A stretch of DNA of 40,016 nucleotides, from the IMG/VR virus record IMGVR_UViG_3300046007_009977, positions 1 to 40,016 of that record; one strand, given 5' to 3'. Source of the DNA: a virus. Position 1 is the first letter of the stretch, and each line of letters opens with the position of its first letter. Under the pieces are notes generated by a model. The model made no database searches, had not been told where the DNA came from, and saw only the letters and a list, made by a program, of their open reading frames with translations. Below are positions 1-40,016 of the stretch, piece by piece. A program made the position numbers and the translations under genes.

Positions 1-1
1 T

Positions 2-208
2 TTTACTATAGAATATGACCAAACGAGTATATACCAGACAATGGTCTTAGGTAAGAAACAATGGGCAATGAATCCTGGATTGGCTTCAGAACCTAATTCA
101 TTAAATCCTAAGATTTTTGATGCAGAATTTAACGATCTTGTCGATAATGCTTCTAGTATATTGCAAGAAAATACACAAAAACTAAAGAGTGATATTTACT
201 CTAAATAA
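2..208 (+). CDS. C-terminal end of an upstream structural protein (partial, possibly tail tube)
   Basis: An open frame runs from the window edge to a TAA at 206-208, giving 68 residues (ending KLKSDIYSK). It begins with a beta-strand-like stretch (FTIEYDQTSIYQT) and ends in a helix-like, Asn/Gln-rich tail. The stop lies 9 nt before the next start, so it belongs to the same gene cluster. Its position directly before a tube-initiator-like gene makes a tail tube or related tail protein plausible, but that rests only on context. The 5' part is outside the window, so the family cannot be fixed. Confidence 0.6.
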   Translation, partial: FTIEYDQTSIYQTMVLGKKQWAMNPGLASEPNSLNPKIFDAEFNDLVDNASSILQENTQKLKSDIYSK

Positions 209-217
209 TAAATAAAG

Positions 218-2794
218 ATGGCAGATTTTTTATCCGATTTTGGTGGATCACTAGGAGATAAAGTTTTACCTAATGGTGACGCTTTAAAAAGAAAAGTTGA
301 TTCACAAAGGGAAAACTGGCTAAGGGGGATTTCCTCTACTAAATACGGTAAAAAAGAAGATCCCACATATTTACATTTCCGATTTATATTTGACTTCGCA
401 GCAACAGCTGTTATAGACCCAGAAACTTTCTTAGCTCCTTCCCCTCTTTTTAGACCTATAGACGGATCGATAAGTAAAACTGACGAAGCAGAAGCTTCTG
501 AAGGGAACAGATTATTATCTCTAGATCCTAATAGCGGAGCTAATCCTTCAGATTTTGTAAATTCTGTACAGAACTCCGGAGCTGGTAATTTTTTTAGCAC
601 GGATGAGTTCTTTTATGGATCTAAAGCTAGAGTTGCTACAAGATACGGTAGGGGATTTTACGATATGACAGAGGGAATTGCTTACATGGGAGCTCAGAAT
701 TTTTTATCTCAAAGATCCAAAAAGAGACAAGAAATGCTTAACTCTTTTAGAACTGGATTAAGATTTATAAATCAAAATTGCCCATACTATTTTCAGTCAC
801 TTAGCGGGCTAGATCAGCTTCTAAAGGTTGATATTAAAAATTTTCACAAAAATGCTAGTAAGCCTCAAAGAGCAGGTACTCTCACTGTTGATTGTTTAGA
901 ATCTATAGATATGAGGATATTCGCTCTTTCTGAGCTTTATAGAAAAGCAATATATGACTACACATATCACAGAACAATGCTTCCTGAGAATCTCCGAAAG
1001 TTTAGAATGTGGATAGTTGTATCAGAGATTAGAAACATACAATTAACATATGGCATAAATGATGTTTTAAATCCATTTTCAATTCCCTCTGTTGCGCAAT
1101 CTGCTAATTTCTTAGACAGCTTTAATACACAAACTGGATTATTAGATAACACTGAAGGTCTACTACAAAAAACAACCATCGGGAAAGCTAATGCTGACAA
1201 AGCAGGATCCTATGAATTGGGACCATATGCTTTCATTTATCAATTAGATCAATGTGAGTTTGATTTTGACGATTCTTATCCTTCTTTTGCAACAATAGAC
1301 AATAAAGGAGGATCTGCAGTAACGAACAAATTTAAGATACATGTTGGTAAAATTAAAGACTATAAAATACAATTTAATGAACTTGCCGATGTAATAGGAA
1401 AAGTAGATAACATAAAGTCAATGGTGATTTCTGATATATGGGGATCAAAATCAGCAGACTATACTAAATATGATTATGAAGGTACTAGAGGAGTTGGAAA
1501 CACGGTTCTCCCACAGGATGGAAACGCAGCGGAATTTTTTGCCGGGCTAGCTTCGGATTTTATAACGAACAGCGTGGCGGATTTAAAAGACCAAGGAGTT
1601 CAGATAGTTCAAGGTGCTCTTCTAGGAAACATATATGGATTGGGTGGACTTAACCCAGGAGCAGCAGGTAGAAGTGCGCAGTCTCTTATCAACACTTTAA
1701 AAGAGGGAATACCTAACCCTTTTAAGGATAACACACCACAAGGACAAGGACTAGGAGGACCTGGACAAAGACAATATCCCTCTATTAACGAGGATGCTTA
1801 TACAGGAGTTCCTGGGGCATCCCAACAAAACCTTGGATCTGCTTATAATGGATCGTCTGGGGCAACAAATAATTTGAACGAGGACGTATATTCAAATAAT
1901 CCTGGGTCTGATTTGGGATTACCTGATAGACAGTATCAACCTGCAAAAGGAGACGAGTATAAAAATGTACCGGGAGCTGATTCAGGAGTACCTGGTAGAG
2001 TTTACCCAGAAGTGATAAAAGAAGATGTTTACACGAGTAATCCAGGATCCGATGGAGCTTTACCAGATAGACAATATCCTACTGTCTCTGATGACGCTTA
2101 TAATAATGTCCCTGGTCCAGATCTTGGTGTGCCTTCCAGAGTATATCCAAATCTAGAAGATGATGCTTATACAAATAATCCCGGATCAGATCTTGGTTTA
2201 CCTGACAGACAATATCCACCAAATACAGAAGATGCTTATACAGATACGCCATCACAGGAAACTGACCAAATAGGCTCTGTATATCCGGATATTGATAATG
2301 AGTATTCTTTAGTTAATGATAAAGAATACACAGAGAGTATATCTGTGCCTGTGAATAATATAGGCGATGTATATTCAGATTCTGAAAATAAATATCCGGA
2401 GATTAATGATAAGGTTTATCAGCAGGATACTACAAATATAGAAACAGATTTAATAGGAGATGTGTACGACGAAACTAAAAACCAATATCCTCCAGTAAAC
2501 GATAAAGTTTATGACCCAACGAAAGCACCTCAATCCGATTTTCTAGGCGAGGTTTATAGTAACACTCAAAGTAAGTATCCATCTGTAAATGAGGACCTAT
2601 ACCAAAACTCAGTAACTCCCGCTCCAGGAATAAACGATGACGTTTATAAGGGAGTACCGGGATCAGATCTGAGCACTCCTTTTAGAAATTATGAATCGTT
2701 AAATTCTAACGAGTACACTAGAAATCCGCAACAAATGGATGTTAAAACTATAGGAAGAGTATATCCTTCATCAAGGAATGAAAACAATCTATAA
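218..2794 (+). CDS. tail-tube initiator-like baseplate protein with Tyr/Pro-rich repeat tail
   Basis: 858 residues. The first ~510 look like a globular virion protein. Around residues 339-408 the pattern (YQLDQCEFDFDDSYPSF, then KFKIHVGKIKDYKIQFNE) resembles the tube-like fold shared by T4 gp19, gp48 and gp54, which start tail-tube polymerisation on the hub. From about residue 518 to the end the protein becomes roughly 13 imperfect 23-30-residue repeats built on R-x-Y-P ... D-x-Y ... P-G-S-D-L-G-L-P-D. I know of no such tail on gp48/gp54. The ATG at 218 follows an A/T-only leader with no Shine-Dalgarno. The hub gene follows 19 bp later. Structural role is likely; the exact gp48/gp54 assignment is tentative. 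Confidence 0.6.
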   Translation: MADFLSDFGGSLGDKVLPNGDALKRKVDSQRENWLRGISSTKYGKKEDPTYLHFRFIFDFAATAVIDPETFLAPSPLFRPIDGSISKTDEAEASEGNRLLSLDPNSGANPSDFVNSVQNSGAGNFFSTDEFFYGSKARVATRYGRGFYDMTEGIAYMGAQNFLSQRSKKRQEMLNSFRTGLRFINQNCPYYFQSLSGLDQLLKVDIKNFHKNASKPQRAGTLTVDCLESIDMRIFALSELYRKAIYDYTYHRTMLPENLRKFRMWIVVSEIRNIQLTYGINDVLNPFSIPSVAQSANFLDSFNTQTGLLDNTEGLLQKTTIGKANADKAGSYELGPYAFIYQLDQCEFDFDDSYPSFATIDNKGGSAVTNKFKIHVGKIKDYKIQFNELADVIGKVDNIKSMVISDIWGSKSADYTKYDYEGTRGVGNTVLPQDGNAAEFFAGLASDFITNSVADLKDQGVQIVQGALLGNIYGLGGLNPGAAGRSAQSLINTLKEGIPNPFKDNTPQGQGLGGPGQRQYPSINEDAYTGVPGASQQNLGSAYNGSSGATNNLNEDVYSNNPGSDLGLPDRQYQPAKGDEYKNVPGADSGVPGRVYPEVIKEDVYTSNPGSDGALPDRQYPTVSDDAYNNVPGPDLGVPSRVYPNLEDDAYTNNPGSDLGLPDRQYPPNTEDAYTDTPSQETDQIGSVYPDIDNEYSLVNDKEYTESISVPVNNIGDVYSDSENKYPEINDKVYQQDTTNIETDLIGDVYDETKNQYPPVNDKVYDPTKAPQSDFLGEVYSNTQSKYPSVNEDLYQNSVTPAPGINDDVYKGVPGSDLSTPFRNYESLNSNEYTRNPQQMDVKTIGRVYPSSRNENNL
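1769..2791 (+). repeat. coding repeat array, ~13 Tyr/Pro/Gly-rich units
   Basis: The array encodes two interleaved unit types. The first five to seven units follow R-[QV]-Y-P-x(3-4)-D-[AVE]-Y-x-N-x-P-G-x-D-x-G-x-P. Later units are longer and follow [DS]-V-Y-x-D-x-x-N-x-Y-P-x-x-N-D-K-x-Y and end in I-G. Units have diverged at the DNA level, so this is an old protein repeat rather than a recent tandem duplication. The regular Tyr and Pro spacing suggests an extended, multivalent binding segment (inference). Confidence 0.8.
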
Positions 2795-2813
2795 TATCTT
2801 GGTATAATTTAAA

Positions 2814-3728
2814 ATGGGATTAGTAGATAGAAATAAATTAGAAAAGCCTAATATAGAGATCTCTCACTATTTAGGTGTGGTCATAGACAATAAGGATCCG
2901 GAGTTTAAAGGTAGAGCTAAGGTGAGAGTTTTTGGTGTCTTCGATGAACTAGAAGATGGTGATCTCCCATGGGCTTATCAAAGATTTGAGCAAAGCTACG
3001 GGCTTGGTGGAGGATCTGGTAGAATGTCTGTGCCTAAACTTGGCTCTGTTGTTCATGTGCAATTTAATAATGGAAACTATTATAGTCCAGAATATAAAGC
3101 AGCACAGGAATTGGCTCCAGATCTAATCGATGAGATAAGAGCTAGTTATGAAGGGGCGCACTCTATAATATACGACGGAATAGAAAGGCTTAAGATGTAC
3201 TATACTGTTGAAAAGGGATTAGTTATAGACTTAAAAGAATCTAAGATTATAATAAGAAACGATAACTCCATACTTATTACACATGCGGATGACACTGCTT
3301 CTATAGAACTGAAGGGCGGAAAGATAACTAAGTATGCAGATCAGGAAATAGAAAACACCGCAATAACAAGGATCAAACACAGTTCTGAGGAAGTTTGGAT
3401 GGATGGCAAAACAACTAATCTTGGACATTCTCCTCTTTTTTCTGCTGTTTGTGCAGAGCCATTATTTGACTTTCTTAAAAAATTGGCTATATCAGTAGAT
3501 AGTAAAATGCCAGCTACACCAGGAGTTAATTCAACATTAGCTTCTAGCTTCGAACAATTAGCAACAAGTCAGACAGTTAGGGTAACAAGAGAAAATAGTC
3601 CAGATTTCCCTGTTGTTCCTGCTAATGCGGATTCTCCTGTTGGTATACCTAACACAGGTACATCAGGAACATCTGGTACTTCCGGAACATCTGGTACTTC
3701 CGGAACCAGTGGAATAACGGGAGTGTAA
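2814..3728 (+). CDS. gp5-like baseplate hub / central spike protein, no lysozyme domain
   Basis: 304 residues. The N-terminus has the OB-fold signature of the T4 gp5 family (KVRVFGVF at 36-43, then DLPWA at 50-54, then KLGSVVHVQFNNGN), which in T4 sits on the gp27 trimer below the tube. T4 gp5 then carries a lysozyme domain; here the chain passes directly into short alternating strands (IIIRNDNSILITHADDTASIELKGGK) typical of the trimeric beta-helical spike. There is no room for a lysozyme. The end is low complexity: six Thr-Ser-Gly tripeptides, then ITGV. It lies in the tail-tip cluster, one base before the next ATG. The OB-domain call is firm; the spike extent is inferred. Confidence 0.82.
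   Translation: MGLVDRNKLEKPNIEISHYLGVVIDNKDPEFKGRAKVRVFGVFDELEDGDLPWAYQRFEQSYGLGGGSGRMSVPKLGSVVHVQFNNGNYYSPEYKAAQELAPDLIDEIRASYEGAHSIIYDGIERLKMYYTVEKGLVIDLKESKIIIRNDNSILITHADDTASIELKGGKITKYADQEIENTAITRIKHSSEEVWMDGKTTNLGHSPLFSAVCAEPLFDFLKKLAISVDSKMPATPGVNSTLASSFEQLATSQTVRVTRENSPDFPVVPANADSPVGIPNTGTSGTSGTSGTSGTSGTSGITGV
3660..3713 (+). repeat. (Thr-Ser-Gly)6 coding repeat with 18-bp direct repeats
   Basis: Six consecutive codon triplets for T-S-G end the hub protein. Within them the 18-mer GGAACATCTGGTACTTCC occurs twice in tandem (3666-3683 and 3684-3701), which would allow slippage and change of repeat number in steps of 6 residues. Confidence 0.85.
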
Positions 3729-3729
3729 T

Positions 3730-6700
3730 ATGGAAAGTATAGAATCTAGGATAGACAGTCTATTAGGGAAAGACTTTTCCAAAATGTCTACTGAGGAGAT
3801 ACTCAGTACTATATCAGGAGGGCAGAGCTTTAATATTCCCTATGAAGATTTACAATCCAAGGAGGGATTTGAAAAGGAGCTAGATAAAAGTCAGAAGGAG
3901 GTAGATAACGTAATAAAAAGCTTAAGTCCGCAAAAGCCTCCCATTCCTATGAATGAAATAGAGGATCTTGCCTGTAAATATGAGGGAGATGATCTCTACA
4001 GTCGAATTATAATAGAGACTATAAAAAGAGAAGATTCTAATTTATATAATGATCTTTTAAATTCTGATGAATACAAAAAAAATTCTCCTATATCTGAAAA
4101 TGATTTAGGGGTTACTGTTAGTGGAGGTGATTTAGGATTTTCTAAAAAAATTCCCTCTGATGGAATAACAAAATATCTAAAGAGAAAGGATTCGAAGTTT
4201 CTTGAAAAAATAAACGAGAAGATATTTGATAATATGGACCCTTTGATATTAGGTAAGCCTTCTAACTCAGGAACTAGAAAAAAAAGAGCTCTTAACATTT
4301 TAGGATTTGAAATTCCTTTAGAGTTTATAATGAACGGAACTCAAATAGTTCACGTAAAAATAGGAGGTGATGAAATAGATCTAAACTCCGCTTTAGATAA
4401 AATAAATAGTATCTTAAAAAAGCAGAACGAGAATTCTAAGCCTTGTGATTTTGATGGAATAGACGAAAATACATCCTCTGAAAGAATTGATGGATTTGAT
4501 GCTAATTTTTTTCCTGATGGGGATGATCCAATAGCAGATGATGAGTGTTTACCAGGAATACCCGAAGATCCTATAACAGGAGATCCTATTCTAACTAAGA
4601 ATAACTTTGATGAGTCGTTGGATGAATTTTGTGATCCGCCGGTTTATGAATTTAAAAGAGACGAGGTACCGGATCCTGTACCTCCTACTGTTGATCCTAA
4701 AGATATAGATGCTTGTTTGTCATCTGCCTTAGATAAGAGCAAAAAACTAGAAGAAGATATTAAAGTACTAGCTAGATGGCAAATGATAGAAAGAAATCTA
4801 GAGGAGATACTATATCACTATGAGCCAATATACGAGTATCAGAAATCTCTAGCAGAAAACTGGAGGAATCGCGTTCCTGTAAACGAGGGAGGAGATCCAT
4901 CAGATTTTGATATAGGAATTCAAATTTTGACATATAGAGATCAGTTAGAAGCATATAAAAAAGAGCTTAAAGATCAAACAACAAAATACGAGAATGATAA
5001 ATCTTTGTTTTTACAAAACAATAATATATTTACCGAGGACTTATTTATTCTTAGCGTTTATGACACGGAGCTTAGTTCTCCTGAGCTGGAAGTTCTTTTT
5101 AATAATCAGATAAATGCTAATAAATCGCCTATAACATATGATGAATCCACACAATCGTGGCCAGTTTCCGGTGGGGTTTCTAAATTTATTGAGAATGTAG
5201 AAGACATAAGAAACATTATGATCGAGAGTAACTTTATTGATCTAATACAATCCAAAATAGATGATACACAATCTCTTCTAAACGCTTCTATTCAAACGCT
5301 TTCACAGAAAAGAGGAAGTCAAGTTACCATCGCCGATGTTGAAAAATCTTTCTTACCCTCCAGCACAGTTTCTTCAGATCTTTATGGGCAAGGCAACGGC
5401 TCGTTGGATATAAACGATAGGGTTTTTAAAAGCCCAGCCCAGTTATTTCTGAGCACTGAATCTTATGCTTATGATTCATATGGATATGAATTCTTAGAAG
5501 CACTTAAGAAATTCTCCGTTAGATTTAATACAAATTTTAATAAACCCTTGGGCGAGTTAGAGTTTAAACTTTCTTTTGTTACTGACTACGGATCTCCTCT
5601 TCCATACAAGAAAGTAAAAAAACCTTCTAAGATAACCTTTAGCGGATCTAGTACAGAGCCATTAAAAGAAGCTAATGAACCTGATGAGGAGAAAATAAAA
5701 ATAGGTAATGAGTATGCTGGCAACGGAGGATTGCTAAGTGGATATTTACCAGAGTATTTAAGGTCTTATCAATTTATAAAGATTAATAACATTAAGACTG
5801 GCTTTCCTGATGTTGCAAAATTCTATGATTTTATAGAGAAAATAATAAAAACTAGTGACTCAAAAGAAAGTATTGTAGAGAAAATTGTAGAGGACAGAGG
5901 AACATTATATGGACAGTTAATAGAGAAATCCTCCTCAACTTGGCTTTTCTTTAGCGCAGAAGAAAGAGGAGATAATGACTCTAGGGATCCTGCAAAAAGC
6001 AGACCCTCTAGTTTCACACAAGACGGAGAACCAACGCCGGTATTTACTGATTTTTATAGTAATTTCAAAACTAAGTGGAACCAGAAATACCTACAAAACA
6101 AGCAGGCTTATATAACTCCCGCTCTTGAAGATTTAAAAACAAAAGCTAGAAGAGCAGGTGAAGGATTAGGAAAAACCCTACCGACTTCAGACGTTATAGG
6201 AATTAGAATATTTGAGAACTACTCTGACATAACTAAAAAATATGAAAATTTAAAAGAAGCTTTGTTGCTTGCCTCTCAAAAAATCGCTGAGATTAGTGAA
6301 TCAATTAGCCCAGAAAACATAGAGAAAAGATTTAGTGACATTAAATGTGCGGGAGCACAGTCACCACCCGATGCTGGGGATAAAGAGAACTGCCCACCTG
6401 TTTGTTGTGGAGAAGCGGGGTCTGATTTTAAAACTGATAATTTTTTACTATCTTCCCCACCAAGCTCAGATTGCCCAACGATGTTTCAAAGATGTTGGTG
6501 GAAGCAATTTTCTAAGGATCTAACCAAGGTTGGTATGTTGCCATATCCTAATGGTCTTCCTCCAATTGAAGATCCTAAATATTTTTTAACCCCTGGACCA
6601 GCTGTTAGATTGGGTTTAAAATATTGGCCCGTAGGATATCTTCCGCCTGCTTTTATTCCTATACCTTTTCCGAATCCGATAGACGGTAATCCTTATATAA

Positions 6701-8826
6701 GGGTTCCCCTTCCAATGATATGGACTATAATTCCCCCTATTCTTATACCTCTTCCTTTTAATTTGGGAATGCTTGTGATATTTATACCTTTCATAGGAGG
6801 ATTTATGCCTACTCCATTAGTTTATCTAAAAGAATTTATCACTGGTAGTTCTTTATTTTTAACCGGAATTAGAGGACCTAGATTTATTCCAAGAAAATCT
6901 GACCCGGATACGAAAGATCCATTTGAAAAGATCAAGCAGATTCTATCTTTTGGTGTACCTGATAAGTTAATACCTCTTCCCGGATTTGGCCTGGATGATT
7001 TAGATTCTTCAGCTAGGGTTTTAACTGATATAAAAAGTAACTTAACTAAAATATTTGATAGTGTTCCCCCTCCTGGAAACATGCAGCAGGTAAGAGACAT
7101 ACAAGAAAAAGAAAGGGAGCTTAAAAGAAAAATAAGGGAAAAGGAAAAGGATTATAAAAAGAAGAGTGCTTTATTAGATGAGAATCCCCCAGATTTATCT
7201 GCTGAAGAGGAGCAATTAAAAGCTTTGGTTAATCAAAGAAAGGATGCACTAAAAACCACTATAAAAGATTATCTTAAAAAAAGTATACCAGATCCAAAGT
7301 CTATACATTTTCCTAAAGATAAGGACAAATTAAAGGTTGATATACCAGGGATTGTGAAATCATTAAGAATCCTTAAAGAAATGAGAGCTAGCCTTGTCCC
7401 AGTGGACTGTCCTAGCTTTGTAAACTTTAAGGATGAAATGAGGGAGGTTCTAAAACTAATGAAAATAGTTTGTCCTCCTATTTATGCAATAGAAAATTTT
7501 CAGGTAGCTAATTCGAGTAAAATATTTTTAAGAAACAATAAGGACCCTAGATTGATGACGGATAATGAATTTAATATCCTAGTTAAAGAGATAAGAGGAG
7601 CTTCCCTTGTGATAGCTAAAGTGATTCTCTGGGGAAATAATTTTTCTGTAATAAAAAAAGTCAGGGATGGATCATTCTCTTTGGTCGAAAAAAGTGAATT
7701 TGAAGGAGCTTTTAAATTCCCTGAAATAAAAATAACTAACTCTGCACCTAAAGCGCTCAACTTTGCTAGAAAAAAGAACCCCATTATAGAAGCTATGAAG
7801 TTTCGTATAATGGAAGGCATGGCTAACATAGAATATTCAAGAGAGGATTTTTCTAGATATGTTAGATATGACGGAGAAAATCCAATATTAGTTATAAGGG
7901 TAAAGGATTTAAAAATATTAGTTTCTAAAAAGATAGGATTAAGTAAGGCAGGTCCATTTGATCCAGTAAGACCATTAGATCAAGAAGAGCCTTTAATATC
8001 CAATTTTCCTTTTCCTAAGGGGCCTTTATCTTGCCTCAGTTCACTTAATGGAGGATTTGGTAATGCTGTTGCTGCTTTTGAGCTACCCACAGTTTTTCCG
8101 CCCAAGCAAGATCAGTTAGGACAAATCCCTGGATTAGGTGGCATCATTCAAGTTAGTATACCTGGGTCTGTTATAAAAGATTTTTTATCGGCTTCACTTG
8201 AAAAATCATTAGATGCTGGGATATTAGAAAAAACATTTCCAGAGATTGATGATGTAAATTCCCCGAAGTTTTTAAATATGGATCCTTCAGATATACAAAA
8301 AATGACTAAGAATTTAGTTACTGGAGCCATAGATCCTTCGTCTAAAGACGTACCGCCTTTTTTAAATGTGATTAAAACCCCAGTGATTCCTAAAGCAAGA
8401 CCCACTGATATGATAGAGCAAGCTTTAATTGGTTTAGGAGCTCCTCCACCAGCTAGGATAGTTTATAGTTTGTTCTGGGCATATTTTAAGAGCTTACCTA
8501 AAACACCTCTGGCTGATTCTATTATGCTCACTAAAGTAACTGCTTCCGCTGAAATTTTATCTAAGATCCCTTGGCCTCTTGCAGTACTAATAGGTAGGAA
8601 TATATTAAACATTATAAACCCAATAGCAATGAATGATGACCATCCAGTTTGGAGAAGAATGAGTTTAAAGAATACATACTATGTTGTTTACTTGGATGAA
8701 TTCCTAAGGAGCGCAGCGGATGTGTCGGGACTTTTTAAATTTTTCTTAGGCTCAGCAGATCCTGTGTATCCAATACCAGAATTACCAACTGAACTAAAAG
8801 AAACTAAAAATGTAAAAAAATACTAA
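3730..8826 (+). CDS. giant baseplate/tail structural protein, unrecognised family
   Basis: 1698 residues, family not recognised. The N-terminal ~300 residues are acidic with helices. A helical segment at about 330-440 includes RNLEEILYHYEPIYEYQKSL. A six-cysteine cluster lies at about 873-925 (ENCPPVCC and DCPTMFQRCWW). A very hydrophobic, Pro-rich stretch at about 960-1040 (PPAFIPIPFPNP, IIPPILIPLPF) follows. A charged coiled coil at about 1115-1190 (EKERELKRKIREKEKDYKKK) precedes a mixed C-terminal half. The ATG follows the hub stop with one intervening base (TAATATG), so the two are probably translationally coupled. Location next to the hub suggests a tail-tip or baseplate component; a tape-measure role is less likely given the position and proline-rich content. 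Confidence 0.7.
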   Translation: MESIESRIDSLLGKDFSKMSTEEILSTISGGQSFNIPYEDLQSKEGFEKELDKSQKEVDNVIKSLSPQKPPIPMNEIEDLACKYEGDDLYSRIIIETIKREDSNLYNDLLNSDEYKKNSPISENDLGVTVSGGDLGFSKKIPSDGITKYLKRKDSKFLEKINEKIFDNMDPLILGKPSNSGTRKKRALNILGFEIPLEFIMNGTQIVHVKIGGDEIDLNSALDKINSILKKQNENSKPCDFDGIDENTSSERIDGFDANFFPDGDDPIADDECLPGIPEDPITGDPILTKNNFDESLDEFCDPPVYEFKRDEVPDPVPPTVDPKDIDACLSSALDKSKKLEEDIKVLARWQMIERNLEEILYHYEPIYEYQKSLAENWRNRVPVNEGGDPSDFDIGIQILTYRDQLEAYKKELKDQTTKYENDKSLFLQNNNIFTEDLFILSVYDTELSSPELEVLFNNQINANKSPITYDESTQSWPVSGGVSKFIENVEDIRNIMIESNFIDLIQSKIDDTQSLLNASIQTLSQKRGSQVTIADVEKSFLPSSTVSSDLYGQGNGSLDINDRVFKSPAQLFLSTESYAYDSYGYEFLEALKKFSVRFNTNFNKPLGELEFKLSFVTDYGSPLPYKKVKKPSKITFSGSSTEPLKEANEPDEEKIKIGNEYAGNGGLLSGYLPEYLRSYQFIKINNIKTGFPDVAKFYDFIEKIIKTSDSKESIVEKIVEDRGTLYGQLIEKSSSTWLFFSAEERGDNDSRDPAKSRPSSFTQDGEPTPVFTDFYSNFKTKWNQKYLQNKQAYITPALEDLKTKARRAGEGLGKTLPTSDVIGIRIFENYSDITKKYENLKEALLLASQKIAEISESISPENIEKRFSDIKCAGAQSPPDAGDKENCPPVCCGEAGSDFKTDNFLLSSPPSSDCPTMFQRCWWKQFSKDLTKVGMLPYPNGLPPIEDPKYFLTPGPAVRLGLKYWPVGYLPPAFIPIPFPNPIDGNPYIRVPLPMIWTIIPPILIPLPFNLGMLVIFIPFIGGFMPTPLVYLKEFITGSSLFLTGIRGPRFIPRKSDPDTKDPFEKIKQILSFGVPDKLIPLPGFGLDDLDSSARVLTDIKSNLTKIFDSVPPPGNMQQVRDIQEKERELKRKIREKEKDYKKKSALLDENPPDLSAEEEQLKALVNQRKDALKTTIKDYLKKSIPDPKSIHFPKDKDKLKVDIPGIVKSLRILKEMRASLVPVDCPSFVNFKDEMREVLKLMKIVCPPIYAIENFQVANSSKIFLRNNKDPRLMTDNEFNILVKEIRGASLVIAKVILWGNNFSVIKKVRDGSFSLVEKSEFEGAFKFPEIKITNSAPKALNFARKKNPIIEAMKFRIMEGMANIEYSREDFSRYVRYDGENPILVIRVKDLKILVSKKIGLSKAGPFDPVRPLDQEEPLISNFPFPKGPLSCLSSLNGGFGNAVAAFELPTVFPPKQDQLGQIPGLGGIIQVSIPGSVIKDFLSASLEKSLDAGILEKTFPEIDDVNSPKFLNMDPSDIQKMTKNLVTGAIDPSSKDVPPFLNVIKTPVIPKARPTDMIEQALIGLGAPPPARIVYSLFWAYFKSLPKTPLADSIMLTKVTASAEILSKIPWPLAVLIGRNILNIINPIAMNDDHPVWRRMSLKNTYYVVYLDEFLRSAADVSGLFKFFLGSADPVYPIPELPTELKETKNVKKY

Positions 8827-8882
8827 TTTCTTGGAAATTTTAATCCAATTTTATACTAGAAAACTATACAAACCCAAATAAT

Positions 8883-9992
8883 ATGAAAAGCAAAAATTTT
8901 AGTTGTTTCGAATACGAACTTACTGAAAGAGAAAAACTACAATCGATGTATGACCAGACGTTCCCAGAGGAGTCTAAAAATATATCAGGTAAGGATATAC
9001 AAAATAACACGTCAGAAAAAATCGTTATCACATCTGTTGATAACGAGAAAGGGGTCGCTTTAGGAGAGACCTCTTTTGGACAGACCATTATAATAGACAC
9101 CAAGAAGGAAGAGAAGAGTATGAGAAAACTCGGATACCCTTCGATGGAGGTTTCTTATGGGCAGATCTTGGATGTTGTAATTACAAAAGATGCAGGAGGT
9201 TCCTTTAATGGCTCTGTTTCTGCTGGATACGAAAAAGCTCTTAAGAGAGAACTACACAGATCTATTAAAGAAGAAGATTGTGCATTTAAAGTTAGAGTTA
9301 AGAATGTTTGTAACGGAGGATTCATGGTGGATCTATCCGGTATAGAGTGTTTCTTACCTGGAAGCTTAGCTGCTGCAAACAGAATAATGAACTTTGCTGA
9401 TTATGTAGGAAGAGACCTAAATGTTATGGTTGAGGTCTATGATCAGAAGCGTGACATCTTTGTTGTTTCATTTAAGAAGTATTTGAGAAAAATAATAGAC
9501 AAAGAAGTTCAGAATCTATCTTTTTCTACTAAATATGAGGGAACAGTTACAGGAGCTTCTAATGGCGGAGTTTTTGTTGAGTGGAACGAAATTTACACTG
9601 GTATAATTCCAATGGATGATTCTAATAGAGAATCATTATCAGTCTATAATGCTGGTGACGCTGTGGAATTCTATGTATTAGACATAAAAAATCCTCAAAG
9701 AATAACCTTATCAGTTACTCAGCCTAGTGAAAAAATGAAAAATGTCCAAGAGATGAAGAATACTTCATCAGAAGTTTTGGGGGAAAATACCGATTTGAAA
9801 ATATATAAAGGAGAGGTTACTAAAATTAAAACCTTCGGTGTTTTTGTTAAAATGGAAAACGGATTAACTGGACTTATCGAAAAAGAAAGATTAGTAGGCT
9901 CTATTAAAGAATATGAGGTTGGAGAATCGGTTGATTTTTCTATCTTGAGTGTAGACAGTTCTACTCTCAAAATACAATTAATAGAAAAATAA
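8883..9992 (+). CDS. S1-domain (OB-fold RNA-binding) repeat protein
   Basis: 369 residues. Three S1-like repeats are visible: about 131-200 (VKNVCNGGFMVDLSGIECFLPGSL), 214-285 (YEGTVTGASNGGVFVEWNEIYTGIIP) and 306-369 (YKGEVTKIKTFGVFVKMENGLTGLIEKE). Each has the G-x-V-x-x-I/A-x-x-x-G-x-F/V-V core followed by a G-hydrophobic-hydrophobic strand. The first matches the GGF-VDL-GI-GFLP pattern of ribosomal protein S1 rather than PNPase or RNase E. Residues 40-125 may hold a degenerate fourth copy. S1 domains bind single-stranded RNA and bacterial S1 helps ribosomes capture mRNA. It lies 56 bp after the giant tail gene and 3 bp before the next gene. A structural OB-fold role in the virion is an alternative. 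Confidence 0.8.
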   Translation: MKSKNFSCFEYELTEREKLQSMYDQTFPEESKNISGKDIQNNTSEKIVITSVDNEKGVALGETSFGQTIIIDTKKEEKSMRKLGYPSMEVSYGQILDVVITKDAGGSFNGSVSAGYEKALKRELHRSIKEEDCAFKVRVKNVCNGGFMVDLSGIECFLPGSLAAANRIMNFADYVGRDLNVMVEVYDQKRDIFVVSFKKYLRKIIDKEVQNLSFSTKYEGTVTGASNGGVFVEWNEIYTGIIPMDDSNRESLSVYNAGDAVEFYVLDIKNPQRITLSVTQPSEKMKNVQEMKNTSSEVLGENTDLKIYKGEVTKIKTFGVFVKMENGLTGLIEKERLVGSIKEYEVGESVDFSILSVDSSTLKIQLIEK

Positions 9993-9995
9993 AAA

Positions 9996-11438
9996 TTGGC
10001 TAATTTACTCAGTAATGATTTTTTCTACTCTGCTAAATTGGGTTTTGAATTTGAGTTCTATAGCAACTTAAACAGAAACGAAATAGCATATGATCTGGGT
10101 AAAGTACTCGGTAAGAAAGTACTTGTCTTTAAAAAGTACCACTCCAATTTTAAACCAACTAAGGATATATTTAAGTTAGAGCCAGATTATTCTGGTGGAT
10201 CTAAAATGGTAGAGTTTATTACTGGACCGCTTCCTTATTTTGAAGCGATAGTAATACTAATAAAAACCCTTAAGTGGATAGACGAGAATGGTTACACAGA
10301 TAAAAAATGTGCTTTCCAATTTGGTATGGATATAGACACTTCCATTTACCCTGATGTTCCTCCTATGTCACAAATGAACATACTCAAGTTTATCCTTGGG
10401 TTTGATGAAAATGTTGTCTATAAAAGATTCCCTGATAGAATGGGATCGCTATATGCTAAGTCTATAAAAAGAATAGTACCATCCAATAAATTTGTTGATC
10501 CTAGTAACATCTCATTTATTGACAAGAATCTTTTTGATGTTCCGTTAGAGAAGAATATGGGGATTAATTTCCTGAAGCTTCCTGATGGATATTTTGAAGT
10601 TAGGTATCTAGGTGGGAAGGATTATCAGAAAAGGTACAATGCCTTAAAGGAAGTTATTGATTATATTATCACATACACCGTAGATGTTTTGAGATTTAAT
10701 CAAGGATTTACTGAAAATGATATTAAAATCCTTAAACTTTTCCTAAGCGAAATATACAAGAATTCATCCACCTTTATAGATGCTGAAACCTTTCAAAAGA
10801 ACTACCCGCATTTAAATGTGATGATTGACCTTAGGTCAGATCCACAAATACTAAAGGCGTTCTTCCTTAATGTAAGGGAAGTTCTATATGATTTAATTGT
10901 GGATAACAATATAAAGGAGGGTATAATTAATTACGATAGTAATCTTGGAAAATTCCAAATCAAGGATGTTAAAACACAAAGAGCTTATCTATTAAAGGAT
11001 TATGATATACTCGAAAGTGAAATATCTGGAAATATTTTAAACTGTAGGATTTTTACTTCCAAGCTTAATGATTGTACAATTGAGGAGTGTGATTTAATCA
11101 CGAATAACGAGATAAATCGATCTAAGGTAATGGTATCAGATCTTTACTTCACAAACACAGTTCACGACACTTATATAGACAATAAGGACAAAGAAATAAA
11201 CTGCGAAGTCTTTGGTGGAATAATTAGATCTGGCTTCATTGGAAAACTTGCTACAATCTCGCCTGAAACAGAAATAGTTAAAGATGGAGATGATGATAAG
11301 AAATTAAAAGGAAGTTCCAAGAAACAGCAATTCCCTAATAGAAACGAAGGAGAAGCACTTTCTAAGCCAGTGAGATTTGGAAATAATAATTCTAAGCCTT
11401 CTGGTATTCCTGGGATTAACTTCAAATCAAATAATTAA
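9996..11438 (+). CDS. amidoligase-like (glutamate-cysteine-ligase fold) protein with beta-helix-like C-terminus
   Basis: 480 residues from a TTG start 3 nt after the S1 gene stop; the TTG is needed because the first motif is at residues 16-21. Seen: GFEFEF (16-21), DYSGG-K-EFITGPL (64-79), CAFQFGMDID (105-114) and a YFEVRYLGG segment near 199-207. This order (E-x-E, D-x-S ... E, histidine-strand region, E-x-R) is that of the GCS/amidoligase superfamily, ATP-dependent COOH-NH2 ligases. The usual His of the third motif appears replaced (FQFGMDID), so activity is uncertain. About residues 340-425 contain short repeated turns (NCRIFTSKLNDCTIEECDL) like a right-handed beta-helix or pentapeptide repeat, then a disordered Lys/Asn tail. 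Substrate unknown; protein or cell-wall modification would be inference. Confidence 0.65.
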   Translation: MANLLSNDFFYSAKLGFEFEFYSNLNRNEIAYDLGKVLGKKVLVFKKYHSNFKPTKDIFKLEPDYSGGSKMVEFITGPLPYFEAIVILIKTLKWIDENGYTDKKCAFQFGMDIDTSIYPDVPPMSQMNILKFILGFDENVVYKRFPDRMGSLYAKSIKRIVPSNKFVDPSNISFIDKNLFDVPLEKNMGINFLKLPDGYFEVRYLGGKDYQKRYNALKEVIDYIITYTVDVLRFNQGFTENDIKILKLFLSEIYKNSSTFIDAETFQKNYPHLNVMIDLRSDPQILKAFFLNVREVLYDLIVDNNIKEGIINYDSNLGKFQIKDVKTQRAYLLKDYDILESEISGNILNCRIFTSKLNDCTIEECDLITNNEINRSKVMVSDLYFTNTVHDTYIDNKDKEINCEVFGGIIRSGFIGKLATISPETEIVKDGDDDKKLKGSSKKQQFPNRNEGEALSKPVRFGNNNSKPSGIPGINFKSNN

Positions 11439-11443
11439 TTAAA

Positions 11444-12223
11444 ATGACTGAAGCGGATTTAATACAGGAAATAAGAGATGATATATCTCACTCTTGTGCA
11501 TTACCATACAACTTAAATGAGCAAGAAATTAAAAGGATTATAAAAAGAGCTAGGGCTTATTTTTATGATAATTATCAATATGCTGTAGAGGATAGGATAT
11601 TCGTATTAGGGAAAGAGCTTTTTGCTACCGCTTCATTTAAAGCCACAAGGCAAATACAAATGCCATCGTGCGTTAGATCTATTTATGAAGTTAGAGAAGT
11701 AAACGGATCTGGCTTAATTGGTACACCAGATAAGGATTTTGGTGATTCTAAATTATTAGGATCAGAACTTATGCTTTCTCCTTTTGCAGGGGATAATCTA
11801 GTTTATAGAACTGTTCTATATTCATTTTTCGATCTTGCTAAAGCTTATCTATTAGAAACATATGCTTTTAACTACAACAAAAACACAAAGAGGCTAACCA
11901 TCTTAGGTAGAGATCCAAATAGAACATATCAAACCGCTGGCGGATCTTCTAGTACTCTTTTTAGTGGTGTTGATGTAGGAGTAAGAGCTTTTATTGATAT
12001 ACCAGAAGAAAATCTATACGATGATGAATTGTTTGTTAGGTTCTGTCTAGCTGAAGCCAAAATAAATATTGGTAGATTACTAGGTACATTCGAATATAAT
12101 CTCCCAGGTGGTGTTAGAGTTAATTATAGCAACATCCAAACAGCAGGAACCACTGAAAAGGCTGAGATTATTCAAATGATAAAAGACGAGAACACACCTT
12201 CATACTTCTTGCAGTGGAATTAA
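11444..12223 (+). CDS. neck protein, T4 gp13-like
   Basis: 259 residues (T4 gp13: 309). The order of features matches gp13: an N-terminal helix pair (LIQEIRDDISHSC, then NEQEIKRIIKRARAYFYDNYQYA) like gp13's LKDVILRRLG / QIYDCIQRALELYGEYH; a strand region ending in PSCVRSIYEVREV; a YRTVLYSFFDLAKAY helix followed by FNYNKNTKRLTILGR, like gp13's tail-proximal segment ending NEQLKVMG; and a C-terminal helix with LPGGVRVNY, like gp13's LPGGVTIDG. In T4 gp13 with gp14 caps the head-tail connector. This comparison is from memory, not a search. It sits 5 nt after the amidoligase-like gene and 38 nt before gp25, away from its usual gp14/gp15 neighbours. Confidence 0.68.
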   Translation: MTEADLIQEIRDDISHSCALPYNLNEQEIKRIIKRARAYFYDNYQYAVEDRIFVLGKELFATASFKATRQIQMPSCVRSIYEVREVNGSGLIGTPDKDFGDSKLLGSELMLSPFAGDNLVYRTVLYSFFDLAKAYLLETYAFNYNKNTKRLTILGRDPNRTYQTAGGSSSTLFSGVDVGVRAFIDIPEENLYDDELFVRFCLAEAKINIGRLLGTFEYNLPGGVRVNYSNIQTAGTTEKAEIIQMIKDENTPSYFLQWN

Positions 12224-12261
12224 TTTATCATGTTATTAATCCTTGGAATATATAGATCAAG

Positions 12262-12633
12262 ATGGCAAGATTTTCTGAAATTTATCCAAGGAATCCAGAT
12301 GATCCTAATTACAAAGAGGGACTTTTACATACCGATGATGAGGTTGAGATCCTTATAGGTATGATAAAAAACTGTATGCTTTCTAGACCAGGAGAGGTTC
12401 TAGGAGATCCTTATTTTGGTATAGATCTGGAGGGTCTTATTTTTGATCTTGAGGTGGATGAAAAAACATTAAATAGAGCCATAGAATTGCACTTAATAAC
12501 ATATGTGCCTCTTGCTTATTCTCTTTTTAGTGTTGATTTTAAGATTGGATTTTTTAAAGGAGAAACAAGAGATGCTTGTGTTATAGATTTTGCAATAAAA
12601 GGTAACCCTATATTGGGAATTAAAATATTATAA
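12262..12633 (+). CDS. baseplate wedge protein gp25 (TssE/gp25 family)
   Basis: 123 residues, close to T4 gp25 (132). The family's diagnostic core is present at residues 42-53: R-P-G-E-V-L-G-D-P-Y-F-G, in which the conserved Arg, Glu and Pro/Phe-Gly connect the wedge to the sheath. The domain then follows the usual pattern of an LIFDLEVDEKTLNRAIELHL helix and closing strands. gp25 joins gp6 and gp53 in the inner wedge and nucleates the sheath. The gp6 gene follows after one base (TAATATG), as expected for interacting partners. Confidence 0.9.
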   Translation: MARFSEIYPRNPDDPNYKEGLLHTDDEVEILIGMIKNCMLSRPGEVLGDPYFGIDLEGLIFDLEVDEKTLNRAIELHLITYVPLAYSLFSVDFKIGFFKGETRDACVIDFAIKGNPILGIKIL

Positions 12634-12634
12634 T

Positions 12635-14332
12635 ATGGATTTATTATCGAAAAATAGAGCAAAGATATCTGATTTATTAGCACAGACTTTTGAGCTAATA
12701 CAGGCAAGATATGGAATGTCTAATCAGCTTTTTACTGTTGCCTCTGTTTGGGGACAGATAATATTTGTTCTAGATAACCTTTCACAGTTTATATTGTTCT
12801 TTATAGAAGATTCAATAACAGAATTAAACATAAACACTGCAACAAGGGAATCATCCATATATGGGTTAGCAGCTTTAGCTGGACACAATCCCACTAGAGC
12901 TATATCTGCTAAAGGTGAGGTTGTTATTAAATGGAACGGTAAAGGATTTGAAGATATTGGAGGTAGTGCAGTTCTTATACCTAAGAATTCTGAGATCAAA
13001 TGTGTAAATAATGGTAAAACATACCTTCTTAAATTTCCACAAGAGTACACGAGATTAAACCTTGACGGAACTTCTAAACTTATTTGCTCGGTAGTCGAAG
13101 GAACCCTTAATGTCAACCAATACACGGGAAATGGAGGAAAGTTACAGAGCTTTAATATTTCATCTCGTGGTACTTCAAGTATAGAAAATTTTGAGATCTA
13201 TGTTAAAGTTAATGGAGTAGAGTGGAAAGCATACGATTCTTTATATGATATCCCTAGAAACGGACTAGGATATATGGTAAAGAGTTCACTTATATCGGGT
13301 ATCGATCTTTTCTTTGGAACTAGTGATTTTGGTTTACCTCCTGCTCCTGGATCTATTATAGAGGTAACTTATCTTGAATCTTCTGGTTCTTCTGGTAATA
13401 TTCTAGTAGATGATTCATCACAAGCTATATTTAGATTCGATTCAGATGGAACGGATTTATTTGGGAACGGAGTAACTTTAGCAGACGTTCTACAAATATC
13501 TTGTACAATTGCTCCGCAGATGGGAGCAAACCAAGAGCCAGTAGATTTAACAAGACTTATAGCACCTAAAACATCTAGAAGTTTTGTTCTTGCAAATCCA
13601 ACAAATTACATAACTTTCTTTGAAAAGTTTGGACAGTTTTCTATAATAGAAGCTTTTACTACCTTCGATGATCAATACATTGATGATGACAACGTCATAT
13701 ATTTAATACTTGTACCAAATATCCAATTAACCCTGAAGAGCAATGAGACATATTTTGATATCCCTGTTTCTAGATTTAAACTAACACAGCCCCAAAGAGA
13801 TAGAATAAATCAACTTCTAGATGAGAGCGGGCAAAAGATAGTTACGACGGAGGTTAAAATATTAGATCCGGTAATAAAAAAATATGTAGTTAATATTTCC
13901 ATTAGTATTTTTGAAGGAAACGATCCTGATACTATAAAATCACAGATAGTAAACACTATGAGTAACTACTTCTTAAATATTAGAAGGAGAGATAAAATAC
14001 CAAGATCGGATTTGATCGCAGCAGTTGAGGAAATAGAGGGAGTTGATTCAGTAGCACTATATTTTGTTGGTGAAGAAAATGAAGCTGCAAAAGCACAAAA
14101 TCCAAATTCACCCGAAATCGGATTCGATGAGTTTGGTGATATAGTAATGGGTAAGGATGAGGTTGTTATTATCTCAGGAGGATGGGAAGATAGGAACGGG
14201 ATATTCTATGATCTTGGAGCAGGAATGACTACCCTTTCATCTATTAATATAGATGTTAGAGCTATAGTTCCTTACACATATAATTCTAGAGTTAATAATA
14301 TAATGAAAAGCTCGCTAAAAACAGGAAACTAA
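12635..14332 (+). CDS. baseplate wedge protein gp6 (gpJ-like)
   Basis: 565 residues (T4 gp6: 660). The N-terminal helical part (FELIQARYGMSNQLFTVASVWGQIIFVLDNLSQFI) followed by TATRESSIYGLAALAGHNPTRA and a beta-rich middle (GEVVIKWNGKG) is the arrangement of gp6/P2 gpJ. The family's C-terminal domain is seen at about residues 385-480 (KYVVNISISIFEGNDPDTIKSQI, RRRDKIPRSDLIAAVEEIEGVDSVALYF). gp6 dimers form the continuous inner ring of the baseplate. Placement immediately after gp25 supports the call. Confidence 0.88.
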   Translation: MDLLSKNRAKISDLLAQTFELIQARYGMSNQLFTVASVWGQIIFVLDNLSQFILFFIEDSITELNINTATRESSIYGLAALAGHNPTRAISAKGEVVIKWNGKGFEDIGGSAVLIPKNSEIKCVNNGKTYLLKFPQEYTRLNLDGTSKLICSVVEGTLNVNQYTGNGGKLQSFNISSRGTSSIENFEIYVKVNGVEWKAYDSLYDIPRNGLGYMVKSSLISGIDLFFGTSDFGLPPAPGSIIEVTYLESSGSSGNILVDDSSQAIFRFDSDGTDLFGNGVTLADVLQISCTIAPQMGANQEPVDLTRLIAPKTSRSFVLANPTNYITFFEKFGQFSIIEAFTTFDDQYIDDDNVIYLILVPNIQLTLKSNETYFDIPVSRFKLTQPQRDRINQLLDESGQKIVTTEVKILDPVIKKYVVNISISIFEGNDPDTIKSQIVNTMSNYFLNIRRRDKIPRSDLIAAVEEIEGVDSVALYFVGEENEAAKAQNPNSPEIGFDEFGDIVMGKDEVVIISGGWEDRNGIFYDLGAGMTTLSSINIDVRAIVPYTYNSRVNNIMKSSLKTGN

Positions 14333-14333
14333 T

Positions 14334-14579
14334 ATGGAAAAGAAAAGCTGGTATGAATTTATAGAATCTCAAAATGATGTAAGATCAAACGTGGGTTTTG
14401 ATTATGAGGGTAAGATATTCGAAAAAACTCTATCTAATCCCGTATTGGGTGGAGATGCTAATAGGATGGACATATTAGCAAGTATAGAAAATGTGATTTA
14501 TTCACTATTTGAAACTACTAAGTATATAAAGAACTATTTTAATTATACTGTTTCTAAAAATAACAAATACGTGAGATAG
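14334..14579 (+). CDS. small conserved-position baseplate-region protein
   Basis: 81 residues, not recognised. The ATG follows the gp6 stop with one base (TAATATG) and its TAG is one base before the next ATG, so it is clearly a translated member of the wedge operon. It is mostly helical, with an aromatic N-terminus (KKSWYEFIESQND) and an amphipathic C-terminal helix (ILASIENVIYSLFETTKYIKNYF). The position between gp6 and the gp7-slot gene suggests a small wedge accessory or assembly factor (inference). Confidence 0.7.
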   Translation: MEKKSWYEFIESQNDVRSNVGFDYEGKIFEKTLSNPVLGGDANRMDILASIENVIYSLFETTKYIKNYFNYTVSKNNKYVR

Positions 14580-14580
14580 G

Positions 14581-17500
14581 ATGGCTTTTCAAAATCTTTT
14601 ATTCTTTAATAAAAAAGGCGACCAATACAACTTCAAATGGAATGGAGATTATTGGGAAGGATCTGTTCTTTTCGAAAAAGTTTCAGAAAGGCTTTTTGAG
14701 ATAGAACACATATTTGTAATAGAGAAATTTCTAGATCTTTCCTCTGATATAAAATACGGATTTCCACATTCTTATGGAGTTAGTCCAGGATCTCCTGTGT
14801 GGAGAACTAGATGGGAATCTAATTACGATGGGAGAACTGATGTTTCTTCCACTATATACACTTATGAGCTGGGTGTTGATGGTGAATTGGATGCTCCTAT
14901 TTTAGTTAAAGCTACGAATGTAGAATTTTATCCAGAGGTTGTAGTTGGTGATACTATATCATCTCCGGAGGGAATAATTATAAGCAGTGATATTAATCCT
15001 GCTTCGATGCAAATAAACATTGCATTAAATTCTAATACCGAAGGAATATACGACAGAACATTAATCCTAGAAGATTATACAGATCCTAATAATCCTGTGA
15101 CTATAATGTCAATAAACTTCCACGGAGAAGTCGAAGGAGAGGACAGTAGATTAGCAGTAATATTAGGTAACTTTGGTAGATCTTTTAATCCAGAGGATGC
15201 TTTAATAGTAAGGGATAGCGACATAAAAGAGGAATTTCCTGATTATGAAATAATAAACAAGAAAAGAAAAGAGCTACTACTTACTGGGGAGACTATATTT
15301 CCCTATTTAGGATCTTATAAATCCCTATTCAATGCCATAAAATTCTTTGGATACTATGACCTTAGAGTAAAGGAGTACTGGTTAAATATTAAAAAAGATG
15401 ACGCTGACACATTAACACCTCTACAACAAAACCAAACAATATTAAATCAGTTATCTCAGCCAAATATAGAAGGGCAAAGTAAGCTTGAGTTAATAAGCAG
15501 TTTAATAAAAGATGAAAACGAGGGTAAGTTTAAACAAGTAGAGGTTTACGGAAAAAATAAAGATGGCACTTTTGGATTAAAAAAACAACTTGATAAAATA
15601 TTCCCGTCTAAGTCTTACAAGAAGACATCTCTTTTTGGCCTTTTCTACGACATAAATAAAGTAGTTGAGGATCAGGACGAGGATCAATACGGCTATCCCA
15701 TTGTGGAAGACAGCTTTTTGTTTAGCCCGGAAGAGGTTCTCATAAAACTTTTTGGCTTAAAAGAAAGACTTAAAAATGATTATCTTCCATTAAATGCTAG
15801 AATAATAGACATTACTGGGGAAGGAATATATTTTAATATCTACAAAACTAGAGGGTGGACAGACTCAGTAGATATAAGCGAGATAAAAGGTGGTATCGAG
15901 GTAGACTTTAGTGTCTTTCCTAATGAGGGATACGTAGAGGATTTAAGACCATTTTATATAAAGCCAAATCAATCTGGAATTTTATATCCAGCGGTAAATG
16001 GAGCTGAGCCGGGTATAAGTTATTATGGTAACACCGTGGATCCATATTCTTTTTTCCAGAAGTATCCAAAAAGTGCTATTCCTGATTTAGAATCTGCAAT
16101 AGTGAGTTTTTATGATGATCAAAAAGCGGGAGTAATGCCTAAGTTTCTTGGTGACGGAGATTATGATCCACCAGGATACAAACTTTTCTCTGATGGCAGC
16201 GATTACGTTTTTCCTGCTGGGTGTCCGATTATAATAAAAAATAACACTTTTAATCTTTCTTGGGAGGAAATAAGCGGAAGCTGGACCTCATTCGACACAA
16301 CTATAACAACTACAAATTTACAAATAGCTAGTTACACAAGTACAGCTTCTTCTAATCCTGGAGGAAATTTACAGACTGCAACAAGCACTGACACTTTTAC
16401 TTTACCTACGACTTTCCCTAGCAATCTAACTATTAACATAGGAACGGGCAACAATTGGTTTAGTACAACCTCTCCACAGATTATTTTAGTAAGAATAGAA
16501 TCTGCAGACAATCCTGGTAACTTAGTTCTTGGGTATTGTAGCTCAGGAGACTACAACACAGTTACCGGGGACTTGTACGTGGAGTTTATGTACACTAGAG
16601 GATCCGGGGAATATTCAAACTGGAAAGTAACTCCTACTAATTTAGGATTTAGTTCTTATGTTTTTGACTACTATGAAAACTTTGTTCATTCTAACGGGTT
16701 TTATTCTTGGGATAGAATACCTTATTTGGACTTTTATGAAATTGAATGGACCATATACAAGGATGATGATGACAAACCATATTTCTTCCAAATAACTGGG
16801 GATCTTCCTGGATTAGATACACTTGTTCATTTTTTACCTTATGATGGGAATTACAATGTTAAGTGCAGGGTTTGGGACACTTTAAATTCCATATCACTTG
16901 GAATAAAAAGAGGCGTAGTAAAAGTAGCAAAAAGAGGAATAGAATTAAACACAATAACAAGATTTAGGGAATCTGAGACTTACAACTGGGACAACATGCC
17001 TCTTAAATGGGATAGTTATTTCTCACAGTGGCTATTCCCTGTTGAGAACACCAATAAAATAATTGATATCTCACAATTCATACAGAGCTACCCTGAGTAT
17101 TCTAATAACTTTGAGGAGGGTCAGCAATGTGAAGTTCTAACCAAACTACCCGAAATAAAATCCACTTCAATTTTTGATGTTGGTGTGGATGAGATTTCTA
17201 TATCAACAATAGCTAGTAATTACAATGGTAGCGGTTACGATTTAGCTACTGTGACCACTTTAACACCACACGGATACACATCAGGAAGCAATGTTTGGAT
17301 ATACGATTCTACTGGAGCACCATATGGACAGTATCCTATAACAGTAACCGGAACAACAACTTTCCAAATTCCTGAGATAGAGGTTACTCCAATATCTGGG
17401 GGATATGTTTACGGTTCTGGTACAGTTAAAATAATTGCAGATTCTGTCGAAATTGCTTCCTGTAATTTTCAGGGTGATCTTAATGCTACGTGTAGTTTAC

Positions 17501-20500
17501 TTTATAGCTCAATAAATTCATCACCAATAAATCCAAAATATAAGGTTATCAATCTAATTGATTCTTCTGTTAATGGATACAAGACGTTTACTTTACAAGC
17601 CCCAAATAATTCAGGAGCTTTATGGAACGGTAAACCCGTTATAATACAAGTTACTGGTTCTATTCTAGCTTCCCCTTCTTCCACTACATTCTCTGGTGGA
17701 TTTAACGAAACTGAAGCTTATGTGCCTTACGATTTTGGATCTCTTCCTAAAAAAGAAATGAAGTACTGGGGAACTAAAAGATTATCCTGGGACACTTTCG
17801 AAGATTTTGCTTTTGAAAAGGCTTATGCTCATACATGGGATATGTATGATTATCATAATGATTGGTTAGGTGGTTTTGATCTTTATTCTTTACAATATGG
17901 TGATAGGGTTAGAGTTTCTGGAGACTCCTTGGGTATGGTATTTACAGAAACAGATTCGCCTGGGAATAATTATTTAGATCTTAGTGAAGCAGCAGATCAG
18001 TTAAACGATTCAATAGAGACAAATATAGATAGATTTGATTATATTGTTAGAGGGTTTTCTGAATTGCCAAACAACTTCTATATAAACAGTAATCCAATTT
18101 CACCAGATCTTAGCACCAACCCAGGTCCTAAAAATATCACATCATCTTTCTATAAAATACCCGCATACTCTCCAGTTTTATTTTACCCGACTGGTATAGC
18201 TTGGGATGCTGATGGAGATATATGGGTAACTGGTGAAGACGTAGTAAAATTTGACGGATTAAACTACACCACATATGATTCTAGTAATAGTGTTATGCCT
18301 GGTGTTTCTACTCCTACTAACTGTATAAAGATAGACAGGAATGATGATAAGTGGATAGGAATAAATAACAATTTAGTTCCTTTAGTTAAAATAAACGATA
18401 AGGATCCAACTAAAAGTATAGCTTATTCAGTAAGTGATTTCATAGATAATTCTGGTAATCCCGTAAGTCCCATTACAGCTTCTAGTATAAATGCAATTGA
18501 GATTAACCCTCAATCTGGTGATGTATTTGCAGCATTTACTTGTAACGGATCTCCTTCATTTGATGGGTTACTTTTCTATGACTCCCATGCTAAGTCGTGG
18601 CACCTTTATACAACTAATAATTCGGAGCTTCCTTCCGACAATATTAGGGATCTAAAGTTGGAACATTATGGGATCAACAAATGGTATCTTTGGATAGCAA
18701 CAGATAATGGACTTTCCCGATTCAATGGTGTTGATTTCAAGAATTACAATATGAATAATTCCGGATTACCCGATAGCGATTTATATTCTATTGAAATTGA
18801 TAAATTGGGTCATAAATGGATTGGAACTTCGTCTTCTTTAGTTTATTGGGATCACACGAGATGGGCGGTATGGAACAATGGAACTAATCCCGAAATATCT
18901 CTGGGTAGATTTGCAAATATCACTGAAACTGGAAATGCAAATATATGGTTTACTATTGACGTTGGAACATCTCCAGGAAATTCTGAGTTATATTTCTTTG
19001 ATGGGTATTTCTTTACAAAGGTTCTATATAGGAATGATGGCGTAACATTAATAAATCCTTGTAATGGATTAAACGGAAAAGTGCTACTTTCTGCTCCTTG
19101 GAAAACTATTAAAAATGGGGAAACAACATATCCTAAGAATTTAATTTTTGCTACTGAGGATGGTGAGATCGGTAAGCTTGATTATGTTATACCACATATC
19201 CATGCTTCATCAAAAATTGCAGATCTCAAAGGTTGGGATTTTATTTATCATGAGACGTCTACACCTCTACCTTCTATAGAATATATTTACAATAGTGGAG
19301 TTGGTGCTTCCCAATTAGGGTTTAATTTTATAGTTGGTCCATTTAATGACAATATAACTTTAAATTCTGATTATACAAGACCAGTCATGCCCAATGTGGA
19401 CAGATACTCTTGGTATAAGCCTGTTTGGCAGCGTTATAGCATCGATCGTCTGAAAGATCAGTTTCCATCTTTAAACTTGGATCATGTCTTCTTATACGCT
19501 CCGCTACGAGATATTATAACAGGTAAAGCAACTAAGGAGCCTTATTGGAAAAATTCACAGATAGAAAGGATCGCACAGAAAAAGTCTAGGGATCTATTTG
19601 AGAATTTTGAATGGGTTATAACATTAGGAAACAGCAATCCTGACCAGGGTGTTAAAGTCACTGTTGATAACGAAGGTGATATTATAGCAATAGGAGATTT
19701 TACTGGGACTATATTCATGGGTGAGGTAAACAACATAGGAACACAGGATGTTTATTTAAACACATTAGACCAGGGTGTTTATGTTGCTAAGTATAATAAA
19801 GGTGGAGTTTTACAATGGGCAAGAGCAATAGGGTCAACTTCCCCACAAGGACCTATATACGGAAGATCCGTTATAACTGACGAAAATGGAAACATATATG
19901 TTGTTTGTGATAATAGTCTAACTGGATTTATTGAAATAAATAAATACAACTCTGATGGGGATTCATTAAACATAATCAATATCCCGGTTACACCATCACA
20001 ATTCATAGGTGATATTAAAGCAGACAAATACGAGAACGTCTATATATGTGGCGGATTTGAAGGAACGTTAACTCTTGGAGCATTTAGCCTTACCTCAGTA
20101 GGACAGGATGCTGGATTTGTTGCCAAACTAGATTCAACATTAAGCTTTGTTTGGGCTAAGCAATTAAGCGACAGTAACTACTCTAAAGCTAATGAAATAG
20201 CAATATTAAAAGAGGAGTATTTATATTTAACAGGCGTCTTTGACACACAAGTTAATCTGGGCACAATACAGTTAACCGGGGTTGGAAATCCGGATATGTT
20301 TGTTGCTAAACTTTATACAGGGGATGGTACATGTCTATGGGCTGATTCATTCGCTTATAACTCGTCCACATCATTTAGTGACACTTCAGTTTGTATAGAT
20401 CCTAAAGGACACGTTTTAGTCACTGGATCTTTTGAAGGTACAATAGAAATAGAGGGAACTCAGATTTCTTCTTTCCCTGGTACCACTGATATATTTCTAA

Positions 20501-21366
20501 TTAAGCTCCTATCGACTGGAAAGCTAATGTGGATGAAAATGTGTGGAGGAGCTTCCGGGGATACCGCTCATGATGTCGAAAGTGATTCCGAAGAGAATGT
20601 TTATATAACAGGGTCATACACTTCCCCAGCTTACTTTTCTCCTGAAGAGATAGAATCCAGAGGAGGTACTGATATTTATTTGACAAAGTTTAATAAGGAT
20701 GGATTACTTGTTGATATAGTAACTGCAGGTGGGATGAATAACGACTCAGGTGCGGATTTAGTTTTAGATAGTGAAGAAAATATTTATATAACGGGATACT
20801 TTGAAGGAGAATCTGAATTTTCTCCTTATGTTGTTCTTTCCCCTCCAGGAGGTAGCTTAGATGCTTTCTTAGGTAAGATACCTAAACAAAGATTCCAGAC
20901 CGGTTTAAAAATAGGAGGGGTTCAATCATGGTTGGGCTCACATTCTTGGTCTTGGAGAGAGGATAAATTCTACCAGGAGGAATTTGAAATACCGATAGCA
21001 ACAACAATATTTATAAACCCTATAGATTCATTAATACCTGGTAAGAAGGATCATATATGGACTTTAAGAGACACTGAGAGCAATAACGTTATTGTTAAAA
21101 TCAGAAAAACTCCTTATTTTATATGGACCTTCGTAACACCAGGATTCTATACTATATCTTGTGAATTACAAGACGCAAATGGTAACATATATGAAACTGA
21201 GCACAAGGGCAAAATAAGAGTAATAGATCACAAGACTCCTTTTGCTGGCGACTTAACACCTGAGGTTGTTAATCCGAGTGACTATCTGCTTAGATCAATA
21301 TACTACGATAGGAAGGATTTTGGATTTCCTCCGTACTCAAGGTTTGATATACAAGCTGATGTTTAA
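14581..21366 (+). CDS. giant gp7-position baseplate wedge protein with two beta-propellers and PKD-like domain
   Basis: 2261 residues. It occupies the slot after gp6 that gp7 (1032 aa) has in T4. The first ~1100 residues are the likely wedge part, with YKSLFNAIKFFGYYDLRVKEYWLNI near 246-275 and several W-D-rich segments. At about 1203-1536 are two-component-regulator-type propeller repeats (DGDIWVTGEDVVKFDG, NDDKWIGI, WIATDNGLSRFNGVDFKNY, GHKWIGTSSSLVYWDHTRW). At about 1674-2104 are about seven SBBP-like blades (ENVYITGSYTSPAYF, GTDIYLTKFNKDG, ENIYITGYFEGE). A PKD/Ig-like domain follows at about 2135-2225. The propellers probably project from the baseplate periphery for binding. The gp7 identity is by position and a weak sequence feel; the propeller calls are stronger. 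Confidence 0.72.
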   Translation: MAFQNLLFFNKKGDQYNFKWNGDYWEGSVLFEKVSERLFEIEHIFVIEKFLDLSSDIKYGFPHSYGVSPGSPVWRTRWESNYDGRTDVSSTIYTYELGVDGELDAPILVKATNVEFYPEVVVGDTISSPEGIIISSDINPASMQINIALNSNTEGIYDRTLILEDYTDPNNPVTIMSINFHGEVEGEDSRLAVILGNFGRSFNPEDALIVRDSDIKEEFPDYEIINKKRKELLLTGETIFPYLGSYKSLFNAIKFFGYYDLRVKEYWLNIKKDDADTLTPLQQNQTILNQLSQPNIEGQSKLELISSLIKDENEGKFKQVEVYGKNKDGTFGLKKQLDKIFPSKSYKKTSLFGLFYDINKVVEDQDEDQYGYPIVEDSFLFSPEEVLIKLFGLKERLKNDYLPLNARIIDITGEGIYFNIYKTRGWTDSVDISEIKGGIEVDFSVFPNEGYVEDLRPFYIKPNQSGILYPAVNGAEPGISYYGNTVDPYSFFQKYPKSAIPDLESAIVSFYDDQKAGVMPKFLGDGDYDPPGYKLFSDGSDYVFPAGCPIIIKNNTFNLSWEEISGSWTSFDTTITTTNLQIASYTSTASSNPGGNLQTATSTDTFTLPTTFPSNLTINIGTGNNWFSTTSPQIILVRIESADNPGNLVLGYCSSGDYNTVTGDLYVEFMYTRGSGEYSNWKVTPTNLGFSSYVFDYYENFVHSNGFYSWDRIPYLDFYEIEWTIYKDDDDKPYFFQITGDLPGLDTLVHFLPYDGNYNVKCRVWDTLNSISLGIKRGVVKVAKRGIELNTITRFRESETYNWDNMPLKWDSYFSQWLFPVENTNKIIDISQFIQSYPEYSNNFEEGQQCEVLTKLPEIKSTSIFDVGVDEISISTIASNYNGSGYDLATVTTLTPHGYTSGSNVWIYDSTGAPYGQYPITVTGTTTFQIPEIEVTPISGGYVYGSGTVKIIADSVEIASCNFQGDLNATCSLLYSSINSSPINPKYKVINLIDSSVNGYKTFTLQAPNNSGALWNGKPVIIQVTGSILASPSSTTFSGGFNETEAYVPYDFGSLPKKEMKYWGTKRLSWDTFEDFAFEKAYAHTWDMYDYHNDWLGGFDLYSLQYGDRVRVSGDSLGMVFTETDSPGNNYLDLSEAADQLNDSIETNIDRFDYIVRGFSELPNNFYINSNPISPDLSTNPGPKNITSSFYKIPAYSPVLFYPTGIAWDADGDIWVTGEDVVKFDGLNYTTYDSSNSVMPGVSTPTNCIKIDRNDDKWIGINNNLVPLVKINDKDPTKSIAYSVSDFIDNSGNPVSPITASSINAIEINPQSGDVFAAFTCNGSPSFDGLLFYDSHAKSWHLYTTNNSELPSDNIRDLKLEHYGINKWYLWIATDNGLSRFNGVDFKNYNMNNSGLPDSDLYSIEIDKLGHKWIGTSSSLVYWDHTRWAVWNNGTNPEISLGRFANITETGNANIWFTIDVGTSPGNSELYFFDGYFFTKVLYRNDGVTLINPCNGLNGKVLLSAPWKTIKNGETTYPKNLIFATEDGEIGKLDYVIPHIHASSKIADLKGWDFIYHETSTPLPSIEYIYNSGVGASQLGFNFIVGPFNDNITLNSDYTRPVMPNVDRYSWYKPVWQRYSIDRLKDQFPSLNLDHVFLYAPLRDIITGKATKEPYWKNSQIERIAQKKSRDLFENFEWVITLGNSNPDQGVKVTVDNEGDIIAIGDFTGTIFMGEVNNIGTQDVYLNTLDQGVYVAKYNKGGVLQWARAIGSTSPQGPIYGRSVITDENGNIYVVCDNSLTGFIEINKYNSDGDSLNIINIPVTPSQFIGDIKADKYENVYICGGFEGTLTLGAFSLTSVGQDAGFVAKLDSTLSFVWAKQLSDSNYSKANEIAILKEEYLYLTGVFDTQVNLGTIQLTGVGNPDMFVAKLYTGDGTCLWADSFAYNSSTSFSDTSVCIDPKGHVLVTGSFEGTIEIEGTQISSFPGTTDIFLIKLLSTGKLMWMKMCGGASGDTAHDVESDSEENVYITGSYTSPAYFSPEEIESRGGTDIYLTKFNKDGLLVDIVTAGGMNNDSGADLVLDSEENIYITGYFEGESEFSPYVVLSPPGGSLDAFLGKIPKQRFQTGLKIGGVQSWLGSHSWSWREDKFYQEEFEIPIATTIFINPIDSLIPGKKDHIWTLRDTESNNVIVKIRKTPYFIWTFVTPGFYTISCELQDANGNIYETEHKGKIRVIDHKTPFAGDLTPEVVNPSDYLLRSIYYDRKDFGFPPYSRFDIQADV

Positions 21367-22034
21367 CTAGTATATTCTCTATAAACATCTAGTATTTCTG
21401 GAACTATAGGATGTCTATGGTTTTTCTTGAGTGTAATAACTTTAACCCCACTAACTCTAGATGCTATAGTATTAAGAAAGTCCAATCCCGATTCTTTCTT
21501 ATTTTTTAAATCTATCTGCGATGTATCACCACATATGATAAGTTTGGAGTTAACACCAAGTCTACCAAGAACCATTTCCATCTGACTCATGGTTACGTTT
21601 TGTGCCTCGTCAACTATAACGCATGAGTTTACTAAAGTTCTACCTCTCATAAAAGGAAAAGGAAGTATTTCTATTATACCCTCAGTGATAAGTTTTTGTA
21701 CCTTATCCTTGTCATAGATCATTTCTAAGTTAGCATAAATAGGTGCTAACCATGGATCCATTTTCTCTCTAAGATCGCCTGGAAGAAATCCTATATCTTC
21801 TTTAGCAACCGTTGGTCTTGTTATCACCAATCTTTCAATCTCTCGGTTAAAAAGAAGATCAAGAGCTATCTGAACTGCTAATAAGGTTTTACCAGATCCT
21901 GCAGCTCCTTTTAAAACACTGACTGGTGTCTCAAGGATTATATTCTTTGCCTCCTTTTGTTCCTCGTTTAATGTGAGTTTAAATTTGATTGGGTTTTTAG
22001 GTTTTCTCTTTTGAGTCCAATTACTTCCTGTCAT
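21363..22034 (-). CDS. phoH: PhoH-like ATPase
   Basis: 223 residues, the only minus-strand gene. Walker A is GAAGSGKT (43-50), Walker B is CVIVDEAQN (138-146), followed by the helicase-like motif IICGDTSQID (166-175) and HRHPIVPEIL near the end. The TRPTV and GFLPGDLREKMDPWLAPIY segments are characteristic of PhoH. Length matches the phage PhoH core without accessory RNase or KH domains. Cellular function is unsettled (RNA metabolism or RNA unwinding has been proposed); phage copies are common in large myoviruses. The start ATG (22032-22034) has an A-rich leader and no Shine-Dalgarno. Its stop overlaps the convergent giant gene by 4 nt. Confidence 0.95.
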   Translation of the reverse strand: MTGSNWTQKRKPKNPIKFKLTLNEEQKEAKNIILETPVSVLKGAAGSGKTLLAVQIALDLLFNREIERLVITRPTVAKEDIGFLPGDLREKMDPWLAPIYANLEMIYDKDKVQKLITEGIIEILPFPFMRGRTLVNSCVIVDEAQNVTMSQMEMVLGRLGVNSKLIICGDTSQIDLKNKKESGLDFLNTIASRVSGVKVITLKKNHRHPIVPEILDVYREYTS

Positions 22035-22052
22035 AAGATTTTTTTTATTTTA

Positions 22053-22073
22053 AGAAACATATTCGATGTTTCT
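22053..22073. promoter_or_regulatory. perfect 8-bp inverted repeat in the phoH leader
   Basis: AGAAACAT and ATGTTTCT flank a 5-nt spacer (ATTCG), a perfect 8/8 palindrome. It falls 19-39 nt upstream of the phoH start, inside its predicted leader. Neither side is followed by a T-run on the matching strand, so it does not look like a terminator. It could be an operator for a dimeric repressor or a leader RNA hairpin that occludes the phoH start. Confidence 0.45.
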
Positions 22074-22118
22074 CTGTTTAATAATTAACCCTGTCTTTTC
22101 TTAAAGTATTAAGTACAG

Positions 22119-22126
22119 GATATATA
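22119..22126 (+). promoter_or_regulatory. GATATATA element, candidate late-promoter core
   Basis: GATATATA lies 19 nt before the fibre gene ATG, at a distance that would give a leader of about ten bases. The same element is found in other gaps of the cluster, including 34388-34395. T4 late promoters use a comparable single A/T-rich core (TATAAATA). Function is inferred. Confidence 0.3.
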
Positions 22127-22145
22127 TCAAAAAAAGAAAAATCAA

Positions 22146-23063
22146 ATGGCAATTACAATTACCGAAATCCTTGGAACCGATTCTATTTCCGGATCAAGAT
22201 TAACTATTAATGCTAACTTTTTGCTATTAGAGAATGCCTATAATGATCTAGAAAACACTTTTAATATTAATGTTTTAACTGGATCACTAGACGTTTCTAA
22301 CGCTTCGAGTGGACAAATTAAATCTAAATCAATGCTAACAAATAGCTTGGTTATGCCTGCTTCAGGCTCTCCAACCATACAAATTTATGGAACAGGAGCC
22401 AGTGGAGGATCTTTAATTGCCTCGAATACTGTAGCGGCAGCAACTGGTATATTCTCTAACGTGATTCAGGTTAATAGTTTTGGAGCATCTGGCCCCGCTA
22501 CATTGGGAGCAACAGCAACGTTTCAAGGAACTGTTAGCTTAGAAGGTAGAACGAGCATTGGAGCTTCTGGTAATTTTGTTAACACGAATAGAAAAGCAAG
22601 CGTTGGTTCAACAACAGCTTTTCCTTCAGCTCCTGGAGCTGGTGTTACTGGAACATATTCAGTACCTTATCAATTAACACTAACCGAAAATGTTATCTAT
22701 ATACAATCAGACTTTGTTTCGAGTGCGCCTGCTGACACTGCAAACGCAACTGGATTTTTCTTTTACGCAACAACTGGCGCTGGAGCAACTTCTTCTGCTA
22801 TCCCTGCGGGTTACACTGTGACATTAATCGACACCGCAACTAGTACTGGACTAATCTCTACTGGTGTGACTGGTCCTTCGCCATATTACTATACAGGATT
22901 TTCAACTGGTGACGGAGCATACTCCGATCCATCTATTCAAACTTCAGGTAACCCATATAAGTCTTCTATTACTCTTATGTGGGAACCTAGAATAGATCAA
23001 TCAGCTGGTACTCAAAAAGGATCTTGGGTGGTTGTAAATGACACTCAAGGATTCACATACTAA
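22146..23063 (+). CDS. fibre/baseplate appendage protein with gp9/gp10-like attachment motif
   Basis: 305 residues. The N-terminus (ITITEILGTDSISGSRLTINANFLLLENAY) carries an I-N-x-N-F-x-x-L motif at 21-28, comparable to K-I-N-x-x-F in T4 gp9 and gp10, which anchor those trimers to the wedge. The remainder is a Gly/Ser/Thr/Ala-rich beta structure with little charge, typical of trimeric fibre shafts, ending in a compact domain with ITLMWEPRIDQSAGTQKGSWVVVND. It is the first gene after the divergent spacer. Probable role: a fibre or decoration protein attached to the baseplate. The receptor is unknown. Confidence 0.65.
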   Translation: MAITITEILGTDSISGSRLTINANFLLLENAYNDLENTFNINVLTGSLDVSNASSGQIKSKSMLTNSLVMPASGSPTIQIYGTGASGGSLIASNTVAAATGIFSNVIQVNSFGASGPATLGATATFQGTVSLEGRTSIGASGNFVNTNRKASVGSTTAFPSAPGAGVTGTYSVPYQLTLTENVIYIQSDFVSSAPADTANATGFFFYATTGAGATSSAIPAGYTVTLIDTATSTGLISTGVTGPSPYYYTGFSTGDGAYSDPSIQTSGNPYKSSITLMWEPRIDQSAGTQKGSWVVVNDTQGFTY

Positions 23064-23077
23064 TTAAGTATTAATAA

Positions 23078-25261
23078 ATGGCAAAGACACCTTTTATAAG
23101 ACCCATAGCAGTACAGGGAGGTACATTTTATACGTTCTCGTCTGCTGCGGAAGATCTATCTTTAACTTTCAATAATTCATTAAAGAAGTTTTCTTTTTCT
23201 AAGTATGCTTTGTTAAAGCTTCCTGAATTTGGTTCTCCTACATACGGAGAGAATACACTTCAGTTCAATGCTATTGATACTACATTTTTAGATGCTGCTG
23301 TTGGGGACTTTATATTAACTAATCCTAATAATTTAAGCCCATCACCAGAGATATCATTTCAGAATTACTGTTTAAATCTCGAATCTACCGTTCTTTCAGA
23401 TCCAAATTACAATCCGGATCTAAAAAGGAATGTATCTGAAAGAATTTTTTGGAAATGGGTAAAAGAATTAGGGGGAGTAAGATATAGGACTGCTAATTCA
23501 AACGAGGTGGTTGCTTCATTAAACCAGACTTCAACTACAACAAAGGATGGTTTTCCTTATTCTGATAAAAGATGGGTAGAGGAAGACACATATTTAACTG
23601 GGAATGGATCTCCAACACCTAGATATGAAAGAATTGTCCAATACATAGGAGATATTGATGTAGTTAACTCTGTCCAGAACTCGAGCAATGCTTATTCTGA
23701 AGTTTATATTCACATACCAACTAGTGACGGAGGAACACCTTATGTTCTTTTTAAAACAGTTGCTGATGAGAACTACTATCCTGATAGAACGTGGACTCAC
23801 TTGCCTCCAGATCCTACGGACACAGAATACATACAAGGAAGGGATTCCGCTTCTGGATTATATGGTCCTAATGGATTACCAAAACTTGCTATATTCGACC
23901 AAGACGTTTTAGGAAATCCTGGTGTAAGTGGAACTTCTGCCACTGGTTCATTTACTAATAACTGGTATTCTCCAAGAGATGAGGCTAATTCTTATTTTAC
24001 GGATCCATCGTTTTTTGATAATACAAACTATACGATTGAGAAATATCTAGCAGCTTCTGGACCTACAGGTTATACAGTAACATACAAAAGAAACAACCTT
24101 GACGGTGTTCAGATAGATTTCGATCCTTCTTCTTATCGTGCAATTCAAAACTATGTGGGAATATCCACTATAGAGGAATGGAATGGTACTCCTGTAACAA
24201 CTTCTTTCGAGTTTAACGCAGTCCTTGTTTATTACGATGTATATGATCCTAATAACCCAACGGATTCAGAGACTAATCTTTATGGGATTTTATTTTTAAA
24301 TGATCCTGAGCCAGTTTCAAATAATGCAGCTAAGCTTCCTACGTTTAAGAAATTTAAGCCGGATCCAATTACCAAACTTAACGGTAACTCTTATGGATTC
24401 AAGATAAACCTTAAGTTTGATACTGATGTCGAAAGCACTGGGGTAGAGCAGGCTATAAACGACTATTCGTCCTTCTCTCTTTCTATATTTATGGATGCTG
24501 CTACTGTTTTACAGGATGCTGCTAAAAACTTAAATGATAGGACCCTTCAGATAGCTAATATGCAGCAAGATATTAATGATCTTAAGGATTTAATAATAAA
24601 CACTGACGATAGCACTGAAATAAAAGCAAGATTAGATTTAGTTGAATCAGCTTTACAAGCCAATCAGGCACTATTCAATAACACTCAGGACATCTTGAGT
24701 TTGATTGAACAAAACAGCGATACCATAGAGAACATACTACAGAATCAGACCTCTATTAACATGTCTTATAATTTAGATCTGTTAAAAGATGGTAATGGTA
24801 CTTCTGTTAACAGGAACACACCTAACATACTTAAAGTAGACGTAACACAACAAGATTATAATATAGGAAATAATTCATTGTTTACTATTAATCCTGTTGC
24901 TGGTAACACTGTTCCACTTTCAATCTATACCAATTATTTAAAACACAAGAACAACGGAGTATCTATAACTGCAACAAATGACATAGTTATAAGAATAGAT
25001 GACAGCTTGAATAAATGGCAGAAGGGGCAAGTGCTAAGATTTGTTATAGGAGACGAAATAGATCTTGGTAACTATTCAGTAGTTATGCTCACAGACGCTC
25101 TTGGAGAATATCCTAAAGCTAACCCTTCTGGAGTTCCTTATTCAACAGTAGTTGCTGGATTCTTAAACATCCAGTTCTCTAGTTCGGGATATAAACCAAT
25201 ATTTGATATTGTTTGTGTAGACGAAAAGAACCTAATATTTGAAATAGATCAAATAAGATAA
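23078..25261 (+). CDS. predicted baseplate/fibre structural protein with central coiled coil
   Basis: 727 residues, family not recognised. The first ~460 residues are beta-rich and Tyr/Pro-rich (RPIAVQGGTFYTFSSAAEDL at the start; FWKWVKELGGVRYRTAN near 125-141). Residues about 470-565 form a helical coiled coil (LQIANMQQDINDLKDLI, LDLVESALQANQALFNNTQDILSLIEQN). A C-terminal beta domain of about 160 residues follows. The globular-coil-globular plan suggests a trimeric or bridging virion component. Spacing is 14 bp from the upstream gene and 4 bp to the next. The ATG follows an A/T-only leader. Confidence 0.62.
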   Translation: MAKTPFIRPIAVQGGTFYTFSSAAEDLSLTFNNSLKKFSFSKYALLKLPEFGSPTYGENTLQFNAIDTTFLDAAVGDFILTNPNNLSPSPEISFQNYCLNLESTVLSDPNYNPDLKRNVSERIFWKWVKELGGVRYRTANSNEVVASLNQTSTTTKDGFPYSDKRWVEEDTYLTGNGSPTPRYERIVQYIGDIDVVNSVQNSSNAYSEVYIHIPTSDGGTPYVLFKTVADENYYPDRTWTHLPPDPTDTEYIQGRDSASGLYGPNGLPKLAIFDQDVLGNPGVSGTSATGSFTNNWYSPRDEANSYFTDPSFFDNTNYTIEKYLAASGPTGYTVTYKRNNLDGVQIDFDPSSYRAIQNYVGISTIEEWNGTPVTTSFEFNAVLVYYDVYDPNNPTDSETNLYGILFLNDPEPVSNNAAKLPTFKKFKPDPITKLNGNSYGFKINLKFDTDVESTGVEQAINDYSSFSLSIFMDAATVLQDAAKNLNDRTLQIANMQQDINDLKDLIINTDDSTEIKARLDLVESALQANQALFNNTQDILSLIEQNSDTIENILQNQTSINMSYNLDLLKDGNGTSVNRNTPNILKVDVTQQDYNIGNNSLFTINPVAGNTVPLSIYTNYLKHKNNGVSITATNDIVIRIDDSLNKWQKGQVLRFVIGDEIDLGNYSVVMLTDALGEYPKANPSGVPYSTVVAGFLNIQFSSSGYKPIFDIVCVDEKNLIFEIDQIR

Positions 25262-25265
25262 AAAA

Positions 25266-28200
25266 ATGTCAAATACCAAAAATTCATTCTCATCATTAAT
25301 AGCACAGTTTCTTAGACTCCAAAAAAACTCTTTGGAGATTATAAACAAATTAAATGATGTAACTACATCTTCTAAAGATTCTGTGGAGATAGAATTTCTG
25401 ATGGATGATAACACATCTGAGAACATACAGGTGCCATCCTTTGGATATTTAAAAAGTGAAGTTAATAGATTAGATCAGAACATTAAAGCTCTTTCCGGAC
25501 TGGATGATAATAGAGCTAATGTTAGAAACCCAGATGGAACTGTTGCTAAGATCTATCAATCTAGAACACTACAAGATCCTTCTTCACCTAGCAGTTTGCA
25601 AGTACCATCTACTTTTCAGGCTAGAAACAATTGGTTTTTTGAATCTTTTTTGAATCCTTTACTTTACATAGAAATTGACGTTGAGAATCAGATACCTGAA
25701 AATTCTGAAAGTGTTTATGTTAAAAGAGTAATAGCAAACACACAATCCGATGTACAGAAACAATATTTTGATAATAACCTTAAGGGTAGAAACGATTTAA
25801 GTGATTCTGATTTCATAGCAGCTTTACAAAGCCAGGGGATTCAATATTTTGTTGATGAACAAATAAATAATCTGGACTTAAGAACCATTAGATATATTGG
25901 TTCTTTTGGAGTTCTTAGAATATTCGATGAGGAGGTACAAATTACAGTAAATGGTACGACAACCACAAATACTGTGAGAAAATATAAACTCAATTCAATC
26001 AGATATACTGACAACTTATCAGACACCGAAAATTCTAGAACATTAGCTAAAGGGGATTTACTAATAACTTCAGGAGGTACAAAATATGAAATAGACTCAA
26101 TTGATACAAGTGACCAAACTGTTGTGTTGAAAAGACTATTTGGATTTGAAGCAATTAAAATAGGTGACTCATCTCTTACAATATACTCCAATGTTTTATC
26201 AAATAGACAGGTGGAGATAAATGTTGGGTTTGATGAGAGACAGGGTGTATTTATAAAATCTATTGACGGTGATTTTAACGTTGCAGCTAGCAAATATAGT
26301 CCTGGTATATGCTTCTGGTCAAACGAGCTACAGATTAGCACATCGGATGGTGTTAAAACTTTAGAGTCTTTCTATAACTCACAGGTTTCTGATTTTGGTA
26401 AAATCTTTATAGCTTCGGCAAAAGAAAATGCTATTCCTGCTGTTTATGGACAAACTCCAGCTGCACCGGTTGTTTCTGCTGGAAACTTTAAAGTTGTTAA
26501 GGTTAATGCTCAGGTTACTGATTCAAAAGAGAACAACACATTCAAGGATAAGATAAAAATAAAAACAACTCTTAAGAATGAGATCGATTCCATTGATAGA
26601 GCAATAGATCAGACGAGGAAACAACTTTCTGAATTAACTACAACATCATCAGCAAAAACTCCTAATGCGGAATTTAAAAAACTGAACGATAAGATCGCTA
26701 CTCTTACAAAAGACAAGGGGACAAAAACTGATCTTCTTTCCACCACTATAAATGAAATTAACAATCTTGTTATAGCAGTTCCGGAGCTATCAGAAGCTCC
26801 TAAGTATAGAGTTAGAGGATTCTGGCCTATACCAGAGCCTATCGTTGATCCAAAAACTGGAGAACAAAATATAGTACAATTTAATGTAAGATACAGATAT
26901 CTTTCTATGACAGGTAACCCTAACGGGGTTCAACAGATAGATTATATTGATAACAACGGAGTTCAGAAGACTGGACAGTTTACAAACTGGACACAGTTTA
27001 AAAGTGATGTAAGGAAGAAAGTATATGATACGAATACTGGAACATATACATGGCAAATAGAGGACGTTAGCGATGCTAATACGGTAAATATAAACCAATT
27101 AGACATTGCTATAACTAAAGGAGAAAAGGTAGAAATACAGGTTCAGTCAATATCTGAAGCTGGATGGCCAACAAATCCTTTAACTTCCGATTGGTCTACT
27201 TCAGCAGTTGTAGATTTCCCACCAGATTTGGTTGTTCAAGTTGATAATGCTTCTTTTGTGGCACAAAATAGCACGGATAACGCTATAGTTAAAGTACAAG
27301 AGGACTTACAGGCAAAGGGACTAGATCAACATTTATCAACACAGTTTACGTCTGGTGATAAATTTTATGCCCACAACACATCAGTTATTGCTTCTGGATT
27401 TTTTGATGCTAGCGGTAAGGCATTAGACCTTTTCCAAAAACTAACACAGATAGACAATGAGTTACAATCTTTAAGAGCTCTAATTGCAAAAGCAAAGGGA
27501 ACTTTAGGGGTTTATATAAGAAGTGGAAACACATCAAACAAGATAAACCAGGGAAGCACGGTGAATCTGTTTGCTGGGTATTACGATCAATTGATAGATC
27601 TTTCCAATGCAACTAACAAAGGTAAGATCGCCACTGTTATCTATTACTTAGAATTAAGGAACGAAGCAGCTACTCCACTTGAACTATCATCACTAATACC
27701 TGGAGGTCAGGGTGTTAAAGCACCTAATACGATTGGTCAGAGCGATTATGATAATAATAGAAAATATGGAGAAACTCCAATACAGCTTTCCGGTATAGAC
27801 ACAGTTGATGTTACTTCTGGTCCAGGATCTTTTATACAGGCTCCTGGTTATCAGAGTGCAAACGCATATTCACAATTTGTTTATGCAAGATATAAATCGT
27901 CTGGCTTAGATGAGAATCTATATTTTACTCCACCCACAACTTTAGGCTGGAACATATCTAACGGATCTCTTGTTGGCAGTACGCAATTACCTATAAACGA
28001 TGATGGAATAATAATTCCATTTGAACCAAATACCACTACTGTGACAGGAGCAGGAAGTAATGCTAACGTGTGGGCTGGTACATACACAGGAGCAACCCCA
28101 GATGGCAATGGAAATCTAAATGAGTTTTGTGTCCATATCTCACATCCAGATATAAATGATGGAGGTTCTAGTTCGTTTCCAAATCTTATAAGGCCTTCTG

Positions 28201-28760
28201 TTACAACACCAGGGGGACCAATGAACTATCCTTCGTTTAGACATGCTTTAGGATTTGAAACTGACACAAACACAACGGCATCAGTACCTGGTTCACAGAC
28301 ATCTTCTTATCAGCAGTTAGAATACTATCCTGCACTTTCTGCAAGTAATTTTGGAGTAGATGACAATGCTTATCCAAACAAGCTTGGTTTTGTGGAATCT
28401 GACGAGTTCTTATGTGGTAAGTTCTCTTGCGGGTCTTATCTTTTCTTATCCCCGACAAATCACTCGGCGATACAAATCGAGGGGTCAACACAATTAGCTA
28501 AAAAGACTTTAAACTTTGGTCAAGAAAATGCTATAACTATACCTATAGTTTTCCAAATGAGAGCTCAGGATAAACTTGGTTACGTTGGAGGATGGAGACA
28601 GGCTGGTAACCTTAAAAATATTACTTATACTAAAAAGATAGGAATAGATATACAGGTGATGAATGAAGAGCTTTTCTCATTTGATGTTCTTGTATCAGGA
28701 AGCTATACTAAGACATCATTAGTTTCACCAGCTTATTCTCAAAGTAAGAAAACTATTTAA
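25266..28760 (+). CDS. large tail/baseplate structural protein with coiled coil and FN3-like domain
   Basis: 1164 residues, family not recognised. A short N-terminal helix (LIAQFLRLQKNSLEIINKLND) is followed by beta-rich domains. A long coiled coil spans about 427-503 (LKNEIDSIDRAIDQTRKQLSEL, FKKLNDKIATLTKDK). It is followed at about 510-650 by an Ig/FN3-like sandwich (APKYRVRGFWPIPEP, VEIQVQSISEAGWPTNPLT). A second helix sits at about 720-747. The C-terminal ~350 residues are Gly/Ser/Pro-rich and may be an adsorption or capping domain. FN3-like domains are common on phage tails as weak glycan-binding modules. The four-base gap to its upstream neighbour suggests co-expression. Confidence 0.65.
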   Translation: MSNTKNSFSSLIAQFLRLQKNSLEIINKLNDVTTSSKDSVEIEFLMDDNTSENIQVPSFGYLKSEVNRLDQNIKALSGLDDNRANVRNPDGTVAKIYQSRTLQDPSSPSSLQVPSTFQARNNWFFESFLNPLLYIEIDVENQIPENSESVYVKRVIANTQSDVQKQYFDNNLKGRNDLSDSDFIAALQSQGIQYFVDEQINNLDLRTIRYIGSFGVLRIFDEEVQITVNGTTTTNTVRKYKLNSIRYTDNLSDTENSRTLAKGDLLITSGGTKYEIDSIDTSDQTVVLKRLFGFEAIKIGDSSLTIYSNVLSNRQVEINVGFDERQGVFIKSIDGDFNVAASKYSPGICFWSNELQISTSDGVKTLESFYNSQVSDFGKIFIASAKENAIPAVYGQTPAAPVVSAGNFKVVKVNAQVTDSKENNTFKDKIKIKTTLKNEIDSIDRAIDQTRKQLSELTTTSSAKTPNAEFKKLNDKIATLTKDKGTKTDLLSTTINEINNLVIAVPELSEAPKYRVRGFWPIPEPIVDPKTGEQNIVQFNVRYRYLSMTGNPNGVQQIDYIDNNGVQKTGQFTNWTQFKSDVRKKVYDTNTGTYTWQIEDVSDANTVNINQLDIAITKGEKVEIQVQSISEAGWPTNPLTSDWSTSAVVDFPPDLVVQVDNASFVAQNSTDNAIVKVQEDLQAKGLDQHLSTQFTSGDKFYAHNTSVIASGFFDASGKALDLFQKLTQIDNELQSLRALIAKAKGTLGVYIRSGNTSNKINQGSTVNLFAGYYDQLIDLSNATNKGKIATVIYYLELRNEAATPLELSSLIPGGQGVKAPNTIGQSDYDNNRKYGETPIQLSGIDTVDVTSGPGSFIQAPGYQSANAYSQFVYARYKSSGLDENLYFTPPTTLGWNISNGSLVGSTQLPINDDGIIIPFEPNTTTVTGAGSNANVWAGTYTGATPDGNGNLNEFCVHISHPDINDGGSSSFPNLIRPSVTTPGGPMNYPSFRHALGFETDTNTTASVPGSQTSSYQQLEYYPALSASNFGVDDNAYPNKLGFVESDEFLCGKFSCGSYLFLSPTNHSAIQIEGSTQLAKKTLNFGQENAITIPIVFQMRAQDKLGYVGGWRQAGNLKNITYTKKIGIDIQVMNEELFSFDVLVSGSYTKTSLVSPAYSQSKKTI

Positions 28761-28763
28761 TAA

Positions 28764-31700
28764 GTGGCAAGGAAAATAATTAAACAAAGCTCGTCTTTTG
28801 GAGTGCTTAGAGCGAATCCAAGAATCTCTGGTAACGTAAAGATTACAGTAGATTCAAAAAGCGACATATGGCTTAACTCCATAGACTCAAATCAGGAGAT
28901 GTCTAATAGCTTATATAAAGGATTTAGAATTTCTCCAGATACGTCCTACGATAAAGATCTATATAGATTTTTCAACGAGGGTAAAACACCTTCGCAATTT
29001 GTTTTCGGTATGATTGGGGAAGGAGATCCAGTACAAAATCAGATCAAAGACGTTTCTAGTAGTTATAACTTTTTTTATAGCTCAGGTGTATCTCCACTTA
29101 TTTCCGATAAATATTCAGAGGATTTTTCTTATCTTGCTCCTCTTTGGCTAGGCAACGATATACCTGATTATTTTGTAATATTTAAGGTTAATGATCCAAT
29201 AGATTATTCCTACAAGATACCAGTAACAACATTAGAAATTGGTAAAACATATAAGGTTTTACAGGACACTTCTGTTGATACACAAGCTCCTGGATATCTT
29301 CCTTTTCAGGTTTCTATCTCATCACAAGTTTACACGGACGGTAATGTTTTTACTGCATCCACTTTCACTTTTACTGTACTACAAGGTCAAGGATCTGTTG
29401 TGCTTTTAGATCCTTTGTATAATCTTGACTCTGTGGAAAACACGGAGCAGCACTTCTATGATAAAATACTTCCTAAATCTACCGCAATAGCAACTTTTGA
29501 TCTAAGCGAAGATTCTAAAATAGGAAAGTATTTAAGAAAAATAAAATCCACTCCTGGATATACTGATAGTTTAATAGATGTAAGATTTGAGGAAAATCAG
29601 CTTACCACTTTTAATGGAGTAAATTATTCAGTTGGTATTTTTGATAAAAAAGGAGATTTCCTTATTGACTATTATAAAAATCCGGATACCCAGATAGGAT
29701 TCGAGGATTTTATAACAAATGGATTTAGAAATAATGGCATTATAAGCTATAAACTACTAAATCTTGAGTTTCTTTTTGATGATAACGATTCAGATAACTA
29801 CACAATAAACCGTTATTTTGGTCTATATCTAAACGCTCCTGAAATAGCATCTTTTAAATTGAACGGCGATTCTCTTTACAAGAGCCAAGGATCGTCTGGT
29901 AATACGCCTATTCCAGAAAAGAATAATAAAGGATATTACTATCAAGATGTTCCGTTTTTCCAATATAATAACAATGGGGTTAGACTCTATGTTGACCCAG
30001 ATAAAGTTAGTGGGATAATACCAAATTCCGATGATGTAAACGTCGTGGAGGAAACTAAATTATTCTGGATACAGGATAAGAATGGGAATTTTCACTCTTT
30101 AAAAAGAGATGAGGGTTATTCATTAGCTTCGCCTCCTCCTTTAAGTGCTACGTATGGTATATTAGGATATGAAAATGAGCTAGTAATACAGGACACATCA
30201 ATAGATCTTTCATTATTAACAGGAAAGGATACCGCAACTAAAAAGCAATATCCAGCTGTTACTACTGGGGAAAAAGGAAGAGGCTACAGTGTTATTAGAA
30301 TAGGCAAGGAGATAAACAACTATGATGAGAACGCCTTTATATTTTACAATCCATTAGGCTATTATGGAGTACCCGGAGCAAAATATGATATTATAAAAGC
30401 TTCGGATCTTTCTTTTTCTGTTGATGAATGGGGACCAGGAAGTTTTTATGCACAAGATAACGCATATTACTATCACCCCTTTGGTACAAATGAAGATATT
30501 GCTAAAGCACTAGCAGGATTATTTAATAGTTTTAATTATAATTCTTTTGAAGCTTTTCAGTCAGGTGATGAGGTTATAATAAGAACAAATGCTACAGGAA
30601 CACAAGAAAATTCTAAATACTATTTAGATTTCTTTCAGGACTTTACCCTGAATCAAAGAATGCCTGATTCTGAAAGGGGAACTATATTTATAAACGAAAA
30701 AGATGCTTGTGATATAAATCAAAAACAATCTTTCCTAGGCGGATCTAATTATTCTAACACCAGAGTAAAAGTTAAAATAGAAGATGCTAATAAGATAGAG
30801 ATTGGTAAGACTTTTATAGAAACAATAAAAAATACTGGCACCGATTCATTTAGTAATCTTCCCGAATATTCAAACATATCTTCTTCTGTTGTAATAGGTA
30901 AATATAGATTTATCGATCAATATGCTAAGGATCAGAATGGCGACGTAGTGGGACTAAAAGATTTTGAAACGCACGCCACTTTAGAGATAGCTAATTTTAC
31001 TGAATCAATAGCATTTGGCTCTTCTGGAACAATTTCAGCTTTTAATACTTATGATGTTCCACTTGGTATATTTTCTTTCTATGGTCTAAGAGAAATAGAT
31101 ATGGACTTCTGGTACAGCGAGTATGGATACACGCCTACAGAAGAATATTATAAGTACTTAGATACACAACCTGGAGGATTAACTAAAATAATACCAGGCA
31201 AAACATATTTTGTATCAGCTGGAGCTACAGCAGAATATAACGGTAACACTATCGCTGGACCAGATTTCTTTGAGGGAATAGTAGGAGAGGAGGAGTATCT
31301 TTTAATTTCTGGATCTACTGGAGCGGAATCTAATGTTTTTCCTACACTTTTTTCCAGAGGTAATCAAACAGGAGGTATCACAACCACTAATTTTGACTAC
31401 CTATTTTATCCAGATCTAGATTCATTTCCTGGATTTTATGGGGTACAAGCTTTACAGTTTATTGATAGCGAAGTGGGAGTAGATACCAAGTTTAAACAAT
31501 TAAACTTTGGTAAATTAGATTCGGAGTACGATTACACACAGGATAACTACAATCCTTTGTATGCTTTAAACAGTAGAGTTAGTCCATACATTACTAAGTG
31601 GATTTATAGAGGCGGTACAGATATAAGAGGTAATGGCTATAGATTGAATGCCAATCTTGCTTTTAATCCACTCAATTTTTCTCCTAGCTTCTTTAAAAGG

Positions 31701-34370
31701 ACGCAAGATCCTCAATATTTTACTCATGAGTGGTATCATTTACAAAAACCTCCATATTCCCTGCCGGAGGGAAACTTGCATATAGATAAGAACTATTTAG
31801 CTAGCGAGCTTAATGAGTCTCTTCTAACTGATGCAAATCCCGCTTTAAGAGATTATTTCCTCGATTATTTTTCTGTTGAGGGTGAGGACTTGGATGTCTA
31901 TTACCCAAACAGTAGCACTATAAACGATATAGACTTAACAGAGAGATATACAACTTTTAATTTTAACACAGGTAATGGTTATTCAGAGACTGTATTCAGA
32001 GGAGCTAAAGTTAGAATCAAAAGAACTTTTACTGACTATGCACAACAAGAGTCTATAAAATATATCGAGGATGATAGATTTTATGAGGGATATAAATTCT
32101 CTTGTGTTATAATACCTGTTGAAAATATAGAGGACGAAATACAGGCGCCAATAAAAGTAAAGATAATAGAGAATCGCACTTTTAAAAACATAACATTTAT
32201 TGTAGAGGTACTAATTGAAGACGCTAGGGTTTTAAATTTTGAAAATGTAAGTCCCGATAATCAATATTTAGACCTTGACTATTTCTTACTATATTCTCTT
32301 AGAGATAAATTAGATAGTCAATATTTCTCTACTACTCCATCTGTATGGCTTCCTGGAGGATCAGTGGAGCTTCCTGTAGTTGGTGATATCAAACTTTCTT
32401 CTGCTCTTAATATATCTACAGTTCCAAATTCGCAAGGTCTATTTTCAGCAGTTAATGTTGGTACTGCTGGGAACAGTGGTGAAATATTTATTGTGCCTAA
32501 TCCGGATTACGAAACTGATTTAAGAGAGGAGATTAATTTTACATATCTTCCGTCAGTCGTTCCATCATTTTCTGGACCTAATAGTACTAGTCCGGGGTCT
32601 TTCTATGGTGTGGTTGGACCTGCTCCTTATAACTATACCCTCCCATTCCCTACAGGAGTTGGACAGGATGTAATTAATTTCACTAATACAGGTGCAAATT
32701 ACACTTTTGATTTTTCTGACATAAGTATACCTGGCCCAGTGGATGTACCTACTGCTGCTAACTATTCTGTGATTTCATCTATACCGATTTATCAAAGAGA
32801 GGGTGGTTTAGGATACTGGGGGACTATACTAGAAAAAATATCATTTGCTAATCTTTCGCTTTGGGTTAATACGGGATATCCATATATCGATTATATTACA
32901 TATGAGTGGGATGAAGTAAATAAAACGAATAAGGTCCTAGAGGATCAGTTTGTTTTGGAATTTTTGAAACCGTCATTCTTTGAACAAGATTCTGTTATCG
33001 TTCCGGTAGAAATAACAGACAAACCACAAGAGCTTTCTGTTTTCAATGTGGGATATAACACTGAAGACATTGTTGGAGAAAGTGAAATGTACAGATACAG
33101 TGGAGAATACGTACCTAACTTTAGAGAGGTGCTGAAGTTTGAAAATGTAAAATATGATATACCTGCATGGACTACTCCAGAATCTTATACCTTCGATGTA
33201 AAAATCGCTAATAAGTCTATAGGTTCATCAACATATGATCTAGGATCTTCTCTTTGCATAGAAATAGATGGAGTTACACAAGGAGAGCTAAATCTAATAA
33301 AAGGAGTTACCTATTATTTTGATCTTAGTGATTCTAGTAATTCTGGATATCAGTTGTATTTTTCATCGAGTAATATAGGCAACAATATTGCTGGAGACTC
33401 TATGACTCAAGGATATTCTCTTATTGGTACTCCAGGGACTTCTGGGTCTTATATACAATTTGATGTGCCTTACAATTTTGCAGAAACTGTTTACTACGTA
33501 GCAGAGGGAGGTAAATATATGGGAGGTGATGTAAGGCCTATAGATCCTATAGAATACTCGTATTGCTCTTTTGGACCATACAAAGACAATTTTGGGGTTT
33601 CTAAAAATCTCAATTATTATAAATATTCCACACAATGGATCTATAGAATAGGACAGAACTCACCATACAATCCCACTTATAATCTTATCGGTGAAACACC
33701 AATAGATAAAAGGGATTTATCAATATTTGAAAGTTCTTGGGATCCTGGATTTTATAGAGAATACTCAGGACCCACTGGATATGTTAGTTTACCTGGAACA
33801 AAAAGTATGAAGGAGCAGAAGAGCTTCTTTGGAAGTAAATTCATGCAAACCCCAGATTTGGTTAATTCACAAAAGCAGCTAATCTATCCGCAGTCTTTGA
33901 AAGATGTTCTCGATCTTAATTACAACAATTATCCAAACTATGAGATTCTTTGGGAAAACACACCAACAGAATTAAGAGGTGTTTTACTAATTGATAGAAT
34001 GTTAAACCGATACTTCTTAGAAGATGGAGGTAAAAAATCATTCGAAGAATTTATTATACCTGAATTTGGATTTGGTACACTGACCGATGTAGATGACGAT
34101 TTTAAAGAGTATATGAATCAAAACATAATTCCTATATTCCAATCTAAAAATAATGGAGGATATCTTAAAAAGATTCCAGTTGCTCAGGGACAATCACTTA
34201 CTCCTGTAGTTGGTGATCTAGCTGATTACCAGAAGTTAATAAACGGGTATTTTAGATCTTCAGAGATCAGATATACAAAAGTTAATGAGCTTAGATATGA
34301 GTTTAGAGTTCCTAAGGATCCTTCATTTAATTATTCGGTATGCTTCTCTATAGAAATAGGAAAAATTTAA
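28764..34370 (+). CDS. giant virion structural protein, probable baseplate or fibre component
   Basis: 1868 residues from a GTG start 3 nt after the upstream stop (TAATAAGTG); starting there keeps the basic N-terminal segment ARKIIKQSSSFGVLRANPRIS. No family recognised. The chain is beta-rich, with many Tyr, Asn, Asp and Gly and few Cys, and has repeated aromatic segments (DFSYLAPLWLGNDIPDYFVIF near 113-133). There is no signal peptide or membrane segment. A C-terminal globular region (LNYYKYSTQWIYRIGQNSPYNPTYNL and beyond) closes it. Size, composition and position in the fibre cluster support a large peripheral virion protein. Direct evidence for an adsorption role is lacking. Confidence 0.65.
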   Translation: MARKIIKQSSSFGVLRANPRISGNVKITVDSKSDIWLNSIDSNQEMSNSLYKGFRISPDTSYDKDLYRFFNEGKTPSQFVFGMIGEGDPVQNQIKDVSSSYNFFYSSGVSPLISDKYSEDFSYLAPLWLGNDIPDYFVIFKVNDPIDYSYKIPVTTLEIGKTYKVLQDTSVDTQAPGYLPFQVSISSQVYTDGNVFTASTFTFTVLQGQGSVVLLDPLYNLDSVENTEQHFYDKILPKSTAIATFDLSEDSKIGKYLRKIKSTPGYTDSLIDVRFEENQLTTFNGVNYSVGIFDKKGDFLIDYYKNPDTQIGFEDFITNGFRNNGIISYKLLNLEFLFDDNDSDNYTINRYFGLYLNAPEIASFKLNGDSLYKSQGSSGNTPIPEKNNKGYYYQDVPFFQYNNNGVRLYVDPDKVSGIIPNSDDVNVVEETKLFWIQDKNGNFHSLKRDEGYSLASPPPLSATYGILGYENELVIQDTSIDLSLLTGKDTATKKQYPAVTTGEKGRGYSVIRIGKEINNYDENAFIFYNPLGYYGVPGAKYDIIKASDLSFSVDEWGPGSFYAQDNAYYYHPFGTNEDIAKALAGLFNSFNYNSFEAFQSGDEVIIRTNATGTQENSKYYLDFFQDFTLNQRMPDSERGTIFINEKDACDINQKQSFLGGSNYSNTRVKVKIEDANKIEIGKTFIETIKNTGTDSFSNLPEYSNISSSVVIGKYRFIDQYAKDQNGDVVGLKDFETHATLEIANFTESIAFGSSGTISAFNTYDVPLGIFSFYGLREIDMDFWYSEYGYTPTEEYYKYLDTQPGGLTKIIPGKTYFVSAGATAEYNGNTIAGPDFFEGIVGEEEYLLISGSTGAESNVFPTLFSRGNQTGGITTTNFDYLFYPDLDSFPGFYGVQALQFIDSEVGVDTKFKQLNFGKLDSEYDYTQDNYNPLYALNSRVSPYITKWIYRGGTDIRGNGYRLNANLAFNPLNFSPSFFKRTQDPQYFTHEWYHLQKPPYSLPEGNLHIDKNYLASELNESLLTDANPALRDYFLDYFSVEGEDLDVYYPNSSTINDIDLTERYTTFNFNTGNGYSETVFRGAKVRIKRTFTDYAQQESIKYIEDDRFYEGYKFSCVIIPVENIEDEIQAPIKVKIIENRTFKNITFIVEVLIEDARVLNFENVSPDNQYLDLDYFLLYSLRDKLDSQYFSTTPSVWLPGGSVELPVVGDIKLSSALNISTVPNSQGLFSAVNVGTAGNSGEIFIVPNPDYETDLREEINFTYLPSVVPSFSGPNSTSPGSFYGVVGPAPYNYTLPFPTGVGQDVINFTNTGANYTFDFSDISIPGPVDVPTAANYSVISSIPIYQREGGLGYWGTILEKISFANLSLWVNTGYPYIDYITYEWDEVNKTNKVLEDQFVLEFLKPSFFEQDSVIVPVEITDKPQELSVFNVGYNTEDIVGESEMYRYSGEYVPNFREVLKFENVKYDIPAWTTPESYTFDVKIANKSIGSSTYDLGSSLCIEIDGVTQGELNLIKGVTYYFDLSDSSNSGYQLYFSSSNIGNNIAGDSMTQGYSLIGTPGTSGSYIQFDVPYNFAETVYYVAEGGKYMGGDVRPIDPIEYSYCSFGPYKDNFGVSKNLNYYKYSTQWIYRIGQNSPYNPTYNLIGETPIDKRDLSIFESSWDPGFYREYSGPTGYVSLPGTKSMKEQKSFFGSKFMQTPDLVNSQKQLIYPQSLKDVLDLNYNNYPNYEILWENTPTELRGVLLIDRMLNRYFLEDGGKKSFEEFIIPEFGFGTLTDVDDDFKEYMNQNIIPIFQSKNNGGYLKKIPVAQGQSLTPVVGDLADYQKLINGYFRSSEIRYTKVNELRYEFRVPKDPSFNYSVCFSIEIGKI

Positions 34371-34387
34371 GAGAGGGATGAATTTTT

Positions 34388-34395
34388 GATATATA
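34388..34395 (+). promoter_or_regulatory. GATATATA element upstream of collagen-like fibre gene
   Basis: The gap 34371-34413 holds GATATATA, 18 nt before the ATG, almost the same distance as the element before the gene at 22146. A second A/T block (AGTATAATAAGAG) sits between it and the ATG. Candidate late-promoter core, by position and recurrence only. Confidence 0.3.
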
Positions 34396-34413
34396 ACACA
34401 AGTATAATAAGAG

Positions 34414-37185
34414 ATGCCACAGATTAATATATTAAACGTATTGCAGGGAGACAGTCAATCCACTGTAGTTGACAAAATCAATTATAATTTTGACCAGATC
34501 CTCAGTGCTGGTGGAGGACCTCAAGGATCCCAGGGATTGCTTGGGCCAACTGGACCAATTGGTCCTCAAGGTCCCCAAGGAGTACAAGGAGCTCAAGGAC
34601 CTTCTGGAACTAAATGGTTTGTTCAGGACACATCACCTGCCTCTGGAGGTATAACTGGTGCTAATCCTTGGACATTTCCAACATTAGGAGACTACTGGCT
34701 AGATCCAGACTCTGCGAATCAGGAGGTTTATGTTTTTGGTAGCACCGGATGGCTTAATACTGGATTTGGCCTCGCTTCTGGTCAGTTATTCCAGAAAGTT
34801 ACTCCAATTGATATAATTGGTGGTGCAACCGGACAGGCTATACTCTTTTCTGGAGCAACCGCAGGGGATAAAAGTTTAGTTATTTCAGATTCAAGTATTA
34901 ATGATTACACACCGGGAGGAAGTGCTATTCAGAACTTAAATTTTGAAGATGCTAAATTAAAGGTCGCAACTAAGGACTCCAGAGCAATCATAATGAGTTT
35001 TGGTAGATCCTCTTTTGACGTAGTACCAGCTGGTACAGGATCTTCAACAAGTACATATAACCCTCATTTTAAATGGGATCTTCAAGTTAACCCATTTGGA
35101 ACAACTGGGGTTGGTCCTAATTTTTATAACCTTAGTTTTATTAATCCAAAGGGAGCAATAGGAATAAAATCTCAAGGTGCTGCTGCTGAATCTGGAATTA
35201 ATTTATTAAGTACTAGTGAAATATCAGCACAAGCTAGCGACAGCATTGTATTAAAAACTACTTCCCCAGATAAGGGTACTTTTATAGATGTAGTATCTAG
35301 CGGTGGATTCTTAGAGGTTTCTAATGGGTATCCAACTAACGCATCTTTTGCCCCTATTTTTGCTAATTCTACTGGTCTTGGAATAGGATTAGGAACTGGT
35401 CAATTCAAACAGACTGGGGATGATGCTAGAAGATTGGCAGTTTACGGTAACAGCAGTATATCATCTACACAATCACTACACACTTCCGCTTTGTTTGTAG
35501 GTACGCCTACTACACCTAATTACAATAAAGGAAGCTTATTTGTTGAGGGACATGTTGGATTTGGATCTACTGGATCTACTGGAGATTTAATATCTGGAAT
35601 TTCCACTACTGGGATGTCGGAATCACAAAATAGATTTCCACAACTTTGGATAACTTCACCCAACTACGGTCCGGGTGTTCAAATAAGAACTAAGGGATCT
35701 GCATCATATGCTCCTAGAACTACAATAGGGGACGGAGTTTTTGATTATTCATTAGCTGGGGGAGTAACTGCTTTAGCTGGAACTGGGCCTGATATAACGC
35801 AAGAATTTTATTCTAATGGATATACTTTCCAACCGGGACCATTAATAAGTTACCAACACAAGATTTCCACACCAACAAACACAACTGGGACTGCTCCTGT
35901 TTTCTCTATTACCACTTATACCAATGCGGGAATTTATGGGACCAGCACAGTGAACAGGACATCTATACAAACTAGAAATTCCAATAGATTTTTAGAAATA
36001 ATGTCTAATGGAACTGGTGGATCTAATAAAGTTAATATTGGAATTTCAGAGGAAAGCTTAGTTACTCTTTGGGGTGGTACTGCAGGATCTCCAAAATTAG
36101 GAGGTGTTGCCATAGGGGTTTCTGGGTCTAATGCCTCTATTGGATCACCTCTACAGGGAAATTTAACCGGTTCTACTTTTACTGCTAATAATCTAGCTAG
36201 TCACAGTTTGGTTGTGACGGGTGTACAAACTATAGGTACTAATAATCCTATCTCTCTCCTGAACCCAACAGGGGCTGGAGCTAGTGCAGCTTTCGGAAGT
36301 AATTCCATGCTCAAAATCGCTAGAAATTTATATAGTACAACTACTAGTTTCGGGGTTAAAGGTTTAAGTGCACAGGGTAATTATCCCTTTAATTATGCAA
36401 ACGGAATTGAGATAACTTCTTTTGTCCCCTTCGCCCCAACAGCAGTTAAAGGATCAAACAGATCCGTAGCAATATCAGTAGCAGCTTCTTCGACTATAAG
36501 AAATTCAGACGGATCTTTACCAGCTGCTTCAGGAACTGGTTTCTTTGTATCAGATACTGGTGAAAATGTTGCTATAGGATCATCTATAGATTTAACTACT
36601 GCATTGAATGTATCTGGAGCAGGCTCTGACTTTTCTATAAAAGCTAAAGGTAATGCTGGGATCACAGGTAATGTTGGAATCACTGGTGACACAACACTGG
36701 CAGGTGATCTTTCTATAACTAGTGGTGGTGAATTTAATTATTACGGCACATCTCCATCAACTTCTGATATAAGGATAACAACATCGGGAAGAATTTTCAA
36801 TCTAACTAAGAGTTTACATCATAATACAACAACAGATCCACCAGGAGGAATAGTTTATTTAGGACCTGGCGACGAGGTAATATCATCCGGTAATTTTAGT
36901 TACGCATCTAATGGAAATGTAATTGGAAATTGGATAAAGGTAGGCCAAGTAGTTCACGTTACGGGCAAATGGACAGCAACTGCTAGTGACCAATTTTATC
37001 TTCCTGTTCAACCTGCTGCTGGCTCGTCTATTTCAAATCTTAATGGAGTAGCTAACGAGGATAATGTTATGTATGCTTGGAGAGTTATACAAGCGGGTAC
37101 TAATGCAAGACTGTATAGGGATGGCAATCCCGTTCCTGTAGGAGGAGAAGAATATAGCTTCGTATTTTCTTACCTTATATCTTAA
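34414..37185 (+). CDS. tail fibre with gp10-like N-terminus and collagen-like stalk
   Basis: 923 residues. The N-terminus (INILNVLQGDSQSTVVDKINYNFDQIL) closely echoes T4 gp10 (INIGNVVDDG ... KINENFDELY), the module that attaches to the wedge. It leads directly into ten Gly-X-Y triplets (residues 35-64, rich in GPQ/GPT/GPI), a collagen-like triple-helical stalk. The long middle is Gly/Ser/Thr-rich beta structure with repeated short motifs (GTGAG, GSTGSTGD). The last ~70 residues form a compact domain (GNWIKVGQVVHVTGKWTATASDQFYLP) of the kind found at receptor-binding tips. Probable role: trimeric adsorption fibre fixed to the baseplate. Confidence 0.78.
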   Translation: MPQINILNVLQGDSQSTVVDKINYNFDQILSAGGGPQGSQGLLGPTGPIGPQGPQGVQGAQGPSGTKWFVQDTSPASGGITGANPWTFPTLGDYWLDPDSANQEVYVFGSTGWLNTGFGLASGQLFQKVTPIDIIGGATGQAILFSGATAGDKSLVISDSSINDYTPGGSAIQNLNFEDAKLKVATKDSRAIIMSFGRSSFDVVPAGTGSSTSTYNPHFKWDLQVNPFGTTGVGPNFYNLSFINPKGAIGIKSQGAAAESGINLLSTSEISAQASDSIVLKTTSPDKGTFIDVVSSGGFLEVSNGYPTNASFAPIFANSTGLGIGLGTGQFKQTGDDARRLAVYGNSSISSTQSLHTSALFVGTPTTPNYNKGSLFVEGHVGFGSTGSTGDLISGISTTGMSESQNRFPQLWITSPNYGPGVQIRTKGSASYAPRTTIGDGVFDYSLAGGVTALAGTGPDITQEFYSNGYTFQPGPLISYQHKISTPTNTTGTAPVFSITTYTNAGIYGTSTVNRTSIQTRNSNRFLEIMSNGTGGSNKVNIGISEESLVTLWGGTAGSPKLGGVAIGVSGSNASIGSPLQGNLTGSTFTANNLASHSLVVTGVQTIGTNNPISLLNPTGAGASAAFGSNSMLKIARNLYSTTTSFGVKGLSAQGNYPFNYANGIEITSFVPFAPTAVKGSNRSVAISVAASSTIRNSDGSLPAASGTGFFVSDTGENVAIGSSIDLTTALNVSGAGSDFSIKAKGNAGITGNVGITGDTTLAGDLSITSGGEFNYYGTSPSTSDIRITTSGRIFNLTKSLHHNTTTDPPGGIVYLGPGDEVISSGNFSYASNGNVIGNWIKVGQVVHVTGKWTATASDQFYLPVQPAAGSSISNLNGVANEDNVMYAWRVIQAGTNARLYRDGNPVPVGGEEYSFVFSYLIS
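34516..34605 (+). repeat. collagen-like Gly-X-Y coding repeat (10 triplets)
   Basis: Ten uninterrupted G-X-Y codon triplets encode GPQ, GSQ, GLL, GPT, GPI, GPQ, GPQ, GVQ, GAQ and GPS. Glutamine and proline dominate the X/Y positions, as in many phage collagen-like stalks. The short length suggests a rigid neck rather than a whole shaft. Confidence 0.88.
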
Positions 37186-37190
37186 TTACA

Positions 37191-37406
37191 ATGAGGAAAG
37201 AATGGTTTATACAAAAATATAGGGACATCCACCGGGATCTCAATATATTAGAAAGTGAGGTGGAGCAGCATTTAAAATCGAAAGAGAAGCTAATAGGAGA
37301 GGATAAAAAATTAGAAGACCTGAAAAAACGTATAATAGAAACGATAGATCTATTAAATAAAACTAGAGAAGATGAAAGAAGAATCTTTAATTACCAAAAT
37401 TCTTAA
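37191..37406 (+). CDS. small helical coiled-coil protein
   Basis: 71 residues, highly charged and almost entirely helical (RDLNILESEVEQHLKSKEKL, LEDLKKRIIETIDLLNKTRED). There is no signal or membrane segment. The start lies 5 nt after the fibre stop. Its last 35 nt overlap the start of the membrane protein gene in another frame, which suggests translational coupling. Possible roles: cytoplasmic partner or assembly chaperone; nothing identifies it by family. Confidence 0.62.
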   Translation: MRKEWFIQKYRDIHRDLNILESEVEQHLKSKEKLIGEDKKLEDLKKRIIETIDLLNKTREDERRIFNYQNS

Positions 37407-38169
37407 ACGAAAAGATATAGTGCTCGTTGCAGCTATTGCAATCTTGCTCTTATTGTTATTTAGACAGTGTAGTAACAACGCAGACCTTAAGTCCCAGATG
37501 TTTATACAGAATCACAATTTAGATGCGTTAAAAGACACTGTAAGGCTTCAAAAGAATAGAGCGGGAGAAGACACATATGTTAGGAAGACACTCCTTGCAT
37601 CTAAGAAGAATCTAGAGGATTTAAATAAAAATCTTGCAGAGGAACTCAAGAAAGTTAAAGGCGATGTTATTGTCATACACGATGTGGAAACAGTTGTTGA
37701 GACCGATACCCAATATGTTAATAATTATCTCACGGTTTATGCCGACGGTAGTTATAGTTTAGACTGGAAATTTGACACAACATTCTCCGCTAACAACTAC
37801 AGGAAATTTTCAGGAAACAGCTTCTTTAAAATAGATTCGGTTACTAATAAGGTGACACCAGGTACTACCAGAATAAATGAGGACGAAATGGGATTTTCAT
37901 TTGTGACTGGATTAAGAGAAAAAGATAAATCTTTAGAGATTTTTGTAACACCAAAATATCCAGGAATGAAGATAACGGAGATTGAAGGAGCTATTATTGA
38001 TCCATATAAATCCACGGTTTTAAAGAATATGTTTCCCAATAAAAAATTCTCCGTTGGTCCTTATGTAGGAGTTGGGTTAGGTGCAGGATATGGTATAAAT
38101 GGTAAGCCTATTATGGGTGCAATGTTTAACGTTGGTGTGGGTATACAATATTCCATCATTAAATTCTAA
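37372..38169 (+). CDS. spanin-like inner-membrane-anchored protein with Gly-rich beta C-terminus
   Basis: 265 residues. The basic start (KRK 12-14) and hydrophobic run 16-30 (IVLVAAIAILLLLLF) form a single N-terminal membrane anchor. There is no lipobox. A periplasmic coiled coil follows at about 38-92 (LKDTVRLQKNRAGEDTYV, KKNLEDLNKNLAEELKKVKG), then beta segments and a C-terminal Gly-rich stretch (SVGPYVGVGLGAGYGINGKP) ending in Phe. The plan and the wording (LRxKDxSLEIFVTPKYPGMKIT, EGAIIDP) resemble a protein type I associate with Bacteroidota phages (DUF6808-like, recalled, not searched). An i-spanin-like role in disrupting the envelope at lysis is inferred from anchor plus coiled coil. 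Confidence 0.65.
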   Translation: MKEESLITKILKRKDIVLVAAIAILLLLLFRQCSNNADLKSQMFIQNHNLDALKDTVRLQKNRAGEDTYVRKTLLASKKNLEDLNKNLAEELKKVKGDVIVIHDVETVVETDTQYVNNYLTVYADGSYSLDWKFDTTFSANNYRKFSGNSFFKIDSVTNKVTPGTTRINEDEMGFSFVTGLREKDKSLEIFVTPKYPGMKITEIEGAIIDPYKSTVLKNMFPNKKFSVGPYVGVGLGAGYGINGKPIMGAMFNVGVGIQYSIIKF

Positions 38170-38183
38170 GGGATATATAAACC

Positions 38184-40016
38184 ATGGCTTATACATCTAC
38201 ACAAAGGTTCGTAAAATTTGGATCTTTTCTCTTAATGGAGTACGACTATACGGTTGCTCCAACTCCTGAAATTTACTATGTAAACACTGGTGTTCCTGCT
38301 GTAGGGTTTGAAAAGATTGTTAATGGATATTTCAATAATGCGGTACAGATCCTAAATAATCCCGCTTCTGAAGCAACAACGGGAAACGTAAGAGATCTTA
38401 GTGTTGTACAAACAGATAAGAATAGATTCGTAACACTTGACCAGGATTATTTAGTTCCTTATTTAGACACAGATCCTAAATTAACCTCTGTAAACAATCT
38501 GCCAGTTGTTTTTCCTTCTAACATTGGCGTTTATTATGACACCATAAAATTTCATATAGTAGCTGGATATAATTTTGAAAATATTGATGGTATAATACTA
38601 CAGGGTCAATTTCAAGAAAGGACTGGTAAAAAAGCAACAATATTTCAAAGATTAATAACTAAATCGGATACCACTTCAGTTGTATTGAATCCTAATCCAA
38701 TTTATCTAGGAGGTGCTTTATATGATCATTATATAGAGATTAAGATTCCTGCATATACCAATATGGTTTATGAATTTGATATCTTAGCAGGTACTCCAGC
38801 ACAAACAAGTACGTTAGCTGCTAAAATATCTTCAGATGGAAACGGATTTCTAAAAGACGCACCAATAACGGTGAATCTTTATGAAATCACATCCACTGTG
38901 TTAAAAAATGGATATGAGAATTATATAGCTCAATCTAGAAATCAGCTTGCAGTTGTACCAAGGGATAATTTTTCATCTCTTGCAGCAGTTATACAGGAAA
39001 ATGCTTTCTATAGTTATCTTGAATACTATCCAACATGGGATGGTAATTTCTTAGAGGACTTCTTAAATGCTGAGGGAAAGGTTGGTAATGTTTATTATGC
39101 TATTAATGAAGTGGAAGTAAAGGAACAAGTTGGACTTTCTTATATTACCACATACAACTTTAGTAACACCCAGACACAAGACTTCAATGCACCTAGCATA
39201 TTTAGGCCAATATTGATTAATCCATTAACAACTTCTTTTCTAGTTAATTACACAATGAGATTAGTTAATAAGGCAAATCAGAATCAAATTATTAGAAAAT
39301 CTACATTCTCATCTTTTGACGTTTCTAAATATGGTAGAGAAAATAATGTTATTTCTCTCACTACCGGAGCTTATTCACAAAAGGTTTATAATAAAATAGT
39401 ACAGGCACCTAATGTTATATCGGGAGGTCCTTCTATTACTCCATCTGGGCCAATAGAGAAAAGAATACCTGTTTTCTATAAGGACAACAATATTTCAATT
39501 ACGAAGGAGACTTTAATTATTGATAAGGACGGAAATATAGTATCAGAAACATCCATCCCTGATGCAACTCAAATATTTGGCCAAGGAAAAGCAAAAATAT
39601 TAGTTGATCCTTTTGATAATTTCTTCAAATTTACTGTCTATAATTATAAAGATGGTACTTCTCCTGAAATATTAGATCTAGGGACTTCCCTTAGCTATTA
39701 TATTGTTTTTATTGATTCTTCTGGTCAAAGTGTAAGAGTAGAAAATATTAAAAACAGAACTACAGTCTCAAATCCATCTGCTGGACAGGTTGCTTTTAAA
39801 GTTGTAGAGACAAATTCAAAAAAAGTACTTGGATTTACTTCGAGAGACTTTTATATAGTTTCTAGAACACCAGATGGAACAGAAACTAAGTTATACTCGG
39901 GATCTTGGCAAACACAGGCTGAATTTATAGCTAGTACTACTGTAACCACAACGACGCCTACGACGCCTACAACAACCGGAGTAACAGGATCAACTCCAAG
40001 TACAACTACTGGAGTA
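38184..40016 (+). CDS. virion structural protein, partial, with Thr-rich end
   Basis: The frame is open from the ATG at 38184 to the window edge, 611 codons with no stop, so the 3' end is missing. The start follows a 14-nt spacer containing GGATATATAA. The N-terminus (AYTSTQRFVKFGSFLLMEYDYTV) has no signal peptide. The chain is beta-rich with no charged coiled coil and no recognised domain. The visible C-terminal end (about residue 584 on) is a low-complexity Thr/Pro/Gly linker (TTVTTTTPTTPTTTGVTG), suggesting a hinge before a further domain outside the window. The composition matches the preceding tail proteins. Structural role likely; specific identity unknown. Confidence 0.62.
   Translation, partial: MAYTSTQRFVKFGSFLLMEYDYTVAPTPEIYYVNTGVPAVGFEKIVNGYFNNAVQILNNPASEATTGNVRDLSVVQTDKNRFVTLDQDYLVPYLDTDPKLTSVNNLPVVFPSNIGVYYDTIKFHIVAGYNFENIDGIILQGQFQERTGKKATIFQRLITKSDTTSVVLNPNPIYLGGALYDHYIEIKIPAYTNMVYEFDILAGTPAQTSTLAAKISSDGNGFLKDAPITVNLYEITSTVLKNGYENYIAQSRNQLAVVPRDNFSSLAAVIQENAFYSYLEYYPTWDGNFLEDFLNAEGKVGNVYYAINEVEVKEQVGLSYITTYNFSNTQTQDFNAPSIFRPILINPLTTSFLVNYTMRLVNKANQNQIIRKSTFSSFDVSKYGRENNVISLTTGAYSQKVYNKIVQAPNVISGGPSITPSGPIEKRIPVFYKDNNISITKETLIIDKDGNIVSETSIPDATQIFGQGKAKILVDPFDNFFKFTVYNYKDGTSPEILDLGTSLSYYIVFIDSSGQSVRVENIKNRTTVSNPSAGQVAFKVVETNSKKVLGFTSRDFYIVSRTPDGTETKLYSGSWQTQAEFIASTTVTTTTPTTPTTTGVTGSTPSTTTGV
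39933..40016 (+). repeat. Thr/Pro/Gly low-complexity coding tract (runs off window)
   Basis: The last 28 codons encode almost only Thr with Val, Pro, Gly and Ser, repeating TTTTP/TTP and TTTGV. The ACG-CCT-ACG codon core (acgacgcct repeated twice) could expand by slippage. The tract ends at the window edge, so its full length is unknown. Confidence 0.7.

Follow-up and report, generated by a model that had tools for sequence, protein, structure and literature searches.

An amidoligase-like protein with a pentapeptide-like beta-helix encoded in a phage baseplate gene cluster

The window, i.e., the whole 40,016-nucleotide stretch of DNA analysed here, comprises positions 1 to 40,016 of the IMG/VR virus record IMGVR_UViG_3300046007_009977. 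A gene for an amidoligase-like protein lies on its plus strand, immediately downstream of a gene for an S1-repeat protein and upstream of genes related to tail and baseplate components. The features of this region that are relevant to the analysis are the following:

2814–3728, plus strand: gp5-like baseplate OB protein (PF04717, 24.5 bits with a cut-off of 23.8; phrog_37871, E 4e-14)
8883–9992, plus strand: protein with three S1 RNA-binding repeats, directly upstream of the amidoligase-like gene (PF00575, E 2.8e-19)
9996–11438, plus strand: amidoligase-like gene, 480 amino acids, predicted to belong to the GS/GCS superfamily and to end in a pentapeptide-like beta-helix (open reading frame, AF2 model, Foldseek, homologues)
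9996–9998, plus strand: TTG start codon of this gene
11444–12223, plus strand: 259-amino acid protein with a distant match to the head-tail adaptor Ad2 (phrog_211, E 4.6e-7)
12262–12633, plus strand: gp25-like baseplate wedge protein, a weak match (phrog_261, E 0.03, and position)
12635–14332, plus strand: gp6-like baseplate wedge protein (phrog_219, E 2.6e-26)

The original prediction placed the start of a 480-amino acid open reading frame at a TTG codon 3 nucleotides past the stop codon of the S1 gene. This was confirmed by the open reading frame list and by the codons of the homologues. The start codon is credible because 30 of 33 close homologues have TTG as the aligned codon (two have ATG and one has ATC). 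When the first 225 residues were compared with those of relatives sharing 84–92% identity, dN was 0.035–0.07 and synonymous sites were near saturation (pS 0.65–0.82); dN was lower in the catalytic core than in the middle region. The open reading frame at 9996–11438 is a real gene under strong purifying selection. Some additional characteristics of the surrounding genes were recorded. In the clade of the window, the gp5-like protein terminates in a collagen-like GTSGTSG/GATGATG tail, the C-terminus of the Ad2-like protein is unusually fixed (QWN in 93 of 110 homologues), and a PhoH gene (21363–22034, minus strand) is located inside the plus-strand virion cluster.

A search using the window protein as query recovered 77 loci, and an alignment-based scan of IMG/VR identified at least 527 stretches that encode relatives. 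In a phage collection, full-length relatives were found in six records of uncultured huge phages, five of them distinct (W01–W05), with genomes of 462–735 kb and proteins 30–37% identical. No close relative was found in any cultured phage among 50,697 records; the sole cultured-phage match, from Salicola phage SCTP-2, was weak and partial (E 9e-3). The hosts of Mahaphage genomes larger than 634 kb have been placed in Bacteroidetes (PMC7162821), and one contig with a relative, L165 (CAIWBA010000291.1), is filed in a Bacteroidetes MAG. The carriers are probably huge phages that infect Bacteroidota. The DNA of L165, which includes homologues of both the amidoligase and the gp5-like gene, may belong to a phage instead of the host.

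The location in a baseplate cluster, also part of the original prediction, was borne out by reciprocal synteny. The recurring order is gp5-like gene, a large protein, S1 gene, amidoligase, Ad2-like gene, gp25-like gene and gp6-like gene. The nearest upstream homologue of a window gene was the S1 gene, at 200 bp or less in 135 scored loci and farther away in 9, and the nearest downstream homologue was the Ad2-like gene, at 200 bp or less in 151 loci. In the reverse direction, 77 loci were fetched with the gp6-like wedge protein and 74 of them contained the amidoligase; the exceptions were two contigs that end before the gene (L265 and L273) and one locus that is rearranged or partial (L292). 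The amidoligase is a core gene of this lineage, linked to baseplate genes. In L079 (LR756500.1), the Ad2-like and gp25-like genes are about 8 kb apart, with around twelve open reading frames between them (12.1–20.8 kb).

In most loci, the S1 gene immediately precedes the amidoligase, the start of which is coupled to it, and the enzyme could be a partner of the S1-repeat protein that acts on the host ribosome or on translation factors, for example by aminoacyl addition to a ribosomal protein. Ribosomal proteins are known targets of RimK-type enzymes. S1 and S21 are also encoded by huge phages, which redirect translation with them (PMC7162821). However, giant genomes of the Mahaphage type have their strongest S1-repeat genes far from the amidoligase, at more than 80 kb in W02, W03 and W05 and at about 48 kb in W04 (in W03, another S1-domain protein, 646 amino acids long, is encoded at about 23 kb), while baseplate-type genes are still near it in W03–W05. 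Within 10 kb of the amidoligase of giant phages, gp5-like/g858 genes were detected in L081 and L083, and Ad2/gp25 genes in L082; near that of L080 there was no homologue of the screened window genes. Since the S1 gene becomes unlinked while virion genes stay near, the durable association is that with the virion genes, and the S1 partner is separable from the amidoligase. A ribosomal component, one of the targets originally suggested, lost ground with these results, and we consider an action on the translation machinery improbable. In W05, about 19 kb separate a bS21 gene from an S1-repeat gene (positions near 296 and 316 kb), which suggests a translation cluster apart from the amidoligase.

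The window protein alone matched no Pfam family at E ≤ 1 or at E ≤ 10, and nothing useful was obtained from NCBIfam, PHROGs or PDB sequences. Its fold was modelled using AF2. The full-length model had a mean pLDDT of 84.7, and a model restricted to residues 1–236 had a pLDDT of 89.8 and a pTM of 0.88. All 12 Foldseek matches of this domain model to the PDB at E ≤ 1e-3 were GS or the bifunctional GCS-containing GshF, and the full model added E. coli GCS and pentapeptide proteins. These are the only solved folds that match the catalytic domain at that threshold, and they share the GxExE and ExR motifs with it, but the window domain is smaller and about 10% identical. Because the Foldseek TM does not exceed 0.49, the predicted likeness to GS and GCS is at the level of the superfamily and is not close. 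In the Foldseek viral library, proteins named as amidoligases dominated the matches (for instance Atu_ph07, E 1.4e-10). The model, the Foldseek matches and the profile evidence bear out the GCS/amidoligase-like fold that had been anticipated: Foldseek finds the GS/GCS superfamily, and the presumed nucleotide-binding residues are not all gone.

Comparison with Amidoligase_2 (PF12224, curated cut-off of 22 bits), proposed originally as a check, gave a divided answer. While the window protein by itself produced no match, the cut-off was passed by four relatives that are 34–41% identical to it: L165 (38.8 bits), L076 (33.3 bits), L075 (27.2 bits) and L161 (22.5 bits). Using hhalign, the profile of the window's own clade (the Q clade, described below) alone matched cellular Amidoligase_2 with a probability of 92% and E 7e-7, the alignment being confident over the first 53 or so columns only. 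By the strict test, the window protein is outside PF12224, and its family has other members inside. We class it as a divergent member of the GS/GCS superfamily of carboxylate-amine ligases, close to Amidoligase_2.

Conservation was scored on 100 distinct homologues, down to about 28–30% identity. The first 225 columns include 25 that are invariant or nearly so, compared to 3 among the 105 of the middle part and 2 among the 100 of the C-terminal part, so the motifs are not a product of chance. The motifs, all on the plus strand, are the following:

10041–10058, plus strand: G16-F-E18-F-E20-F (GxExE), presumed metal ligands on the first core strand (residues 13–23); G16, E18 and E20 invariant in the 100 homologues
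10173–10199, plus strand: K60-L-E-P-D64-Y-S66-G-G68; K60, D64, S66, G67 and G68 invariant
10212–10229, plus strand: E73-F-I-T76-G-P, with E73 a presumed metal ligand (strand 71–75); E73 and T76 invariant
10317–10331, plus strand: Q108-F-G110-M-D112, a derived form of ancestral H-x-N-x-S according to the homologue rows and the tree
10437–10469, plus strand: R148 to K158 (R148 and Y153-A-K-S-I-K158), presumed nucleotide/phosphate-binding basic residues; R148, Y153 and S156 invariant or nearly so
10551–10568, plus strand: K186-x-x-G189-x-N191, invariant
10596–10625, plus strand: E201-V-R203-Y-L-G206 to Y210, the GS-type ExR (strand 200–206); E201, R203, Y204, G206 and Y210 invariant

The order of motifs in the original prediction stood for G16-FEFEF, D64-x-S66 and E201-x-R203, but the element given as E-x-G-P is actually E73-x-x-T-G77-P78. 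Among the ordered motifs of Amidoligase_2, GxExE, DxS, E..P and ExR are invariant and HxNxS occurs in 12 of the 100 distinct rows. In the AF2 model, successive predicted core strands carry E18/E20, K60, E73, Q108 and E201/R203, an arrangement that is expected for a GS/GCS pocket.

Residue 108 is histidine or glutamine, with no third state seen in the 100 homologues. Twelve divergent rows have H-x-N-x-S, and the other 88, among them that of the window, show Q-x-[G/S/N]-x-[S/D]. The H and Q states need two label changes on the tree, only one of which is forced by the starred branches, and a single origin of the change is possible. The H-x-N-x-S of the divergent rows resembles the H-x-H-x-S of GS, the first histidine of which binds metal; therefore, the clade of the window, with QFGMD, has a changed site. 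The presumed metal/ATP histidine appears to have been replaced by glutamine in this clade, which would leave it with a modified active site.

These replacements raise the question of whether the protein is a dead enzyme of amidoligase descent that serves as a purely structural component of the baseplate, at least in the Q108 clade. The clade-wide change of H108 to Q, those of N110 to G or S and, in six rows including that of the window, of S112 to D, as well as the obligate place among baseplate genes, are consistent with this explanation. Nonetheless, E18, E20, K60, D64, E73, R148, E201 and R203 are invariant or nearly invariant within the clade, and a scaffold would need none of them; the sole replacement at position 108 is glutamine; and, as indicated above, dN is lower in the core than in the middle region. 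Since the remaining pocket residues are all fixed, an altered but working enzyme is favoured over a dead one, which we regard as unlikely, although the least so of the alternatives considered here. Judging from conservation, the window copy likely has catalytic activity. The ligase activity originally proposed agrees with nearly all residues of active-site type, which are invariant, and not with the conserved histidine of HxNxS.

The remainder of the protein includes two features:

10920–11240, plus strand: beta-ladder or pentapeptide-like domain, residues 309–415, with invariant N312 and R411 (AF2 strands, PDB profile, Foldseek)
11286–11435, plus strand: low-complexity tail, residues 431–480, probably disordered (pLDDT about 30–35)

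Strands of high pLDDT run to residue 415 in the AF2 model. The profile of the C-terminal part matched 5dra (E 2e-4), MfpA and AlbG, and Foldseek also returned MfpA and AlbG (2bm6, probability 0.94; 2xt2, probability 0.93). The C-terminal beta-helix, which had been read from the sequence, is supported by these strands and by both kinds of match to pentapeptide proteins; a right-handed square beta-helix, the form of the pentapeptide-repeat proteins, is a candidate for this ladder. Pentapeptide_4 was found in relatives with a best E of 4e-6, always under the curated cut-off; when ten relatives were scanned singly, the best scores were 27.1 bits for Pentapeptide_4 (cut-off 38) and 17.7 bits for PF00805 (cut-off 20.2). 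Unlike the pentapeptide-repeat proteins MfpA, AlbG and Qnr, the window protein has a short and degenerate repeat that is fused to a ligase. The presence of GCS in the same superfamily would also fit a metabolic gamma-glutamyl ligase that produces a small molecule, but core status, a site in a virion cluster and a beta-helix fusion are atypical of an auxiliary metabolic gene, and no pathway genes were noted adjoining the amidoligase. This function is very improbable.

The closest described phage amidoligases, those of the RIO-1, LUZ24, PaP3, tf, phiEco32 and CW02 type, belong to a peptidoglycan-modification cassette together with an ATP-grasp protein and a glutamine amidotransferase (PMC5498523; UFV-P2 in PMC3890496). 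By analogy, the window enzyme could be an amidoligase of peptidoglycan stem peptides that modifies the host cell wall, acting either at a late stage, to counter superinfection, or at entry, in a local manner. Elsewhere in their genomes, phages of the window clade do encode an AsnB-like amidotransferase as well as a RimK-like ATP-grasp protein. Each of the 19 Q-clade contigs with sufficient upstream sequence had the AsnB-like gene, at about 17–45 kb from the amidoligase, and the RimK-like gene was near the AsnB-like gene or far from both. These genes are suggestive of a larger amide-bond toolkit in the phages of this clade, a correlation that is confounded by phylogeny. However, the AsnB-like gene was found in none of seven H-clade genomes or contigs, and all but one of the seven tested lacked the RimK-like gene, yet they keep the amidoligase. 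Furthermore, the podovirus genes form a cassette among early or metabolic genes, whereas the amidoligase described here is a single core gene, locked to the baseplate cluster and fused to a beta-helix; a linked cassette (ATP-grasp, GATase, cyclotransferase) was not found at the amidoligase, where the conserved neighbours are virion genes. Modification of the host wall is unlikely, slightly more so than a dead enzyme, but both are serious alternatives.

The AsnB-like gene is next to an opposite-strand RimK-like gene in G005:C1 at about 170.8–173.3 kb (L205:5745-7175, plus strand, and 7178-8662, minus strand), and equivalents of the pair exist in G007, G208, G209, G211, G212 and G226. The one copy of the RimK-like protein that was scanned has a Zn_protease/RimB-like C-terminal fusion. 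The AsnB-like enzyme was also considered as an ammonia feeder that would explain Q108. This idea is not put forward here: the enzyme has its own Asn-synthase domain, is encoded some 17–45 kb away, and its distribution may reflect one phylogenetic event.

We propose that the gene encodes an amide ligase that modifies a tail or baseplate protein during assembly and uses its beta-helix as a docking module, a reading to which we assign a probability of about 45%. It is favoured because of the combination of core status, linkage to virion genes, an invariant pocket and a beta-helix of a binding type. According to this proposal, an ATP-dependent carboxylate-amine ligase of the GS/GCS superfamily would probably be expressed late, together with the baseplate proteins, and most likely be docked onto a baseplate or tail component by the pentapeptide-like beta-helix. 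There it would form an amide, an isopeptide or one resulting from the addition of an amino acid or ammonia, at a carboxylate side chain or the C-terminus of a tail protein as the tail is assembled. The window clade would do so with a modified active site, in which HxNxS became Qx[G/S]x[S/D]. A small neighbour with a Pup-like C-terminus (conserved Glu/Gln), a candidate substrate, was not found beside the gene. The narrower proposal, in which a ligase devoted to tail assembly would weld or cap baseplate proteins by amide (isopeptide) bonds, with a GS-type active site guided by the beta-helix and with HxNxS changed to QxGxS in one clade, is doubtful.

Members of Amidoligase_2, including the phage proteins of Atu_ph07, Salgado, LAh_9 and phi14:2, share with the window protein the predicted fold and the motif order GxExE, DxS, ExxxP, (H)xNxS and ExR. 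They differ from it in that the window protein has QFGMD in the place of HxNxS, an extra helical segment, the pentapeptide-like beta-helix and the disordered tail, and is encoded by a core gene of a baseplate cluster. The Atu_ph07 paper reports virion proteomics, and its main text does not mention the amidoligase. What is new here is a member of the superfamily that is located in a baseplate cluster, is fused to a beta-helix and has an altered HxNxS. In the literature searched, no amidoligase was described as part of a baseplate cluster or as a fusion with pentapeptide repeats, which is not proof that there is none. To our knowledge, there is no phage tail whose assembly requires an ATP-dependent amide ligase, and the literature searched names no such tail.

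The switch from histidine to glutamine in one clade is a natural comparison for the role of this histidine in the superfamily. A ligase that nearly every examined genome of an abundant freshwater lineage encodes in its baseplate cluster, and that is conserved in genomes of up to 735 kb, would point to an undescribed post-translational step in the assembly of the contractile tail or in entry. It suggests that building or using the tail involves the chemical modification of a protein in these viruses, a step unknown from the phages studied so far.
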